A stretch of DNA of 64,000 nt, taken from the NCBI RefSeq assembly GCF_008327685.1, contig NZ_BDDE01000031.1, positions 1-64,000 of the forward strand. Reading direction: 5' to 3'. Below the pieces are notes generated by a model that ran no database searches, was not told the origin of the DNA, and saw only the letters and a program-made list of their open reading frames with translations. This DNA is from Actinomadura sp. K4S16. Lineage in GTDB: Bacteria; Actinomycetota; Actinomycetes; Streptosporangiales; Streptosporangiaceae. Of this stretch, positions 1-64,000 are shown piece after piece. The stretch's first letter is position 1, and every line of letters begins with the position of its first letter. A program made the translations under genes and the position numbers.

Positions 1-10
1 ACATATTAGG

Positions 11-40
11 AAAGGCCCCGCCGATCACGGCGGGGCCTTT
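11..40 (+). terminator. Rho-independent-type terminator hairpin
   Basis: A perfect 13-bp stem (AAAGGCCCCGCCG pairing with CGGCGGGGCCTTT) closes a 4-base loop and runs into a pyrimidine-rich CTTGTTT tract. It probably ends a gene or RNA lying to the left of the window. Confidence 0.8.
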
Positions 41-668
41 CTTGTTTCATCGGGATTGCAGTGGCCGCCGTTTTCGGGGTCGATCCTCAAGCTGAGTGCT
101 GCGGACGAACGAACGCGTGGGGCGCGGTCGCCGGCGGCCCTGTGGTGGCATGCCGTTCGTCGGCGCTGACCTGGCCGTGAAGGGTGGGGTTCGACTCTCG
201 GCGGAGTTGGGTGGTGGACGGTGCGAGACCGCTGACCATCTCCAGTCCCGGGAGGGGCTCCCGTATTCCGGGGATAGCTCAGGCCAACATCAGTTTGGGC
301 AGGATTCATCCTCGCCCCCGCCCCCGCGCTCGCCCTTGCGCCCGGCCTCGACCAGGTGGACGTCCCCGGTAGCCCGGTCGGTGACTGGTGACTGTAGCTC
401 GTCCGGCTTGACGTGATCGTTCGACCGTCGAGGCGGGGTTCGTCGAGACGGGTTCGCTGGGTGGCGTTAGCTCCTGCGCTCGTTGAGCGGCTTACCGACT
501 GAGCTCGTCAGTGGTCGGCGGGAGGGGGGCGATGGCGACGGGACCCAAGGGCCGTGGCGCGTTCATCGCGGTTACGGCGCGAGCCGGGCACGGCGGCTGA
601 CCCTTCCGCGGTTCAGTGCCAGTCATCCGCCACCCCTAGGAGGGGCGGTGGCGGTTGTCCGGCCGCGT
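41..668. other. Intergenic stretch with no supported gene
   Basis: No open frame here has a convincing start, codon bias or recognisable protein. The only structure seen is short: a small hairpin CGCTC-GTT-GAGCG near 477-489 and a D-arm-like string (minus strand, about 489-514) that does not fold into a tRNA. The stretch looks less GC-biased than its neighbours and could be degraded sequence. Confidence 0.4.
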
Positions 669-1595
669 TCAGGTTCGGGTGGCGAGGGTCTCGGGCTTGC
701 GGGTGCGTGCTACCTCGGGGGTGCGGGCGTCCAAACTGATCTTGGCGAGGGCGTGGCGGCCGAGGTCGGCTGTTCCAGAGTGCTTGGTCTCTTCCTGGGT
801 CAGGTAGACGGTCAGGTCGGGGAAGGTGACCAGCCATCCGCCATCGCCGGCTGTGGCGGTTCGGAAATCGCGTGGGTCGCGCGGGGCGGCCAGTCTTTCC
901 TTGGCGAAGTCTGTCGCGGAGTCGGCCTCGCGGGTTCCGGCGGGGACGAAGGTGCCGTTGCGGAAGTAGACCGTGGTCTGGGTCCGATCACCAGCGGCCA
1001 GGGCGGCCTCGGACACGGTGGCCGGCGGCTCCGGGGGGCGATGGGTGAGCGTGCGTCGTGTGCTCCGCCGCCGGATCCGCCAGATCTTGGCCACCGCCCA
1101 GATGAGGAGCACCGGCCAGAGGACCAGCAGGGCCACGAGCAGGCCGGTTCCGGGCGCGTCCACCTTGATTCGCAGTGCCTCGTTGGAGCGGTCGCACGCG
1201 ACCGCGACGTAGTCGGTGGCAGGGGCCTGGAACGCCCCGACCCATCGGTATCCCTTGATCTCCGCGGAGTCGCCGGAGTGCCGGACGCGGTCCAGCGTCA
1301 GCGGATAGGTGCCGTTCTGCCCGGCCAGCGCGCAGGATCCCGGGTCGGCGGCACTTCCGACGACGTGGACGCGGTAACGCAGACCCTCGTCCACCCAGAG
1401 CACCGGACGGCTGTCGTTGGGGACGTTTCCGGACCGGACGGCGTCGACCGTGCTCGCGGTGAGGAGTGCGTGGTGCGTCCCCCAGAAGAGCGCGGTGAGC
1501 AAGGCGAGCAGGACCACGGGCCAAGCCGGAATCAGATACGCGCGCCAGGACGTGGCGAAGGGCACCCGATACCGATATGCAACCTTTTTCGGCAC
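669..1595 (-). CDS. Two-helix membrane protein of unknown function
   Basis: A 308-residue protein that I do not recognise as a named family. The N-terminus is basic, followed by a hydrophobic helix at about residues 20-42. An extracytoplasmic-looking domain of roughly 105 residues with two Cys comes next, then a second helix at about 150-172, a basic Arg-rich stretch and a cytoplasmic tail of about 130 residues. The layout resembles actinobacterial DUF3592-like membrane proteins, but that is only an impression. The GTG start is supported by a TACAAT box ending 6 bases upstream, which suggests a leaderless transcript. The gene is divergent from the M16-like protease with a 41-base gap, so the two may be co-regulated. 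Confidence 0.65.
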   Translation of the reverse strand: MPKKVAYRYRVPFATSWRAYLIPAWPVVLLALLTALFWGTHHALLTASTVDAVRSGNVPNDSRPVLWVDEGLRYRVHVVGSAADPGSCALAGQNGTYPLTLDRVRHSGDSAEIKGYRWVGAFQAPATDYVAVACDRSNEALRIKVDAPGTGLLVALLVLWPVLLIWAVAKIWRIRRRSTRRTLTHRPPEPPATVSEAALAAGDRTQTTVYFRNGTFVPAGTREADSATDFAKERLAAPRDPRDFRTATAGDGGWLVTFPDLTVYLTQEETKHSGTADLGRHALAKISLDARTPEVARTRKPETLATRT

Positions 1596-1601
1596 CCGCG
1601 A

Positions 1602-1607
1602 ATTGTA
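1602..1607 (-). promoter_or_regulatory. -10 box of the membrane-protein gene (leaderless type)
   Basis: TACAAT on the minus strand ends 6 bases before the GTG at 1595. No clear -35 is visible at 17-18 bp. The spacing places transcription initiation at or next to the start codon. Confidence 0.55.
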
Positions 1608-1636
1608 CGATCTTGCGGCCTGGAGAGGGAGATCAT

Positions 1637-4132
1637 TTGGACGTTACACGTACCGAGATCGACGGCGTTCCCGTGTTCTGGAGCAAGGGCGCGCCGGGCG
1701 ATGACGACCATCGAGCGGCGCTGGTGTTCCGCGTGGGGCGGGCCGACGAGACCCTGGCAAGGGGCGGGCTCACCCACCTGGTGGAGCATCTGGCGCTGCA
1801 TGCGGTCGGCGATTCCGACTATCACCACAACGGCGTCGTGAACGCCGTGACCACCATGTTAGTCACCCATGGCGAGCCCGCGGAGATCGCTTCATTTCTG
1901 ACGACCGTGTGCGAATCGCTGTGCGCGCTTCCCATGGATCGCCTGGAGGCGGAGAAGAACATCCTGCGGACCGAGGCCGAGGGACGCGACGCAGGGCTGC
2001 AAGGCCAGCTGCTGCTGTGGCGCTACGGTGCCGCCACCTATGGCCTGCCCGCCTACGACGAGCACGGGCTGACCGCCTTAACCCCCGAGGACGTCCAGGA
2101 GTGGGCGGCGCGCTGGTTCACCAGGAACAACGCGGCACTGGCGATCGTCGGCGGCCCGCCGCCCGAGGGGCTGACGCTGCCGCTTCCCGAGGGCGAACGG
2201 CGGCCGGTCCCGGAACCGACGAGCGCCCTGCCCCGGACACCCGCCTACTTCAACGCCGACGTCAAGGGTGTCGCGCTGAGCGCGATCGTGCCGCGCTCGT
2301 CCGCCGCCCGGGTCTACGCCGACGTCCTCGGCCGCCGCCTTCACCGGGTGCTGCGGAGGGACAATGCGCTGAGCTACACGACGAGCGTCGACTTCTCATC
2401 GAGCACCGGGGACGGTGTGGAACTGCTCGCGTTCGCGGACGGTCTGGCCGAGGTGCGCCCGGAACTCGCGGAGCGGTTCTGCGGGGAGATCGGGCGCATC
2501 GCGGCCGAGCCTGTCGACGCGGCCGAACTCGCGGAGGTACTCGCGGCGCGACGCGCTCGCACAGGCTCCGACGAGGCCCGCGCCTCGCAGCCGATGAGGC
2601 GGTGCCTTGCCGAACTGCTGGGAGCCCCGCTGCTGACGACGGACGAGGCCCTGGCGGAGCTCGACGCGGTGCGGCCCGAGGACGTCCAGGAGGTCGGCCG
2701 CGCCGTGCTGGACACCGCGCTCCTGATGCTTCCGCACGGCGAAGAGCCGCAAGGGGCGCGTTTCGCCCCGGCCCCGACCCGTTCCATGGTCGCGGTCGAG
2801 GGCCGCGTCCACACCCGAGCCGGCGATGTCCAGCAGGGGCTGATCGTCGGCCCCGAGGGGGTCACCTCGCTGACCGGCCCGATCATGGCGACCGTGCGCT
2901 TCGACCAGTGCGCCGCGGTGTTCGCGTGGCCGGACGGGGCACGCGCGCTGATCGGCCTGGACGGCGTGACGGTCGGGGTCGAGCCGAACCTCTGGCGCTC
3001 CGGCACGGCCGCCGTCGCGGAGATCGACCGGCACGCCCCCGCCGAGCTGGTCGTCCGCAAGCCGGCCCGCCCCGACGACCGCGTCCTGTCTCCTGGCGAC
3101 GACGCCTCCTCGGCCGATGAGGAGGAGGGCGGCTCGGCGTCGGCCGGCGTGGTGGCCGCGCTCTTCGGGCTGCCCGGCAAGATCAGGTCGCGGCGGCGAC
3201 GGCCGGCCTGGCGGGACGAGGCGCTGGCGGCGGCGCTGCCGAAGGTGCGCGGCGGCGACCTGCGCGCGGGCCTGGAACTGCTGGCACGCACCCGGGACGA
3301 CGCCGAGACCCGCAGCCTCTACGTGGAGGGCCTCACCGACGCCGCGCTCGGACAGGCCGAGCGGCTCACGCGACTGTACGCGGACGATCCCGACGACCCG
3401 GACCTGTGCCTGTGGCTTGGCGCGACCCGTGTCGCGGAGGCGTGGGAGGCGCGCAGCGCCCAACGCGCGGAGTACGTCGACGCGGAACGGTTCGGCCGGT
3501 TCTGGCGGCTGCTCGCCCTCGCGGGCCCGCCGCTCTACCGTGCCGCCGAGCTGCTGCCCGCGGACCCCGTCCCCTGGAACAGCCTCCAGTCGTACGGCAT
3601 CGGCATGCAGCTCGGACGGGACGAACTGGACCGGATCTGGCGTGAGCTGACGGAGCGCGACCCGTCCCTCTACGCGGGCCATATCTCCCGTTCCCAGGCA
3701 TTGTGCAAGAAGTGGTGGGGTTCGGAGGCCGAGGTGCTGGACTTCGCCGAGGCGGTCGTCGCCGCGGCCGAGCCGGGCGACCCGGTGACCGCGGTACTGG
3801 CGGTGGCGCACCTGGAGATCGGCGGTGAGATCGGCACCTGGGACGACCTGAACCGCTACCTGGCCCGGCCCTCGGTGCACGCCGCGCTCGTGGCGGCCGC
3901 CGACCGGTGGCTCGCCGGGGACCGGCCGCATCCGAGGAACCTGGAGGCCCACCACTTCTTCGGTGCGGTGTTCTACCGGGCCGGCGACCACGACCGGGCC
4001 CGGCGCCATCTCAGCCGGGTCGGCCGCACCAGCCCGCCCGAACGCGCGTGGGGGTACGCGCCCGACGCAGACCGGCTACTGGTCCAGGCCCGGCGGGACG
4101 TCCGCGCGAAGCGTGAGGAGCCGCCGCACTAA
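1637..4132 (+). CDS. M16 (insulinase/pitrilysin)-like metalloprotease fused to a PH-like and a helical C-terminal region
   Basis: 831 residues. The TTG start is chosen because GGAGAGGGAG lies 5 bases upstream and because it clears the divergent gene; an in-frame ATG at 1577 would overlap that gene and lacks a Shine-Dalgarno site. Residues 1-180 look like an M16 catalytic half, with the inverted zinc motif H47-L-V-E50-H51 and a probable third ligand Glu near 113 in an I-L-R-T-E context. A second, degenerate M16-like half follows to about 390. Residues ~405-495 look beta-rich, possibly PH/GRAM-like. After an acidic linker and a basic patch, residues ~540-820 are helical and TPR/DUF4034-like. 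Ordinary bacterial M16 peptidases end near 430 residues, so the tail is unusual. No signal peptide is seen, so it is probably cytoplasmic. Confidence 0.7.
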   Translation: MDVTRTEIDGVPVFWSKGAPGDDDHRAALVFRVGRADETLARGGLTHLVEHLALHAVGDSDYHHNGVVNAVTTMLVTHGEPAEIASFLTTVCESLCALPMDRLEAEKNILRTEAEGRDAGLQGQLLLWRYGAATYGLPAYDEHGLTALTPEDVQEWAARWFTRNNAALAIVGGPPPEGLTLPLPEGERRPVPEPTSALPRTPAYFNADVKGVALSAIVPRSSAARVYADVLGRRLHRVLRRDNALSYTTSVDFSSSTGDGVELLAFADGLAEVRPELAERFCGEIGRIAAEPVDAAELAEVLAARRARTGSDEARASQPMRRCLAELLGAPLLTTDEALAELDAVRPEDVQEVGRAVLDTALLMLPHGEEPQGARFAPAPTRSMVAVEGRVHTRAGDVQQGLIVGPEGVTSLTGPIMATVRFDQCAAVFAWPDGARALIGLDGVTVGVEPNLWRSGTAAVAEIDRHAPAELVVRKPARPDDRVLSPGDDASSADEEEGGSASAGVVAALFGLPGKIRSRRRRPAWRDEALAAALPKVRGGDLRAGLELLARTRDDAETRSLYVEGLTDAALGQAERLTRLYADDPDDPDLCLWLGATRVAEAWEARSAQRAEYVDAERFGRFWRLLALAGPPLYRAAELLPADPVPWNSLQSYGIGMQLGRDELDRIWRELTERDPSLYAGHISRSQALCKKWWGSEAEVLDFAEAVVAAAEPGDPVTAVLAVAHLEIGGEIGTWDDLNRYLARPSVHAALVAAADRWLAGDRPHPRNLEAHHFFGAVFYRAGDHDRARRHLSRVGRTSPPERAWGYAPDADRLLVQARRDVRAKREEPPH

Positions 4133-4641
4133 GGGCGCAGGCCGGGGCCGTCCTGTGCGAGGGCCTTCGCATAGGCGGACAGCGAGCGGTTGTACTGCGG
4201 GAGGTGGCGGGAGAGCGCGCCGAGCGCGAGCCCGGCCGCCTCCCGCTCGCGTCCGACGTCGGTGAGCGCGAGCGCGAGGAACGCGGTGATGGCGTCGTCG
4301 AGCTCGTCCGAGCCGGCCTCGCGTTCCGCGGTCAGCAGCGCGACGCTCTCGTCGGCCCGGCCGAGGTTGCGGAGCGTGCTGGCGTACTGGATCACGGCCT
4401 GCCTCCGCCGCGGTCCGGAAAGCCCTGCGGCGAAGGCCCGCCGGTAGTGGTCGGCGGCCTCCGCCTCGTGGTCGAGGGCGTCGTGCGCGGAGGCCAGCTC
4501 GTACTCGGCGACGGCGTCGCCGGGCGGGAGCTCGCCGGTCAGGGCTTCGACCTTGCCGAGGAAGTCCTCGGGGGTGTGGTCGTCGAAGGCGTCCCATAGT
4601 GCGGCCATGCGCGCTTCCCAGTCGGGCGCGGGGTTGATCAT
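4129..4641 (-). CDS. Tetratricopeptide-repeat protein
   Basis: A 170-residue, all-helical protein with TPR-like repeats. The pattern of small residues (A-x-Y-E-L-A-S-A-H, A-x-x-H-Y-R-R-A) recurs from about residue 40 to 160, and it resembles the short TPR proteins common in actinobacteria. It is probably a protein-protein interaction module; no partner can be named. The gene converges with the M16-like gene, and the two stop codons overlap by 4 bases. TAGGCT ends 7 bases before the ATG, with no Shine-Dalgarno site, so a leaderless start is likely even though a P450 gene lies 16 bases upstream on the same strand. Confidence 0.75.
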   Translation of the reverse strand: MINPAPDWEARMAALWDAFDDHTPEDFLGKVEALTGELPPGDAVAEYELASAHDALDHEAEAADHYRRAFAAGLSGPRRRQAVIQYASTLRNLGRADESVALLTAEREAGSDELDDAITAFLALALTDVGREREAAGLALGALSRHLPQYNRSLSAYAKALAQDGPGLRP

Positions 4642-4657
4642 AAGCGTGAGCCTACGG

Positions 4658-5947
4658 TCATCCGTCCCGCTGCGGAGGTTCGAGGTCGAGCCAGAGCTCG
4701 GCCGGGTGACGGATCACGGTGACGGTGTTCCAGAGGACGTCGTGCGGCGCGTGGTGCAGCCGCGCGTCCGGGAAGCGGCGGGTCAGCTCGCGCAGGACGG
4801 TGTTCAGCTCCAGCCGGGCCAGCGGAGCGCCGAGGCAGACGTGCGGACCGGCTCCGAAGGCGAGGTGGGGGTTCGGGGCGCGCTGGAAGTCGATCCGCTC
4901 GGGGGCGTCGAACACGCCCGGGTCGCGGTTGGCGCGGTCGACCGCCGGAATCACCAGGTCGCCCTCGCGCAGCGGGACGCCGCCGAGTTCGACCTCGCGG
5001 GCGACCCGGCGCGGCTGCGCGGATTCGAACGCGGTGCCGGGAGTGGTGCGCAGCAGTTCCTCGACCGCGCCGGGAATGCGGTCGGGGCGGGCCGCGAGAA
5101 GGCGGTAGAGGGTGTCGCCGCCGTCCTCCCGGGTGGTGAGGAGCCGGAACAGGAAGCCCGCGATCGCGGCGGCCGTCGTCTCCCATCCCGCGACGACGAC
5201 GCTCGCCGCCAGCAGCGCCGCCTCCTCCAGACCGGTCCGCCGGCGGACGGCGTTGGCGGCGATCACGGAGAGCAGGCCGCCTTCCCCGGAGCCGGGTTCC
5301 GTCTCCGCCATGAGCCCGCCGAGGCGCTCGGCCATGTAGCCGCTCATCTCCAGCACCGCGCGCTCGTTCTCGGCGGCGCGGTCGGCGCCCGTGGACAGGA
5401 ACATGTCGCCCCACCTCCGGAACAGCGGCAGGTCGTCGTCCGGCAGGTGCATCACGCCCCCGATGACGCCGAGGGTGAGGGGCATGGCGAGCTGCTCGTT
5501 GACCTCGATCGGATCGCCCGCCTGGACGAGCGAGTCGAGCAGCGAGGTGGTGAGCCGGTCGACGGTCGGCCGGTACCGGTCGATCCGGGCGGGCGCGAAC
5601 GCGTTGCCGACCAGGTCGCGGTGCACGCGGTGTTCACGGCCGTCCCGCGCCAGCATCGTCGGGGAAGTGGGCGGGTAGGGCGGGATCGCGTCGGCTCCCG
5701 CACGGCGGAACGTGTCCTGCTCGCGCAGGACGCGCAGGCACTCCCTGTGCCCGGTGACCAGGAACGCCTGGTGCCCTTCCGGGAGGCGGACACGGGCGAC
5801 GGGCGCGAGTCCGTCGTAGAGAGGGGACAGTCCCATCGGATCGTCGGGACGGACCCCGTCGACCGGAACGTCCTGGCAGGGGAACGGGTATCGCGGGTGA
5901 TCGGTCGACGGCACGGCGCTCCTTGCGGATGTCGCTGGGATGGTCAC
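4658..5947 (-). CDS. Cytochrome P450
   Basis: 429 residues, the normal size for a soluble bacterial class I P450. All hallmarks are present: the I-helix oxygen-activation motif A-G-W-E-T-T (about 253-258), the K-helix E-x-x-R (about 297-300) and the haem loop F-G-A-G-P-H-V-C-L-G with the thiolate Cys near 371. It needs a ferredoxin and reductase, neither of which is adjacent. A longer frame extends upstream, but the GTG giving an N-terminus of type V-T-I-P-A is preferred: it has a purine-rich stretch at SD distance, and the extra 56 residues are not P450-like. The substrate is unknown. Confidence 0.9.
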   Translation of the reverse strand: MTIPATSARSAVPSTDHPRYPFPCQDVPVDGVRPDDPMGLSPLYDGLAPVARVRLPEGHQAFLVTGHRECLRVLREQDTFRRAGADAIPPYPPTSPTMLARDGREHRVHRDLVGNAFAPARIDRYRPTVDRLTTSLLDSLVQAGDPIEVNEQLAMPLTLGVIGGVMHLPDDDLPLFRRWGDMFLSTGADRAAENERAVLEMSGYMAERLGGLMAETEPGSGEGGLLSVIAANAVRRRTGLEEAALLAASVVVAGWETTAAAIAGFLFRLLTTREDGGDTLYRLLAARPDRIPGAVEELLRTTPGTAFESAQPRRVAREVELGGVPLREGDLVIPAVDRANRDPGVFDAPERIDFQRAPNPHLAFGAGPHVCLGAPLARLELNTVLRELTRRFPDARLHHAPHDVLWNTVTVIRHPAELWLDLEPPQRDG

Positions 5948-6466
5948 TCGTCTGCCCCGAAGCTCCGCGACACGCACGTCCCCGTCAACCCGGGGTGAGG
6001 TGCATGTGGCGTCCGCGACATCTGGGGCCTGCGCAACGCTTGTGCAACGTGGGATGCGGCAGAATTGGACCGCCCGGCCATGGCCGGAATCATGGTCGCG
6101 TCGGTGCCAACCCACACACGTGCACCGGCGCGGCCGCCGGTCGGCGGATCAGACGCCCGCACCGCGGTCCTCGGCGGCGCCGCGCCCGTTCCCCGGGACG
6201 GAGCGGGACGGGGTCACGCCCGCGAACCCGTCCAGGGAACGGCGCCAGGGTACGTCTGGATCGAGATCGAGTGGCTCGCGGCGGCCAGCCGCCTCGGCGC
6301 CCTGACCTGCCGTCGAGCCGGAACACCGTGCTACTCCCGCCACCGGCAGTGGCACCAGCACAAACTTCGCCAGTGTTCGGGGCCGTGATCAGGCGATGCC
6401 AGACAGACTTGGACACGGCACGGATTGGACCTGTCCCCGCACCGGACCTGGCCATACCGTCCGCCC
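5948..6466. other. Divergent intergenic region, about 520 bp
   Basis: No gene is supported. The region holds the promoters of the P450 (leftward) and the secreted protease (rightward). A 14-bp perfect palindrome, CCGGCCATGGCCGG, lies at 6074-6087. ATTGGACC occurs twice (6064-6071 and 6424-6431), the second copy about 40 bp before the protease start. TACCGT at 6455-6460 ends 6 bases before that ATG and may be its -10 box. Confidence 0.45.
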
Positions 6467-7492
6467 ATGCGTAACACACGACGTCTCGCACTCGCGGCCG
6501 TGGCCGCGTTTCCCCTCATGGCCGCGCTGCCGGCGGCGTCCGCCGCGGACTCCGGCGCGACCGCCGCCGGGACCGTCTTCTACCCCAACCCCGTCCAACA
6601 GCTCGGGGACCAGTCCCTCACCGACGCGAAGGACGCCGACTACGCCGCCCTCGCGCCCGCCTACCGGCAGGTCACCCTCACCGACCTCGACGGGTCCGGG
6701 TCGCTCACCGGACGGTACGCGCGGGTCAAGAGCGAGACCGGCAAGGCCGCCCGGATCGAGAACGGCGCGCTGCCCGCCTACCATCGCGACTCCGACCAGT
6801 TCGAGCAGGTGATGGGCTACTACTGGGTGACGACCGCGCAGCGGTACCTGCAGCACCTCGGGTTCGGGTCCGGGCTCCGCCCCGTGAACCAGCGGCAGAT
6901 CGAAGTGCGGATCAACCAGTACGGCGGCGACAACTCCTTCTTCCGCCCCGACAAGGCGAACATCACGCTCGGCAAGGGCGGGATCGACGACGCCGAGGAC
7001 GCCGAGGTGGTCATCCACGAGTACGGCCACTCCGTGCAGGACGGCCAGGTCACCGGGTTCGGCACGAACCTGGAGTCCGGATCGATCGGGGAGGCGTTCG
7101 GCGACTACCTGGCAGTGGCGGTCACCAGCTGGGCGACCGGCACGCCGACCAAGACCCCGGAGCCGTGCGTCGCCGACTGGGACTCGGTGTCCTACACGTC
7201 CGGACCCACGCACTGCCTGCGGAGGCTGGACGGGACGAAGCACTACCCCGAGGACGTCCGCGGTGAGGTCCACGCCGACGGCGAGATCTGGTCGCGGGCC
7301 CTCTGGGACATCCGGCAGTCGCTCGGCGACACCCAGGCGAGCACGCTGATCGTCGAGGCGCAGTTCGCGTTCGCGCCGGACACCTCGTTCAAGGCCGCCG
7401 CCGAGGCGACCGTCGCCGCCGCCCAGCGCCTCTACGGAGCGAAGGCGGCGAAGGCGGCACAGGCGGCGTTCGCCGCGCGGGGCATCCTGTGA
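6467..7492 (+). CDS. Secreted zinc metalloprotease, M36/M4-like (HExxH)
   Basis: 341 residues with a classical Sec signal peptide: a basic R-R, a hydrophobic core and a cleavage-like A-S-A near residue 26. The catalytic motif H184-E-Y-G-H188 is followed about 20 residues later by G-S-I-G-E209-A-F-G-D-Y, the gluzincin third-ligand Glu. The helix layout and C-terminal Ala-rich end fit the fungalysin (M36) side of the gluzincins rather than full-length thermolysin, and there is no long propeptide. It is probably exported and acts on extracellular protein. There is no clear SD before the ATG, and TACCGT 6 bases upstream suggests a leaderless mRNA. Confidence 0.8.
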   Translation: MRNTRRLALAAVAAFPLMAALPAASAADSGATAAGTVFYPNPVQQLGDQSLTDAKDADYAALAPAYRQVTLTDLDGSGSLTGRYARVKSETGKAARIENGALPAYHRDSDQFEQVMGYYWVTTAQRYLQHLGFGSGLRPVNQRQIEVRINQYGGDNSFFRPDKANITLGKGGIDDAEDAEVVIHEYGHSVQDGQVTGFGTNLESGSIGEAFGDYLAVAVTSWATGTPTKTPEPCVADWDSVSYTSGPTHCLRRLDGTKHYPEDVRGEVHADGEIWSRALWDIRQSLGDTQASTLIVEAQFAFAPDTSFKAAAEATVAAAQRLYGAKAAKAAQAAFAARGIL

Positions 7493-7547
7493 CCGCTTGA
7501 TCGTCGAGGGCGTGGTGCGGCCGTAAGGAGCGATATAGCATTCGCTC

Positions 7548-8171
7548 ATGATCACGGCCGCGCTCGCCTTCGCCGTCGCCGCGTTGATCGTCAACGTGGT
7601 GCCGGGACTCGACACATTCCTGGTGCTCAGGACCTCCGTCGCGCAGGGACGGAGCCAAGGCTTGGCCGCGGCGCTCGGAATCATGGCCGGGTGCGCGGTG
7701 TGGGGACTCGCCACGGCGGTCGGGCTGACCGCGCTGCTGACCGCCTCGCATGTCGCGTACAACGTGGTGCGCGTCTGCGGCGCCGCCTACCTGGTGTGGC
7801 TCGGGGCGACGGCCCTCTGGCACGCCAGAAGGAAGGGCGAGGTCGAACATCCCGAGCCCGTCGTGGCCGCGGGATGGCGTGCGGCGTTCCGCGCGGGAGT
7901 CGGGACCAACCTGCTGAACCCCAAGGCGGGCGTCTTCTACATGAGCCTCGTCCCGCAGTTCATGCCGCACGGCGCACCGGTGTTCGGCACGACGATCCTG
8001 TTCACCGCGATCGACGTGGTCGAGTTGGCGGTCTGGTTCTGGCTCGTGTCGGGCGCGGCCGCCGCCATGGGGGAGCGGCTGCGGCGCCCGTCGTTCCGGC
8101 GCCGGATGGAGCAGCTCAGCGGCGTGGCCTTCCTCGGCTTCGCCGCCAACCTCCTGGCCGACCGCCCCTGA
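7548..8171 (+). CDS. LysE/RhtB-family amino-acid exporter
   Basis: 207 residues with about six hydrophobic helices, the usual LysE size. The N-terminal signature N-V-V-P-G-L-D-T and the later G-x-x-x-N-L-L-N-P-K-A motif are typical of LysE/RhtB translocators, which use the proton gradient to export amino acids or derivatives such as homoserine lactone. The substrate cannot be told from sequence. TAGCAT ends 6 bases before the ATG, so leaderless initiation is likely. It converges with the phosphotransferase gene, with a 27-base gap and no visible terminator. Confidence 0.88.
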   Translation: MITAALAFAVAALIVNVVPGLDTFLVLRTSVAQGRSQGLAAALGIMAGCAVWGLATAVGLTALLTASHVAYNVVRVCGAAYLVWLGATALWHARRKGEVEHPEPVVAAGWRAAFRAGVGTNLLNPKAGVFYMSLVPQFMPHGAPVFGTTILFTAIDVVELAVWFWLVSGAAAAMGERLRRPSFRRRMEQLSGVAFLGFAANLLADRP

Positions 8172-8198
8172 CCCAGGCGACGGTCACGGCGAACGGCG

Positions 8199-9062
8199 TC
8201 ATGCGAGTGCCTGGGAGAGGCGCTCCTCGGTCCAGGCCGTGTGGCGTTCGCGCAGGTCCTTCGACGTGAGATCCGTGCGTCCCAGGTCGGTGTAGTTGGG
8301 AAGCCAGGTCTCGACGGTTCGGTGTGAGTTGGTGAGGGCGAACACGTCCCACAGGGCAAGGTCTGGGACGAGCCCGCCCGCCGCCTCCTGATAGGCGTCG
8401 GTGAAGGCCTCGGCCGTGGCCGGGCCATGGAGGAGGACGAGGTCGAGACGGCACCAGCCGACATCGAAGCCGCGCGGCGCCAGGGACGCGCCCGACCAGT
8501 CGACCACGCCGGTGAGGGTGCCGCCCTCCCACAGGACGTTGCCCGCCCAGAAGTCGAAATGCGTGAGGACGCGTTCGGCCGTGGCGAGGCGATTCCCTTG
8601 GGCAGCCAGGAGCGCTGTGCCAGGCGCGGAGCCTGGGAAGGCCCTGGCCGCCGCCATCCCGTCGCGGAAGCCTGTCAACCGCGCGGCCGGGGTGGCGTGC
8701 AGGCGGGCGAGGACGCGGCCCAGCTGCACGGCCGCGGCGTCGGGTTCCATGGACGTGATGTCTGCACGGCCGGGGAGTCGGCTGATCAGGACGGCGGGAA
8801 GCCCGACACGCGCACCCTCCGGATCGGCGCCGAGGAGGCGCGGCGCCCAGCCGTCCAGGCCGTCGAGGACGTCCAGCACGTGGGCCTCGTTCACGGCGGC
8901 GGCGGTGTCGCCGGGCGGGAAGCGTCGCAGGACCGCCTGCCCGCGTGGTGTTTCGAGCAGGTCCGTCGCGGCGTGCGTGCCGCCCGCGAGGCGCCTCACG
9001 GCCCGTACCGGCCCGCCGGACACCTCGGCGGCCCACGCCAGGACCTCATCGGACGGCCGCAT
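8199..9062 (-). CDS. Aminoglycoside phosphotransferase (APH)-fold kinase
   Basis: 287 residues with the protein-kinase-like APH fold. The catalytic loop H-F-D-F-W-A-G-N (HxDxxxxN) sits near residue 168, followed by the metal-binding G-V-V-D-W-S. The family phosphorylates aminoglycosides but also choline, homoserine, sugars and other small molecules, so resistance should not be assumed. The start codon lies 3 bases after the DUF397 stop with no independent SD, so translation is probably coupled. It appears to be the third gene of an XRE - DUF397 - kinase operon, an unusual partner for that regulator pair. Confidence 0.82.
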   Translation of the reverse strand: MRPSDEVLAWAAEVSGGPVRAVRRLAGGTHAATDLLETPRGQAVLRRFPPGDTAAAVNEAHVLDVLDGLDGWAPRLLGADPEGARVGLPAVLISRLPGRADITSMEPDAAAVQLGRVLARLHATPAARLTGFRDGMAAARAFPGSAPGTALLAAQGNRLATAERVLTHFDFWAGNVLWEGGTLTGVVDWSGASLAPRGFDVGWCRLDLVLLHGPATAEAFTDAYQEAAGGLVPDLALWDVFALTNSHRTVETWLPNYTDLGRTDLTSKDLRERHTAWTEERLSQALA

Positions 9063-9065
9063 TTT

Positions 9066-9278
9066 CTAGCGGGCGGCGGCTTGCTTGAGCCGGGCGAGGA
9101 AGGCCGCCCAGTCGTGGGCGTCGAACTGGAGGACGGGCCCGTCCGGGTCCTTGGAGTCGCGGGCGGCGACGGAACGGCCGCCGATCGATGCGACCTCGAT
9201 GCACGAGCTGTTGTCGTCCACACCGCCGCTTCGCGTGCTCTTGCGCCAGTCGAGTCGGGAGAGGTCTCGTCCGGTCAT
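9066..9278 (-). CDS. DUF397 protein
   Basis: A 70-residue protein with the DUF397 signature: W-R-K-S-T-R-S near the start, a central C-I-E-V-A and the R-D-S-K-D-P-D-G-P-x-L block near residues 40-50, with a hydrophobic/Trp C-terminal helix. DUF397 proteins are small actinobacterial partners of XRE regulators (the BldB/WhiJ-associated type), and several such pairs act in development or antibiotic control. Its ATG overlaps the end of the XRE gene by 4 bases. Confidence 0.92.
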   Translation of the reverse strand: MTGRDLSRLDWRKSTRSGGVDDNSSCIEVASIGGRSVAARDSKDPDGPVLQFDAHDWAAFLARLKQAAAR

Positions 9279-10156
9279 GCTCGCCTCGGTCTTCCCTTCG
9301 CCTGAGCTTGCGACCCGAAGACCAGATGCTCGATCCGCTGCCTCGAATCGTCCTCGGAGAGTGCGGCGGCGCGGAGCCTTTCGTAGACGTCGAGATAACG
9401 GCGCGTAGCCGCAGCGTCGTCTACGAACCGCGACTGATTCGTCTCATCGATATGGACTATATCGCCGCCGAGGGCCGGAACGGTGAGGACGTTGAAGCTG
9501 CCCAACGCAGGATGGGCGCCGGCGGTGAAGGGCAGCACCTGGAGGCCGACCCGCCCGCCGTCGATTTCGGTCAGCAAGTGCTGCAATTGCCGCCGCATCA
9601 CCTCGGGTCCGCCGACGCTCTGCCGCAAAGTGCTTTCGGCGACGATGACATGGACGTCGGGGCGGGCGGCTCGGCCGAGGATCTGCTGCCGCTTGATGCG
9701 GACGTCGGTCAGACGCTTGGTCTCGAGGGGCGACCGTCCGGGAACGCCCGCCGCGAAGATCTCCCAGGCGTATTCGGGGGTCTGGAGGAGGCCTGGCAGG
9801 AAGACGCATTCGAAGGCTCGGATGCGGGTGGCCTCGTTCTCCATGCTGATGAAGGTCGGGTAGACGACGAGCACGTCGCGGTAGCTCTGCCACCAGTCCT
9901 TCGCGTCGTTGCGGCGGGTGAGGGCGAGAAGGGCCTCGCGGCGGGCGGGGTCGGTTATCCCGTAGGCGTCCAGGATGGGGGGGAGGTCGCGCTCGGGGAT
10001 TCTGACCTGGCCCTTCTCGATACGGCTGATCGAGGAGACGGAGCGCCGCAGCAGTTTGTGAGCCTTCTGCAGGGTGAGGTTCTGTTCGAGCCGAATGTGG
10101 CGTAGTTCGAGGCCGAGGCGCACGGTCCGCACATCCGGTGTCGGTTCAGCGGACAT
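9275..10156 (-). CDS. XRE-family regulator with C-terminal DUF5753-like ligand domain
   Basis: 293 residues. Residues ~14-70 form a helix-turn-helix of the XRE type (L-R-H-I-R-L-E-Q-N ... S-S-I-S-R-I-E-K-G). Residues ~100-275 match the DUF5753 domain, with the E-x-x-A-x-x-I-R-x-F-E and L-P-G-L-L-Q-T-P-E-Y-A motifs. The start is set by GGAGGG about 10 bases upstream; a much longer frame continues upstream but is not coding-like. The gene is coupled to DUF397 and then the APH-fold kinase, and is divergent from an anti-sigma-like ATPase, an arrangement common in actinobacteria. The role is probably DNA-binding control in concert with DUF397. Confidence 0.92.
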   Translation of the reverse strand: MSAEPTPDVRTVRLGLELRHIRLEQNLTLQKAHKLLRRSVSSISRIEKGQVRIPERDLPPILDAYGITDPARREALLALTRRNDAKDWWQSYRDVLVVYPTFISMENEATRIRAFECVFLPGLLQTPEYAWEIFAAGVPGRSPLETKRLTDVRIKRQQILGRAARPDVHVIVAESTLRQSVGGPEVMRRQLQHLLTEIDGGRVGLQVLPFTAGAHPALGSFNVLTVPALGGDIVHIDETNQSRFVDDAAATRRYLDVYERLRAAALSEDDSRQRIEHLVFGSQAQAKGRPRRA

Positions 10157-10235
10157 TGTCGCTCTCCCTCCGTGGCCGTTCGATTCCATTGTGTGTCGAC
10201 CGGCTCGCGGACGGGGCGGGAACGCCAAGATCAGA

Positions 10236-10259
10236 GAATTCCCGCTGGAGGAATTCCCG
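10236..10259 (+). repeat. Tandem GAATTCCCG repeat in the XRE/ATPase divergent region
   Basis: GAATTCCCG occurs at 10236-10244 and 10251-10259, a 15-base period. It may be an operator for the divergent XRE regulator. The rest of the 214-base gap holds no gene. Confidence 0.4.
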
Positions 10260-10370
10260 TTGTCCGGTGGTCGGCGGATGAGTCCTGGCCCGGTTGTCCA
10301 TGCTTGCGCTGGTCGCGTTGCGGAAGGTGGCGCGGAGTAATTCAGGAAGTGTCGGAAATGGGAGGGCGGC

Positions 10371-10823
10371 TTGGGCAGCATGGTGGTGCTGGGCGCGCTG
10401 ACGGTGGACCGGGACGCGTCGTCCGTGGCGCTGCTGCGCCGGTACGTGGACGGAGCCCTGGAGCTGGAGGGCATCGGCGCGGAGGACGTCCAGCTGATCA
10501 CGAGCGAGCTGGCGACCAACGCGGTCGAGCACGGCGCGGGGGACCGGATGGCGCTCGTCCTGACCGGGGACGGGGAGCGGGTCCGGGTGGAGCTCACGGA
10601 CGGCGGAGGCGGGGAGCCGCGGGTGCGGGCGCCCGGCGACGATGAGGAGGGCGGGCGCGGGCTGGTGATCGTCACGGCGGTGGCCGAGCGGTGGGGCGTG
10701 CGGCGCGAGGGCGGCGGCACCTGCGTGTGGGCGGAGGTCGCCCGCACGGACCGGAGCGTGCCGGGGTTGCGGCGAAATCGGGGGGCCGGGGTCCCGGACG
10801 CCGTAGGCTGCTCGGGTGACTGA
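10371..10823 (+). CDS. Anti-sigma-factor-like ATP-binding protein (HATPase_c, RsbW type)
   Basis: 150 residues with a GHKL ATPase fold: the N-box S-E-L-A-T-N-A-V-E-H near residue 48, the G1 box L-T-D-G-G-G and the G2 box G-R-G-L-x-I-V. Stand-alone proteins of this type are serine kinases/anti-sigma factors in partner-switching systems. No cognate sigma or anti-anti-sigma gene is adjacent; the nearest related domain is in the 36.2-kb phosphatase. The start is uncertain: a TTG 4 bases after GGAGGG is taken, while an ATG at 10380 has the same SD at longer spacing. The last 8 bases overlap the murA start. Confidence 0.85.
   Translation: MGSMVVLGALTVDRDASSVALLRRYVDGALELEGIGAEDVQLITSELATNAVEHGAGDRMALVLTGDGERVRVELTDGGGGEPRVRAPGDDEEGGRGLVIVTAVAERWGVRREGGGTCVWAEVARTDRSVPGLRRNRGAGVPDAVGCSGD
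10804..10809 (+). promoter_or_regulatory. -10 box for murA (leaderless type)
   Basis: TAGGCT ends 6 bases before the GTG start of murA, and no Shine-Dalgarno sequence is visible in that gap. It lies inside the end of the upstream ATPase gene, implying separate transcription of murA. Confidence 0.5.
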
Positions 10824-12117
10824 GAAGCTTTGGCAGATCGAGCCGTCGGGGCCGCTTCGCGGGGACGTCACCGTGCGGGGCGCGAAGAACGCGGTCAGCA
10901 AGCACATGGTCGCCGCGATGCTGGGGGACGGGCCGAGCACGATCAGCAACGCGCCGGACGTCGGCGAGGTCGGCATCACGGCGGGCATGCTGGAGCACGT
11001 CGGGATGACCGTGGAGCGGTCCGGCGGCGAGGTGACGGTCGTGCCGGGGCCCGTGTCGGACCCGAGCGTCGGCAAGGCGTTCACCGGCCTGAACCGCATC
11101 CCGATCCTGATGCTGGGGCCGCTGCTGCACCAGGCGGGCGAGGCGTTCGTGCCGCTGGTCGGGGGCGACCCGATCGGGCGGCGGCCGGTCGACTTCCACG
11201 TGGAGGCGCTGCGGGCGTTCGGGGCCGAGGTGTCGCTCGCGGCCGACGGGATCCACGCGCACGCCACGCGGCTCGTGGGGACGCGCATCGAACTGCCCTA
11301 CCCGAGCGTCGGCGCCACCGAGACGGTGCTGCTGGCGGCGGTGCGGGCCGAGGGCAAGACCGTCATCCGCAACGCGGCGACCGAGCCGGAGATCACCGAG
11401 CTGGCGCTGTTCCTGCAGCGGATGGGGGCGCGGATCTCCTTCGCCCCCGACCGGCGCATCGTCGTGGAGGGCGTCGAGCGGCTGAGCGGCGCGCAGACGC
11501 GGCTCGGCGGCGACCGGATCGAGGCGTTCTCCTACCTGGTCGCGGGCCTGGTCACGGGCGGCGAGGTGCGGGTGCACGGGTGCCCGCAGGACCGGCTCGT
11601 CACCGCCATCACGACGCTGACCAGGATGGGCGCCGAGTTCGAGATCACCGACGACTGGATCATGGCGTCCGCGCCCGGCGGCCTGCGCCCCGCGGCGGTG
11701 CAGACCGACACGCACCCGGGGTTCGCGACGGACTGGCAGACGCCCCTGATGGTGCTGTTCACGCAGGCGGACGGCATGTCGGTGCTGCACGAGACCGTGT
11801 ACGAGAACCGGCTCGCCTATGTCCCGGCGCTCCAGAGCATGGGCGCGGAGATCGAGGTCTACGACACCTGCCTGGGCGGCCCGGCCTGCCGGTACCACGA
11901 CACGGCGGCTCTGCACTCGGCGGTCGTGCGCGGGGTGAGCAAGCTGCGCGGCGGGGACGTGACCATGCCCGACATCCGGGCCGGGTTCTCGGCCGTGCTG
12001 GCGGCGGCGGTCGCGGAGGGGCCGTCCACGCTCAGGGGCGTGCACCACATCGAGCGCGGCTACCACCGCCCCGTCGAGCAGTTCAGGACGCTGGGCCTGT
12101 CGCTGCGCGCGGGCTGA
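10816..12117 (+). CDS. murA: UDP-N-acetylglucosamine 1-carboxyvinyltransferase (MurA), Asp-type
   Basis: 433 residues, the full length of an EPSP-synthase-fold MurA. It transfers enolpyruvate from PEP to UDP-GlcNAc, the first committed step of peptidoglycan synthesis, in the cytoplasm. The substrate-binding R-G-A-K24-N25 and the late R-G-Y-H-R-P motif are present. In the active-site loop the usual Cys (Cys115 of E. coli) is Asp118, in the context G-G-D-P-I-G-R-R-P. Mycobacterial MurA also has Asp here and is intrinsically fosfomycin-resistant. A role as the housekeeping enzyme or as a second paralogue cannot be decided from this window. Confidence 0.9.
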   Translation: MTEKLWQIEPSGPLRGDVTVRGAKNAVSKHMVAAMLGDGPSTISNAPDVGEVGITAGMLEHVGMTVERSGGEVTVVPGPVSDPSVGKAFTGLNRIPILMLGPLLHQAGEAFVPLVGGDPIGRRPVDFHVEALRAFGAEVSLAADGIHAHATRLVGTRIELPYPSVGATETVLLAAVRAEGKTVIRNAATEPEITELALFLQRMGARISFAPDRRIVVEGVERLSGAQTRLGGDRIEAFSYLVAGLVTGGEVRVHGCPQDRLVTAITTLTRMGAEFEITDDWIMASAPGGLRPAAVQTDTHPGFATDWQTPLMVLFTQADGMSVLHETVYENRLAYVPALQSMGAEIEVYDTCLGGPACRYHDTAALHSAVVRGVSKLRGGDVTMPDIRAGFSAVLAAAVAEGPSTLRGVHHIERGYHRPVEQFRTLGLSLRAG

Positions 12118-12643
12118 CGGGGTTCGGGGCCGTCCGGGGCCAGGAGAAGGTGAGCGATCCGCCGACGGGCAGGTCGTGCCAGAGCGGCGCCAGCTCGTCG
12201 AGCCGGGCGAGGACGCGGTCGACTGCGGGCCGGTCCTCGGGCGGTATCGGCCGGCGGTCCGCCCACGCGGGCGCCCGCGCGCCCGCGCGGCGGCGCCAGG
12301 CGAGGTCGCACAGGCCCGCCAGGTGCTCGGACCTGGCCATGTCGCCGTGGTCGGACCGGCTGAGGAACGCCTCCCGCTTCTTCAGCCGGCGCTGCTCCCT
12401 GGCCCGCCGCCGCGGATCGCCGGGCGTCTCGCCCGTCTCGGCGAAGTCGCCGCCGCCCGCCGCGGCCCGCCCGAACACGCCGGACGTGAGGCCCATCTCC
12501 GCCTCGACCAGGTAGTGGACGAGGTCATGCGGGATGTGGTCGTCGTAGCCGGGGGCGGGATCCATCCGGCGCGGGTTCCGCCCCGGGAGCCGGACGACGG
12601 TCGCGTACCGGCGCTCACCCGTCCGTTCGAAACTCACGTCCAT
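12083..12643 (-). CDS. Conserved-looking hypothetical protein
   Basis: 186 residues, rich in Arg, Pro and Asp, with no recognised domain. An N-terminal beta-like part leads into a segment that reads D-H-I-P-H-D-L-V-H-Y-L-V-E-x-E-M-G (about 36-52), a pattern I have seen in small actinobacterial proteins of unknown function. Its 3' end runs about 35 bases into the convergent murA gene. TAGCCT ends 6 bases before the ATG, pointing to a leaderless start and supporting a real gene. Confidence 0.65.
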   Translation of the reverse strand: MDVSFERTGERRYATVVRLPGRNPRRMDPAPGYDDHIPHDLVHYLVEAEMGLTSGVFGRAAAGGGDFAETGETPGDPRRRAREQRRLKKREAFLSRSDHGDMARSEHLAGLCDLAWRRRAGARAPAWADRRPIPPEDRPAVDRVLARLDELAPLWHDLPVGGSLTFSWPRTAPNPVSPRAATGPAS

Positions 12644-12720
12644 CCGGCCAGGCTAGGCCGGAGGCTTCCCGCGCCGCATTCCGATTTCCTACGGTGGACC
12701 AGTCGTCTGGAGGGGGCGCC

Positions 12721-13875
12721 GTGGAGTTCGACCGGACCGATCCCTATCCGTTCTACGCCCGGGCGCGCGAGGCCGAAGGGCTGACCTTCGTCCCGGAACT
12801 GGACGCCTGGCTCGTCGCCCGGCACGCCGACGTGCGGGCGGTGCTGCGCGACCCGGAGACGTTCTCCTCGGCGAACGCGCTGCGGCCGGACGTGGTGCCG
12901 GGCCCCGAGGCCCTCGCCGTGCTGCGGGCGCTTCCGCAGGGCCGCCCCGTCGTGGTCACGGCGGACGGCGACGACCACCGGTGGCTGCGCGGGCCGCTGA
13001 CGCGCGGGCTCTCGCCGAACCGGGTCGCCGCCGCCGTCCCGTTCATCACCCGGCGGGCGCGGGAGCTGGTCGACTCCTTCGCCGCAGACCGCCGCGTCGA
13101 GCTGATGGGACGGTACGCGCGCGTCCTGCCCGGCGAGGTGATCGGGCACATGCTCGGCATCGACCCGGAGGAGGTGCCCGCCCTGATCGAGGGCAGCTAC
13201 CGGGCGGAGGACCTCGTCTTCCGGCCGATGGGCGCGGAGGAGCAGGTCGCCGCCGCCGAGCACGTCGCGGGCATGAAGCGGGTGCTGGACGAGCACGTGA
13301 AGGGCCGGGAGCCGGGCGACGACCTGTGCGGCCAGATGGCCCGCGCGATCGAGCCGCACGGCACGCTCATCTCCAACCTGCAGAACATCCTGCTGGCCGG
13401 GCACCTGACGACGACGGCCCTCATCGGCACGACGGTGCTGCACCTGTTGCGGAACCGGGAGCAGTGGGAGCTGCTGTGCCAACGGCCGGAGCTGATCCCG
13501 GCGGCCGTCGAGGAGGCCGCGCGCTACGACACCGCGATCCAGGGGTTCCGGCGGGTCACCACCCGCCCGGTGCGGGTGGCGGGCACCGACCTGCCCGCCG
13601 GCGCGGCGGTCTTCGTCGCCTTCGCCTCGACCGGGCGCGACCCGCGCGCCCATGACCGCCCCGACGAGTTCGACATCACCCGGGAGCCGGCGCGGCACCT
13701 GGCGTTCGGGCACGGCGTCCACGCCTGCCCGGGCTCGCAGCTCGCCCGCGAGCAGGTCCGCGTCACGCTGGAGGAGCTGACCGCGCGACTGCCGGGGCTG
13801 CGCGTCGAGGAACCGGTGGAGATGCTTCCGAGCCTGATCCACCGCTCGCCGAAGGAGCTGTTCCTTACCTGGTGA
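12721..13875 (+). CDS. Cytochrome P450
   Basis: 384 residues, at the short end for a bacterial P450 but complete. The I-helix motif reads A-G-H-L-T-T (about 226-231), so the usual acidic residue before the Thr pair is Leu. E-x-x-R is at about 265-268, and the haem loop F-G-H-G-V-H-A-C-P-G has its Cys near 336. The GTG start has GGAGGGGG 4 bases upstream; an in-frame GTG at 12694 lies inside a TACGGT -10-like box and is rejected. The genes downstream on the same strand (alpha-toroid protein, acyl-CoA synthetase, FAD monooxygenase) suggest a role in a small biosynthetic or degradative set. Confidence 0.9.
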   Translation: MEFDRTDPYPFYARAREAEGLTFVPELDAWLVARHADVRAVLRDPETFSSANALRPDVVPGPEALAVLRALPQGRPVVVTADGDDHRWLRGPLTRGLSPNRVAAAVPFITRRARELVDSFAADRRVELMGRYARVLPGEVIGHMLGIDPEEVPALIEGSYRAEDLVFRPMGAEEQVAAAEHVAGMKRVLDEHVKGREPGDDLCGQMARAIEPHGTLISNLQNILLAGHLTTTALIGTTVLHLLRNREQWELLCQRPELIPAAVEEAARYDTAIQGFRRVTTRPVRVAGTDLPAGAAVFVAFASTGRDPRAHDRPDEFDITREPARHLAFGHGVHACPGSQLAREQVRVTLEELTARLPGLRVEEPVEMLPSLIHRSPKELFLTW

Positions 13876-13924
13876 TGGCCGGAATCTACAAGACGGGTGT
13901 GCCCGCGAGGGCCACGCTGGAGTC

Positions 13925-14788
13925 ATGGATCTGACCAAGGCGACCGACTTCATGGCCATGCACGCGCGTCCTCTGGACCGCCGACGCTTCGAACTGCTGA
14001 CCGGGGAGGGCGACCGGGAGGCGCTGCTCGCCGCGCTGAACGCCTACCGGAACCCCGACGGGGGATACGGCCACGGGCTGGAGCCCGACCTGCGGTCGCG
14101 GACGAGCCAGCCGGGCCCCGCGCTGCACGCGTTCGAGGTCTTCGAGGAACTGGCCCCGGTGACGGCGCCGGAGGCGGCCGCCCTCTGCGACTGGCTGGGC
14201 TCGGTGACGCTGCCGGACGGCGGCCTTCCGTTCGCCCTGCCCATCCCCGACCCCGCCGGCTGCGCGCCGTTCTGGACCGGCGCCGACCCGGGGACGTCCT
14301 CGCTGCAGATCACCGCGGTGGTCGCGGCCATGGCGCAGCGCGTCGCCGTCCACGACACGGCGGTCGCCCGGCATCCCTGGCTCGACCGCGCCACCCGCTA
14401 CTGCCTCGACGCCATGCGCGCCAAGGACACGATGCACGCACTGGAGGTGGAGTTCGCCCTGTGGCTGGCGGACGCGGTCGAAGACACCGAGGCCATCGCC
14501 CTGCTCGGCGAGCACATCCCGGACGACGGCCTCCTCCATGTCGAGGGCGGCCTGGAGGACGAGTCGCTGCGCCCGCTCGACTTCGCGCCCTACCCGGACC
14601 GTCCGTCCCGCTCCCTCTTCAAGGCGGACATCGTGGCCGCCGAACTGCGGCGGCTCGACGGCATGCAGCAGGACGACGGCGGGTGGCTGGTCGACTTCGC
14701 CTCCTATTCGCCCGCCGCCGAACTGGAGTGGCGGGGCTACGCCACCGTCAGGGCCGTCTCCGTCCTGACCCGCAACGCGGGCGGCTAG
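13925..14788 (+). CDS. Alpha-toroid (prenyltransferase/squalene-oxidase-repeat-like) protein
   Basis: 287 residues. Three glycine-rich turns, N-P-D-G-G-Y-G-H-G (about 43), L-P-D-G-G-L-P-F (about 97) and Q-D-D-G-G-W-L-V-D-F (about 244), recur between paired helices. This is the pattern of the alpha6/alpha6 toroid seen in squalene cyclases, prenyltransferases and polysaccharide lyases. The acidic D-x-D-D cyclase motif is not obvious, so enzymatic activity is doubtful and a binding role is possible. It follows the P450 by 49 bases with only a weak SD. A terpenoid function would be speculation. Confidence 0.65.
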   Translation: MDLTKATDFMAMHARPLDRRRFELLTGEGDREALLAALNAYRNPDGGYGHGLEPDLRSRTSQPGPALHAFEVFEELAPVTAPEAAALCDWLGSVTLPDGGLPFALPIPDPAGCAPFWTGADPGTSSLQITAVVAAMAQRVAVHDTAVARHPWLDRATRYCLDAMRAKDTMHALEVEFALWLADAVEDTEAIALLGEHIPDDGLLHVEGGLEDESLRPLDFAPYPDRPSRSLFKADIVAAELRRLDGMQQDDGGWLVDFASYSPAAELEWRGYATVRAVSVLTRNAGG

Positions 14789-14866
14789 CCCGGCGTCCCG
14801 GTGCGGGGCGGGTGCGCGTGGGATCCTGGAGACGCAGGCCACATCCGACGGCACCGGAGGCTCCCG

Positions 14867-16468
14867 ATGGACAACGGCCCGGGTCACACGGCGCTCACCC
14901 CGCTCGCGTTCCTCGAACGGTCGGCCCAGGTGTTCCCCGCCAAGACCGCCTACGCCTACGGGGACCGGCGCGTCGCCTACGCCGAGTTCGCCGCCGAGGC
15001 GACCCGGCTGGCGAACGCGCTGCGGGCCTCCGGAGTCGAGCCGGGGGACCGGGTCGCCTACCTGGCGCCCAACGTCCCGGAGCTCCTCGTCGCGCACTTC
15101 GCGGTGCCGCTCGCCGGGGCGGTCCTCGTCGCGATCAACACGCGGCTGGCGCCGGACGAGATCCGCTACATCCTCGACCACTCGGGCGCGAAGGCCCTGG
15201 TCGTCGACGCGGGGCTGCATCCGTCCGTGGCGCCGATCGCGGCCGGGCTGCCGCCGGTGGTCACCGTTCCCGCGGTCGGCGCCGAGCCCGACCCGGCGGT
15301 CGGCGGCATCTCCTACGAGGAGCTGCTGGCGCGCGGCTCGGACGACCCGCTGCCCTGGACGGTCCAGGACGAGAACGCCGCCATCTCGATCAACTACACG
15401 TCCGGCACCACGGGACGGCCGAAGGGCGTCGTCTACACGCACCGCGGCGCCTACCTCAACGCGCTCGGCGAGGTCGTGCACTCGCGGCACACGCCCGAGA
15501 GCGTCTACCTGTGGACGCTGCCGATGTTCCACTGCAACGGCTGGTGCACGCCGTGGGCGCTCGCCGCGATCGGCGGGACGCAGGTCTGCCTGCGCGCCGT
15601 CGTCGCCGGGGAGATCTGGCGGCTCATCGACACCGAGGGCGTCACCCACCTCAACGGCGCCCCGACCGTGCTGGTGACGATCGCGAACGCGCCGGAGGCG
15701 CACCCGCTGGAGCGGCCGCTGACCGTCACCACGGCGGGCGCGCCGCCGAGCCCGACGATCATCGGGGAGATGGAGCGGCTCGGGGCCGGCATCGTGCACG
15801 TGTACGGGCTGACGGAGACCTACGGGCCGTACTCGGTGTGCGAGCCGCAGCCCGGCTGGGCGGGGCTGCCCGCGGGCGACCGCGCCCGGCTGCTGGCGCG
15901 GCAGGGCGTCGGCATGATCCAGACCGACGGGCTGCGGGTCGTCGACGCCGACATGAACGACGTCCCGGCAGACGGGACGACGCTCGGCGAGATCGTCATG
16001 CGCGGCAACAACGTCATGAAGTGCTACCACCGGGACGAGGAGGCCACCGCCCACGCGTTCCGCGGCGGCTGGTTCCACTCCGGCGACCTCGGCGTCCGCC
16101 ACCCCGACGGCTACGTCGAGCTGCGCGACCGTTCCAAGGACATCATCATCTCCGGCGGCGAGAACATCTCGACGGTCGAGGTCGAGCGGGCGATCGACTC
16201 GCATCCCGCCGTGCTGGAGGTCGCCGTGGTCGCGGTGCCGGACGACAGGTGGGGGGAGCGCCCCAAGGCGTTCGTGGTGCTGCGGGACGGCCGCACCGCC
16301 ACCGAGTCCGAGCTGGTCGAGCACGTCCGGGCGGGCCTCGCCCGGTACAAGGCCCCGGACGAGGTGGAGTTCGTCGCCGAGCTGCCCAAGACCTCCACCG
16401 GGAAGATCCAGAAGTTCCAGCTCCGGGAGCGGGAGTGGGCGGGGCGCGACCGCCGCGTCCAGGGCTGA
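14867..16468 (+). CDS. Fatty-acid/aryl acyl-CoA synthetase (AMP-binding ligase)
   Basis: 533 residues, full length for an ANL-superfamily ligase. It activates a carboxylic acid with ATP to the acyl-adenylate and transfers it to CoA. The P-loop Y-T-S-G-T-T-G-R-P-K-G is near residue 180, Y-G-L-T-E-T-Y-G near 305, the hinge D-L-G-V-R-H-P-D-G-Y ... R-S-K-D-I-I-I-S-G-G-E-N near 410-435 and the catalytic Lys in S-T-G-K-I-Q-K near 515. The ATG has GGAGG 6 bases upstream. The sequence resembles the medium-chain/aryl FadD-type group. It may feed an acyl-CoA to neighbouring enzymes, but no acceptor enzyme is adjacent. Confidence 0.9.
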   Translation: MDNGPGHTALTPLAFLERSAQVFPAKTAYAYGDRRVAYAEFAAEATRLANALRASGVEPGDRVAYLAPNVPELLVAHFAVPLAGAVLVAINTRLAPDEIRYILDHSGAKALVVDAGLHPSVAPIAAGLPPVVTVPAVGAEPDPAVGGISYEELLARGSDDPLPWTVQDENAAISINYTSGTTGRPKGVVYTHRGAYLNALGEVVHSRHTPESVYLWTLPMFHCNGWCTPWALAAIGGTQVCLRAVVAGEIWRLIDTEGVTHLNGAPTVLVTIANAPEAHPLERPLTVTTAGAPPSPTIIGEMERLGAGIVHVYGLTETYGPYSVCEPQPGWAGLPAGDRARLLARQGVGMIQTDGLRVVDADMNDVPADGTTLGEIVMRGNNVMKCYHRDEEATAHAFRGGWFHSGDLGVRHPDGYVELRDRSKDIIISGGENISTVEVERAIDSHPAVLEVAVVAVPDDRWGERPKAFVVLRDGRTATESELVEHVRAGLARYKAPDEVEFVAELPKTSTGKIQKFQLREREWAGRDRRVQG

Positions 16469-16577
16469 GAACTCCCGCCGCGCCGGGGCCTCCCGCCGTG
16501 TGAGGCGCGGCGGTTCGTGGGAAGTGTTTTCTGCGCGGGCGTCCGAGCCGCCGGCTGCCGAGCGAGAGGGGAGCGCG

Positions 16578-18146
16578 ATGCCGCCCACCGACAGGCCGAC
16601 CGGGAACGTGCTGATCGTGGGGGCCGGCCCGACCGGCCTCCTCCTGGCGGGCGACCTCGCCGCGGCCGGGATCGGCTGCACGGTACTGGAGCGCCGTCCC
16701 GAGGAGACGACCAACCTGACGCGGGCGTTCGCCGTGCACGCCCGCACCCTGGAGATGCTGGACGCGCGCGGCGTCGCCGAGGAGCTGGTCGCGACCGGGA
16801 CGCGCGTCGGCAGGCTGCGGCTGCTCGGCTCCACCGCCCTCGACCTCTCGCGGCTGCCGGGGCGGTTCCCGTACGTCCTGGTCACCCCGCAGTACGAGAC
16901 CGAACGCGTCCTGAGGGAGCGGGCGCTGTCCGCCGGCGCGCAGATCGTGCACGGCGCCGAGGCCGTCGGGCTCCGCCAGGACGCGGCGGGCGTGGACGTC
17001 GACGTGCGGGACGCCGGCGGCGGGACGCGCACGCTCCGCGCGTCCTACGTCGTCGGCGCGGACGGGGTCCGCAGCACCGTACGGGAGGCGCTCGGGCTGC
17101 CGTTCCCCGGCCGCGCGGCGGTGCGGTCGGTGATGCTGGCCGACGTCCGGCTGGACAGGGCGCCCGCCGACGTGCTCAGCGTGGGCGCCGTCGGCGACGC
17201 GTTCGCGTTCCTCGCCCCGTTCGGGGACGGCTGGTACCGGGTGATCGCGTGGAACCGCCGCCGCCAGGCGCCCGACTCCGAGCCCGTCGACATGGACGAG
17301 CTGCGCGAGGTGGCCCGCCGCGCCCTCGGCACCGACCTCGGCATGGGGGAACCGCGCTGGACGTCCCGGTTCCACAGCGACGAGCGGCAGGTCCCGCGCT
17401 ACCGGGTGGGCCGGGCCTTCCTCGCAGGGGACGCCGCGCACGTCCACTCGCCGGCGGGGGGGCAGGGCATGAACACCGGGATGCAGGACGCGGCGAACCT
17501 CGGCTGGAAACTGGCCGCCGAGCTGCGCGGCTGGGCGCCGTCATGGCTGCTCGACAGCTACCACGAGGAGCGGCATCCCGTCGGCAGGCTCGTCCTGCGC
17601 AGGAGCGGCGCGCTGCTGCGGTTCGCCCTCGCCGAGCCGCGCTCGCTGCGGGCGGCCCGCGCCGCGGCGGCGTACGCGGCGACCCACGTGCCGCCCGTCG
17701 CGCGGCGGATCGCGGGCGCCGTCTCCGGTATCGACCTCGCCTACCCGGCGCCGCGCGGGTCGCATCCCCTGACCGGGCGGCGGGCCCCTGACGTGCCGCT
17801 GGCGGGCGACCCCGGCAGGCTCTACGAACTGCTGGCCGACGGACGGTTCGTGCTGGTGGTCGCGGCCAACGACCCCGCGGTCACCTATCTGGCGGCCAAG
17901 CGGTGGGCCGGCCGCGTGCACTGCGCGCCCGCCGGCGGCGCCACCCGCACGACCGCGCTGGTGCGTCCGGACGGCTACATCGCCTGGGCGACCGACGAGA
18001 CGGCGCCGGACCGGCGCGCGGCGGCGATCCGGGACGCGCTGAGCCAGTGGTGCGGGCGACCCGCCGACCGGCCCGCCCACGAGCCGCGGCCCAGCCAGAC
18101 CGTTGTTCCGGGCGAGGACGGGACGGGGAAGGGGACCGGCCGCTGA
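16578..18146 (+). CDS. FAD-dependent aromatic hydroxylase (class A flavoprotein monooxygenase)
   Basis: 522 residues. The Rossmann motif G-A-G-P-T-G-L at about residue 15 binds FAD, and the second FAD motif R-A-F-L-A-G-D-A-A-H near 285 is followed by S-P-A-G-G-Q-G-M-N-T-G-M-Q-D. Residues ~400-500 form the thioredoxin-like C-terminal region seen in polyketide hydroxylases of the RdmE/PgaE/MhpA group. It uses NAD(P)H and O2 to hydroxylate a phenolic or polyketide substrate. It is not an obvious kynurenine 3-monooxygenase, which lacks that C-terminal domain. The start has GAGAGGGGAG at SD distance. A strong bidirectional terminator follows. Confidence 0.88.
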   Translation: MPPTDRPTGNVLIVGAGPTGLLLAGDLAAAGIGCTVLERRPEETTNLTRAFAVHARTLEMLDARGVAEELVATGTRVGRLRLLGSTALDLSRLPGRFPYVLVTPQYETERVLRERALSAGAQIVHGAEAVGLRQDAAGVDVDVRDAGGGTRTLRASYVVGADGVRSTVREALGLPFPGRAAVRSVMLADVRLDRAPADVLSVGAVGDAFAFLAPFGDGWYRVIAWNRRRQAPDSEPVDMDELREVARRALGTDLGMGEPRWTSRFHSDERQVPRYRVGRAFLAGDAAHVHSPAGGQGMNTGMQDAANLGWKLAAELRGWAPSWLLDSYHEERHPVGRLVLRRSGALLRFALAEPRSLRAARAAAAYAATHVPPVARRIAGAVSGIDLAYPAPRGSHPLTGRRAPDVPLAGDPGRLYELLADGRFVLVVAANDPAVTYLAAKRWAGRVHCAPAGGATRTTALVRPDGYIAWATDETAPDRRAAAIRDALSQWCGRPADRPAHEPRPSQTVVPGEDGTGKGTGR

Positions 18147-18162
18147 CGAGGCGCCTCCGACA

Positions 18163-18209
18163 GAAGCAGCGGGGTCCGGCCGCCCACGGCGGCCGGACCC
18201 CGCTGCTTC
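18163..18209. terminator. Bidirectional terminator with perfect 22-bp stem
   Basis: Two perfectly complementary 22-base arms (18163-18184 and 18188-18209) flank a 3-base loop. It sits between the convergent monooxygenase and DUF2795 genes and can serve both strands. The arms begin and end in GAAGCAGC/GCTGCTTC rather than a T-run, as is usual in high-GC actinobacteria. Confidence 0.85.
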
Positions 18210-18225
18210 CCCGGTGCGGCTCCGG

Positions 18226-18633
18226 TCAGTAGCGCCGCTCCTCGCGGCCGTAGCCGAGTTCCTCGGCCACGTCGGCGACGTTCTCGTACTCGCGTTTCGG
18301 CAGCGTCCGGAGCTGGTCGACCGCCCGGTCCGGCGCACCGCCCTCGGCGGCGTGGCGGACCAGCTCGTTCGGGCGGGCCGGATAGCGGACGCCGCTGAGC
18401 ATCCGGGCGAGGGCGCTGCGGCCCTCCACGTCCTGCGCGCTCATCCCGGGCGGGGAGCCCTCCCGGTCCCCGGCGGCGGGCGCCGTCGGGTCCGCGGGGT
18501 AGTCGTTGGAGAACGGCTCGGTCTCCTTGAACTCCTCGGCGTGCGTGGGGTGGTGGCCGCTGACCATGCCCTGCGTCTCGCGGCCCATCTCATCGTCCAG
18601 CTTCGCGCCGTGCTTGTCGCTCTTGTCTGGCAT
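18226..18633 (-). CDS. DUF2795 protein
   Basis: 135 residues. The N-terminal half is polar and probably disordered. The C-terminal ~55 residues (about 80-132) match DUF2795: A-L-A-R-M-L-S-G-V-R-Y-P-A ... L-x-x-L-P-x-x-x-Y-x-x-V-A-D-V-A-E-E-L. This small helical domain is widespread in actinobacteria and of unknown role. The start is fixed by a strong AAGGAGGA at the correct spacing; a much longer frame upstream is not coding. Confidence 0.9.
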   Translation of the reverse strand: MPDKSDKHGAKLDDEMGRETQGMVSGHHPTHAEEFKETEPFSNDYPADPTAPAAGDREGSPPGMSAQDVEGRSALARMLSGVRYPARPNELVRHAAEGGAPDRAVDQLRTLPKREYENVADVAEELGYGREERRY

Positions 18634-18732
18634 CTTCGTCCTCCTTGCGCGCCTACCGGACTGAGCGTTCCCGGGCGGGCTCTGCCAAACATGCGGGCGA
18701 TCACATGGCGGGCGCGCGGTACGGTGTGGCGC

Positions 18733-19092
18733 ATGCTGCCGGAAGAGGGCGTGAACGCGGTCCGGGTCGTGGTCGGGCTGCTGGTCCGCGGCGAGTACGA
18801 GGAGCTCGAGACCCTCACCGAGGGGCGCCGGCTGAGCGCGGCGGAGACGGCCGCCGCGGTGGCCGCGTCCGGGCGCGACCTGATCAGCCCGCCCGACGGC
18901 GCCTTCGCCGACCTGGAGACGACCGGGGTCGAGCAGGTCTCGGGCGCGGAGCGCGCCTTCCACGTCGCCTTCCGGCTGTGGACGGCGCAGGACGGGCCTT
19001 CCGGGCCGGTGCTGAGCCTCACCCTGTCCGAGGTCATGGACGGCGTGTGGACCGTGGAGCTGGACGGGATCGAGGACGCCGGCGCGCTGTGA
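18733..19092 (+). CDS. Small hypothetical protein (DUF7668-like)
   Basis: 119 residues, no signal peptide or membrane helix. Helical N-terminus (V-V-V-G-L-L-V-R-G-E-Y-E-E-L-E) and a C-terminal beta-rich half ending W-T-V-E-L-D-G-I. This is the general layout of immunity-protein-like DUF7668 proteins, though the assignment is from memory and tentative. TACGGT ends 7 bases before the ATG and there is no SD, so initiation is probably leaderless. Convergent with the CYP157-like P450, 15-base gap. Confidence 0.65.
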   Translation: MLPEEGVNAVRVVVGLLVRGEYEELETLTEGRRLSAAETAAAVAASGRDLISPPDGAFADLETTGVEQVSGAERAFHVAFRLWTAQDGPSGPVLSLTLSEVMDGVWTVELDGIEDAGAL

Positions 19093-19107
19093 CGCCCCGG
19101 CCTCCGG

Positions 19108-20514
19108 TCAGGACTGCCCGAGCCGCATCATCCGCAGGACGCGCCGCACCAGCGAGTTCTGCCCGCCCTCGCTCGGTTCCTCCTGATCCGTCGCCTCCTC
19201 GGCCTCGGCGGCGGGGGAGGACCGCGGCTCCGGCGGGTCCCCGGCCAGCTCGTAGGTGACCGGCAGCGACCGCAGGCCGCGCATCAGCGGGGACGAGCGC
19301 CACGGGAGCTGGTCGGCGGGCAGCGCGAGCCGCAGTTCGGAGAACCGGTCGAACAGCCGCTCCACCGCGATCGCGGTGATGGTGGTGGCGAGGTCGCGGC
19401 CGAGGCAGGCGTGCGGGCCGGCGCTCCACGCCAGGTGGGCGCGCGAGCTGTAGATCGAGTCCGGTCCGCCGCCCGCCGCGAACGCCGGGTCCAGGTGGGC
19501 GGCGGCGGGCGAGACCATGACCGGGTCGCCGGCCGCGATCTGGAACCGGCCGAGGCGCACGTCGGCCTTGGCCCACCGGAACGCCAGGTTCGCCATCGGC
19601 GGGTTGGCGGCCGCGGCCCGGTTGATCGCCTCCTGGAGCATCCCGGCCGACAGGCTGTCGCGGGCGCCGGTCTCCCCTATGAGCACCTCGGCGATGGTGT
19701 TGCAGATCAGCGTCCCGGTCACGTCGCCGACGAGGCCGGTCATCATCGCCATCTCGCCGGTGAGCTCCTCGGCCGTCAGGTCCGGCACGGCGGCCAGCAT
19801 GTAGGACGGCAGGTCGTCGCCGGGGTCCGCCGCCCGCGCCGCGCACAGGTCCGCGACCCGCGCGATCAGCCGGGCGGACGCCTCCTGGGCGTCCGGGCCC
19901 GCGTCCATCACCCGCCACAGGTCGATGATCAGCTCGTCGCCGCCGTCGGCGCCCGAGCCGAGCAGCCGCCCGATCACCATCAGCGGCAGCGGCCGCGCGT
20001 ACTGCGCCGACAGGTCGGCCCACCCGGTCCTGCCGCCGCTCTCCGCCAGCACCGTGAGCAGCTCGTCGGCGTAGCGCCGGACGGCCTCCTCCAGCGCCTT
20101 CGCCTCCGGCCTGCCGCGGTCCTGGAACGGCCGCAGCCCCTCGCTCCAGGCGCCGCGCAGCCGGGTGGACTCGGCGCCGTCGCGGAACCCGCAGTTGTCC
20201 GACTCGACGACGGGCAGCATCGGCCAGTCCGCCGGGACCGCGCCCTCCCGGTACGCGCGCCAGTTGCCGACCCGCCGGCTCCAGTTCCCGCGGGTGTCGC
20301 GCAGGATGTCGAGCGTCTGGGTGTAGCCGATGACGAGCCAGGCCGGGACCCCGAGGACGTCCACCGGAGCGACCGGGCCGTACTCCGCCCGCAGCCGCTC
20401 GTAGAACGCCGCGGGGCGGGACTCGTAGTCGCGGTTCAGCAGCGGCTGGACGGCGAGCGCCTCCAGCGGCGGATGGGCGGGGGCGGGCTCGGCCTGCGGC
20501 GTCTGGGGCTCCAC
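19108..20514 (-). CDS. CYP157-like cytochrome P450 without a canonical ExxR motif
   Basis: 468 residues with a polar tail of about 50 residues. The haem loop is W-S-A-G-P-H-A-C370-L-G, with Trp where most P450s have Phe. The K-helix reads Q-E-A-I-N-R (294-299), so no E-x-x-R exists at the proper spacing, and P-P-M-A-N-L follows. The Streptomyces CYP157 family is the known group lacking ExxR and is often encoded in conservons next to GTPase/roadblock genes, but none are adjacent here. The I-helix G-D-V-T-G-T also departs from A-G-x-x-T. The GTG start lies 8 bases after TAGGGT. Activity may be atypical or regulatory. Confidence 0.85.
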   Translation of the reverse strand: MEPQTPQAEPAPAHPPLEALAVQPLLNRDYESRPAAFYERLRAEYGPVAPVDVLGVPAWLVIGYTQTLDILRDTRGNWSRRVGNWRAYREGAVPADWPMLPVVESDNCGFRDGAESTRLRGAWSEGLRPFQDRGRPEAKALEEAVRRYADELLTVLAESGGRTGWADLSAQYARPLPLMVIGRLLGSGADGGDELIIDLWRVMDAGPDAQEASARLIARVADLCAARAADPGDDLPSYMLAAVPDLTAEELTGEMAMMTGLVGDVTGTLICNTIAEVLIGETGARDSLSAGMLQEAINRAAAANPPMANLAFRWAKADVRLGRFQIAAGDPVMVSPAAAHLDPAFAAGGGPDSIYSSRAHLAWSAGPHACLGRDLATTITAIAVERLFDRFSELRLALPADQLPWRSSPLMRGLRSLPVTYELAGDPPEPRSSPAAEAEEATDQEEPSEGGQNSLVRRVLRMMRLGQS

Positions 20515-20656
20515 GTGCACAGACCCTAGGAGAGAACGTTCGCTCCTGGCCGGTTTATGCTGGAATCTCCCACGGCGATCTTTCGGCGTGCACGAGCTCG
20601 CGGCCATCGCGGGGTATGTGACGCTAGGGGTGCCCATACATGAGCTGGAGGTCCGC

Positions 20657-20845
20657 ATGACCGACTCGGCGGGAGCGCCCGAAGACGGCGAGGACGAGGT
20701 GAAGCGCCGGTTCCGGGAGGCCCTGGAGCGCAAGCGCGGCGCGGAGAGCAAGAACGCCAACGGCGGCGGCCGGAGCGGCTCGAAGGTGCGCGGCACCCAC
20801 GAGCGCGCCGACCACCAGCGGCAGTTCCGCCGCAAGAGCGGCTGA
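20657..20845 (+). CDS. DUF5302 small basic protein
   Basis: 62 residues, highly charged and probably disordered, of the form E-V-K-R-R-F-R-E-A-L-E-R-K ... N-G-G-G-R-S-G-S-K-V-R-G ... Q-R-Q-F-R-R-K-S. This matches the small DUF5302 family of actinobacteria, function unknown. GGAGG stands 6-7 bases before the ATG. A terminator hairpin follows 20 bases after the stop. Confidence 0.85.
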   Translation: MTDSAGAPEDGEDEVKRRFREALERKRGAESKNANGGGRSGSKVRGTHERADHQRQFRRKSG

Positions 20846-20865
20846 CCGGGCGGACCCGGCCCGCC

Positions 20866-20891
20866 GGCCCCCGCGCCTCGGCGCGGGGGCC
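20866..20891 (+). terminator. Terminator hairpin after the DUF5302 gene
   Basis: GGCCCCCGCGC pairs with GCGCGGGGGCC across a 4-base loop (perfect 11-bp stem), followed by GTTCCGTTCT. It may also serve the convergent PPOX gene. Confidence 0.75.
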
Positions 20892-20947
20892 GTTCCGTTC
20901 TCCGAGCCCGGGCCCCGCGAGGACCGCGCTCCCGGCCGCCGGGCCTG

Positions 20948-21586
20948 TCAGCCCTGGTAGAGCTTCTTGCTGTAGTTCGCCTCGCGGTAGTACTCCCGGA
21001 GCTCCTCGACGCTCTCCTCGGTGTACTGGACGTCCTTGACGATCCGGGCGTGCGGCGGCAGCGCCTCCGGCTCCCAGGACTCGGGCTTCCACAGCTTGGA
21101 GCGCATGAGCGCCTTCGCGCAGTGGAAGAAGATCTGCTCGATCTCCACGACGAGCGCGAGGGCCGGCCGGTGGCCCTTGACGACCATCTCGTCGAAGAAC
21201 GGCGCGTCCCGGACGAGCGTGGCCCGGCCGTTGATCCGCAGCGTCTCGCCGCGGCCCGGCACGAGGAAGACCAGGCCGACGTGCGGGTTGTCCAGCACGT
21301 TCATGAACCCGTCCACGCGGCGGTTGCCGGGGCGGTCCGGGATGGCGATCGTCGTGTCGTCGAGCACGCGCACGAAGCCGGGCGGGTCGCCCTTGGGCGA
21401 GACGTCGCAGTCGCCGGCGGCGTCGCTGGTGGCGATCAGGCAGAACGGGGACCGGGCGAGCCACTCGCGATCCCAGGCGTGCAGCGTGACGCGCTCCTTG
21501 TCGATCGCGCGCTGCATCGGCGCGCCGAGGAGCTCGCGCAGCTCGGCGGCCGAGGTGATCGCAGTGAACTCGGGGGCGACCGTCAT
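20948..21586 (-). CDS. PPOX-type FMN-dependent flavoprotein (MSMEG_1061-like)
   Basis: 212 residues with the split-barrel FMN-binding fold of the pyridoxamine 5'-phosphate oxidase superfamily. S-P-F-C-L-I-A-T-S near residue 46, D-V-S-P-K-G-D-P-P-G-F and the R-P-G-N-R-R-V-D-G strand near 85 fit the MSMEG_1061 subgroup, which probably uses FMN or F420 for an unknown reduction. AAGGAG precedes the ATG. A DUF899 gene lies 60 bases upstream on the same strand. Confidence 0.88.
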   Translation of the reverse strand: MTVAPEFTAITSAAELRELLGAPMQRAIDKERVTLHAWDREWLARSPFCLIATSDAAGDCDVSPKGDPPGFVRVLDDTTIAIPDRPGNRRVDGFMNVLDNPHVGLVFLVPGRGETLRINGRATLVRDAPFFDEMVVKGHRPALALVVEIEQIFFHCAKALMRSKLWKPESWEPEALPPHARIVKDVQYTEESVEELREYYREANYSKKLYQG

Positions 21587-21646
21587 CGCCGCTCCTTCCG
21601 CGGGGAGATCAGGAGGTCAGCGTAACCAGGCCGGTTCCTGCGTCTC

Positions 21647-22393
21647 TCAGTGGGAGTAGTCGTCGTCGTACTCGTCCGGATAGGGGAGCCTGGCGCCCGC
21701 CTGCATGCCGCCCGTGCCGCGGCCCTTCGGCTCCTCCCACTCCTCCTGGCGGCCGAGCGCGGTCACGTCGAGGAAGTAGTACGAGCCGCCGACCTGCTCC
21801 ACGCCCCGCGCGTACGTCGAGTACGTGTGGTAGACGGTGTCGCCGTCCCGCAGGAAGCAGCTCGCGCCGGGCAGGTCCATCGGCCGGTCGCCCTCCGGCG
21901 GCACCGGCCGGTAGTTGTACTCCTCCGGCGCCACCGACCCGTCCAGGGTGACGTGGTAGTCGTAGTTGAAGTCGCTGCCGAACGAGGAGTACCAGGGGAA
22001 CACCCAGCCCATCTCCGCCCGGAACGGCCCGATCTTCGACTGCGGCGCCCGCGACACCGCCGCGTAGGTCGTGCCGCGGTCGTGCAGGTGGCGCAGGAGC
22101 CCGACCGAGATCTCCGCGAGACCCGACGAGCAGCTCCGGCAGGCGCGGTCCCACTCCGGGGCCCACATCGCGTGGTTCACGATGAGCTGGCGGCGCCCTT
22201 CGAACAGGTCGAGCAGGGACGCCTTGCCGTCCGGCCCCTCGAAGACGTAGTCCTTGTCGACCCGCACCATGGGCAGCCGCCGCCGGGCGCTGTTCAGCGC
22301 GTCGCGGGCGCGGGTGAGTTCCTTCTCCTTGACGAGCAGTGCCTTGCGGGCCGCCAGCCACTCTTCGCGGGAGGCGACGTCTGGGAGCGCCAT
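21647..22393 (-). CDS. DUF899 thioredoxin-like protein
   Basis: 248 residues. The central block, N-H-A-M-W-A-P-E-W followed by C-R-S-C (about 76-92), and the later W-V-F-P-W-Y-S-S-F-G-S-D-F-N-Y-D-Y are the DUF899 signature. These proteins have a thioredoxin-like fold, and the C-x-x-C-like pair could be redox-active, though no biochemistry is established. GGAGGA 8 bases before the ATG fixes the start. It is likely in a short unit with the PPOX flavoprotein. Confidence 0.88.
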   Translation of the reverse strand: MALPDVASREEWLAARKALLVKEKELTRARDALNSARRRLPMVRVDKDYVFEGPDGKASLLDLFEGRRQLIVNHAMWAPEWDRACRSCSSGLAEISVGLLRHLHDRGTTYAAVSRAPQSKIGPFRAEMGWVFPWYSSFGSDFNYDYHVTLDGSVAPEEYNYRPVPPEGDRPMDLPGASCFLRDGDTVYHTYSTYARGVEQVGGSYYFLDVTALGRQEEWEEPKGRGTGGMQAGARLPYPDEYDDDYSH

Positions 22394-22498
22394 GCTCAGT
22401 CCTCCGATCTGCACGGTTTCCCATGCAGACTCGGCGGCGCGCCGGAACTCATCGCCCGCGCCGGACCCGATCGCGCGGACCCGATCGCGCGGGGGCGG

Positions 22499-23536
22499 TC
22501 AGCGCCGCACGGCGTAGCGGCGGACGCCGCCCTCCTCGTGGGAGTCCAGCACGCCCCGGTCGGCGAGGACGTCCAGATGCGCCTCGATCTCCAGGACGGC
22601 CAGCATCCGGCTGAACGCGTCCAGATCGTCGAGGCTGCGCCTGCGGCGCGTCCACCGCATCGCGGCCGCGACCTCGAAGGCGGTGCCGTGCCCGGCGCGG
22701 ACCTGTTCGGCGGCGACGTCGAGCCGCTCGGCGTGGTGCTCCAGCAACTCGTCGATCCGGATGTGCACGCTCGGCCGTACGGGACCGTGCGCGGGCAGCA
22801 GCACGGTGTCCGGCATTTCGCGCACCAGCCGCAGCGACTCCAGGTAGCTGCGCAACGGCTTGGGCTCCGGCTCGGTCTCCAGCCCGATCGACGGGGTGAT
22901 GTGCGGCAGGATGTGGTCCCCCGAGAACAGCAGCCCGGCGGCCGCGTCCCGCAGGACGATGTGGCCGCGCGTGTGGCCCGGCGTGGCGAACACGTCCAGG
23001 CCCCGGTCCGCCAGGGCGATGCGCTCCCCGTCGTCCAGCCACGCGTCCGGCATCGTGTGCGGGACGTCCCGCTCGGAACGGTCCACCGGCCGGCCCGCGA
23101 TCTCGTCGGCCAGCGCGTCCGCGCCGCACCGGCGCAGCAGTTCGACCTGCCGGGGGTGCAGCCCCAGGTGGACGTCGAACGCCTCGATCGACGGCCGCTC
23201 GCCCCGGCCGATCCGCACCCGCGTCCCGAACGACTCGCGCAGCGCCAGGGCCTGCGAGTAGTGGTCCCAGTGGGCGTGGGTGACGAGGAACTGCGCCACG
23301 TCGTCCAGCCGGTGCCCGAGGGCGGCGAGCGCGCCTTCGAGCGAGGTCCGCGTGTCGGGCATGGCCCAGCCCGAGTCCACGACCACGAGGCCTTCGTCGT
23401 CCTCGATGACGTACACGTTGACCGCGTGCAGCGACGGGATCGGCAGCGCCAGGGGGATCCGGTGCACGCCCGGCGCGACCGGGTGGGCGCCCGGCTCGGT
23501 CCAGTCAGTCGGCTGCTCCACGACCGGTGCCGTCAC
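22499..23536 (-). CDS. Metallo-beta-lactamase-fold hydrolase
   Basis: 345 residues. The zinc-binding set is complete: T-H-A-H-W-D-H-Y-S (HxHxDH), T-P-G-H-T-R-G-H, S-G-D-H-I-L and the late L-P-A-H-G. A C-terminal ~80-residue helical extension, ending in a winged-helix-like R-G-V-L-D-S-x-x-x-G, resembles the LACTB2-type tail. The substrate is unknown; LACTB2-like, glyoxalase II and lactonase functions are all possible. The GTG is chosen because AAGGGGG precedes it; a longer reading from 23563 lacks an SD. Confidence 0.85.
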   Translation of the reverse strand: MTAPVVEQPTDWTEPGAHPVAPGVHRIPLALPIPSLHAVNVYVIEDDEGLVVVDSGWAMPDTRTSLEGALAALGHRLDDVAQFLVTHAHWDHYSQALALRESFGTRVRIGRGERPSIEAFDVHLGLHPRQVELLRRCGADALADEIAGRPVDRSERDVPHTMPDAWLDDGERIALADRGLDVFATPGHTRGHIVLRDAAAGLLFSGDHILPHITPSIGLETEPEPKPLRSYLESLRLVREMPDTVLLPAHGPVRPSVHIRIDELLEHHAERLDVAAEQVRAGHGTAFEVAAAMRWTRRRRSLDDLDAFSRMLAVLEIEAHLDVLADRGVLDSHEEGGVRRYAVRR

Positions 23537-23626
23537 CGCGCGCCCCCTTGATTGTCGAATCACGTTCGGAACGAACCTACTTCATCCCCGCCATCCCGTT
23601 TATCCCAGCCCCGCACCGGGCCGGGA

Positions 23627-24535
23627 CTACCGGGGGTGCGGGTCGCGGGCGGCGGCGCGGCGGGCCTCGGTTGCGGCCCTGCGGGCCTCGCGGGCGGCCT
23701 CCTCCGCGCGGGCGCGGTTCTGCTCGGCGCGCTCCGCCCTGCGGGAGGCGGCGTCCCGCTCGGCGATCGCCCGTTCCAGTTCGCGCCGGAGGTGCCCGAC
23801 CTTGGCGGAGGCCTCCTGCGCCTCGCTCCTGGCGGCCTCCGCCTGCTCCTCCCGGTCGGCCAGCTTGTCCTCGGCCTGCTCGGCGCGTTTGCGCAGCGTC
23901 TCCGCGCGCTTGGCGCGGACCGCGCTCGTGCGCGCCACGTTCGACTTCGCCGGTTCCCCCTCCTTCTTCCTCTCCGGCTTCCTCTCCGGCGACGGCTTCG
24001 CCTTGGCGGGCTTCTCTTTCGGCTTCGGCTTCGCGCGCTCTTCCTGGTCCGGGGGCGTCGCGAAACCGGCCGGGACGAAGCCGGAGTGGCTGCGGGGCTG
24101 CGACAGCCGCCCTTCCCTGACCTCCTCGGCGATGCCGGCGTCCACCGTGGCGGCCTGGAGGGTGTCCTCCACCTCGCGGACCGCCTGCTCCCGCAGCGCG
24201 CTGCCCGCGTCCGCGGCGAGCTCGCCCGCCGTACGCACCAGCGACCCGACGAGGCCGGCCCGGCGGCGCTCCAGATCCCCGAGGCCGCGGCCGGAGCCCC
24301 AGGCGGCCCGCATCTCCTCGCCGACCTCCAGCAGGTCGGCGAGGTCGCCGGTGTCCGAGCGCGCCAGGAGGTTCACCGCCCACGCCGAGAGGGTGGGGCG
24401 GCGCAGCGCCCCTATCCGCTTCGCGAGCGCGGCGTCGCCTTCCGCCTTCGCCTCCCGGGCCAGGCGGGTGCGGGCCTCCACGAAGTCGGCGGGCAGGACG
24501 CCGTACAACTCGTCGGCCGCACTGGAGAAGTCCAC
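23627..24535 (-). CDS. Coiled-coil protein with Lys/Pro-rich linker
   Basis: 302 residues in three parts. A helical head (1-150) carries the segment L-R-R-P-T-L-S-A-W-A-V-N-L-L. A Lys/Pro/Glu linker (about 155-200) follows, and then a long Ala/Glu/Arg coiled coil (about 205-295) with steady heptads. No signal or membrane segment is present. Such proteins are common in actinobacteria and uncharacterised; a cytoskeletal or nucleoid role would be a guess. The GTG start follows TAGAGA by 6 bases and has no SD. Confidence 0.72.
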   Translation of the reverse strand: MDFSSAADELYGVLPADFVEARTRLAREAKAEGDAALAKRIGALRRPTLSAWAVNLLARSDTGDLADLLEVGEEMRAAWGSGRGLGDLERRRAGLVGSLVRTAGELAADAGSALREQAVREVEDTLQAATVDAGIAEEVREGRLSQPRSHSGFVPAGFATPPDQEERAKPKPKEKPAKAKPSPERKPERKKEGEPAKSNVARTSAVRAKRAETLRKRAEQAEDKLADREEQAEAARSEAQEASAKVGHLRRELERAIAERDAASRRAERAEQNRARAEEAAREARRAATEARRAAARDPHPR

Positions 24536-24599
24536 ATCCGATCTCTACCCGCACCGGATCCGCGTGCATCGGGGGTGGACGGGCCCGGTTCCGGGTGCC

Positions 24600-24617
24600 A
24601 TACTCGGCGACGAGTAT
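24600..24617. promoter_or_regulatory. PadR operator candidate
   Basis: ATACTCG-GCGA-CGAGTAT is a perfect inverted repeat with 7-base arms, ending 20 bases before the padR start codon. Symmetry and position suggest auto-repression by the PadR dimer and possibly control of the downstream exporter. Confidence 0.65.
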
Positions 24618-24637
24618 TCGTCTACGAGGAGGGCGAG

Positions 24638-25282
24638 ATGGCCAAGCGGCGCAAGGTGGGCAACCTTCTGGGGCTCGCCGTGCTGTCGACCGTCTCCGCC
24701 AAGCCGATGCACCCGTACGAGATGGCCTCGCTGATGCGCGCCCGCGGCAAGGACCGCGACATGGACATCAAGTGGGGGTCGCTCTACACCGTCGTCGGCA
24801 ACCTGGAGAAGCACGGGTTTCTGGCCGTCGAGGGCAGTTCCCGGCACGGATCCCGGCCCGAGCGCACCGTCTACCGCATCACCGACGCGGGGCGGGACGA
24901 GCTGGCCGACTGGGTCCGGGAACTCATCGGGGTGCCCGAGCGGGAGCGGCCGCGCTTCGAGGCGGGGCTGTCGGTCCTCGGCGCGCTCGGCCCGGACGAG
25001 GCGGCGGCCCTGCTGCGCCGCCGCCTCGACGCGATGGAACGGGAGATCGCCGAGGACCGGGCCGTCCTGGAGGCCGCGAAGGAGGTCCCCCGCCTCTTCC
25101 TGATCGAGGCCGAGTACGACCTCGCGATGCGGCGCGCCGAGGCCGAGTGGGTGCGCGGCTTCCTCGCCGAGATCGAGGACGGCACGCTGCCGGACCTCGA
25201 CCTGTGGCGGGCCTTCCACGAGACGGGCGAGATGCCGCCCGAACTCGCCGAGCTGGCGGAGAGGGGAGCCCCGAAGGACTAG
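24638..25282 (+). CDS. PadR-family transcriptional regulator
   Basis: 214 residues. The N-terminal winged helix shows the PadR pattern: G-L-A-V-L-S-x-x-x-x-x-P-M-H-P-Y-E-M near residue 12, then S-L-Y-T-V-V-G-N-L-E-K-H-G-F and T-V-Y-R-I-T-D-A-G-R. The C-terminal half is a helical dimerisation region (Vir_act_alpha_C type). GAGGAGGG lies 5-6 bases before the ATG. An 18-bp palindrome sits just upstream, and a DrrAB-like exporter follows downstream, a frequent PadR target. Confidence 0.92.
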   Translation: MAKRRKVGNLLGLAVLSTVSAKPMHPYEMASLMRARGKDRDMDIKWGSLYTVVGNLEKHGFLAVEGSSRHGSRPERTVYRITDAGRDELADWVRELIGVPERERPRFEAGLSVLGALGPDEAAALLRRRLDAMEREIAEDRAVLEAAKEVPRLFLIEAEYDLAMRRAEAEWVRGFLAEIEDGTLPDLDLWRAFHETGEMPPELAELAERGAPKD

Positions 25283-25291
25283 CGAGCGAGA

Positions 25292-25327
25292 GGCCCGGCG
25301 GCGGTGCTGCAACACCGCCGCCGGGCC
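25292..25327 (+). terminator. Terminator between padR and the ABC exporter
   Basis: Fifteen perfectly paired bases (GGCCCGGCGGCGGTG with CACCGCCGCCGGGCC) enclose a 6-base loop. It should attenuate read-through from padR, so the exporter may have its own promoter in the remaining ~100 bases. Confidence 0.8.
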
Positions 25328-25433
25328 GGGACCCACCACCGAGAACCCGCGCGGAGCGGGCCCTGGCGGCGTGACGCGACACCAGCCTATCCGGGGCCCT
25401 TCGTGCGGCACGTTTCCTTCCACGGAGGAGAAC

Positions 25434-26429
25434 ATGGCGCATGCCATCGAGGCCGAGGGCCTCGTGAAGAACTACCCCGGCGACGTCCGGGCCCTGGACG
25501 GCCTGTCGGTCACGGTCGGGCGGGGCGAGATCCTCGGGCTGCTCGGCCCCAACGGGGCGGGCAAGTCCACCACCGTCAAGATCCTCACCACGCTGGTCCG
25601 GCCGGACGCGGGCGCCGCGGCCGTGGCCGGGCACGACGTGCTGCGGCGGCCCGACCGGGTCCGGCGCGTCATCGGCGTGGTGTCGCAGCGGTCGGGCGCC
25701 GACCCCGAGGCCAGCGGCCGCGACAACCTCGTCCTGCAAGGCCGCCTCTACGGGATGGGCGGGGCGCAGGCGCGGCGGCGCGCGGCCGAGCTGCTCGCCA
25801 GGTTCGGGCTGGAGGACGCGGCGGGCAGGCCGGCGAAGACCTACTCCGGCGGGATGCGGCGGCGGCTCGACGTCGCGCTCGGCCTCGTCCACCGGCCGCA
25901 GGTGCTGTTCCTGGACGAGCCCACCACCGGCCTCGACCCGGAGGCGCGCGCGTCGATGTGGGCGGAGATCGCGCGGCTGGCGGGCGACGACGCGCTCGCG
26001 ATCCTGCTGACCACCCACTACCTGGAGGAGGCCGACCGGCTCGCGCGGCGGCTGGCGATCGTCGACCGGGGCCGCGTCGTGGTCGAGGGCACCCCCGACG
26101 CGCTCAAGGGCGAGCTGCGCGGCGACGCCGTCCACGTGGAGTGGCGGGAGGCGCCGCCCGAGCCGCGGGTGCGGGAGGCGCTGGACCGCCTCCCCGGCGT
26201 GCGCGAGGTCGTCGTGGACGGGCCGCGCCTCAGCGCCCGCGCCGACGACGGCGCGGCGGCGGTCCCCGCCGTCCTCGCCGCGCTCGACCAGGCGGGCGTC
26301 CCGGCCGCGGCGGCGACCGTCGCGCGGCCCTCGCTGGACGACGTGTACCTGCGCTACGCCGGCCGCAGGTTCGCGCACGCCGACGGAGCCGGCCAGGCCG
26401 AGACCGCCGCCGCCGGAGGTGCCCGATGA
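25434..26429 (+). CDS. DrrA-type ABC transporter ATP-binding protein
   Basis: 331 residues. Walker A G-P-N-G-A-G-K-S-T at about 37-45, ABC signature Y-S-G-G-M-R-R-R near 135, Walker B V-L-F-L-D-E-P-T near 158 and the switch His in L-L-T-T-H-Y near 190. The C-terminal ~90 residues are the DUF4162-type extension found in daunorubicin-resistance (DrrA) ATPases. GGAGGAGA precedes the ATG. It is translationally coupled to the permease by an ATGA overlap; together they should export a drug or lipid. Confidence 0.92.
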   Translation: MAHAIEAEGLVKNYPGDVRALDGLSVTVGRGEILGLLGPNGAGKSTTVKILTTLVRPDAGAAAVAGHDVLRRPDRVRRVIGVVSQRSGADPEASGRDNLVLQGRLYGMGGAQARRRAAELLARFGLEDAAGRPAKTYSGGMRRRLDVALGLVHRPQVLFLDEPTTGLDPEARASMWAEIARLAGDDALAILLTTHYLEEADRLARRLAIVDRGRVVVEGTPDALKGELRGDAVHVEWREAPPEPRVREALDRLPGVREVVVDGPRLSARADDGAAAVPAVLAALDQAGVPAAAATVARPSLDDVYLRYAGRRFAHADGAGQAETAAAGGAR

Positions 26430-27202
26430 CCGCCCTCGTGACCGGGACCTGGTGGATGACCCACCGGCGGCTGACCGCGCTGGTGCGCAACCCGGCCGTC
26501 GTCGTCATGACGCTGGTGCAGCCGATGATCTGGCTGTTCCTGTTCGGCCAGCTGTTCAGGAGGGTGGTCGAGCTGCCCGGCTTCGGCACGCAGTCCTACC
26601 TGGACTACATCGTGCCCGGCGTGGTGGTCATGAACGCGGTGTCGCTGAACTCCTTCGCCGGGATGGCGACCATGGACGAGATCGAGCGCGGGACCCTCAA
26701 CCGGTTCCTCGTCACGCCGGTGCGGCGCGGCGCGATCGCGAACGCCGGCGTCGTCGAGCAGGCCCTCAGCACGGCGTTCCAGTCCATCGTGATCATCGCG
26801 CTGGGAGGGGTCGCGGGCGCGCACTACCCGGGCGGCCTCACGGGCCTGGCGGTGCTGGTCGCCGCGTCGGTGCTGATCGGCGTCGTCCTCGCCGCGCTGT
26901 CCAACACCCTCGCCCTGCTCGTGCGCGACCGCAACACCATCATCGGCCTGAACGTGATGCTGCTGCTGCCGCTGACGTTCCTGTCGTCGGCGTTCATGGC
27001 GAAGGGGCTGATGCCGGGCTGGATGCGGCACGTAGCGGCCGGCAACCCGGTGAGCTGGGCGCTGGACGCGGCGCGCGGCGCGCTCGCCGACGATCCCGAC
27101 TGGGGGACCGTCGGGACGCACGGCGGGTGGCTGCTCGTCCTGACGGCGGCCGCGGTCGGGCTCGCCGTCCACTCGTTGCGGAGCTATCAGAAGTCGCAGT
27201 GA
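26426..27202 (+). CDS. DrrB-type ABC-2 permease
   Basis: 258 residues with about six membrane helices. The ABC-2 family pattern is clear: R-N-P-A-V-V-V-M-T-L-V-Q-P at the start, E-I-E-R-G-T-L-N-R-F-L-V-T-P-V near 85, and N-P-V-S-W-A-L-D-A near the end. It forms the membrane half of the exporter with the preceding ATPase. Its ATG overlaps that gene's stop. Confidence 0.92.
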   Translation: MTALVTGTWWMTHRRLTALVRNPAVVVMTLVQPMIWLFLFGQLFRRVVELPGFGTQSYLDYIVPGVVVMNAVSLNSFAGMATMDEIERGTLNRFLVTPVRRGAIANAGVVEQALSTAFQSIVIIALGGVAGAHYPGGLTGLAVLVAASVLIGVVLAALSNTLALLVRDRNTIIGLNVMLLLPLTFLSSAFMAKGLMPGWMRHVAAGNPVSWALDAARGALADDPDWGTVGTHGGWLLVLTAAAVGLAVHSLRSYQKSQ

Positions 27203-27210
27203 CCGGGGAA

Positions 27211-27259
27211 GGACCGGCGGGGGATCGGGCGGCGCGACGCACCGGGACCCCGCCGGTCC
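27211..27259. terminator. Long-loop inverted repeat between convergent genes
   Basis: GGACCGGCGGGG (27211-27222) pairs perfectly with CCCCGCCGGTCC (27248-27259) across a 25-base loop. It separates the permease from the convergent M20 peptidase and touches the latter's stop codon, so a shared terminator is likely. Confidence 0.55.
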
Positions 27260-28626
27260 TACCGGGTGTCGAGGAACCGGTCCAGCACGCGGGTCCCGAA
27301 GGCGAGGCCGTCCAGCGGGACCCGCTCGTCCACGCCGTGGAACATCCCGAAGTAGTCGAGCTCCGGGCCGAGCAGCAGCGGCGCGAAGCCGAAGCTCGTG
27401 ATCCCGATGCGGTGGAACGACTTCGCGTCGGTCCCCCCGGCCATCACGTACGGGACGGGGCGCGCGAGCGGGTCCTCGGCGCGCAGCGCGTCCGCGAGCG
27501 CGGCGAACGTCGGGCCCGCCGGGTCGGCGGCCGGGGCCTCCTCGTGGTTGATGAACTCGCGGGTCACCTTCGGGCCGAGCAGCCGGTCGATCGTGGCGAG
27601 GAACTCCTCGCCCGTGCCGGGCAGGTACCGGCCGTCGACCTGCGCGGTCGCCACCCCGGGGACGACGTTGACCTTGTAGCCGGCGTCGAGCCGGGTCGGG
27701 TTGGCCGAGTTGCGGATCGTCCCGGCGAACAGGTGCCCGGCGCGGCCGAGCCGGTCCGCCTCCTCGTCGAGGCGGTCGTGGTCGATGGAGGTGCCGAGGG
27801 CGTCCGCCAGCCCGTCCAGCAGCGCCCGGACACCCGGCGTCAGGCGGACCGGCCACTCGTGGGAGGCCAGCCGGGACACCGCGTGCGCGATCTCGGCCAC
27901 CGCGTTGTCGGGGGCCGGCTTCGAGCCGTGCCCGGCCGTGCCGCGCGCCGTCAGCCTCATCCAGGTCGTGCCGCGCTCGCCGGTCGCGACGGGGTAGATC
28001 CGCGTCCCGCCGGCGTCCACGCTGAACCCGCCGGACTCGCTGATCGCCTCCGTGCAGCCCTCGAAGAACCCGCGGTGCTCGCGCGCCACGTACCGGGACC
28101 CGTACTCGCCGGTGCACTCCTCGTCGGCCAGGAAGGCCAGGACCAGGTCGCCGCGCGTGCGCCGCCCCTCCCGCAGCCGCGCCCGCACGGTCGCGAGCGT
28201 CATCGCGAGGCTGCCCTTCATGTCGACGGCGCCGCGCCCCCAAACGCACCCGTCCCGCACCTCGCCGGAGAACGGCGGAACGCTCCAGTCCGCCGGATCG
28301 GCGGGGACCACGTCCAGGTGCCCGTGGATCAGGAACCCCGGATGGGACGGGTCGGTGCCGGGGATCCGGGCGAGCGTGCTCGCGCGGCCCGGCGCCGACT
28401 CGACGATCGTCGCCTCGACGCCCACCTCGTCCAGCAGGGCGGCGACGTGCTCGGCGGCGGGGCGCTCCGGCTCGGCCACCCCCTCGCCCCGGTTCACGGT
28501 GGCGAACCTGATCAGGTCCGCGCAGATCGCCGCCGCCTCGGCGCCCGCCGGATCGGCGCCGGTCCCGCCCACCGTGCCGTCCACCGTGCCGCCCGCCGTC
28601 GCGCCCGCCTGATCGAAGTGCACCAC
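27259..28626 (-). CDS. M20-family metallopeptidase (dipeptidase/deacylase)
   Basis: 455 residues. The dinuclear zinc set is visible: G-H-L-D-V-V-P (about 100), W-G-R-G-A-V-D-M-K-G (about 133), D-E-E-C-T-G (catalytic Glu pair, about 168) and F-H-G-V-D-E-R near 430. The inserted lid/dimerisation domain occupies about 210-350. Family members hydrolyse dipeptides or N-acyl amino acids in the cytoplasm. The gene is divergent from a complete peptide importer, so it may process imported peptides. GACAAT lies 7 bases before the GTG start. Confidence 0.9.
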   Translation of the reverse strand: MVHFDQAGATAGGTVDGTVGGTGADPAGAEAAAICADLIRFATVNRGEGVAEPERPAAEHVAALLDEVGVEATIVESAPGRASTLARIPGTDPSHPGFLIHGHLDVVPADPADWSVPPFSGEVRDGCVWGRGAVDMKGSLAMTLATVRARLREGRRTRGDLVLAFLADEECTGEYGSRYVAREHRGFFEGCTEAISESGGFSVDAGGTRIYPVATGERGTTWMRLTARGTAGHGSKPAPDNAVAEIAHAVSRLASHEWPVRLTPGVRALLDGLADALGTSIDHDRLDEEADRLGRAGHLFAGTIRNSANPTRLDAGYKVNVVPGVATAQVDGRYLPGTGEEFLATIDRLLGPKVTREFINHEEAPAADPAGPTFAALADALRAEDPLARPVPYVMAGGTDAKSFHRIGITSFGFAPLLLGPELDYFGMFHGVDERVPLDGLAFGTRVLDRFLDTR

Positions 28627-28827
28627 ACCCCCATTGTCCCCTTTTGCAACGAAGCTTCATTTTGGTCCGTCGCTGACCAGTGTCAACTAATGATCAAGAA
28701 CGTCTCGATCCGGTTTCGGATCCGTCAGCGCCGTACCCAAACCGTCAAAGTGAGTACGACGCTGCGAACAATCCAGGTGCGGCGGGCGGCCAAGCGCCCG
28801 CCGGAAGAAAGACGGCCGAGGAGGAGC

Positions 28828-30450
28828 ATGACCATCCTGAGGGGTGCCGGAAGAGGTCTCCGCCTGAATGTCGCGGGCCTCGCCGCGGTGGCGCTGGCCG
28901 CCTCACTCGGCCTTTCGGCCTGCGGCGGGAGCGACGACGCCGAGGCCGGCGACGGAACGTTCACCGTGGGCCATTCCGAGCCGGACCACCTGCTGCCCGC
29001 CAACACGACCGGCAGCTACGCCTTCGACGTGATCACCGAGATGTTCGACAACCTGATGGACCTGACCAAGGACGGCAAGGCCGTCCCGCTGGCTGCCGAG
29101 TCGGTCACCTCGGACGACCAGAAGGTCTGGACGATCAAGGTCAGGCCGGGGCAGAAGTTCCACAACGGGGAGCCGGTGACGGCCCAGAGCTTCGCCGACG
29201 CGTGGAACAACGCCGCGTACGGGCCGAACGCGATGGGCGCCAACGACTACTTCTCGTACATCAAGGGGTACGAGGACATGAACCCCGAGGACGAGAACGC
29301 CAAGCCCAAGGCCGACAAGCTCTCCGGGGTCGAGGTCGTCGACCAGAACACGCTCAAGGTCACGCTGAACGACCCGTTCAGCCAGTTCCCGCTGCTGCTG
29401 ACCTACCCGGCGTACGCGCCGATGCCGAAGGCCGGGCTCAAGGACACCAAGGCCTTCGACGACCACCCGATCGGCAACGGCCCGTACATGATGGACGGGA
29501 ACTGGAAGCGCAACGGGCCCATCAAGCTCGTCGCCTTCCCCGGTTACACCGGGGCGCGCAAGCCGAAGAACAAGGGCGTGACCTGGAAGAGCTACTCCAG
29601 CGCGGACACCGCCTACACCGACCTGCGGGCGGGCCGGATCGACGTGCTCCAGACCATTCCGTCCGCCAAGGTCCCCGAGGCCAAGCGGCTCCTGGGCGAC
29701 CGGTTCCTCACCCGGAAGATGAGCACGACCGACTACCTCGGCATTCCCGTGTTCGACAAGCGGTTCGCCAATCCCGACCTGCGCAAGGCCATCTCGATGG
29801 CGATCGACCGGCAGGGCATCAACAAGGCCGTCTTCAACGGCGGCTACTTCCCCGCCGACTCGCTGGTCCCGTCCATCATCCCGGGCCACCGCGCGAACGC
29901 CTGCGGTGAGCTGTGCACCTACGACCCCGCCAAGGCCAAGCAGTTGTTCGACAAGGCCGGCGGATTCTCCGGGACGCTGGAGTTGTACTTCTCCAACGCG
30001 CAGCCGACCTACGCCCAGTGGATGCGGATCGTCGCCAACTCGCTGCGCGACAACCTCGGCATCAAGGACATCCAGTTCCGGCAGGTCCCCGCCTCCGACT
30101 ACTTCTCGCTGCTGAGCGACCGCAAGGAGAAGGGGCCGTACCGGCAGAACTGGGAGGCCGACTACCCGAGCCCGCAGAACTACCTGGAGAACATGTGGGG
30201 CTCGGCGGGCAACCGCATGGGCTGGAAGAACACGGAGTTCGACGACCTCATCTCCAAGGCCAACAAGACGCCGGACCAGCAGCAGGCGTTCGCGCTCTAC
30301 AACCAGGCAGAGGACATCGCCATCCGCGAGATGCCGATGATCCCGCTGTGGACGTGGGCGGGCGAGGGCGGCCGTTCCAAGAGGGTCGACAACGTCACGA
30401 TCACCCCGTTCTCCACGGGCCTGATCGCCACCGAAGTGACGGTGAAGTAG
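28828..30450 (+). CDS. Peptide ABC transporter substrate-binding lipoprotein
   Basis: 540 residues of the SBP_bac_5 (DppA/OppA) family. An N-terminal lipoprotein signal has the lipobox L-S-A-C32. The mature part shows the family features F-D-N-L-M-D-L-T, W-T-I-K-V-R-P-G-Q-K-F-H-N-G-E-P-V-T-A and a long C-terminal lobe with P-M-I-P-L-W. It is anchored outside the membrane and delivers di- or oligopeptides to the permeases downstream. GAGGAG precedes the ATG. The gene heads a five-gene operon; the ~200 bases upstream hold its promoter and that of the divergent M20 peptidase. Confidence 0.93.
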   Translation: MTILRGAGRGLRLNVAGLAAVALAASLGLSACGGSDDAEAGDGTFTVGHSEPDHLLPANTTGSYAFDVITEMFDNLMDLTKDGKAVPLAAESVTSDDQKVWTIKVRPGQKFHNGEPVTAQSFADAWNNAAYGPNAMGANDYFSYIKGYEDMNPEDENAKPKADKLSGVEVVDQNTLKVTLNDPFSQFPLLLTYPAYAPMPKAGLKDTKAFDDHPIGNGPYMMDGNWKRNGPIKLVAFPGYTGARKPKNKGVTWKSYSSADTAYTDLRAGRIDVLQTIPSAKVPEAKRLLGDRFLTRKMSTTDYLGIPVFDKRFANPDLRKAISMAIDRQGINKAVFNGGYFPADSLVPSIIPGHRANACGELCTYDPAKAKQLFDKAGGFSGTLELYFSNAQPTYAQWMRIVANSLRDNLGIKDIQFRQVPASDYFSLLSDRKEKGPYRQNWEADYPSPQNYLENMWGSAGNRMGWKNTEFDDLISKANKTPDQQQAFALYNQAEDIAIREMPMIPLWTWAGEGGRSKRVDNVTITPFSTGLIATEVTVK

Positions 30451-30456
30451 CCGGCG

Positions 30457-31383
30457 ATGTGGCGCTACGTCCTCCGGCGGCTCCTGCAGGCGGTCCCCGT
30501 CTTCATCGGCACCACGCTGCTCATCTACGCGATGGTGTTCGCACTGCCGGGCGATCCGATCCAGGCGCTCGCCGGGGACAAGCCGGTCCCGGAGAACGTC
30601 CTGGCGACCCTCCGCGACCGCTACAACCTGAACGACCCCCTGCTGGTGCAGTACGCCAAGTACATGTGGGGCCTCCTCCAGGGCGACCTCGGCGAGAACT
30701 ACACCGGCGAGAGCGTCTCGGAGATGCTCAGCGGGCGCTGGGCGGTGACGGCGCAGCTCGCCGTCACCGCCTGGATCTTCGAGCTGGTCCTCGGGATCCT
30801 GCTCGGCGTCTGGGCGGGCCTGCGCCGCGGCAAGCTCGCCGACACCCTCGTCCTCAGCGGGACCACGCTGGTCATCGCGGTGCCGGTGTTCGTGCTCGGC
30901 TACGCGGCGCAGCTCCTGTTCGGGCTGCACTGGCAGATCTTCCCCACGGCCGGGACGGACGACGGCTGGCCGATGAGCTACCTGCTGCCCGGGATGGTGC
31001 TCGGCTCGCTCGGCCTGTCGTACGTGGCGCGGCTGACCAGGACGAGCCTGTCGGAGAACCTGCGGGCCGACTACGTGCGCACCGCGAACGCCAAGGGGCT
31101 CTCGCGGGCGCGGGTGGTCGGCCGGCACGCCCTGCGCAACTCGCTGATCCCGGTGGTGACCTATCTCGGCGTCGACTTCGGGAACATGATGGCCGGCGCG
31201 GTCGTGACCGAGGGCATCTTCAACCTGCCGGGCATCGGGGGGCAGGTCTTCGAGTCGATCCAGCTGAAGGAGGGGCCCGTCGTGGTCGGCGCGGTCACCC
31301 TGCTGGTGCTGATCTTCCTGCTGGTCAACCTGGTCGTGGACCTGCTGTACGGGGTGCTCGACCCGCGGATCAGGTACGAGTGA
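30457..31383 (+). CDS. Peptide ABC transporter permease, DppB type
   Basis: 308 residues, six membrane helices. The N-terminus Y-V-L-R-R-L-L-Q-A-V-P-V and F-A-L-P-G-D-P are typical of DppB/OppB. The cytoplasmic EAA loop reads D-Y-V-R-T-A-N-A-K-G-L near residue 205 and contacts the ATPases. It starts 6 bases after the lipoprotein stop, with only a weak SD. Confidence 0.93.
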   Translation: MWRYVLRRLLQAVPVFIGTTLLIYAMVFALPGDPIQALAGDKPVPENVLATLRDRYNLNDPLLVQYAKYMWGLLQGDLGENYTGESVSEMLSGRWAVTAQLAVTAWIFELVLGILLGVWAGLRRGKLADTLVLSGTTLVIAVPVFVLGYAAQLLFGLHWQIFPTAGTDDGWPMSYLLPGMVLGSLGLSYVARLTRTSLSENLRADYVRTANAKGLSRARVVGRHALRNSLIPVVTYLGVDFGNMMAGAVVTEGIFNLPGIGGQVFESIQLKEGPVVVGAVTLLVLIFLLVNLVVDLLYGVLDPRIRYE

Positions 31384-31390
31384 GGAGCGC

Positions 31391-32353
31391 ATGACCATCA
31401 AGCAGCCGGACGCCGGGCCGCCGGGCGCCGAGCCGGAGGCGCCGGCCGGCGCCGGCGCCCCGGGGACGAGCGCCGCCGCGGTCGCCGTCGCCGGCGGGGA
31501 GATCGGCCGGGCGTCGCTGTGGGACGACGCGTGGCACGAGCTGCGGCGCCGCTGGATCTTCTGGGGCTCGGTGGCGGTCCTCGCGCTCGTGACGCTCATG
31601 GCCGCGGTGCCGCGGCTGTTCACCGCCACCGCGGTCAACGAGGGCTGCGACCCGAACGACGCCAAGCTCGGGCCGTCCGGCGACCACTGGTTCGGCACCG
31701 ACCTCGCGGGCTGCGACTACTACGCGCACGTCGTGCACGGCGCCCGCCCGACGCTGCTGATCGGCGTCGCCGTCACCGTGTTCGCGCTGCTGATCGCCCT
31801 GCTGTTCGGGCTGCTCGCCGGATACTACGGCGGCCTGGTCGATGCGCTGATCGCCCGGCTGACCGACATCTTCTTCGGGCTGCCGTTCGTGCTCGGCGCC
31901 ACCGTGATCCTGGTCGCCTTCCCCTCGCACGGGGTGTGGGCGATGACGCTGGTGCTGGTCCTGCTCGGCTGGACGACGATGATCCGCATCATGCGGGGGC
32001 AGGTCATCTCCGTCCGCGACGCCGACTACGTGCAGGCGGCGCGGCTGCTCGGCGCGTCCGACCGGCGGATCATGGTCCGGCACATCCTGCCGAACGCGAT
32101 CGCCCCGGTGATCGTGGTGGCCACCCTCAACGTCGGCCACGTGATCGTGGGCGAGGCGACGCTGGACTTCCTCGGCGTCGGCCTCCAGTACCCGGAGGTC
32201 TCCTGGGGCCTCCAGCTCAACCAGGCGAAGGACGCCTTCGTCGACCATCCGCATCTGCTGATCTTCCCCGCGGTGTTCCTGTCGGCCACGGTGCTGAGCT
32301 TCCTGCTGCTCGGCGACGCCGTCCGCGACGCCCTCGACCCGAAGCTGCGGTGA
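31391..32353 (+). CDS. Peptide ABC transporter permease, DppC type
   Basis: 320 residues. An Ala/Pro-rich cytoplasmic N-terminus of about 50 residues precedes six helices. G-T-D-L-A-G-C-D-Y near 101 is the periplasmic G-T-D-x-x-G-R/C-D motif of DppC proteins, and the EAA loop is D-Y-V-Q-A-A-R-L-L-G-A near 212. It pairs with the DppB-type permease. GAGGAG lies 3-8 bases upstream of the ATG. Confidence 0.93.
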   Translation: MTIKQPDAGPPGAEPEAPAGAGAPGTSAAAVAVAGGEIGRASLWDDAWHELRRRWIFWGSVAVLALVTLMAAVPRLFTATAVNEGCDPNDAKLGPSGDHWFGTDLAGCDYYAHVVHGARPTLLIGVAVTVFALLIALLFGLLAGYYGGLVDALIARLTDIFFGLPFVLGATVILVAFPSHGVWAMTLVLVLLGWTTMIRIMRGQVISVRDADYVQAARLLGASDRRIMVRHILPNAIAPVIVVATLNVGHVIVGEATLDFLGVGLQYPEVSWGLQLNQAKDAFVDHPHLLIFPAVFLSATVLSFLLLGDAVRDALDPKLR

Positions 32354-32361
32354 GCCGAGAC

Positions 32362-33396
32362 ATGACCACGGACCTGAAGGACGACCCGGTCCCCGCCCCG
32401 GAACCGGAGGCGCCGCTCCTGCGCGTCGAGGACCTGCACGTGCGGTTCCGTGTGCGGGACCAGGACGTGCACGCGGTGAACGGGCTGTCCTACACCCTCG
32501 CCGAGGGCGAGACGCTCGCGATCCTGGGCGAGTCGGGCTCGGGGAAGAGCGTCGCGGCGCAGGCCGTGATGGGCATCCTGGACGTCCCGCCCGCGCGCGT
32601 CGAGCGCGGGTCGGTCCGGTTGCGCGGCGAGGAGCTGCTCGGCCTGCCCGAGCGGCGGCGCCGCGCGTACCGCGGCGACCGCATCTCGATGATCTTCCAG
32701 GACGCGCTGACCGCGCTGAACCCGGTCTTCACGGTCGGCGACCAGCTCCGCGAGATGTTCCGGGTGCACCGGGGCCTCGGCCGCAAGGAGGCCACCGCGA
32801 AGGCCGTCGAGCTGATGGAGCGGGTGCGGATCCCCTCCGCCCGGAGCCGGCTCGGCGACTACCCGCACCAGTTCTCCGGCGGCATGCGCCAGCGCATCAT
32901 GATCGCGATGGCGCTGGCGCTGGAGCCGGACGTGCTGATCGCCGACGAGCCGACCACCGCGCTCGACGTGACCGTGCAGGCGCAGATCATGCGGCTGCTG
33001 GCCGGGCTGCAGGACGAGCTGCGCATGGGCATGGTGCTGATCACGCACGACCTCGGCGTGGTGGCCGGCGTCGCCGACCGGATCGTCGTGATGTACGCGG
33101 GGTCGGTCGCCGAGCAGGCGCCCGCCCGGGAGCTGTACGCGCGGCCCGCCCACCCCTACACCCGGGGCCTGCTCGCCTCGGTGCCGCGGCTCGACCGGCG
33201 CGGCGGCCCGCTCGTCCCGATCAAGGGGTCGCCGCCGAACCCGGCCGCGCTTCCGCCGGGCTGCCCCTTCCAGCCGCGCTGCCCGCGCGCCGAGGCGCTG
33301 TGCGCGGCGGAGCGGCCGCCGCTCGTCACCGTCGCCCCGGGGCACGAGGCCGCCTGCCACTTCGCCGAGGAGGTGCACCGTGCCGGAGCCGAGTGA
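32362..33396 (+). CDS. Peptide ABC transporter ATPase, DppD type
   Basis: 344 residues. Walker A G-E-S-G-S-G-K-S near 56, signature F-S-G-G-M-R-Q-R near 172, Walker B V-L-I-A-D-E-P-T and the C-terminal oligopeptide-transporter extension with C-P-F-Q-P-R-C-P (three Cys plus a later C-H), which binds a 4Fe-4S cluster in some homologues. The ATG is chosen; an in-frame GTG at 32350 that overlaps the dppC-type stop is the alternative. Confidence 0.92.
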
Positions 33397-34408
33397 GGGC
33401 CCGATCCTGGAGGTGGAGGGCCTCGTCAAGCACTACCCCGTGACCCGGGGCGTCGTGGTCAAGCGCGCCGTCGGGCAGGTCAAGGCCGTGGACGGGGTGG
33501 ATCTGGAGCTGCGCCGCGGCGAGACCCTCGGGATCGTCGGCGAGTCCGGGTGCGGGAAGTCGACGCTGGCCAAGCTCCTGCTCGCGGCCGAGCGCCCCAC
33601 CGCCGGGACGGTCCGCTTCGACGGCCGCGACATCTTCGCGATGCCCAAGCCGGAGCTGCGGGCGCTGCGCCGCCGCGTCCAGATGGTGATGCAGGACCCC
33701 TACTCGTCGCTCAACCCGCGGATGACGGTCGGCGACATCGTGGGCGAGCCGTTCGCCGTCCACCCCGAGGTCGCGCCGAAGGGCGAGCGGCGCCGGCGCG
33801 TCCAGGAGCTGCTGGAGCTCGTCGGCCTCGACCCCGCCCACGTCAGCCGCTACCCGCACCAGTTCTCCGGCGGGCAGCGCCAGCGCGTCGGCATCGCCCG
33901 CGCGCTGGCGCTGCGCCCCGACGTCATCGTGTGCGACGAGCCCGTCTCGGCGCTGGACGTGTCCGTCCAGGCGCAGGTGATGAACCTGCTCGCCGAGCTG
34001 CAGCGCGAACTCGGCCTGGCGTACGTGTTCATCGCGCACGACCTGGCGGCCGTCCGCCACATCTCCGACCGGATCGCCGTCATGTACCTGGGCAAGGTGG
34101 TCGAGACGGGCGACGAGGCCCAGATCTACGAGCACCCCACCCACCCGTACACGCAGGCGCTGCTGTCGGCCGTCCCGGTGCCCGACCCGGACGCGCCCGG
34201 CTGGGCCGAGCAGATCCGGCTGGAAGGGGAGCCGCCGTCGCCGCTGGACCCGCCGTCCGGCTGCCGGTTCCGCACCCGCTGCTGGAAGGCTCAGGACATC
34301 TGCGCGGAGGAGGTGCCCGCGCTGGAGCAGCGGGAGGGCTCCGCCCATCCCAGCGCCTGCCACTTCGCGGCGGAGACCGTCCTGACGGACCTGACGGAAC
34401 AGACCTGA
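33380..34408 (+). CDS. Peptide ABC transporter ATPase, DppF type
   Basis: 342 residues. Walker A G-E-S-G-C-G-K-S near 55, the DppF-type [10 protein letters not shown] near 104, signature F-S-G-G-Q-R-Q-R near 164 and Walker B V-I-V-C-D-E-P-V. The C-terminal C-R-F-R-T-R-C-W repeats the Cys pattern of the partner ATPase. The GTG start, preceded by GAGGAGG, overlaps the DppD-type gene by 17 bases. Completes the importer. Confidence 0.93.
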
Positions 34409-34447
34409 TCGCGGGCCGCGCGGGCGGCGGTCCGTAGGGTGGAGGCC

Positions 34448-35308
34448 ATGGCACGCAAGGGCAGGCACGGATCCCGGCCGCGAACCTACGAGATCGCCGG
34501 CGGGGAGGCCGAGCTCCTGCGCGACGCCGACCGCGACGGCGGCTGGATGCTGCTCGTCGACGGCGTCCCCCAGTCGTACGTGGACCTGTCCGACCCCACC
34601 TACCTCGACTTCGAGTACATGCGGCTGATGGGCGACGTGGTCGACTCGCTCGGCCTGGAAGGGGAGGCGTTCGACGCGGTGCACATCGGCGGCGCCGGGT
34701 GCACGCTGCCCCGCTACATCGCCGCGACCCGGCCGGGCTCGCGGCAGATCGTGCTGGAGCCGGACGCCGAACTGGTGCAGGTCGTCCGGGAGCGGCTGCC
34801 GGTCAAGAACGTCCCAGGCCTGCGGATCCGGATCACCGACGGGCGCTCGGGGATCGCCGCGCTCGCGGACGAGGCCGACGACCTGGTCGTGATGGACGCG
34901 TTCGCCGGGGCCTCGATGCCGCCGGACCTCGCGACCCGCGAGTTCGTCCTGGACGCCGCGCGGGTGCTGCGGCCCGGCGGCGTCTACCTGGCCAACGTCG
35001 CCGACGGGTTCCGGCTGCCGTTCGCCCGCCGGGTGACCGCGACGGTCCGCTCGGTGTTCCGGCACGCGCTGCTGATGGGCGACCCCGGCGTGCTGCGGGG
35101 CCGCCGCTTCGGGAACCTGATCGTGGCCGCGTCGCGGGAGCCGCTCCCCGTGGCCGAGCTGACGCGCCGCGCCGCGGGCGGCGTCGTGCGCGCCCGGCTG
35201 CTGGAGGGCGGCGACCTGGCCGCGTTCTGCGCCGGCGCCGCGCCGCTGCACGACGGCGAGGAGATCGTCGCGCCCGTCCCGCCGCCGCAGGTGTTCGGCA
35301 GGTCCTGA
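34448..35308 (+). CDS. Spermidine-synthase-like methyltransferase-fold protein
   Basis: 286 residues. A Rossmann-type SAM/dcSAM site, V-H-I-G-G-A-G-C-T-L-P-R, lies near residue 78, followed by V-L-E-P-D-A-E and V-M-D-A-F-A-G. An upstream S-Y-V-D-L-S-D-P-T-Y-L resembles the polyamine-synthase N-terminal region. This group in actinobacteria ('spermidine synthase-like') often lacks proven polyamine activity. TAGGGT ends 7 bases before the ATG, while the GGAGG in between is only 2 bases from the ATG, too close for normal SD use; a leaderless start is favoured. Confidence 0.82.
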   Translation: MARKGRHGSRPRTYEIAGGEAELLRDADRDGGWMLLVDGVPQSYVDLSDPTYLDFEYMRLMGDVVDSLGLEGEAFDAVHIGGAGCTLPRYIAATRPGSRQIVLEPDAELVQVVRERLPVKNVPGLRIRITDGRSGIAALADEADDLVVMDAFAGASMPPDLATREFVLDAARVLRPGGVYLANVADGFRLPFARRVTATVRSVFRHALLMGDPGVLRGRRFGNLIVAASREPLPVAELTRRAAGGVVRARLLEGGDLAAFCAGAAPLHDGEEIVAPVPPPQVFGRS

Positions 35309-35350
35309 CGCCGCTCCGCCGCATCCCACGACCCGCCCAAGGAGGCGACC

Positions 35351-36124
35351 ATGATCCTCGTGACCGGGGCGAGCGGCACGCTCGGCCGGCCCGTCACCCG
35401 CCTGCTGGCCGAGGCCGGCGCGGACGTGCACGCGCTCAGCCGCCGCGCCCGGGAGCCGGAGGCCGGGGTGACGTGGCACAAGGGCGACCTCGTGACCGGT
35501 GAGGGCCTCCGGGACGCCCTCGCCGGCGCCGAGACGATCGTGCACTGCGCCAGCGACCCGTTCCACTACAAGCGGGACCTCACCGCCGCGCGGAGGCTGA
35601 TCGAGGCCGCGCGCGGGCAGGGCGCGCCGCACCTGGTCTATATCTCGATCGTCGGCGTCGACAAGATCCCTTACCGCTATTACCAGATCAAGTACGCGGT
35701 GGAGCGGATGATCGAGGAGTCCGGCCTGCCGTACACGATCCTGCGCGCCACCCAGTTCCACACCCTGCCCGACACGGTCTTCAACGCGCTCACCAAGATC
35801 CCCGGCCTGGTGCTGCTGCCGGGAGGGCTGCGGGACCAGCCGGTCGACGCCGGCGAGGTCGCGGCGCGGCTCGCCGAACTGGCCCTGGGCGCCGGGCCCG
35901 CGCGGCGGGTCGACGACATGGGCGGCCCGGAGGTGCTCACGGCCGAGGAGATGATGCGGGACTACCTGAGGGCGCGGGGGCTGCGGCGCCCCGTCCGGGT
36001 GCCGCTCCCGCTCCCCGGGCGCGCCGCGCGCGGGTTCCGGGCGGGGCACCACCTGACGCCGGACCGCGCGGTCGGGAAGCGGACGTGGCGTCAGTTCCTG
36101 GATGAGACCCATACGCATCGGTAA
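35351..36124 (+). CDS. NmrA-like NAD(P)-binding protein
   Basis: 257 residues of the atypical/extended SDR class. T-G-A-S-G-T-L-G-R-P at residues ~5-14 binds the dinucleotide; I-V-H-C-A-S and Y-Y-Q-I-K-Y-A-V-E (a Y-x-x-x-K near 115) follow. It may be a redox sensor or a reductase; the substrate is unknown. AAGGAGG precedes the ATG by 6 bases. The following phosphatase gene has its own -10 box. Confidence 0.87.
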   Translation: MILVTGASGTLGRPVTRLLAEAGADVHALSRRAREPEAGVTWHKGDLVTGEGLRDALAGAETIVHCASDPFHYKRDLTAARRLIEAARGQGAPHLVYISIVGVDKIPYRYYQIKYAVERMIEESGLPYTILRATQFHTLPDTVFNALTKIPGLVLLPGGLRDQPVDAGEVAARLAELALGAGPARRVDDMGGPEVLTAEEMMRDYLRARGLRRPVRVPLPLPGRAARGFRAGHHLTPDRAVGKRTWRQFLDETHTHR

Positions 36125-36185
36125 GGGACGGATTCCCCGTCCCGTATCGGTCTCATCGGGCCGCTCGATGTCCCATAATCGAGCG

Positions 36186-38186
36186 ATGGAGTCGTCCACC
36201 CGAATTCTCATTCTCGGCATGGATTCGTCGGGGAGAATTCTCCAGTTCGACCGCAATGCCGCTGCGGTTCTGAGCCCGAATGAGAACGGCCTGCTGGGCG
36301 CCCTGCTGGACGAGGTGATCCCCGGCGCGCACACGCCGCTGCTGGAGGCGCTGAAGGCCGGGCGGGAGCGCACCGCCATGCTCGCCGTGGAGACTCCGGT
36401 CGGCGGCACGCTCGACGCCGTCGTGACCGTCCACCCGATGAGCGGCGGCGCGCCCGGGATCGCCGCGCTCGCCGTCGTGAAGGTGCCGGTGCCGCTGGCG
36501 GACCGGTTCGTCGACCCGGCCGTCATCCGCCGCGCGCTGCTGGACGACGCGCTCCCGCGGATCGGCTCCACGCTCGACCTGGAAATGCTCGCGCGCGGGC
36601 TGATGGACGTGCTCGTCCCGCACTTCTGCAATTCCGGCGCGCTGCTGCTGCTGGAGACCCACATCGACGCCGACGAGGGGCCGGAGGGCCCCGACGGCCC
36701 CCAGCTGCGCCGGATGGCGATCGGGTTCGACGACGAGGACCCGGCCTGGGACGCGACGTTCCCGACCGGGGAGTCCCTCGGCTACCCCCGAGGGACCCCG
36801 CACGCGCTGTGCCTGGAGTCCGGCGAGCCGGTGCTGCGCTCGCTCGGCGGCGAGGGGGCGACGTGGCTCGCCTCCTCGTGGCGGCGGCCGCCGGTCGCCG
36901 AGCTGCTCAAGGGCGCGTCGATGCTGCTGCTGCCGATCATCTCGCCGGTGGGCGTCCTCGGCTTCTTCGTCTGCACCCGCAACGTCGCGCACCGCCCGTT
37001 CGACGCCTACGACATCGAGATCGGGATGGAGTTCGCCGCCCGGGCGGCCATCTTCATCGAGAGCGCCCGGCAGTACTCCCGGGAGCGGGCGACCGCGCTG
37101 ACCCTGCAGCGCAGCCTCCTGCCGACCGGGCTGTCGGCGCCGTCGCCGGTGGAGGTGCACCACCGGTACCTGCCGGGCAGCCGGCTCATCGAGGTCGGCG
37201 GCGACTGGTACGAGTCGATCGCGCTGCCGGGCGCGCGGGTCGCGCTGGTCGTCGGGGACGTGGCCGGGCACGGCGTGAAGGCCGCCGTCACCATGGGGCG
37301 GCTCCGCACCGCCATCCACACCCTCGCCGGGCTGGAGCTGCCGCCCGCCGAGGCGCTGGAGCGGCTCGACTCCCTGATGCGGACGCTCGGCGAGCGCGAG
37401 CCCCACTTCGCCACCTGCGCCTACGTCGTCTACGACGCGGTGAGCGGCCGGTGCGAGGTCGCCAGCGCCGGGCACCTGCCGCCGCTGCTGGCCCCGCCCG
37501 GCACGGCCTCGGAGTACCTGCCGGTGCCGCCCGCGCCGCCGCTCGGCGTCGGCGGCGAGGGCCCGATCGTCAGCCGCGAGTTCACCGTCGAGGACGGGAC
37601 GCTGCTGTTCCTCTACACCGACGGCCTGGTGGAGAACCGGGCCCGCGACATCGACGACGGCCTGGCCAGGCTGCGCGCCACCTTCGGGCCGGGCGCGGCC
37701 GACCGCCCCCTGGAGGACCTGTGCCAGGCCGCCCTCGACGGCGTCTACGACGATCAGCACCGCGACGACATCGCGATGCTCGTCGCGCGGCTGGCGCGGA
37801 TCCCCGCCGACCGGCACGCCTCCTGGGAGCTGCCCGCCGAGCCCGCCGCCGTCCGCCGGGCCCGCGGCCTCATCCGCGACCGGCTCGCCCGCTGGGACCT
37901 GGAGGACATGGCCTACACCACCACCCTGCTGGCGTCGGAGCTGGTCACCAACGCCGTCCGGCATGCCGGGGGCCGCATCGGGCTGCGGCTCGTGCGGGAG
38001 GGCGGGCTGGTCTGCGAGGTGTTCGACTCCTCCGACGGCCGCCCCCGGGTCCGCTACCAGGAGGACGAGGACGACACGAGCGAGTCGGGCCGGGGCCTCC
38101 AGGTGGTGGGGCGGCTGGCGCAGCGCTGGGGCGTCCGCCGCACCAAGGGCGGCAAGGTCGTCTGGTGCGAGCAGCCGCTCCCGTGA
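36186..38186 (+). CDS. PAS-like/GAF/PP2C (SpoIIE) phosphatase with C-terminal HATPase domain
   Basis: 666 residues combining, in order, a PAS-like sensor (about 5-110), a GAF domain (about 125-300), a SpoIIE/RsbU phosphatase (about 310-535: G-G-D-W-Y-E, V-G-D-V-A-G-H-G, Y-T-D-G-L-V-E-N, D-D-I-A-M-L) and an RsbW-like ATPase (about 545-665: N-box E-L-V-T-N-A-V-R-H and G-R-G-L-Q-V-V). Phosphatase and anti-sigma kinase sit in one chain, so it can in principle both phosphorylate and dephosphorylate an anti-anti-sigma partner, which is not encoded nearby. CATAAT ends 6 bases before the ATG, with no SD: leaderless. A longer frame upstream is not coding. Confidence 0.92.
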   Translation: MESSTRILILGMDSSGRILQFDRNAAAVLSPNENGLLGALLDEVIPGAHTPLLEALKAGRERTAMLAVETPVGGTLDAVVTVHPMSGGAPGIAALAVVKVPVPLADRFVDPAVIRRALLDDALPRIGSTLDLEMLARGLMDVLVPHFCNSGALLLLETHIDADEGPEGPDGPQLRRMAIGFDDEDPAWDATFPTGESLGYPRGTPHALCLESGEPVLRSLGGEGATWLASSWRRPPVAELLKGASMLLLPIISPVGVLGFFVCTRNVAHRPFDAYDIEIGMEFAARAAIFIESARQYSRERATALTLQRSLLPTGLSAPSPVEVHHRYLPGSRLIEVGGDWYESIALPGARVALVVGDVAGHGVKAAVTMGRLRTAIHTLAGLELPPAEALERLDSLMRTLGEREPHFATCAYVVYDAVSGRCEVASAGHLPPLLAPPGTASEYLPVPPAPPLGVGGEGPIVSREFTVEDGTLLFLYTDGLVENRARDIDDGLARLRATFGPGAADRPLEDLCQAALDGVYDDQHRDDIAMLVARLARIPADRHASWELPAEPAAVRRARGLIRDRLARWDLEDMAYTTTLLASELVTNAVRHAGGRIGLRLVREGGLVCEVFDSSDGRPRVRYQEDEDDTSESGRGLQVVGRLAQRWGVRRTKGGKVVWCEQPLP

Positions 38187-38193
38187 GGAGCCG

Positions 38194-39342
38194 CTAGCGC
38201 AGCACCGAGATGTGGACGTGGTCGTAGTGGTTCTGGGTGATGCTTCCCCGGTCCTCCATCGGCCGCCATCCGCCGCCGCGCACGTTCCAGATGTGCTGCT
38301 TCCAGATGACGTAGGAGATGCCCAGCCGCCGCGCGTTCGCGACGGCGTACCGGGCGACCTGGTCGCCGTGCCGCTGCGCGCCGGCGCTCGGCGTCCGGCC
38401 GCCGGTGCTCTCCATGAAGTCGCAGGCGCGGCCGTCGCCGTGGTCCTGCGGGTCGCCGGTGGAGCGGTAGCAGCCGATCACCGGGAACGGGCCGAACATC
38501 CGGGCGATCTCCAGCAGGGCGGTCCGCATCGTGGGCGTCATCATGTTGCCGGTGATGGGGGAGCGGTCGCCGACCGCCCCGTCCGGCCGCCCGGTCACCC
38601 GCGGCAGGCTCCTGCGCGGCGTGCCGCCGGTGCTCTTCGGCGCCGCCAGCGTCGCCACCCTCGTGCCGCGCGGGAGGATCCTCTTCAGCCGTTTCGCCAG
38701 CGCCGCGGCGTCGGCCTTCGGGGCGCTGATGACCATGCCGTTCCCCTCCGGCAGCCCCAGCGCGCGGGCCTGCCCGCGGGACACGACGGCGTCGACGTCG
38801 CCGATGCCCATCGAGGCGTAGGCGCCGACGCGGACCCGCCCCGGCTTCGTGCTGCGCCCCGCGGGGACCACGGCGCCGAGCGGCAGCGCGCCGTCCCGGC
38901 CCTGCTCGAACGACACCGCCAGGCCGCCGGACGCGACGGTCTGCCACAGCTGGTCGGACTGGGCGGTCGGCTCGGGCGCGAACGCGCGGAACCCCGACGG
39001 GTCGACCCCGAGCAGGCCCATGCGGCGGCCTCCGACGCTGGCCTGCGCCGCGTCCACGACCGTGACCCCGGCGACGCCCTTGAGGCGCCGCGCCCGCTCG
39101 ACGGCCGCGGGCGGCAGCGTCGACGTCCCGGCGACCAGCAGATGGGGGGTGTAGCGGCGGGTCAGCGGCGCGACGGCCGGCGCCCGCGGCGCGTCGGCCA
39201 CCGAGACGAGGTTCCCGGCTCCGCGGGGCTCGCGGTCCGCGCGCTCAGTCCGGTCCCGGACGAGCACGGTGACGTCGGCGGCGAGGGTGACGGCGATTCC
39301 GGCCGCGATGACCGCCGAGAGCGCCCTGCCATTGCGTCGCAT
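38194..39342 (-). CDS. Membrane-anchored protein with M15-like (ARB_07466) C-terminal domain
   Basis: 382 residues. A single N-terminal helix (about 8-28) anchors or exports it. Residues ~65-235 are a mixed alpha/beta extracytoplasmic region that recalls the periplasmic part of FtsX/MacB proteins. The C-terminal ~120 residues read D-H-G-D-G-R-A-C-D-F ... W-K-Q-H-I-W-N ... H-Y-D-H-V-H-I-S, the His/Asp/His pattern of LAS/M15 zinc peptidases, annotated in actinobacteria as the ARB_07466-like domain. A peptidoglycan D,D-peptidase role is plausible but untested. It converges with the phosphatase gene, 7-base gap. Confidence 0.78.
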   Translation of the reverse strand: MRRNGRALSAVIAAGIAVTLAADVTVLVRDRTERADREPRGAGNLVSVADAPRAPAVAPLTRRYTPHLLVAGTSTLPPAAVERARRLKGVAGVTVVDAAQASVGGRRMGLLGVDPSGFRAFAPEPTAQSDQLWQTVASGGLAVSFEQGRDGALPLGAVVPAGRSTKPGRVRVGAYASMGIGDVDAVVSRGQARALGLPEGNGMVISAPKADAAALAKRLKRILPRGTRVATLAAPKSTGGTPRRSLPRVTGRPDGAVGDRSPITGNMMTPTMRTALLEIARMFGPFPVIGCYRSTGDPQDHGDGRACDFMESTGGRTPSAGAQRHGDQVARYAVANARRLGISYVIWKQHIWNVRGGGWRPMEDRGSITQNHYDHVHISVLR

Positions 39343-39382
39343 CCGTCCCCGTCCCCGTTCCGTTTCCGTCCCTGCCGACCGG

Positions 39383-40222
39383 TCAGTCCCACCAGAACGA
39401 CCAGTTGGTCTTGCCGCGGATCTCCTCGGCGTATCCGGCGAGGGTGCCGGGCCCCTGGAACAGGATGTCGGGGCAGAACGCCCAGTGCTCGGCCGCGACG
39501 TGGACGGCGTGTCGGGTGCTCACGGGCGGCGCGGCGACGCTGAGCTCCATGGTGTTGAAGCCGAGCGCGACGACGCGGGCGCCGAAGCGGTCCTCCCAGC
39601 TGCGCAGGACGGCCGCGAGCGGCGCCGTCCACTCGTTGTGGTTCAGCGCGCCCTGCCAGCCGACGGCGGCGATCGCGTCGGCGCTCCGCTCCACCGCGAC
39701 CAGGCCGAGCGGCAGGCCGCGGGCGGCGAGGGCGCGGGCGTGCCGGTCGGCCATGGCGTCGGGGTCGTCGACCGGGACGCCGGCGGGCGCGGGGCCGGGG
39801 CAGTGCCGCCCGTACGGGGCGAGATCGCCGTGGTCGTCGTCGGCGGCCTGCTCCGCCCAGTCCGCCCACACCTCGTACATGAACGCGTGGGGGTGGTAGT
39901 TGCCGATCTCGGCGACCGGCTCGGGGGCGATCTGGCCCGCCGCCCAGGGCTGGTCGGACTCGTCCATGAGCAGGGGCCACAGCCCCGACCGGGCGTGCTC
40001 GGCGCGGACCCGGGCCCACAGCTCGCCGCGGACCGGCTCGTCGCTCAGCCAGAACGCGGGCCGCATGAGGAGCTGCCGCTGCGGGTACCCGGGGTCGGGC
40101 CAGACCAGGTCCCCTTCGGGCAGCGGAACCGACAGCGTCCGGCCGGTCGCGCCCTCCTCGGCGCCGCCGTCGAACAGCTGCGGCAGGTCGCCCGGCAGGG
40201 GCCGGACCTCCACATCATCCAT
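39383..40222 (-). CDS. DUF4253 protein
   Basis: 279 residues, soluble and acidic. The C-terminal ~110 residues match DUF4253: an F-G-A-R-V-V-A-L-G-F-N-T-M-E-L-S-V-A strand, A-E-H-W-A-F-C-P-D, and the terminal W-S-F-W-W-D. The family is of unknown function, often in loci with immunity-like or SUKH proteins. No toxin gene is seen here. About 110 bases of plain intergenic sequence separate it from the FtsX operon. Confidence 0.82.
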   Translation of the reverse strand: MDDVEVRPLPGDLPQLFDGGAEEGATGRTLSVPLPEGDLVWPDPGYPQRQLLMRPAFWLSDEPVRGELWARVRAEHARSGLWPLLMDESDQPWAAGQIAPEPVAEIGNYHPHAFMYEVWADWAEQAADDDHGDLAPYGRHCPGPAPAGVPVDDPDAMADRHARALAARGLPLGLVAVERSADAIAAVGWQGALNHNEWTAPLAAVLRSWEDRFGARVVALGFNTMELSVAAPPVSTRHAVHVAAEHWAFCPDILFQGPGTLAGYAEEIRGKTNWSFWWD

Positions 40223-40332
40223 TTCACGCCGTTCCGGTACAGAGCATGCCAGTGGCGATCGTAACGGCGGTAGGGGCCGTCCGGGGGACGAGCCGTGCGG
40301 TTCGGTCGTCCGGGCGGGCGGCCCCGGCGGGC

Positions 40333-40503
40333 TCAGGGCTCGCGGCGGCCGCGGAGCAGCAGGTCGATCACGACGGCGGCCGCCGCGAGGCCGGTGACGG
40401 CGCTGACGGCGATCTGGACCCAGCCGTCGCCGAGGACCGCGTTCGACAGGACGTTCACGGCGACCAGGACGACGATCAGGGTCCAGCGGGTGGAGTTGCT
40501 CAT
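40333..40503 (-). CDS. 56-residue two-helix membrane protein in the FtsX operon
   Basis: A very small protein with two predicted membrane helices (about 6-24 and 29-50) and a basic tail R-G-R-R-E-P. Its ATG overlaps the stop of the FtsX-type permease (ATGA), so it is the last gene of a three-gene operon and translationally coupled. It could be an accessory subunit of the transporter; no family is recognised. Confidence 0.7.
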   Translation of the reverse strand: MSNSTRWTLIVVLVAVNVLSNAVLGDGWVQIAVSAVTGLAAAAVVIDLLLRGRREP

Positions 40504-42959
40504 GGGAGCGCCTTTCGGTGAGTGGGGGACTTCAGGAGAGCGAGGGAGGGGGTGCGCCGGCGCAGCACCGCGCGCGCCGGGAGCAGGATCGCGGCGGCGC
40601 CTGACCCGGCGACGCCGAGGAGGATCACCGCGCAGGCGAGCGGCGGGACGGAGGGCAGCGGCAGGCCGGTGACGCGGGCCGCGAAGGCCGTCAGCGTCAC
40701 CGCGGCGATGAGGGTCCCGGTCGCGATGCCCGTGCCGAGGACGATCGCGGCCTCCAGCCGCAGCATCCGCAGGACCTGGCGGCGGGTCGCGCCGACCAGG
40801 CGCAGCAGCGCGAACTCGCGGCGGCGCGCCGCCGTCGCCAGCGCCAGCGTGGTGACGAGGCCGATGAGGACGAACCCGGTGATCGCGGCGACGACCAGCC
40901 GGCTGACGAACCCCTGGAGCCTGACCTCGTGGGAGAGGCCCTCCTGGAAGCCGGCGGGCGTGAGCACCCGGGTTCCGGCGTAGGCGGCGGTGACCGCGCC
41001 CAGGTCCGCCCTGCCGCGGACGAGGACGCGGTCGTCGAGCGGCGAGGAGGAGTGCGCGGCCACGACGTCGCGGGGAAGGAGCACGTCGCCGAACCCGAGG
41101 CCCCGGTCGTAGACGGCGACGACGCGCGCCCGGATCCGCGTCCCGTCGCCGAGCCACAGGGCCGTCGTCGAGCCGACGCGCAGGCCGCCTGCGACGTCCC
41201 GGCTGAGCGCGACGGCGTCGCCGTGCAGGTCGCCCAGCCGGCCGGAGGACACGCCCGGGTCCAGGGTTACGGCGGCGTCCGCGCCGACGCCGGCGCCGTT
41301 CAGCGAGCGCAGGTTCTTCTCGCCCAGCTCCCTGACCGCCATGACGGCGGTGGTGCGCTTGACCGGCGTCGCGGCCGTCACGCCGGGGACGCGGCGCACC
41401 GCCTCGGCGACCCCGCGCGGGAGGCCGGGGCCCGCCGCCACGACGATCCGGTCGGCGCGGTTCCCGTCCTCCGCCTGCGTCCGCGCGGCCTGGACGACGG
41501 TGGACTGGGCGAAGAGCTGGACGCCGGCGAACGCGACGGCCAGGGCGACCGGGGTGATCAGCGATCCGGCACGGAGGGCGGCGGTGCCGGCCGCGTGCTG
41601 GGCCATCCGCCCGGCCACCGGCGAGACGGCCCGGGCGGCGCGGCCCAGGACCCGGTTCCCGGCCCGCGCCACCAGCGGCCCGAGGAAGGCCGTGGCGATG
41701 ATGAGCGAGATGACCAGGCCGCCGATCGAGGCGCTGGCGGCGGGCCCGGTGGCGCCGGCGGAGAACCCGAGCGCGTTCAGGCCGAGGACGAGGAAGGCCC
41801 CGCCGGTGACCACGCGCCAGCGGGGCAGGCGCGGGTTCTCGGCGGCGGCCTCGCCCAGCGCCTCGACGGGCCGGATCCGCGACAGCCGCAGCGAGGCGAG
41901 GAACGCGGTCGCGGTGGCGGCGAGCAACGTGACGGCGACCGCCGCGAGCGCGGGCAGCGGACCGAGCGACAGCCCGAAGCCGTCCGGAAGGACGCCCTTG
42001 TGCACCATCGCGGCGTGCAGCGCGGCACCCGCCCCGAGCGACAGCGCCCCGCCGGCGAGCGCGGCCGGCGCCCCGATCCGCAGCGTCTCGCGCACGAGGC
42101 GCGCCCGCACCTGGCCCGGCGTCGCGCCGACCGCCCGCAGCAGCGCGAACTCGCGGGCGCGTTCCCGCACCGACAGCACGATCAGGCCGCCGACGACCAC
42201 GAGCGCCGTCATCACGGCGAGGCCGCCGAACGACGCGGACAGCTCGACGATGTCGGGGCGCGCGGCGGCGACGGCCGGGTCCTCGGCGTCGCCGCGCGCG
42301 GCGCCGGTGGAGACGGAGAGGCCGGGCACGGCCTTGCGGAGCGCCTCCTCGTCGGGGTCGCCGAGCACCGCGAGGGCGTCGGCGAGGCCGGGGCGCCCGT
42401 CGAGGGCCGCGGCCGTCGCCGTGCTGAAGAACGCCGCGGCGGGACCGCCGGCGACGAGCCCGGACACGCGGTAGGGGCGGGGCGGCCCGTCGACCTGGAT
42501 GCGGACCACCGCCCCCGGCGCGACGCCCGGCGACCGGCTCAGCACGACCTCGTCCGGCGCCTGCGGGGCGCGGCCCGCGCTCAGCAGGTAGGGCCGGAGC
42601 GCCGCCGACTCCCAGCCGTGCCCCGTCACCGGCCCTCCCGAGGAGAGCAGCGCGGGGAACGACACGTCGGCGACCACGTCCCGCACGCCCGGAACGGCCC
42701 GCAGCCTCGCGGTCGCCGCGACCGGGACGGGGGCGCGCTCGGTCAGCGGCCGGCTCTGCTCCTCCGGCGCGTCCGCGAACCTCCCCAACCGCTCCGTGAC
42801 GCTCCCGGGGCCGGTCACGACCGCGGCGGCGGCGCCGAACCGCTCGACCGGCGCGTGCGCCCGGAGCGCCGACTCCAGCAGCACCCCGCACGCCCCGAGG
42901 AGCACCGCCGCGAACGCCAGCGCGACGAAGATCCCGGCGAACGCCCCCCGGCTCCTCAC
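40500..42959 (-). CDS. FtsX/MacB-like ABC transporter permease
   Basis: 819 residues. One N-terminal helix, a large extracytoplasmic domain, then two FtsX-type membrane blocks (about 230-350 and 690-810), each with the cytoplasmic motif R-E-F-A-L-L-R-x-V-G-A-T. This duplicated-FtsX layout is typical of actinobacterial MacB/LolCDE-like mechanotransmission transporters that respond to peptides or the envelope. GTG start overlapping the ATPase stop (GTGA). Confidence 0.92.
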   Translation of the reverse strand: MRSRGAFAGIFVALAFAAVLLGACGVLLESALRAHAPVERFGAAAAVVTGPGSVTERLGRFADAPEEQSRPLTERAPVPVAATARLRAVPGVRDVVADVSFPALLSSGGPVTGHGWESAALRPYLLSAGRAPQAPDEVVLSRSPGVAPGAVVRIQVDGPPRPYRVSGLVAGGPAAAFFSTATAAALDGRPGLADALAVLGDPDEEALRKAVPGLSVSTGAARGDAEDPAVAAARPDIVELSASFGGLAVMTALVVVGGLIVLSVRERAREFALLRAVGATPGQVRARLVRETLRIGAPAALAGGALSLGAGAALHAAMVHKGVLPDGFGLSLGPLPALAAVAVTLLAATATAFLASLRLSRIRPVEALGEAAAENPRLPRWRVVTGGAFLVLGLNALGFSAGATGPAASASIGGLVISLIIATAFLGPLVARAGNRVLGRAARAVSPVAGRMAQHAAGTAALRAGSLITPVALAVAFAGVQLFAQSTVVQAARTQAEDGNRADRIVVAAGPGLPRGVAEAVRRVPGVTAATPVKRTTAVMAVRELGEKNLRSLNGAGVGADAAVTLDPGVSSGRLGDLHGDAVALSRDVAGGLRVGSTTALWLGDGTRIRARVVAVYDRGLGFGDVLLPRDVVAAHSSSPLDDRVLVRGRADLGAVTAAYAGTRVLTPAGFQEGLSHEVRLQGFVSRLVVAAITGFVLIGLVTTLALATAARRREFALLRLVGATRRQVLRMLRLEAAIVLGTGIATGTLIAAVTLTAFAARVTGLPLPSVPPLACAVILLGVAGSGAAAILLPARAVLRRRTPSLALLKSPTHRKALP

Positions 42960-43687
42960 AGCGACTCCCAGCGGGACATGACGGCGGACGCGGTCGGGGC
43001 GGCCAGTTCGTCGACGATGCGGCCGCGGCTGAGGAACAGCACCGAGTCGGCCCACGCGGCGGCCGCCGGGTCGTGGGTGACCAGGACGATCGTCTGGCCG
43101 GTCAGGTCGGCGGCCTCGCGCAGCATCCGCATGACGTCGCGGGCGGTGCGGGGGTCGAGGGCACCGGTCGGCTCGTCGGCGAAGACGACCTCCGGACGGG
43201 TGACCAGCGCGCGGGCGAGGGCGGCGCGCTGCTGCTGCCCGCCCGACAGCTCGGACGGGCGGTGCCGGAGCCGGTCGGCGAGCCCCACCCTCCGGACGAT
43301 CTCCTCGAGCCGGGCCGGGTCGGGCTCGGCGCCGCCGAGCCGCAGCGGGAGCGTGATGTTCTGCTCGACGTCCATGGACGGGATCAGGTTGAAGGCCTGG
43401 AACACGAACCCGATCCGCTCGCGGCGCAGCCGCGTCCGCTTCGCCTCGCCGAGCCGCCCGAGGTCCACCCCGCCGATCCGGACCGTGCCCCCGCTCGGGC
43501 GGTCGAGCCCGGACGCGCAGTGCAGGAACGTGCTCTTGCCCGATCCCGAGGGCCCCATCACCGCGGTGAACCCGCCGCGGCGGAACGTCCAGGTGACGCC
43601 GTCCAGGGCCCGCACGGCCCCATAGGTCTTGGTGACCGCGTCCAGGCTTACCGCCTCCGCGGTGGCCTCGGCCGTCATCGTGGTCAT
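42956..43687 (-). CDS. LolD/MacB-type ABC transporter ATPase
   Basis: 243 residues. Walker A G-P-S-G-S-G-K-S near 45, F-Q-A-F-N-L-I-P near 95, signature L-S-G-G-Q-Q-Q-R near 148, Walker B V-V-F-A-D-E-P-T and V-T-H-D. It powers the FtsX-type permease. GGAGGGG precedes the ATG by 6 bases. It is the first gene of the leftward operon and divergent from a histidine kinase across a 26-bp palindrome. Confidence 0.93.
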   Translation of the reverse strand: MTTMTAEATAEAVSLDAVTKTYGAVRALDGVTWTFRRGGFTAVMGPSGSGKSTFLHCASGLDRPSGGTVRIGGVDLGRLGEAKRTRLRRERIGFVFQAFNLIPSMDVEQNITLPLRLGGAEPDPARLEEIVRRVGLADRLRHRPSELSGGQQQRAALARALVTRPEVVFADEPTGALDPRTARDVMRMLREAADLTGQTIVLVTHDPAAAAWADSVLFLSRGRIVDELAAPTASAVMSRWESL

Positions 43688-43772
43688 GGTTCCCCTCCGT
43701 GGGATATCGCCTCTCACCTGGACGAACCTAGGTTCCGGAGGGGGTCGGGCACATGGGCGCGCACTCCCGAAA

Positions 43773-43798
43773 CGGTGGTGTAGCGGGCTACACCACCG
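43773..43798. promoter_or_regulatory. 26-bp palindromic operator candidate
   Basis: CGGTGGTGTAGC and GCTACACCACCG form perfect 12-base arms around GG, midway between the ABC operon and the two-component genes. The core GTGTAG...CTACAC fits a dimeric NarL/LuxR-type response regulator site. It lies about 75-85 bases from both start codons. Confidence 0.7.
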
Positions 43799-43871
43799 GT
43801 CCGGGGGCAGGCCCGGGTGCGAGGGGCGCCGGCGTCGCTTACGGTGTGCTGCGAGGTGACGGCGAGGTGAC

Positions 43872-45092
43872 ATGAACAGAGCTCTGAGACGCAGCGCGGA
43901 GGCGACCGGCGAGCTGGTCGGAGCCCTGCGCACGGGCCTGCCCGCGATGGCCGGGCTCGTCCCGCTCACGGCGGTGCTCGTCCTGTCGTTCCTCGTGCTG
44001 CCGTGGCTGCCGTCGGCCGTGAAGCCCCTGCGGGCGCTCGCGAACGCCGAACGGCGGCGGGCCGGACGCGTCCTCGGCCGCGAGATCCCCGAGCCGTACC
44101 GCCCGTCCTCAGGCGACGGCCTCGGCGAGGCGCGCCGCCTGCTGCGGTCGCCGTCCACCTGGCGGGACGCGGCCTGGATGGCGGTGCACGGCCTCACCGC
44201 CCTGGTCGCGGCGGTGGTCGCGGTCGCGGTGTGGCCGGCCATCCCGTTCACGCTCTCGCTGCCGCTGTGGTGGTGGGCGGCGCCCGAGGGCTCCCAGTCG
44301 GCGTTCATCACCCTGGACAGCTGGCCCAAGGCGCTGACGATGCCGTTCGTGCAGGGGGCGTTCGACCTGGGCATCCTGCTGTGGCTGGTACCGAGGCTCG
44401 TGCGGTGGCAGGCCAGGCTCGCCGAGGTCCTGCTGGGGCCCACCCGGCGCACCAGCCTCGCCGAGCGGGTCGAGGAGCTGACCGAGACCCGCGCCGAGGC
44501 CCTGGAGGCGCACGGCGCCGAGCTGCGCCGCATCGAGCGCGACCTGCACGACGGCACGCAGGCCCAGCTCGTCGCCGCCGCCCTGCGGCTCGGGCTCGCC
44601 GACCGCCGCTTCGACGCCGACCCGGACGCGGCCCGGACGCTGTTCCTGGAGGCCAGGGACGGCGTCGAGGAGGCCCTCACGCAGCTGCGGACGGTGATCC
44701 GCGGCATCTACCCGCCGATCCTGTCCGACCGCGGCCTGGCGGGGGCGCTGCGGGCGCTCGCCGCCGGGCAGCCGATCCCCGTCGACCTGCACGTCGAGGA
44801 CGGCCGGGCGCCCGCCGCCGTCGAGGCCGCCGCCTACTTCGTCGTGGCCGAGGCCCTCACCAACATCGCCAAGCACAGCGGCGCGCGGCACGGCGAGATC
44901 GTCCTCCGCCGCGAACCCGCCCGCCTCACGATCACCGTGCGGGATGATGGCAAGGGCGGGGCCGATCCGGACCGGGGCAGCGGCCTCGCGGGCATCCGCC
45001 GCCGGGTGGCGGCGCTCGACGGGACGACCCGCCTCGACAGCCCCGACGGGGGAGGGACGACGCTTCAGGTGGAGCTGCCGTGCGGATCGTGA
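43872..45092 (+). CDS. Sensor histidine kinase (HisKA_3/NarL type)
   Basis: 406 residues. A membrane helix at about 25-48 and a two- or three-helix block at about 98-175 form the sensor part. A coiled segment leads to the phosphoacceptor helix, R-I-E-R-D-L-H-D-G-T-Q near residue 224, then the N-box E-A-L-T-N-I-A-K-H near 330 and the G-box D-D-G-K-G-G. The short extracytoplasmic loops suggest sensing within or near the membrane. GAGGTGA precedes the ATG. The next gene, a response regulator, overlaps by 13 bases. Confidence 0.92.
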   Translation: MNRALRRSAEATGELVGALRTGLPAMAGLVPLTAVLVLSFLVLPWLPSAVKPLRALANAERRRAGRVLGREIPEPYRPSSGDGLGEARRLLRSPSTWRDAAWMAVHGLTALVAAVVAVAVWPAIPFTLSLPLWWWAAPEGSQSAFITLDSWPKALTMPFVQGAFDLGILLWLVPRLVRWQARLAEVLLGPTRRTSLAERVEELTETRAEALEAHGAELRRIERDLHDGTQAQLVAAALRLGLADRRFDADPDAARTLFLEARDGVEEALTQLRTVIRGIYPPILSDRGLAGALRALAAGQPIPVDLHVEDGRAPAAVEAAAYFVVAEALTNIAKHSGARHGEIVLRREPARLTITVRDDGKGGADPDRGSGLAGIRRRVAALDGTTRLDSPDGGGTTLQVELPCGS

Positions 45093-45718
45093 TCGCGGAG
45101 GACAGCGTCCTGCTCCGCGAGGGCCTCGTCATGCTGCTGGACGCGGGCGGCCACGAGGTGGTCGCCGCCGCGGGCAGCGGCCCGGACGTGCTGCCCGCAC
45201 TGCTGGAGCACCGCCCGGACGCCGCCGTCCTCGACGTCCGGCTGCCGCCCGGGTTCCGCGACGAGGGGCTGCGCGCGGCGATCGAGGCGCGCAGGCGGCT
45301 GCCGGGCCTTCCGGTGCTGGTCCTGTCGCAGTACGTCGAGCAGACCTACGCCGCCGAGCTGCTCGCGGGCGGCGCCGGAGGCGTCGGCTACATGCTGAAG
45401 GACCGGGTCGGCCGCGTCGACGAGTTCCTGGACGCCCTGGACCGCGTCGCCGCCGGGGGCACCGCCCTCGACCCCGAGGTGGTCTCCCAACTGATGACGT
45501 CCCGGCAGGACCCGCTCCAGGCACTCACGCCCCGCGAGCGCGAGGTCCTCGGGCTGATGGCGCAGGGCCTCGACAACGCCACTATCGCCGAGACCCTCGT
45601 CATCACCGAGCGGTCGGTGAGCAAACACATCGGCGCCGTGTTCGCCAAGCTCGGCCTCCCGCCCACCGACAGCGGGCACCGCCGCGTGCTCGCCGTCCTG
45701 GCCTACCTGAACTCGTGA
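45080..45718 (+). CDS. NarL/LuxR-family response regulator
   Basis: 212 residues. Receiver domain with acidic pocket E-D-S and phospho-Asp in A-V-L-D-V-R-L-P (about 52), T/S in V-L-S-Q and Lys in M-L-K-D. C-terminal HTH: L-T-P-R-E-R-E-V-L-G-L-M-A-Q-G-L, then I-T-E-R-S-V-S-K-H. The partner kinase is upstream; the divergent ABC operon and the palindrome between them are the probable targets. Confidence 0.93.
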   Translation: MRIVIAEDSVLLREGLVMLLDAGGHEVVAAAGSGPDVLPALLEHRPDAAVLDVRLPPGFRDEGLRAAIEARRRLPGLPVLVLSQYVEQTYAAELLAGGAGGVGYMLKDRVGRVDEFLDALDRVAAGGTALDPEVVSQLMTSRQDPLQALTPREREVLGLMAQGLDNATIAETLVITERSVSKHIGAVFAKLGLPPTDSGHRRVLAVLAYLNS

Positions 45719-46203
45719 GGGTCCGCCGGGGCGCCCGCGCCCTCCTCCTGGACGGCGGCTCGCTCGTCCTCCTGCGCCGCACCGTCCCCGGCCGCCCCGT
45801 CTACTGGACGACCCCCGGCGGAAAGATCGAGCCCACCGACGCGTCACCGGAGGCCGCGCTGCGCCGGGAGTTGGACGAGGAGCTCGGGGCCATGGCCGGG
45901 CCCGTCCGGCAGGTCTTCGCGTGCGCCGAGCAGAGCCCCGAGCTGCACCGCCTCAACACCTTCTACGTCTGCCGCCTGGTGGCGATGGACCTGTCGCGCC
46001 GGCACGGCCCCGAGTTCGACGACCCCGCGAACGGCCGCTACGACGTGGACCGCGTCCCATGCACTCCCGACGCCCTCGGGGCCCTCCGCCTCGTCCCCGA
46101 GATGCTCTCCGCCTACCTGCGCGACCACGCCGGCGACCTCCCCGGCCTCGTGCCCGGCGGGCAGGACGCCGGGCGCGAGGGACGGGGTATGGCGGAGGCG
46201 TGA
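45715..46203 (+). CDS. Nudix hydrolase
   Basis: 162 residues. The Nudix helix is recognisable as G-G-K-I-E-P-T-D-A-S-P-E-A-A-L-R-R-E-L-D-E-E-L-G, with one extra residue ahead of S-P-E compared with the usual box; the R-E-x-x-E-E-x-G core is intact. Substrates of this family are nucleoside diphosphates linked to another group. The GTG start overlaps the response-regulator stop (GTGA), so it is in the same transcript, although a link with the two-component system is not evident. Confidence 0.87.
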   Translation: MRVRRGARALLLDGGSLVLLRRTVPGRPVYWTTPGGKIEPTDASPEAALRRELDEELGAMAGPVRQVFACAEQSPELHRLNTFYVCRLVAMDLSRRHGPEFDDPANGRYDVDRVPCTPDALGALRLVPEMLSAYLRDHAGDLPGLVPGGQDAGREGRGMAEA

Positions 46204-46279
46204 TACCGGAAGGCCGGGAAGGGTATTTGATCGTCTCCCCGGCGGGCGGGAGGCTGGCCCTGGAGGGGGAGGTGCTCCC

Positions 46280-47149
46280 GTGAGCGATCTGGACGACTGG
46301 CCGGGCAGCGAGCTGAGCGACGAGGAACTGGACGTCGCCTACAACGTGCGCAGGAAGGCCGGACCCGAGCTGTTCGACCGGCACATGGCCCGCTACCGGG
46401 CCATGTCGGAGGCGGCCGTCGCGGGCCTGCCCGGGCACCCGGGGATCGTCTACGACGAGGCGAGCGGGGAGCGCCTCGACGTCTGGGGCACCGGCGGGGA
46501 GCCGCGCCCGGTGTTCGTCTTCCTGCACGGCGGCTACTGGATGGCGCTGTCGCGGGACGTGTCGTCGTTCATGGCGAGGACGCTCCACGAGCAGGGCATC
46601 GCGACCGTGGTTCCCGACTACACGCTCGCGCCGAAGGCGACGCTGGAGGAGATCGTCCGGCAGGTGCGGGCGGCCGTGGCCTGGGTCCACCGGCACGGGC
46701 GGGACCACGGCCTCGACCCCGACCGGATCGTGGTGGGGGGCAGCTCGGCGGGCGGGCACCTGACCGGCATGACCATGGTCGGCGGATGGCAGGAGCCGCT
46801 CGGGCTGCCCGCCGACGTCGTCAAGGCCGCGATGCCGTTCAGCGGGCTGTTCGACATCCGGCCGATCACCCGCGTCTACGTCAACGAGTACGTGCGGCTG
46901 GACCTGGAGCGCGCGGCGGCGCTCAGCCCGGCGCTGCTGCCGGCGGAGTACCGCTGCCCGGCCGTCATCGCCGTCGCGGAGCACGACGGGGACGGATTCC
47001 TCGCGCAGTCCCGCATGTTCCATCCGCGCTGGGACGCCGGGGACCTGATGGTCGTCCCGGCCCGCGACCACTTCGACGTGGTCCTCGACCTGGCGGACCC
47101 GGACTCCATGGCCGGCCGGGCGCTCGTCGACCTGGTCCGCGCGGTGTGA
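46280..47149 (+). CDS. Alpha/beta hydrolase, kynurenine formamidase (arylformamidase) type
   Basis: 289 residues. The oxyanion motif H83-G-G-Y-W and nucleophile elbow G-G-S-S156-A-G-G, with a late D-H near residue 251, match the alpha/beta-hydrolase arylformamidases (AFMID/BNA7 type), distinct from the metal-dependent KynB type. The reaction would be N-formylkynurenine to kynurenine plus formate. The adjacent kynureninase/3-hydroxyanthranilate operon strongly supports this. A carboxylesterase is the alternative. GTG start with GGAGGGGGAGG upstream. Its end abuts the convergent LysR gene. Confidence 0.78.
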   Translation: MSDLDDWPGSELSDEELDVAYNVRRKAGPELFDRHMARYRAMSEAAVAGLPGHPGIVYDEASGERLDVWGTGGEPRPVFVFLHGGYWMALSRDVSSFMARTLHEQGIATVVPDYTLAPKATLEEIVRQVRAAVAWVHRHGRDHGLDPDRIVVGGSSAGGHLTGMTMVGGWQEPLGLPADVVKAAMPFSGLFDIRPITRVYVNEYVRLDLERAAALSPALLPAEYRCPAVIAVAEHDGDGFLAQSRMFHPRWDAGDLMVVPARDHFDVVLDLADPDSMAGRALVDLVRAV

Positions 47150-48079
47150 TCAGCCGGCGGTGATCTCGGCCGCCGCACCGCGGAGATGCTCCAGCATCAG
47201 CCGGGCGGACGGGGTCGGGGCGCGGTGCGCGGGGAGCGTGACGCCCACCTGGCGGCGGACGGTCTTCAGCGGCACCGGGAGCGGCGCGATGTCGGCGTCG
47301 GTCCGCGCGACCAGCTCGGGCAGGGCGGCGATCATGTCGGTGTCGCGGACGAGGGTGCGCACGGTCAGCACCGACGTGCACTCGACCAGGTTGCCGGGCG
47401 GCTCCAGGCCCTCGGCGCGGAAGACCTGCTCCAGCTCCGACCGCAGCGCCGTCCGCTCCAGGGGCAGCACCCACGGGTAGGCGAGCAGGTCGGCGAGGCC
47501 GAGGCCCGGCACCGAGCGCGCGGGGTGGCCGCGGCGGGCGACGAGGCGGACGGGCTCGCCGTACAGGGTGATCTGGCGCAGGCCGCGCAGGTCGTCGATC
47601 GGGTTGAGGCGGCCGAGGATCAGGTCGATCTCACCGTCCAGCAGGCGGGGGACCTGCGCGTCGAAGGTGGCCTCCTGGACGATCACGGTGACGCCGGGCC
47701 GGTCCCTCTTCAGCGCCGCGATCGCGCGGGGGAGCAGGACGCTGGAGCCGGCGAGCAGGGTGCCGATCGTGACCGTGCCGACCTCGCCGTCGGCCAGGCC
47801 GCTGATGCGCTCGCCGGCGCGGCGGAGCTCGGCCAGGACGGCGCGGGCGTGCTCGACGAACGCGTCGCCGAACATCGTCGGGGTCATGCCGCGCGGGCCG
47901 CGGGTGAACAGCTCCACACCGAGGACGCCCTCCACCTCGCGCAGGCTGCGCGTCACCGCGGGCTGCGCGAGCCGCAGGTGCTCGGCGGCGCGCAGGACGC
48001 TGCCGTGGTCGGCGACGGCGACGACGAGCACCAGGTGCCGCAGCTTCAGCCGTCCGTTGAGCAGGTCGATCGCGCGCAT
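47150..48079 (-). CDS. LysR-family regulator of the kynurenine operon
   Basis: 309 residues. N-terminal winged HTH (L-R-A-A-E-H-L-R-L-A-Q-P-A-V-T-R-S-L-R-E-V) and a two-lobed effector domain (about 95-300), of the GbpR/PcaQ-like subgroup. It is divergent from the aldehyde dehydrogenase gene, the classic placement for a LysR activator, with two related TTGGTAT-containing sites in the 199-base gap. The effector is probably a pathway intermediate such as kynurenine or 3-hydroxyanthranilate (inference). Confidence 0.9.
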   Translation of the reverse strand: MRAIDLLNGRLKLRHLVLVVAVADHGSVLRAAEHLRLAQPAVTRSLREVEGVLGVELFTRGPRGMTPTMFGDAFVEHARAVLAELRRAGERISGLADGEVGTVTIGTLLAGSSVLLPRAIAALKRDRPGVTVIVQEATFDAQVPRLLDGEIDLILGRLNPIDDLRGLRQITLYGEPVRLVARRGHPARSVPGLGLADLLAYPWVLPLERTALRSELEQVFRAEGLEPPGNLVECTSVLTVRTLVRDTDMIAALPELVARTDADIAPLPVPLKTVRRQVGVTLPAHRAPTPSARLMLEHLRGAAAEITAG

Positions 48080-48085
48080 GCCGCC

Positions 48086-48107
48086 TTGGTATCACAGATC
48101 GGTCATA
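48086..48107. promoter_or_regulatory. LysR site candidate 1 (lysR-proximal)
   Basis: TTGGTAT at 48086-48092 and GGTCATA at 48101-48107. TAT...ATA ends give partial dyad symmetry of T-N11-A type. The same TTGGTAT - GGnCATA arrangement recurs 126 bp to the right. It overlaps the lysR leader, consistent with autoregulation. Confidence 0.45.
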
Positions 48108-48211
48108 ACCGGCGGCCCGCGGGTCACCGTCCGGGTATGGGCGGGGCGGGGGAGCGCGGCCCTCCGGCCACGGCCTCCGGCATACCCGTTCCGTCATATC
48201 GGCCGGGTGGT

Positions 48212-48230
48212 TTGGTATTTGCCAGGCATA
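48212..48230. promoter_or_regulatory. LysR site candidate 2 (operon-proximal)
   Basis: TTGGTAT (48212-48218) followed by GGCATA (48225-48230), giving TAT-N9-ATA. It ends 48 bases before the dehydrogenase ATG, close to where a LysR activation site or the -35 region would lie. Confidence 0.45.
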
Positions 48231-48278
48231 GCTTCGCGGGCAGAGGATCAGGATGTCGAGCCACGCGGGAGGAAACGG

Positions 48279-49715
48279 ATGAAGGCTGAGCACTACGTCG
48301 GCGGGGTGTTCCGTACGGACGGTCCGGCCTTCCCCCTCATCGCACCCGTGGACGGCACCGAGCTGGGCACCGTCCCCGAGGCCACGCGGGAGGTCGTCGA
48401 CGACGCCGTGGCCGCGGCCCGGTCCGCGCTGAAGGGCCCCTGGGGCGCGATGGCCGCCGAGGAGCGGGCCGCGGCGCTGCGGCGCGTCGCGGACGGCATC
48501 CAGGCGCGGTTCGAGGAGTTCGTGGACGCCGAGGTCGCCGACACCGGCCGGCCCCGCGCGTTCGCCGAGACCGTCGACGTGCCGCGCGCCGTCGGCAACT
48601 TCCGCGCCTACGCCGACCTGCTGTACGGGCGGCCCGAGCGGGCCTACACCACGCGGGTCCCGGGATGGAGCTCCGGGACGGGCGAGGCGCTCAACTACAC
48701 GGTGCGCCGGCCGCTCGGGGTGGTGGCGATCGTCTCGCCGTGGAACCTGCCGCTGCTGCTGTCCACCTGGAAGATCGCGCCCGCGCTCGCGTGCGGGAAC
48801 ACCGTGGTGGCCAAGCCGTCGGAGGAGACGCCGTCCACCGCGACGCTGCTCGCCCGGGTGATCGACGACGCCGGCCTCCCGGACGGGGTGTTCAACCTCG
48901 TGCACGGGCACGGCCCCGGCGCCGCGGGCGAGTTCCTCACCGGGCACCCGGGGGTCGACGCGATCGCGTTCACCGGCGAGTCGGCCACCGGCGCGGCGAT
49001 CATGCGCAACGCCGCCGACCACGTCACCCCCGTCTCGTTCGAGCTGGGCGGCAAGAACCCCGCGCTCGTCTTCGCCGACGCCGACCTGGACGCCGCCGTG
49101 GACGGCACGGTCCGCTCCTCCTTCACCCACTCCGGGCAGATCTGCCTGTGCACCGAGCGCGTCTACGTGGAGCGCCCCGTCTTCGAGGAGTTCACCGCGA
49201 GGCTCGGGGAGCGGGCCGGGGCGCTGGAGGGCTACGGGCCGATGATCTCGGCCGAGCACCGCGACAAGGTCCTGTCGTACTACCAGCTCGCCCGCGAGGA
49301 GGGCGCCACGGTCGTCGCGGGCGGCGGCGCGCCGGAGTTCGGGGACGCGCGGGACGGCGGCTTCCACGTCGAGCCGACCGTCCTCACCGGCCTCCCCGAG
49401 ACCGCCCGGAGCGTGCGGGAGGAGATCTTCGGGCCGGTCTGCCACGTCGCGCCGTTCGACACCGAGGACGAGGCCCTCGCACTCGCCAACGACAGCCCCT
49501 ACGGCCTCGCCTCCACCGTGTGGACGCGGGACCTGTCGCGGGCGCACCGGGTGGCGCCGCGCGTCGAGACCGGGATCGTCTGGGTGAACTGCTGGAACCT
49601 GCGCGACCTGCGCACCCCGTTCGGCGGCGTGAAGGCGTCCGGGATCGGGAGGGAGGGGGGAGAGTACTCCTTGGACTTCTTCTCCGAGCCCGTCAACGTC
49701 TGCATCCAGATCTGA
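48279..49715 (+). CDS. nbaE: 2-Aminomuconate 6-semialdehyde dehydrogenase (ALDH family)
   Basis: 478 residues, a full aldehyde dehydrogenase. S-P-W-N-L-P near 148 binds [11 protein letters not shown] near 248 holds the general-base Glu and S-G-Q-I-C-L-C near 286 holds the catalytic Cys. In this operon the expected substrate is 2-aminomuconate semialdehyde (product 2-aminomuconate); by sequence alone 2-hydroxymuconate semialdehyde is equally possible. GGGAGGAAA precedes the ATG. It is the first gene of the LysR-controlled operon. Confidence 0.87.
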
Positions 49716-49726
49716 GAGCGAGCCCA

Positions 49727-50511
49727 GTGACCACGAACATCGAGGCCGCCGCCGAGCGGCTCCTCGGCGCCTACGCCGCCGGCGCCCCGTGCGCCCCCGT
49801 CCGCGACCTGATCACCACCGCCGACGACGCCTACGCCGTCCAGGACCGGCTGACCGAGCGGTGGCTGGGGGAGGGGCGCCGCCTCGCCGGACGCAAGATC
49901 GGGCTGACGTCGCGCGCCGTCCAGGCGCAGATCGGGGTGGACAGCCCCGACTTCGGGATGCTGTTCGCCGACATGGCCGTCCCGGACGGGGAGGAGATCC
50001 CCGCCGGCGCCGTCCTGCAGCCGCGCGCCGAGGCCGAGGTGGCGCTCGTGCTGGAGCACGACCTGACCCACGAGCGGCACACCGCCGCCGACGTGATCCG
50101 GGCGACGGCGTTCGCGCTGCCCGCCATCGAGGTGGTCGGCAGCCGCGTCCGCGACTGGGACATCACGCTCGCCGACACGGTCGCCGACAACGCCTCCTCC
50201 GGCATGTACGCGCTGGGCAACCGCCCCGTCCCGCTCAAGGACGTCGACCTGCGCCTGTGCGGGATGGTGATGGAGCGGCGCGGCGAGCAGGTCTCGACCG
50301 GCAACGGCGCCGCCTGCCTCGGGCACCCGCTGAACGCCGCGCTGTGGCTCGCCGACACCCTCGTCCGGGTCGGCCGCCCGCTGCGCGCGGGCGACACCGT
50401 GCTGACCGGCGCGCTCGGCCCGGTCGTCCCGGCGAACCCGGGCGACGTGTTCGAGGCGCGCATCGACGGCCTCGGCGACGTCCGCGTCGCCTTCGGCAAG
50501 GAGGAGTCCTG

Positions 50512-50512
<1 letters not shown>
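49727..50512 (+). CDS. nbaH: 2-Keto-4-pentenoate hydratase
   Basis: 261 residues of the FAH-like hydratase/decarboxylase family. G-R-K-I-G-L-T-S near 55, P-R-A-E-A-E-V-A near 103 (metal-binding E-x-E) and D-N-A-S-S-G near 147. It adds water to 2-oxopent-4-enoate to give 4-hydroxy-2-oxovalerate, and family members form a complex with the decarboxylase encoded next. GTG start 11 bases after the dehydrogenase stop. Confidence 0.88.
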
Positions 50513-53302
<2,790 letters not shown>

Positions 53303-53306
<4 letters not shown>

Positions 53307-54553
53307 CCCTGGAGGAAGAAGCGCGGCGCCTCGACGCGACCGACCCGCTGCCCACGCTGCGAGGGGAGTTCCTCATCCCGCCCGCTCCCGGCGGGCCCTA
53401 CGAGGAGGCCGCCTATTTCGCGGGCAACTCGCTCGGGCTCCAGCCGAGGAGCGTGGCCGGGCGGCTCCGCGAGGAGCTGGACGACTGGGCGCGGCTCGCC
53501 GTCGAGGCCCACACGCAGGCCCGCCGCCCCTGGGTGGACTACCACGAGCTGCTGCGGGGGCCCGCCGCCCGCCTCGTGGGGGCGCGCCCGCACGAGGTCG
53601 TCGCGATGAACTCGCTGACGGTCAACCTGCACCTGATGATGGCGAGCTTCTACCGGCCCGCCGGGGCCCGCACCCGCATCGTCATCGAGGACACCGCGTT
53701 CCCGTCCGACTCTTACGCGGTGGCGAGCCAGGCCGTCCACCACGGGCTCGATCCGGCCGAGGCGGTCGTGCGGCTCAGGCCCCGCGACGGCGAGGACAAC
53801 CTGCGCACCGAGGACGTCGTCGGGTTCCTCGAACGCGAGGGCGGCACGGTCGCGCTCGTCCTGCTCGGCGGGGTCAACTACCTGACCGGCCAGCTGATGG
53901 ACATGCCCGCGATCACCAAGGCGGGCCGGGCCGCCGGCGCCGTCGTCGGGTGGGACCTCGCCCACGCCGCGGGGAACGTCCCCCTGCGGCTGCACGACTG
54001 GGACGTGGACTTCGCCGCCTGGTGCACCTACAAGTACCTCAACAGCGGTCCGGGCGCGGTCGCGGGATGCTTCGTCCACGAGCGGCACGTCCGGGACTCC
54101 TCCGTGCCGAAGCTGTCGGGGTGGTGGGGCACCGACCCGGCCGTCCGGTTCCGGATGGACCCGGCGATCGCGCCGCCCGCCTCCGCCGACGCCTGGCAGC
54201 TGTCCAACCCGCCGATCATGGCGCTCGCGCCGGTGCTGGCCTCCCTGGAGATCTTCGACCGGGTCGGGATGGACGCGCTGCGCGCCAAGAGCGAGCGCCT
54301 CACCGGCCACCTGGCGGCCCGGCTCGCGGACCTCGGCGCCGACGTCGTCACTCCGTCCGACCCGGCCGCGCGCGGAGCCCAGCTCTCGCTGCGGGTGCCG
54401 GACGCGGGCGGGCTCGTCCGGCGGCTCGCCGCGGCGCACGGCGTCATCGCCGACGCCCGCGAACCGGACGTCATCCGGCTCGCGCCCGTCCCGCTGTACT
54501 GCACGTTCCACGACTGCCACCGCGCCGCCGAGGCACTCGCCGATCTTCTTTAG
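53303..54553 (+). CDS. kynU: Kynureninase
   Basis: 416 residues, PLP-dependent fold type I. The PLP-binding region shows G-W-D218-L-A-H221-A-A-G-N and the Schiff-base Lys K244 in W-C-T-Y-K-Y-L-N-S-G-P-G; the N-terminal F-A-G-N-S-L-G-L-Q-P is diagnostic. Cleaves kynurenine or 3-hydroxykynurenine to anthranilate or 3-hydroxyanthranilate plus alanine; the operon context implies the hydroxylated substrate. GTG overlapping the ACMSD stop (GTGA). Last gene of the operon. Confidence 0.95.
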
Positions 54554-54745
54554 GTGTGTCGGTGCATGGGTCCGCCCCGCATCGGGTAAGTTCGTCTGCG
54601 TTGCACGATGGCACCGGCCCGGCCGGCCGGCGCCAAGCAGTCTCGAAGCGTTTTCTCCGGGTGACCGGCGGGCGTGAGTGAGTCCGCTTGCAGCCCGGGC
54701 CGCCGACCGGCGGACCGGAGACGTTTTACCCGGAAGGGAAAGACC
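54554..54745 (+). promoter_or_regulatory. Promoter and long 5' leader of the cold-shock gene
   Basis: A probable -10 box TAAGTT lies near 54588-54593, which would give a leader of about 145 bases before the csp ATG. GGAAGGGAAAG supplies the SD. Several short G/C-rich inverted repeats (for instance around GGCCCGGCCGGCCGG) could fold. Long structured leaders are a known way of controlling cold-shock genes; here it is inference. Confidence 0.5.
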
Positions 54746-54949
54746 ATGGCCGAAGGCACCGTGAAGTGGTTCAACGCTGAGAAGGGCTTCGGGTTCATCG
54801 CGCCTGACGGCGGCGGCCCCGACGTGTTCGTCCACTACTCGGCGATCACCACCAACGGCTACCGCAGCCTCGACGAGAACCAGCGCGTCGGGTTCGAGAT
54901 CACCCAGGGCCAGAAGGGCCCGCAGGCCGAGGGCGTCTACCCGCTCTAA
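54746..54949 (+). CDS. Cold-shock protein (CspA family)
   Basis: 67 residues, the standard CSD length. Both RNA-binding motifs are present: K-G-F-G-F-I (RNP1, about 16-21) and D-V-F-V-H-Y (RNP2, about 30-35). It binds single-stranded nucleic acid and acts as an RNA chaperone. It is followed 21 bases later by a terminator hairpin. Confidence 0.96.
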
Positions 54950-54970
54950 GGTCCTGCCGGATCTCAGATG

Positions 54971-55001
54971 AGGCCGGGGACGCTCTGCGTGTCCCCGGCC
55001 T
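54971..55001 (+). terminator. Terminator after the cold-shock gene
   Basis: AGGCCGGGGAC pairs with GTCCCCGGCCT across a 9-base loop and runs into TTCG. It may also serve the convergent MFS gene. Confidence 0.82.
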
Positions 55002-55037
55002 TTCGCATGCCCGGCGGCCGTGCGCGGCCGGCCCCGC

Positions 55038-56222
55038 CTACGGCAGCGCAGACCCGGCGTGTTCGGCGGGCTCCGCCGGGGGCCGCGCGGTGGCGCCGCC
55101 GCGCGGGGCCAGCGCGCCGGCCGACACGGTCATCACCGCGACCACGCACGTGATCATCGCGAACGCGGCCGGGTAGGACAGCGCCCCGGCCGTCCAGCCG
55201 GTGACGGCGGGCGCGGTCAGCCCGGACAGGTAGGTGATCGTCGCGACGCCCGCCACGCCCTCCCCGGGGGTGGCGCCGGCGGAGCCCGCCGCCGTGAAGA
55301 CCAGCGGCACGACCGTCGCCACGCCGACGCCGAGCAGCGCGAAGCCCCCGACGGCCGGCCAGGGCGCTCGGGACGCCGTGACCGTCGCGCCGCCGATGAC
55401 CGCCACCACGCCCGCGCAGCGGACCACCCGCACCGGACCGAGCCGCCGCACCAGCCGGTCGCCGAGGAGCCGGGTGCCCGCCATGCACGCGACGAAGACC
55501 GTGTAGCCCGCGGCGGCCAGCCCGGGGCCCGCGCCCGCCACCTCGGTCAGGTAGACCGCGGTCCAGTCGGTGCTCGCGCCCTCGGCGAACATGGCGCAGA
55601 AGCCGACGACGCCGATGGCGAGGACGGCCCGGGTCGGCAGGGCGAACCGGCGCGGCGCCGGAGCGCCGGGGTCCGGGCGGACGTCCAGCAGCCCGCGCCC
55701 AGCGGGCACGCCCGCCGCCACCAGCACGGCGGCGACCAGCCCGAGATGCAGCCGGGCGTCGAGCCCCGCGTGCGCGGCCAGGATGCCGGCGCCGCCCGCG
55801 ACGAGGCTGCCGACGCACCACAGGCCGTGCAGCCCGGACATGATCGGCCGCCCCAGGTGCCGCTCCACCGACACCGCGTGCGCGTTCATCACCACGTCGG
55901 ACATGCCGGCGGCGGCTCCGAACAGCAGCATCGCCCCGAACAGGAAGGCGGGCGCCGGGGCGAGGGCGGGGAGCGCCACGGCGGCGCACCAGGCCGCGAT
56001 CAGCAGGCGGGTCGCGCGGCGCTCGCCGATCCGGTGCGCGACGCGGCTCGCGGTCGGCATGCCGACGAACGCGCCGGCGGACGGGCAGAGGAGCGCCAGG
56101 CCGAGGACGCCGGGGGACAGGTCGAGCCGGTCCTGGATCCAGGGGATGCGGGTGGCGAGGGAGCCGGCGACGGCGCCGTGCAGGACGAAGACGACCGCGA
56201 TGGCGCGGTGGGGAGACCTCAT
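55038..56222 (-). CDS. MFS transporter (YbjJ-like)
   Basis: 394 residues with about twelve membrane helices. After helix 1, S-L-A-T-R-I-P-W-I-Q-D-R-L and R-V-A-H-R-I-G-E-R-R (the loop 2-3 motif A) are visible. The pattern resembles the YbjJ/FucP-like MFS subgroup. Control by the divergent ROK regulator suggests a sugar-related substrate, but this is inferred. TAGTTT lies 8 bases before the ATG. Confidence 0.87.
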   Translation of the reverse strand: MRSPHRAIAVVFVLHGAVAGSLATRIPWIQDRLDLSPGVLGLALLCPSAGAFVGMPTASRVAHRIGERRATRLLIAAWCAAVALPALAPAPAFLFGAMLLFGAAAGMSDVVMNAHAVSVERHLGRPIMSGLHGLWCVGSLVAGGAGILAAHAGLDARLHLGLVAAVLVAAGVPAGRGLLDVRPDPGAPAPRRFALPTRAVLAIGVVGFCAMFAEGASTDWTAVYLTEVAGAGPGLAAAGYTVFVACMAGTRLLGDRLVRRLGPVRVVRCAGVVAVIGGATVTASRAPWPAVGGFALLGVGVATVVPLVFTAAGSAGATPGEGVAGVATITYLSGLTAPAVTGWTAGALSYPAAFAMITCVVAVMTVSAGALAPRGGATARPPAEPAEHAGSALP

Positions 56223-56237
56223 GGTCCCAAAAACTAA

Positions 56238-56285
56238 CAGGCAGGCTTCCTGATGAAAAGAGAAAATCAGGCAGGCTCCCTGCCT
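56238..56285. promoter_or_regulatory. Paired ROK operators
   Basis: CAGGCAGGCTTCCTG (56238-56252) and CAGGCAGGCTCCCTGCCT (56268-56285) share CAGGCAGGCT. The second contains a perfect AGGCAGG-CTC-CCTGCCT inverted repeat. They begin 30 bp apart, about three helical turns, between the MFS and ROK genes, and overlap both promoter areas. Confidence 0.7.
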
Positions 56286-56299
56286 ACTAGCATGGGGGC

Positions 56300-57319
56300 G
56301 TGAAGACCGCCGACCCCACGATGGCCCGCGCGATCAACGACCGGCTGGCGCTCGACCTGCTGCTGGAGCGCGGCCCGCTGACCGCGCCGCAGCTGCGGAC
56401 GCTGACCGGGCTGTCGCGCCCGACGGTGTCCGACCTGATCGAGCGGCTGCGCGCCGGCGGCCTGATCGAGGTGGCGGGGGAGGCCGGCGCCGACCGGCGG
56501 GGCCCGAACGCCCGCCTCTACGGGCTGGTCGCCGACCGTGCGCACATCGCCGGGGTCGACCTGCGCCGCGACGCCGTGCACGTCGGCGTCGCCGACATCG
56601 CGGGGAACCCGGTGGGGGCGGCGTCCCGGCCGCTGCCGCCGTCCCCCGACCTCGCCGCGGTCGTCGCCGGAGCCGTGGCCGAGGCGGCGGACGGCCGCAC
56701 GCTGCACACGGTGGTGCTCGGCACCCCCGGACTGATCCATCCGCGCACCGGGCGCGCCACCGGCGACCACGTCCCCGGCGGCAGGCCCGACCTCGGGGAG
56801 GCGCTCCGCGACCGGCTCGGCGCGCCGGTGCTCGTGGAGAACGAGGTCAACCTGGGCGCCGTCGCCGAGCACCGGGAGGGCGCCGCGGCCGGCCGCGACG
56901 ACTTCGCGCTGCTCTGGCTGGACGACGGCGTCGGCGGGGCGCTCGTCCTGGACGGGCGGCTGCGGCGCGGCGCCTCCGGCGGCGCCGGCGAGGTGGGCCT
57001 GCTGAAGTTCGGCGGCACGGAGTTCTGCAGCCTGCTCGACCCGGCGGCCGTGGCGGGCCTCGGCGACGAGGCGGTCGCCGCGCGCATCACCGAGGCGGTG
57101 TTCGTGCTCGTCGCCGTCCTGGACCCGGGGCTCGTCGTGCTCGGCGGGGCGTTCGGCCGCGCCGGCGGCGACCGGCTCGCGGAGCTGGTCGCCGGGCACC
57201 TGGGCGTCCTCAGCCCGGCCGCCACCGAGGTGCGGGCGAGCCGCGTCGAGGGCGACGCCGTGCTGCGGGGCGCGGTCCTGACCGCCCTCGACCTCGTCCG
57301 CGACGACGTCTTCGGCTAG
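56300..57319 (+). CDS. ROK-family transcriptional regulator
   Basis: 339 residues. N-terminal MarR-like winged helix (about 10-65: L-T-A-P-Q-L-R-T-L-T-G-L-S-R-P-T-V-S-D-L-I) joined to a ROK sugar-kinase-like domain. The N-terminal phosphate loop is weak and the zinc-binding Cys motif of typical ROK proteins is reduced to a single Cys in G-T-E-F-C-S. It is therefore probably a sensor without kinase activity. GTG start; divergent from the MFS gene with twin operators between. Confidence 0.88.
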   Translation: MKTADPTMARAINDRLALDLLLERGPLTAPQLRTLTGLSRPTVSDLIERLRAGGLIEVAGEAGADRRGPNARLYGLVADRAHIAGVDLRRDAVHVGVADIAGNPVGAASRPLPPSPDLAAVVAGAVAEAADGRTLHTVVLGTPGLIHPRTGRATGDHVPGGRPDLGEALRDRLGAPVLVENEVNLGAVAEHREGAAAGRDDFALLWLDDGVGGALVLDGRLRRGASGGAGEVGLLKFGGTEFCSLLDPAAVAGLGDEAVAARITEAVFVLVAVLDPGLVVLGGAFGRAGGDRLAELVAGHLGVLSPAATEVRASRVEGDAVLRGAVLTALDLVRDDVFG

Positions 57320-57326
57320 GGGCGCC

Positions 57327-57992
57327 TCACGCCTTCGGCAGGCGCTCGCCCGCCCGGAGCCGGTCGAGGCCGAGCCAGATGAACTCCACGGCCATCTGCT
57401 CGGCGCGCTCGCGCGGCGTGTCGGGATGCTCCAGCCACCACGACACCATCGACAGCATCGACCCGTACATCAGCGGGACGAGCAGCCGCGCCCGCCGCTC
57501 GTTCACCGCGAGCGCGGCCGGCGACAGCGCCGGGTCGGCGCGGCGGCGGCGCAGCAGCAGGTCGGCGAACGCGGTGCCGAGGCGGTCGCGCAGCTCCCGC
57601 AGCTCCAGCCCCACCTCGGGCTTGTCGAGATGCCGGACCACGAGCGCCCACGCGTCCGGCTCCTCGGTGGCGTAGTCGAACAGCACCCGGATCATCGCCC
57701 GGATGCCGTCGGCCGAGCCGTGCGCCGCGAGCACGGCCCGGTTCAGCCTGCCGGTGAGCTCGGCGACGATCACCTCGGTGATCTCGGCGAACAGCTCCTC
57801 CTTGGAGGTGAAGTGCTGGTACAGCAGCGCCTTGGAGACCTGCGCCGCGGCCGCCACGTGCTCCATCTGGGTCAGGTGGTAGCCGCGCCGGCCGAACTCC
57901 GCGAGCGCGACCTGCAGCAGCTGCTCGCGGCGCCGGGCGTGCGGCATGCGCCGCCGCGCGCCCGGCGCCGCCTCCCCCGTGCCGTTCGTCAT
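57327..57992 (-). CDS. TetR-family regulator
   Basis: 221 residues. HTH at about 20-65 (Q-L-L-Q-V-A-L-A-E-F-G-R-R-G-Y-H-L-T ... V-S-K-A-L-L-Y-Q-H-F-T-S-K-E-E-L-F), then a helical ligand domain. AAGGAG lies 6-7 bases before the ATG. The TnpB element begins only about 14 bases upstream, so its original promoter or an operon link to the acyl-CoA dehydrogenase has been interrupted. The 20-bp palindrome at 60.58 kb is its most likely operator. Confidence 0.9.
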   Translation of the reverse strand: MTNGTGEAAPGARRRMPHARRREQLLQVALAEFGRRGYHLTQMEHVAAAAQVSKALLYQHFTSKEELFAEITEVIVAELTGRLNRAVLAAHGSADGIRAMIRVLFDYATEEPDAWALVVRHLDKPEVGLELRELRDRLGTAFADLLLRRRRADPALSPAALAVNERRARLLVPLMYGSMLSMVSWWLEHPDTPRERAEQMAVEFIWLGLDRLRAGERLPKA

Positions 57993-58005
57993 CGTTTCTC
58001 CTTCG

Positions 58006-58037
58006 TTTCCTCCCCGGCCTTCAGGCCGGGGAGGAAA
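58006..58037. repeat. Left-end hairpin of the TnpB element
   Basis: TTTCCTCCCCGGCCT and AGGCCGGGGAGGAAA are perfect 15-base arms around TC. It matches the stem position expected at the left end of IS200/IS605 elements. There is no T-run, so it is not a simple terminator. Confidence 0.75.
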
Positions 58038-58123
58038 CAGGTCCTTGCGGAGTAGGTCGGCGAAGTCGGGGCCTTTCGCCGTCCGTCAGACTGGCTCGCA
58101 GTGCAGCTGCTAGAACGTGAGCC

Positions 58124-59332
58124 ATGGAGCGGCAGGTCAGGCGGGCGTTCAAGTACCGCTTCTACCCCACGAGCGAGCAGGCGGCCGAGCTGTCGCGCAC
58201 GTTCGGCTGCGTGCGGCTGGTGTACAACAAGGCGCTGGAGGAACGCACCCGAGCCTGGCACGACGAGCAGCGCCGGATCTCCTACGCGCAGTCGTCGGCC
58301 TTGCTGACGCAGTGGAAGAAGACCGCGGAACTGGCCTTCCTTGCCGAGGTGTCGTGCGTTCCGCTCCAGCAGGCGCTGCGGCATCTGCAGACGGCGTTCG
58401 CCAACTTCTTCGCCAAGCGCGCCGCCTATCCGCGCTACAAGTCGCGCAAGCGGTCGCGTGCGTCGGCCGAGTACACCCGCAGCGCCTTCACCTGGCGCGA
58501 CGGGCGTCTGACGCTGGCGAAGATGGCGGCGCCGCTGGACATCCGCTGGTCGCGTCCGCTGCCCCAGGGGGCCGAGCCGAGCACGGTGACCGTCTCCCGC
58601 GACAGCGCCGGACGCTGGTTCGTCTCCCTGCTGTGCCAGGACATGGTCACTGCGGCTCCGCCCAGGGACGCGGCGGTCGGGGTCGACGCCGGGATCAGCA
58701 CGCTGGTGGCTCTGTCGTCCGGGGAGAAGGTCGCCAACCCCCGGCACGAGCGCCGTGACCGGACCCGGCTGGCCAAGGCGCAGCGGAACCTGGCCCGCAA
58801 AGCCCCGGGTTCGGTGAACCGGGACAAGGCCCGCCGCAGGGTGGCGCGGGTGCATGTGCGGATCGCCGATCGGCGCCGCGCTTTGCTGCACAAGCTGTCG
58901 ACCCGTCTCGTCCGTGAGAACCAAACGCTCGTGATCGAAGACCTCACCGTCGCCAACCTGCTCAAGAACCACAAGCTCGCGCGCGCCATCTCCGACGCCG
59001 CGTGGCGGGAACTGCGGTTCATGCTGGAGTACAAGTGCGCCTGGTACGGCCGCGACCTGGTCGTGGTCGACCGCTGGTTCCCCTCCTCCAAGCTGTGCGG
59101 GGCCTGCGGCACGGTCCGCGGCAAGCTGCCGCTGGATGTCCGCGAGTGGACGTGCGGCTGCGGGGCGGTGCATGATCGCGATGTGAACGCGGCGCGCAAC
59201 ATCCTGGCCGCCGGGCTGGCGGTGTCCGCCTGTGGAGACGGTGTAAGACCTCAACGTGACTCCTCCCGGGCGGGGCGGTCGTCGGCGAAGCAGGAAACCC
59301 AGCGGGCGACCGCTGGAATCCCCCGCCGTTAG
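58124..59332 (+). CDS. tnpB: TnpB RNA-guided nuclease (OrfB of IS200/IS605)
   Basis: 402 residues, complete. The N-terminal helix-turn-helix (F-K-Y-R-F-Y-P-T, T-F-G-C-V-R-L-V-Y-N-K-A-L) is followed by the RuvC triad: D188 in G-V-D-A-G-I, E272 in L-V-I-E-D-L and D353 in D-R-D-V-N-A-A-R-N. The zinc site is C325-G-A-C328 ... C344-G-C346. All catalytic residues are intact. TnpB proteins cut DNA guided by an omega/re-RNA made from the element's right end and help retain the element. No tnpA is present, so mobility would need one in trans. Confidence 0.95.
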   Translation: MERQVRRAFKYRFYPTSEQAAELSRTFGCVRLVYNKALEERTRAWHDEQRRISYAQSSALLTQWKKTAELAFLAEVSCVPLQQALRHLQTAFANFFAKRAAYPRYKSRKRSRASAEYTRSAFTWRDGRLTLAKMAAPLDIRWSRPLPQGAEPSTVTVSRDSAGRWFVSLLCQDMVTAAPPRDAAVGVDAGISTLVALSSGEKVANPRHERRDRTRLAKAQRNLARKAPGSVNRDKARRRVARVHVRIADRRRALLHKLSTRLVRENQTLVIEDLTVANLLKNHKLARAISDAAWRELRFMLEYKCAWYGRDLVVVDRWFPSSKLCGACGTVRGKLPLDVREWTCGCGAVHDRDVNAARNILAAGLAVSACGDGVRPQRDSSRAGRSSAKQETQRATAGIPRR

Positions 59333-59350
59333 GCGGGAGAGGAAGTCAAG
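59230..59350 (+). ncRNA. Putative omega (re)RNA scaffold at the element's right end
   Basis: In characterised elements the guide RNA scaffold covers the 3' end of tnpB and the right end, with the guide copied from the flanking DNA. Here a terminal hairpin CCCGCC-GTTA-GGCGGG (59322-59337) lies just before the right boundary. The 5' end given is arbitrary. The adjacent ~16-20 bases of the guide would then come from the 3' end of the acyl-CoA dehydrogenase gene. Confidence 0.4.
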
Positions 59351-60569
59351 TGCCGAGGTACCTGCCGAGCTCGGCGCGGGCCACGGAGCGCACGTGGACC
59401 TCGTCCGGGCCGTCCGCGAGGCGCAGCGTGCGCAGCCCGGCCCACATCGCCGCGAGCGGGGTGTCGTCGCTGACGCCGGCGCCGCCGTGCACCTGGATCG
59501 CCCTGTCGACCACGTCCAGCGCGACGCGCGGGGCGATCACCTTGATCGCCGCGACCTCGGACCGGGCGGCCTGCACGCCCTGCTTGTCGATCAGCCAGGC
59601 GGTCTTGAGGGTGAGCAGCCGCGCCTGCTCGATGGCCATCCGCGACTCGGCGATCTGCTGGCGCACCACGCCCTGCTTGGCCAGCGGCCCGCCGAAGGCA
59701 ACGCGCGACACCGCGCGCTCGCACATCAGCTCCAGCGCCCGCTCGGCCATCCCGATCGCGCGCATGCAGTGGTGGATGCGGCCGGGGCCGAGGCGGGCCT
59801 GCGCGATGGCGAAGCCGCCGCCCTCCTCGCCGACCAGGTTCTCCACCGGGACGCGGACGTCGGTGAAGGTGATCTCGCAGTGGCCGTGCTGGTCCTGGTA
59901 GCCGAACACGGGCAGCGGCCGGACGACCTCCACGCCGGGTGCGTCGAGCGGTACGAGCACCATCGACTGCTGCCGGTACGGGTGGCCCTCCGGGTCCGTC
60001 TTGCCCATCACGATCATGATCTTGCAGCGCGGGTCGGCGGCGCCGCTGATCCACCACTTGCGGCCGTTGATGACGTAGTGGTCGCCGTCCCGCTCGATGC
60101 GGGTGGAGATGTTGGTGGCGTCCGAACTCGCCACGTCCGGCTCGGTCATCGCGAACGCGCTGCGGATCTCCCCGTTCAGCAGGGGGACGAGCCACCGCTC
60201 CTTCTGCTCGGGCGTCCCGAACAGGTGCAGGACCTCCATGTTGCCGGTGTCGGGGGCGGCGCAGTTGGTCGCCTCGGGCGCCAGGTTGGGGGAGCGGCCG
60301 GTCACCTCGGCGAGGGAGGCGTAGTCGGTGACCGAGAGGCCGTGCGCGGGGTCATCGCTGTCGGGAAGGAACAGGTTCCAGAGGCCGCGCTTGCGCGCCT
60401 CCACCTTGAGGTCCTCCACGATCTGGGGGACGTGGTGCTCGCGGCCCGCCGCGCGCAGCTCCGCCCGCTGCGCCGCGTAGACCGGCTCGGCCGGGTAGAC
60501 GTGGGAGTCCATGAAGTCCTGGAGGCGGCCGAGGTGGTCCCGGGCCCGCTCGCTCAAACCGAAGTCCAT
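59346..60569 (-). CDS. Acyl-CoA dehydrogenase (ACAD10/11-like)
   Basis: 407 residues, full length. [12 protein letters not shown] near 140 and W-W-I-S-G-A near 174 form the FAD/substrate site; R-V-A-F-G-G-P-L-A near 290 and Q-V-H-G-G-A-G near 360 are family motifs. L-A-D-G-P-D-E-V-H near the end is typical of the ACAD10/11 group, which acts on branched or 4-hydroxy acyl-CoAs. TACTCT ends 6 bases before the ATG (leaderless) and overlaps the palindrome. The stop codon falls at the boundary of the TnpB element. Confidence 0.93.
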
Positions 60570-60578
60570 TCCGCTAGA

Positions 60579-60598
60579 GTAACTGACGAGTCAGTTAC
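60579..60598. promoter_or_regulatory. TetR operator candidate, perfect 20-bp palindrome
   Basis: GTAACTGAC-GA-GTCAGTTAC has two perfect 9-base arms. It covers the -10 box of the acyl-CoA dehydrogenase and sits 17 bases before the SDR gene, so one bound dimer could repress both directions. The sequence type (TAACTGAC..GTCAGTTA) fits TetR-family operators. Confidence 0.8.
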
Positions 60599-60615
60599 TT
60601 CGGGAGGAGTCCCCC

Positions 60616-61362
60616 ATGGCACCCTTCGACGGCACCGGCAAGGTCGCGCTGATCACAGGCGGATCCAACGGCATCGGCGCCGCGGTGGCGCGCCGCCTCG
60701 CCCGCGAGGGCGCACGCGTCGTGCTCGCCGACGTCGACGCGGAGGCCGGGGACGCCCTCGCCAAGGAGCTGGACGGCGCGTTCGTCCGCTGCGACGTGCG
60801 CGAGCCCGCCGACAGCGAGGCCGCCGTCGCGGCCGCCGTCGACCGCTTCGGGGGCCTGGACGTGGCGTTCCTCAACGCCGGGGTCGCGGGCGGCGGGGGC
60901 GTCGGCGACGACTTCGACCTCGCCGCGTACCGGCGGGCCATGGGGATCAACCTCGACGGCGTCGTGTTCGGCGCGCACGCCGCGCTGCCCGCGCTGCGCG
61001 CCCGGGGCGGCGGCGACATCATCGCCACCGCGAGCATGGCGGCGCTCACCGCGACGCCGTTCGACCCGGTCTACGGCGCCAACAAGGCGGCCGTGGTCGG
61101 GCTGGTCCGAGCCCTCGGCCCGACGTTCGCCGAGGAGGGCATCCGCGTGAACGCGCTGTGCCCCTCCTTCGCCGACACAGACATCCTGACCCCCATGAAG
61201 GGGCAGCTCCAGGAGACCGGCTTCCCGATCCTGGACGTGGGGGACGTCGTCGAGGCGTTCATGCGGATCCTGGACGCGGACGGCGCAGGCGAGGCCTGGT
61301 ACGTGGTGCCGGGCCGCCCGTCCGAGCCGTTCCGTTTCCGCGGCGTCCCCGGCCCCCGCTGA
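60616..61362 (+). CDS. Short-chain dehydrogenase/reductase
   Basis: 248 residues, classical SDR. T-G-G-S-N-G-I-G near residue 12 binds NAD(P), N-A-G-V-A-G near 92, the catalytic Ser in T-A-S-M-A-A near 138 and Y-G-A-N-K (YxxxK) near 153. GGGAGGAG precedes the ATG. Divergent from the acyl-CoA dehydrogenase and 28 bases upstream of an MDR oxidoreductase, it probably belongs to a lipid or alcohol catabolic unit under the TetR palindrome. Confidence 0.92.
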   Translation: MAPFDGTGKVALITGGSNGIGAAVARRLAREGARVVLADVDAEAGDALAKELDGAFVRCDVREPADSEAAVAAAVDRFGGLDVAFLNAGVAGGGGVGDDFDLAAYRRAMGINLDGVVFGAHAALPALRARGGGDIIATASMAALTATPFDPVYGANKAAVVGLVRALGPTFAEEGIRVNALCPSFADTDILTPMKGQLQETGFPILDVGDVVEAFMRILDADGAGEAWYVVPGRPSEPFRFRGVPGPR

Positions 61363-61390
61363 GCGTCCGAGAGCTTCCGAGAGGAGAGTC

Positions 61391-62347
61391 ATGCGCGCGA
61401 TCCAGATCACCGAGTTCGGCGGACCGGAGGTCCTGACCGTCACCGAGCTCCCCGACCCCGTCGCCGGGCCGGGGCACCTGCTCATCGACGTCTCCCGGGC
61501 CGGCGTCAACTACGCCGACACCCACCAGGCCGAGAACAGCTACCTGTCGGAGTCCACACTGCCGATGGTGCCGGGCGGCGAGGTCGTCGGGACGACCCCG
61601 GACGGCCGCCGCGTCGTCGCACTGGTCGGCACCGGCGGCTATGCCGAGAAGGCCGTCGCCCCCGAGGCGCTGGCCTGGGACGTCCCGGACGCCATCGACG
61701 ACCTCACGGCCCTCGGCATGATCGTCCAGGGGGCGTCGGCTTGGGTGCTGCTGCGCCGCAGCGTCCACCTGGAGCCCGGCGAGTCCGTCGTCGTGCACGC
61801 CGCCGCCGGCGGGGTCGGCACGATCGCCGTGCAGCTCGCCAAGGCCTGGGGCGCCGGGCGGGTCATCGCCACCGCCTCCTCCAAGGAGAAGCGCGACCTC
61901 GCCCTCGACCTCGGGGCCGACGTCGCGATCGACCCGAACGTGCCCGACCTCACCCGGGCGCTGATCGACGCCAACGAGGGCAGGCGCGTCGACACCGTCC
62001 TGGAGATGACCGGCGGGACGGTGACCGACCAGAGCCTGCGCGCCCTGGCCCCGTTCGGCCGCCTCGCGTTCTACGGCATGGCGTCGCGCACCGAGCCCTC
62101 GCCCGTCCGGCCCGCCACCCTCATGTCGCACTCCACCACGATCTCCGGCATGTGGCTGGCGCACGTCTTCCAGCTCCCCGGCAACGTGATGCGCCGGGCG
62201 CTGGACGAGCTGTTCGGCCTCGCCGCGGAGGGCGGGCTCCGCGTCGTCGCCGGCGGCGAGTACGGGCTGACCGAGGCGCGGCGGGCCCACGAGGACCTGC
62301 GCGCCCGCCGCACCACCGGCAAGCTCGTCATCGACCCGTCGCGCTGA
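61391..62347 (+). CDS. Quinone-oxidoreductase-type medium-chain dehydrogenase (zinc-free MDR)
   Basis: 318 residues. N-terminal GroES-like fold (I-T-E-F-G-G-P-E-V-L) and a Rossmann domain with H-A-A-A-G-G-V-G-T-I-A-V-Q-L-A-K near 138. No catalytic or structural zinc Cys cluster is present, placing it with the NADPH:quinone/enoyl reductases. GAGAGGAG precedes the ATG. It probably shares the SDR transcript. Confidence 0.9.
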   Translation: MRAIQITEFGGPEVLTVTELPDPVAGPGHLLIDVSRAGVNYADTHQAENSYLSESTLPMVPGGEVVGTTPDGRRVVALVGTGGYAEKAVAPEALAWDVPDAIDDLTALGMIVQGASAWVLLRRSVHLEPGESVVVHAAAGGVGTIAVQLAKAWGAGRVIATASSKEKRDLALDLGADVAIDPNVPDLTRALIDANEGRRVDTVLEMTGGTVTDQSLRALAPFGRLAFYGMASRTEPSPVRPATLMSHSTTISGMWLAHVFQLPGNVMRRALDELFGLAAEGGLRVVAGGEYGLTEARRAHEDLRARRTTGKLVIDPSR

Positions 62348-62360
62348 GCCCCCGGCCGGG

Positions 62361-63035
62361 CTAGCCGACGAGCCCGTTCTCGTAGGCGTAGACGACGGCC
62401 TGGGTGCGGTCGCGCAGCCCGAGCTTGGTCAGCACGTGGCCGACGTGCGTCTTGACCGTCTGCTCGGCCAGCACCAGCTCGGCGGCGATCTCGGCGTTGG
62501 ACAGGCCGCGCGCCATGAGGCGCAGGACGTCCAGCTCGCGCGGCGTCAGCCCCGCGGTCGCCTTCGGGCTCGGCCGCTGGTGCCGGCGCCGGCGCGCGAA
62601 GTCGCCGATCAGCCGGCGGGTGATGGACGGGGCGAGCAGCGCGTCGCCCGCCGCCACGACCCGCACGCCGTTCACCAGGTCGGCCGCCGAGGCGTCCTTC
62701 AGCAGGAACCCGCTGGCCCCCGCGCCGAGCGCCTCGTAGACGTACTCGTCCAGGTCGAACGTCGTGAGCATGAGCACCTTGGGCCGCGCGCCGGCCGGGT
62801 CGGCGTCCGGATCGGGGGCGCCGGCCAGCTCGGCGGTGGCGGCCAGGCCGTCCATCTCCGGCATCCGGATGTCCATGACGACCACGTCCGGGTCCAGCCG
62901 GCGGGCCATCTCCACCGCCTCGCGGCCGTTGCCCGCCTGGCCGATCACCTCGATCCCCGGATCGGAGGACAGCAGCGCCGCGAGCCCGTCGCGGATCATC
63001 ACCTGGTCGTCGGCGATCAGCACACGAATCGTCAC
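62361..63035 (-). CDS. NarL/FixJ-family response regulator
   Basis: 224 residues. Receiver acidic pair D-D near 9, phospho-Asp in V-V-V-M-D-I-R-M-P near 55, Lys in F-L-L-K-D near 110. A basic linker (R-R-R-R-H-Q-R) precedes the LuxR HTH: L-T-P-R-E-L-D-V-L-R-L-M-A-R-G-L-S-N-A-E-I, then E-Q-T-V-K-T-H-V. Its kinase partner is upstream on the same strand, 39 bases away. Confidence 0.94.
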   Translation of the reverse strand: MTIRVLIADDQVMIRDGLAALLSSDPGIEVIGQAGNGREAVEMARRLDPDVVVMDIRMPEMDGLAATAELAGAPDPDADPAGARPKVLMLTTFDLDEYVYEALGAGASGFLLKDASAADLVNGVRVVAAGDALLAPSITRRLIGDFARRRRHQRPSPKATAGLTPRELDVLRLMARGLSNAEIAAELVLAEQTVKTHVGHVLTKLGLRDRTQAVVYAYENGLVG

Positions 63036-63074
63036 GGCACAACCCTACGGGTCGAGTGATCGGCGCGATCGGGA

Positions 63075-64000
63075 CTAGTCCGGATCGCCGTAGGGCAGTT
63101 CGGCGACGACCGACCAGCCGGCGTCGTCGCGGGGGCCCGCCTCGATGCGGCCGCCGAGCATCGCGACGCGCTCGCGCATGCCGACCAGGCCGTGGCCGCC
63201 GCCCTGCGACTCCTCCGGCGTGCTGCGGGCGCCGTCGTCGGTCACCGACACCACCAGCGCCTCGGTCCCGTACCGCACCTCGACGTGCACCCGGGAGCCC
63301 GGCGCGTACCGGGCGGCGTTGCTCAGCGACTCCTGCACGATCCGGTACGCCGACAGGTCGACCCCGGCGTTCAGCGGCCGCGGCATCCCGACGACGGCCG
63401 TCGCGACCGCGAGTCCGGCACGGCGGGCCGCGCCGACCAGGTCGTCCAGCCGCTCCAGGCCGGGCTGCGGGGCGCGCTCGGCGCTCTCGTCGTCGGCGCG
63501 CAGCAGCCCGACGACCCGGCGCGTCTCGGTGAGGGCCTCGCGGGCCGCGTCCCGGACGACCCCGAACGTCTGCCGTGCCGCGTCCGGCAGGTCGGGGATC
63601 TTGAACGGGGCGGCCTCCGCCTGCATCGCGATCACCGACATGTGGTGGGCGACGACGTCGTGCAGCTCGCGGGCGATGCGGGCCCGCTCCTCCAGCACCG
63701 CCTGCCGGGCGAGGTCGCGCCGGTGCTGCTCCTCGCGCAGGCGCAGCTCCTCCACGGCCGAGTGCCGCCCGCCGACCGCGTCGCCGAAGGTGAGCGCGAC
63801 CGCGGCGATCCCGGCGAGGATCGTGGCGAACCAGCCGGGCATGCCGAACAGCACGGCGGGCACCAGCACGCCGGCGATGGTGACCGCGCCCACCCCGACG
63901 GTCGTCTGCCGCGCGGCGCCGACGCCCGTGAAGAACAGGATGACGACCAGGGCGAGGATCGCCGTCACCGGCCACGGCATGAACCCCTCGCCGTGCCTGA
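63075..64000 (-). CDS. Sensor histidine kinase (HisKA_3), truncated by window edge
   Basis: The reading frame stays open to the right edge, so the N-terminus lies outside. About 308 residues are visible. At least three membrane helices lead to the phosphoacceptor box R-I-A-R-E-L-H-D-V-V-A-H-H, then a HATPase with N-box E-S-L-S-N-A-A-R-Y and the G box D-D-G-A-R-S. An internal ATG at 63980 exists but cuts into the membrane region and is probably not the start. It pairs with the response regulator downstream. Confidence 0.92.
   Translation of the reverse strand, partial: RHGEGFMPWPVTAILALVVILFFTGVGAARQTTVGVGAVTIAGVLVPAVLFGMPGWFATILAGIAAVALTFGDAVGGRHSAVEELRLREEQHRRDLARQAVLEERARIARELHDVVAHHMSVIAMQAEAAPFKIPDLPDAARQTFGVVRDAAREALTETRRVVGLLRADDESAERAPQPGLERLDDLVGAARRAGLAVATAVVGMPRPLNAGVDLSAYRIVQESLSNAARYAPGSRVHVEVRYGTEALVVSVTDDGARSTPEESQGGGHGLVGMRERVAMLGGRIEAGPRDDAGWSVVAELPYGDPD

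Follow-up and report, generated by a model that had tools for sequence, protein, structure and literature searches.

The gene at positions 1637 to 4132 on the forward strand of the window, by which we mean the whole 64,000-nucleotide stretch of Actinomadura sp. K4S16 DNA that was analyzed, is a genuine single-gene fusion that encodes an 831-aa protein consisting of an M16B-type peptidase, a PH-like domain and an alpha-solenoid. This arrangement is real and recurrent and apparently undescribed, and the M16B protease itself is of a known type; the "undescribed system" of the original prediction is too strong a term for an ordinary M16B-type protease in a new domain arrangement. As the protease and solenoid modules are fused in the soil bacteria of the genus Actinomadura and encoded next to each other in Streptomyces, a Rosetta-stone link, gene organization indicates that the two almost certainly act together.

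Domain architecture and active site of the fusion protein

The gene was delineated by its open reading frame, an alignment of 17 fusions and an AlphaFold2 model. It starts with a TTG codon at position 1637, which is preceded by GGAGAGGGAG, and the N-terminus MDVTRTEIDGVPVFW of the protein is kept among relatives. In its own genome of 9.65 Mb the fusion is present as a single copy. A sequencing or annotation artefact was ruled out and its chance is negligible, because the fusion recurs in 18 genomes with identity down to 45%. Pfam recognized Peptidase_M16_C (E 2.3e-7) and left weak traces only in the remaining regions, and NCBIfam gave no match for the fusion, the divergent membrane gene upstream (termed MEM) or the stand-alone relatives apart from one match at chance level. 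An anti-phage defence gene was also ruled out: PADLOC recognized neither the fusion nor MEM, and the convergent TPR gene gave no more than weak TPR matches.

The AlphaFold2 model of the fusion, built on 71 aligned rows, reached a mean pLDDT of 94.1 and a pTM of 0.91. Residues 1-377 (1637..2767, + strand) form the M16B peptidase half with the subdomains D1 and D2, which in addition to the Pfam match is supported by a profile comparison against the PDB (E 1.7e-14). The best fold match of this half is the Bacillus halodurans peptidase 3hdi (Z 33.6 over 365 residues, rmsd 2.8 A), and further solved matches include TTHA1264; 3eoq and 7v4y reached Z > 32. According to the models, residues 378-831 comprise a PH-like domain followed by an all-helical solenoid and contain no M16 fold. 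The tail predicted alone gave the same picture (pLDDT 93.5), and a second ordinary M16 domain in the tail was ruled out by both the full-length and the tail-only model. In fold searches the whole model recovered the M16 part only and the tail recovered the solenoid only.

The PH-like domain spans residues 390-466 (2804..3034, + strand). Its assignment rests on the order of the elements, which in two confident models fits a seven-stranded barrel with a C-terminal helix as cap, and on one weak bPH_6 match (E 0.008) among the 39 members of the PH-like alignment; the window protein itself had no Pfam bPH match over the cut-off. A disordered linker of low confidence (approximately residues 480-502, 3074..3142, + strand, pLDDT 51-63), the length of which varies among relatives, connects it to the solenoid at residues 503-821 (3143..4099, + strand). 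The latter is predicted to be a TPR-class alpha-solenoid and a remote relative of DUF4034 (PF13226). Its fold matches are TPR solenoids with a best VIA-align Z of 13.2, a value within the range common to helical repeats, and Foldseek gave a best E of 1e-3, with LbcA (7rqf) and NlpI (1xnf) at E 0.05-0.08. The Pfam TPR cut-off was not reached (TPR_19, 21.5 bits vs 25). The likeness to DUF4034 comes from the family member L139, which exceeds the cut-off of PF13226 (24.2 vs 21.3 bits); the window protein and most relatives had no DUF4034 match, and a search for this family in 13 Streptomyces genomes found none.

The architecture of M16, PH-like and TPR/DUF4034-like parts that had been predicted from the letters of this DNA is thus borne out by the models, the fold matches and the Pfam match of L139, and the beta-rich block and long helical region of that prediction correspond to the seven-strand-plus-helix PH-like domain and the solenoid. 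Likewise, structure prediction of the tail, proposed as a check, returned a PH-like domain and a solenoid in place of an M16 domain. The claim of about 440 extra residues without M16 character holds for residues 378-831 as such, but the beta block is common to a wider family of M16+PH proteins described below, and what is peculiar to the fusion therefore amounts to only about 320 residues.

The HxxEH motif (HLVEH, residues 47-51) aligns with the solved M16B chains, as does the distal Glu. E106 and E113, which are seven residues apart, are invariant in 17 of 17 aligned fusions, and E113, which lies 62 residues past H51, coincides with the third zinc ligand; the intact HxxEH and plausible third Glu that had been predicted are therefore both present. 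In the solved bacterial M16B enzymes reviewed, the distance from HxxEH to Glu is 72-83 (PMC12731061), and the short distance in the fusion results from a loss of length of about 12-15 residues in the segment that follows HxxEH. Y247 is invariant and R240 is present in more than 90% of the aligned fusions (Trp in fusion L093); both fit the R/Y pair of M16 enzymes and align with that of 3hdi. Across 22 stand-alone relatives there is no variation at HxxEH, either Glu, R or Y. These residues argue for a zinc peptidase, and since HxxEH/E113 and the R/Y pair reside on one chain, the protein is most likely a homodimer like BHP of Bacillus halodurans.

Distribution of the fusion and of adjacent protease and solenoid genes

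Of the 65 genomes of the genus, 16 contain the full fusion, and so do two genomes of a related genus (G080 and G165), with identities of 45-93%; a single-sequence search of genome contigs recovered only two close relatives, both Actinomadura. Residues 1-486 without the solenoid correspond to a separate M16+PH family in other actinobacteria, which is sparse across the phylum (about 5 strong matches in 296 genomes). The solenoid alone is a widespread stand-alone family. In Actinomadura and several relatives it lies in a conserved locus (L129, L131-L137) with a PAS/GAF-SpoIIE phosphatase, a sigma-70 factor, YaaA and a GyrB-type topoisomerase, and in G105 and G108 the solenoid is present there in two tandem copies. 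L139 (5597-7492, genome G619 of the genus Streptomyces) is another fusion involving this family, a 631-aa protein in which the solenoid is joined to a further domain and a TM hairpin at the C-terminus.

The genomic context of some genes may retain traces of how the fusion arose. In L090 and L091 it is preceded by genes for an ABC nucleoside-type transporter, a cytidine deaminase and a pyrimidine phosphorylase, and the same nucleoside-salvage genes precede a 503-aa M16+PH gene without solenoid in G298 (L104), which belongs to another family. An adenosine deaminase gene follows the M16+PH gene in G298 and is found further downstream in L090. This shared context of a fused and an unfused gene is consistent with an M16+PH gene as ancestor of the fusion, to which the solenoid was added.

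In Streptomyces, where M16+PH genes occur in about 14 of 121 genomes, a solenoid gene is located directly upstream on the same strand of 15 of the 16 intact M16+PH genes. The gap is -4 to +87 bp, often with an overlap of 4 bp, and the pairs reside in several unrelated neighborhoods. Elsewhere the two genes are divergently oriented in G204 and G186 and lie in tandem, with the solenoid upstream, in G100. Among two frameshifted protease copies the solenoid gene is retained next to L148 and missing next to L147, and M16+PH genes without a neighboring solenoid are L098-L101, L104, L112 and L114-L119. In a tree of the solenoid, for which the stand-alone rows were picked by similarity to the fusion, the fused set is separated from the adjacent-gene set and placed among the stand-alone solenoids (SH-aLRT 98-99). 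A single origin of the pairing was rejected by an AU test when the long-branch row L121 was left out (p 0.002), but not when it was included (p 0.11). The fused and adjacent pairings therefore probably arose independently, as far as these alignments indicate.

Most of the adjacent-gene M16+PH proteins carry a C-terminal TM segment or hairpin, which is found in none of the fusions. The hairpin in most stand-alone relatives would also suit a peptidasome for general peptide clearance at the inner membrane face, in which the PH-like domain and the solenoid serve location or assembly only, and short unfolded peptides are indeed substrates of M16 enzymes (PMC12731061). Nevertheless, the gene is sparse and accessory (about 14 of 121 Streptomyces and 16 of 65 genomes of its own genus), and a general housekeeping role is therefore unlikely. 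Moreover, three further M16 matches in the genome of the window exceed the Pfam cut-off, and two of them are separated by about 1 kb on a single contig. We consider this explanation doubtful.

The divergent membrane gene and the convergent TPR gene

A probable partner of the fusion is the divergently oriented gene MEM (669..1595, - strand), which encodes a protein of 308 aa with two predicted TM segments (~19-37 and ~151-169), a middle domain of about 110 aa with two Cys and a tail of about 130 aa. It flanks the fusion in 13 of the 16 fusion-bearing genomes of the genus vs one fragment (G022) in the other 49, which corresponds to a hypergeometric p of about 5e-10 if kinship among the genomes is ignored. 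The identity of MEM beside fusions ranges from 90% down to about 35%, and no sigma-70-like promoter was found in the 41-bp gap between both genes. Decayed remnants of the fusion were detected in G032, G040 and G027, and together with the MEM fragment in G022 (L162, L163, L164, L165) they suggest repeated loss of the unit.

The predicted two-TM topology and a linkage that spans at least four different neighborhoods would also fit MEM as a regulator, the outer domain of which senses an envelope signal and the tail of which acts on the PH-like domain or solenoid to switch the protease. Against this stand five fusion loci without MEM (G063, G037 and G018 of the genus, G080 and G165 of the related genus) and the result that MEM matched no family in Pfam and NCBIfam, including any known sensor family, and we regard such a role as unlikely.

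The convergent gene (4129..4641, - strand) encodes a TPR_5 protein of 170 aa (PF12688, E 8.9e-41) and is unlikely to belong to the unit. Its occurrence is confined to the locus of the window gene and those of the five closest relatives (74-93% identity), and it is missing at the other fusion loci read; other flanking genes are also common to some of the loci that carry it. Due to this restriction to the closest relatives it was rejected as a conserved member of the unit and most likely represents inherited synteny. From the predicted three-gene neighborhood, the association with MEM therefore stands, whereas the TPR_5 gene drops out.

Proposed mechanism and relation to known systems

The fusion protein is best pictured as a cytosolic M16B-type zinc peptidase with a built-in adaptor. 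The architecture, the active-site residues and the gene association are observed, and for this picture as a whole we see the chances as evenly divided. Two copies would pair into the usual M16 clamshell with the PH-like domain packed beside the catalytic half, and the C-terminal solenoid would recruit a substrate or a regulatory or membrane partner and present it to the chamber. For CtpA and Prc it is established that the TPR adaptors LbcA and NlpI deliver substrates (PMC11021448), and by analogy to these unrelated proteases the solenoid probably brings in the substrate of the protease. The parallel is one of function only: a TPR solenoid partners the protease in each case, but Prc and CtpA are extracytoplasmic S41 enzymes, the adaptors of which are separate lipoproteins, whereas the fusion is an M16 zinc enzyme with a solenoid that is part of the chain or encoded by the neighboring gene. 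Most proteases of the Streptomyces relatives have their own C-terminal TM hairpin, with the solenoid as separate adjacent gene. In Actinomadura the solenoid takes the position of the hairpin, and MEM may couple the fusion to the membrane in trans. A more far-reaching version assumes that MEM senses the envelope and, by way of the PH-like domain and the fused solenoid, opens the cytosolic M16 chamber to one specific protein, and that the protease-adaptor-membrane trio was assembled independently in Actinomadura (fused solenoid, MEM in trans) and Streptomyces (separate solenoid, TM hairpin in cis); this we find rather improbable.

With the known M16B peptidases (BHP 3hdi, TTHA1264/1265, SPH2681/2682 and PA0371/0372) the fusion shares the D1+D2 fold over residues 1-377 (Z 31-34), HxxEH, the distal Glu and the R/Y pair, and as in the homodimeric BHP both motifs are on one chain. 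In contrast to the solved M16B enzymes it has a shorter segment after HxxEH and the added PH-like domain and 320-residue solenoid. FusC and PqqL (~900 aa) are also large single-chain bacterial M16 enzymes, but they are composed of two M16 halves, whereas the PH-like domain and solenoid take the place of the second half in the fusion. The searched open-access literature contained no paper on DUF4034 and none that describes an M16 protein fused to a TPR or PH-like part.

The genus Actinomadura is rich in natural products, which speaks for an unclustered RiPP leader peptidase, the solenoid of which would bind the precursor or its modifying enzyme. Class III lanthipeptides are matured by bacterial M16B pairs that are encoded outside their clusters (PMC8960859), and for cacaoidin a single-chain M16 enzyme with both domains has been proposed (PMC8068269). 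Cao15, LxmP1-LxmP2 and Bcn-gP1-gP2 are bacterial M16 enzymes like the fusion, and Cao15 also combines an active and an inactive M16 domain within one chain, but they are tied to RiPP maturation, and no PH-like or solenoid part is reported for any of them. Furthermore, neither the TM hairpin nor the PH-like domain is reported for these peptidases, and the minority of neighboring genes that were scanned comprised housekeeping or salvage genes and no RiPP maturation family. It is thus improbable that the fusion belongs to this group.

Physiological substrates are known for few bacterial M16B peptidases (PMC12731061, PMC8960859). A partner that is fused to the protease in one genus and encoded next to it in another provides a direct handle, and the solenoid could be used as bait.

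Elsewhere in the window, an open reading frame of about 330 aa at 6500-7492 with a signal-peptide-like start and a HEYGH zinc-binding motif probably encodes a secreted metallopeptidase, as judged from these motifs. The block at 40001-44000 has the highest GC content of the window (0.769) and a marked AT skew (0.147), and it also contains a tRNA-Ser gene (42819-42913).
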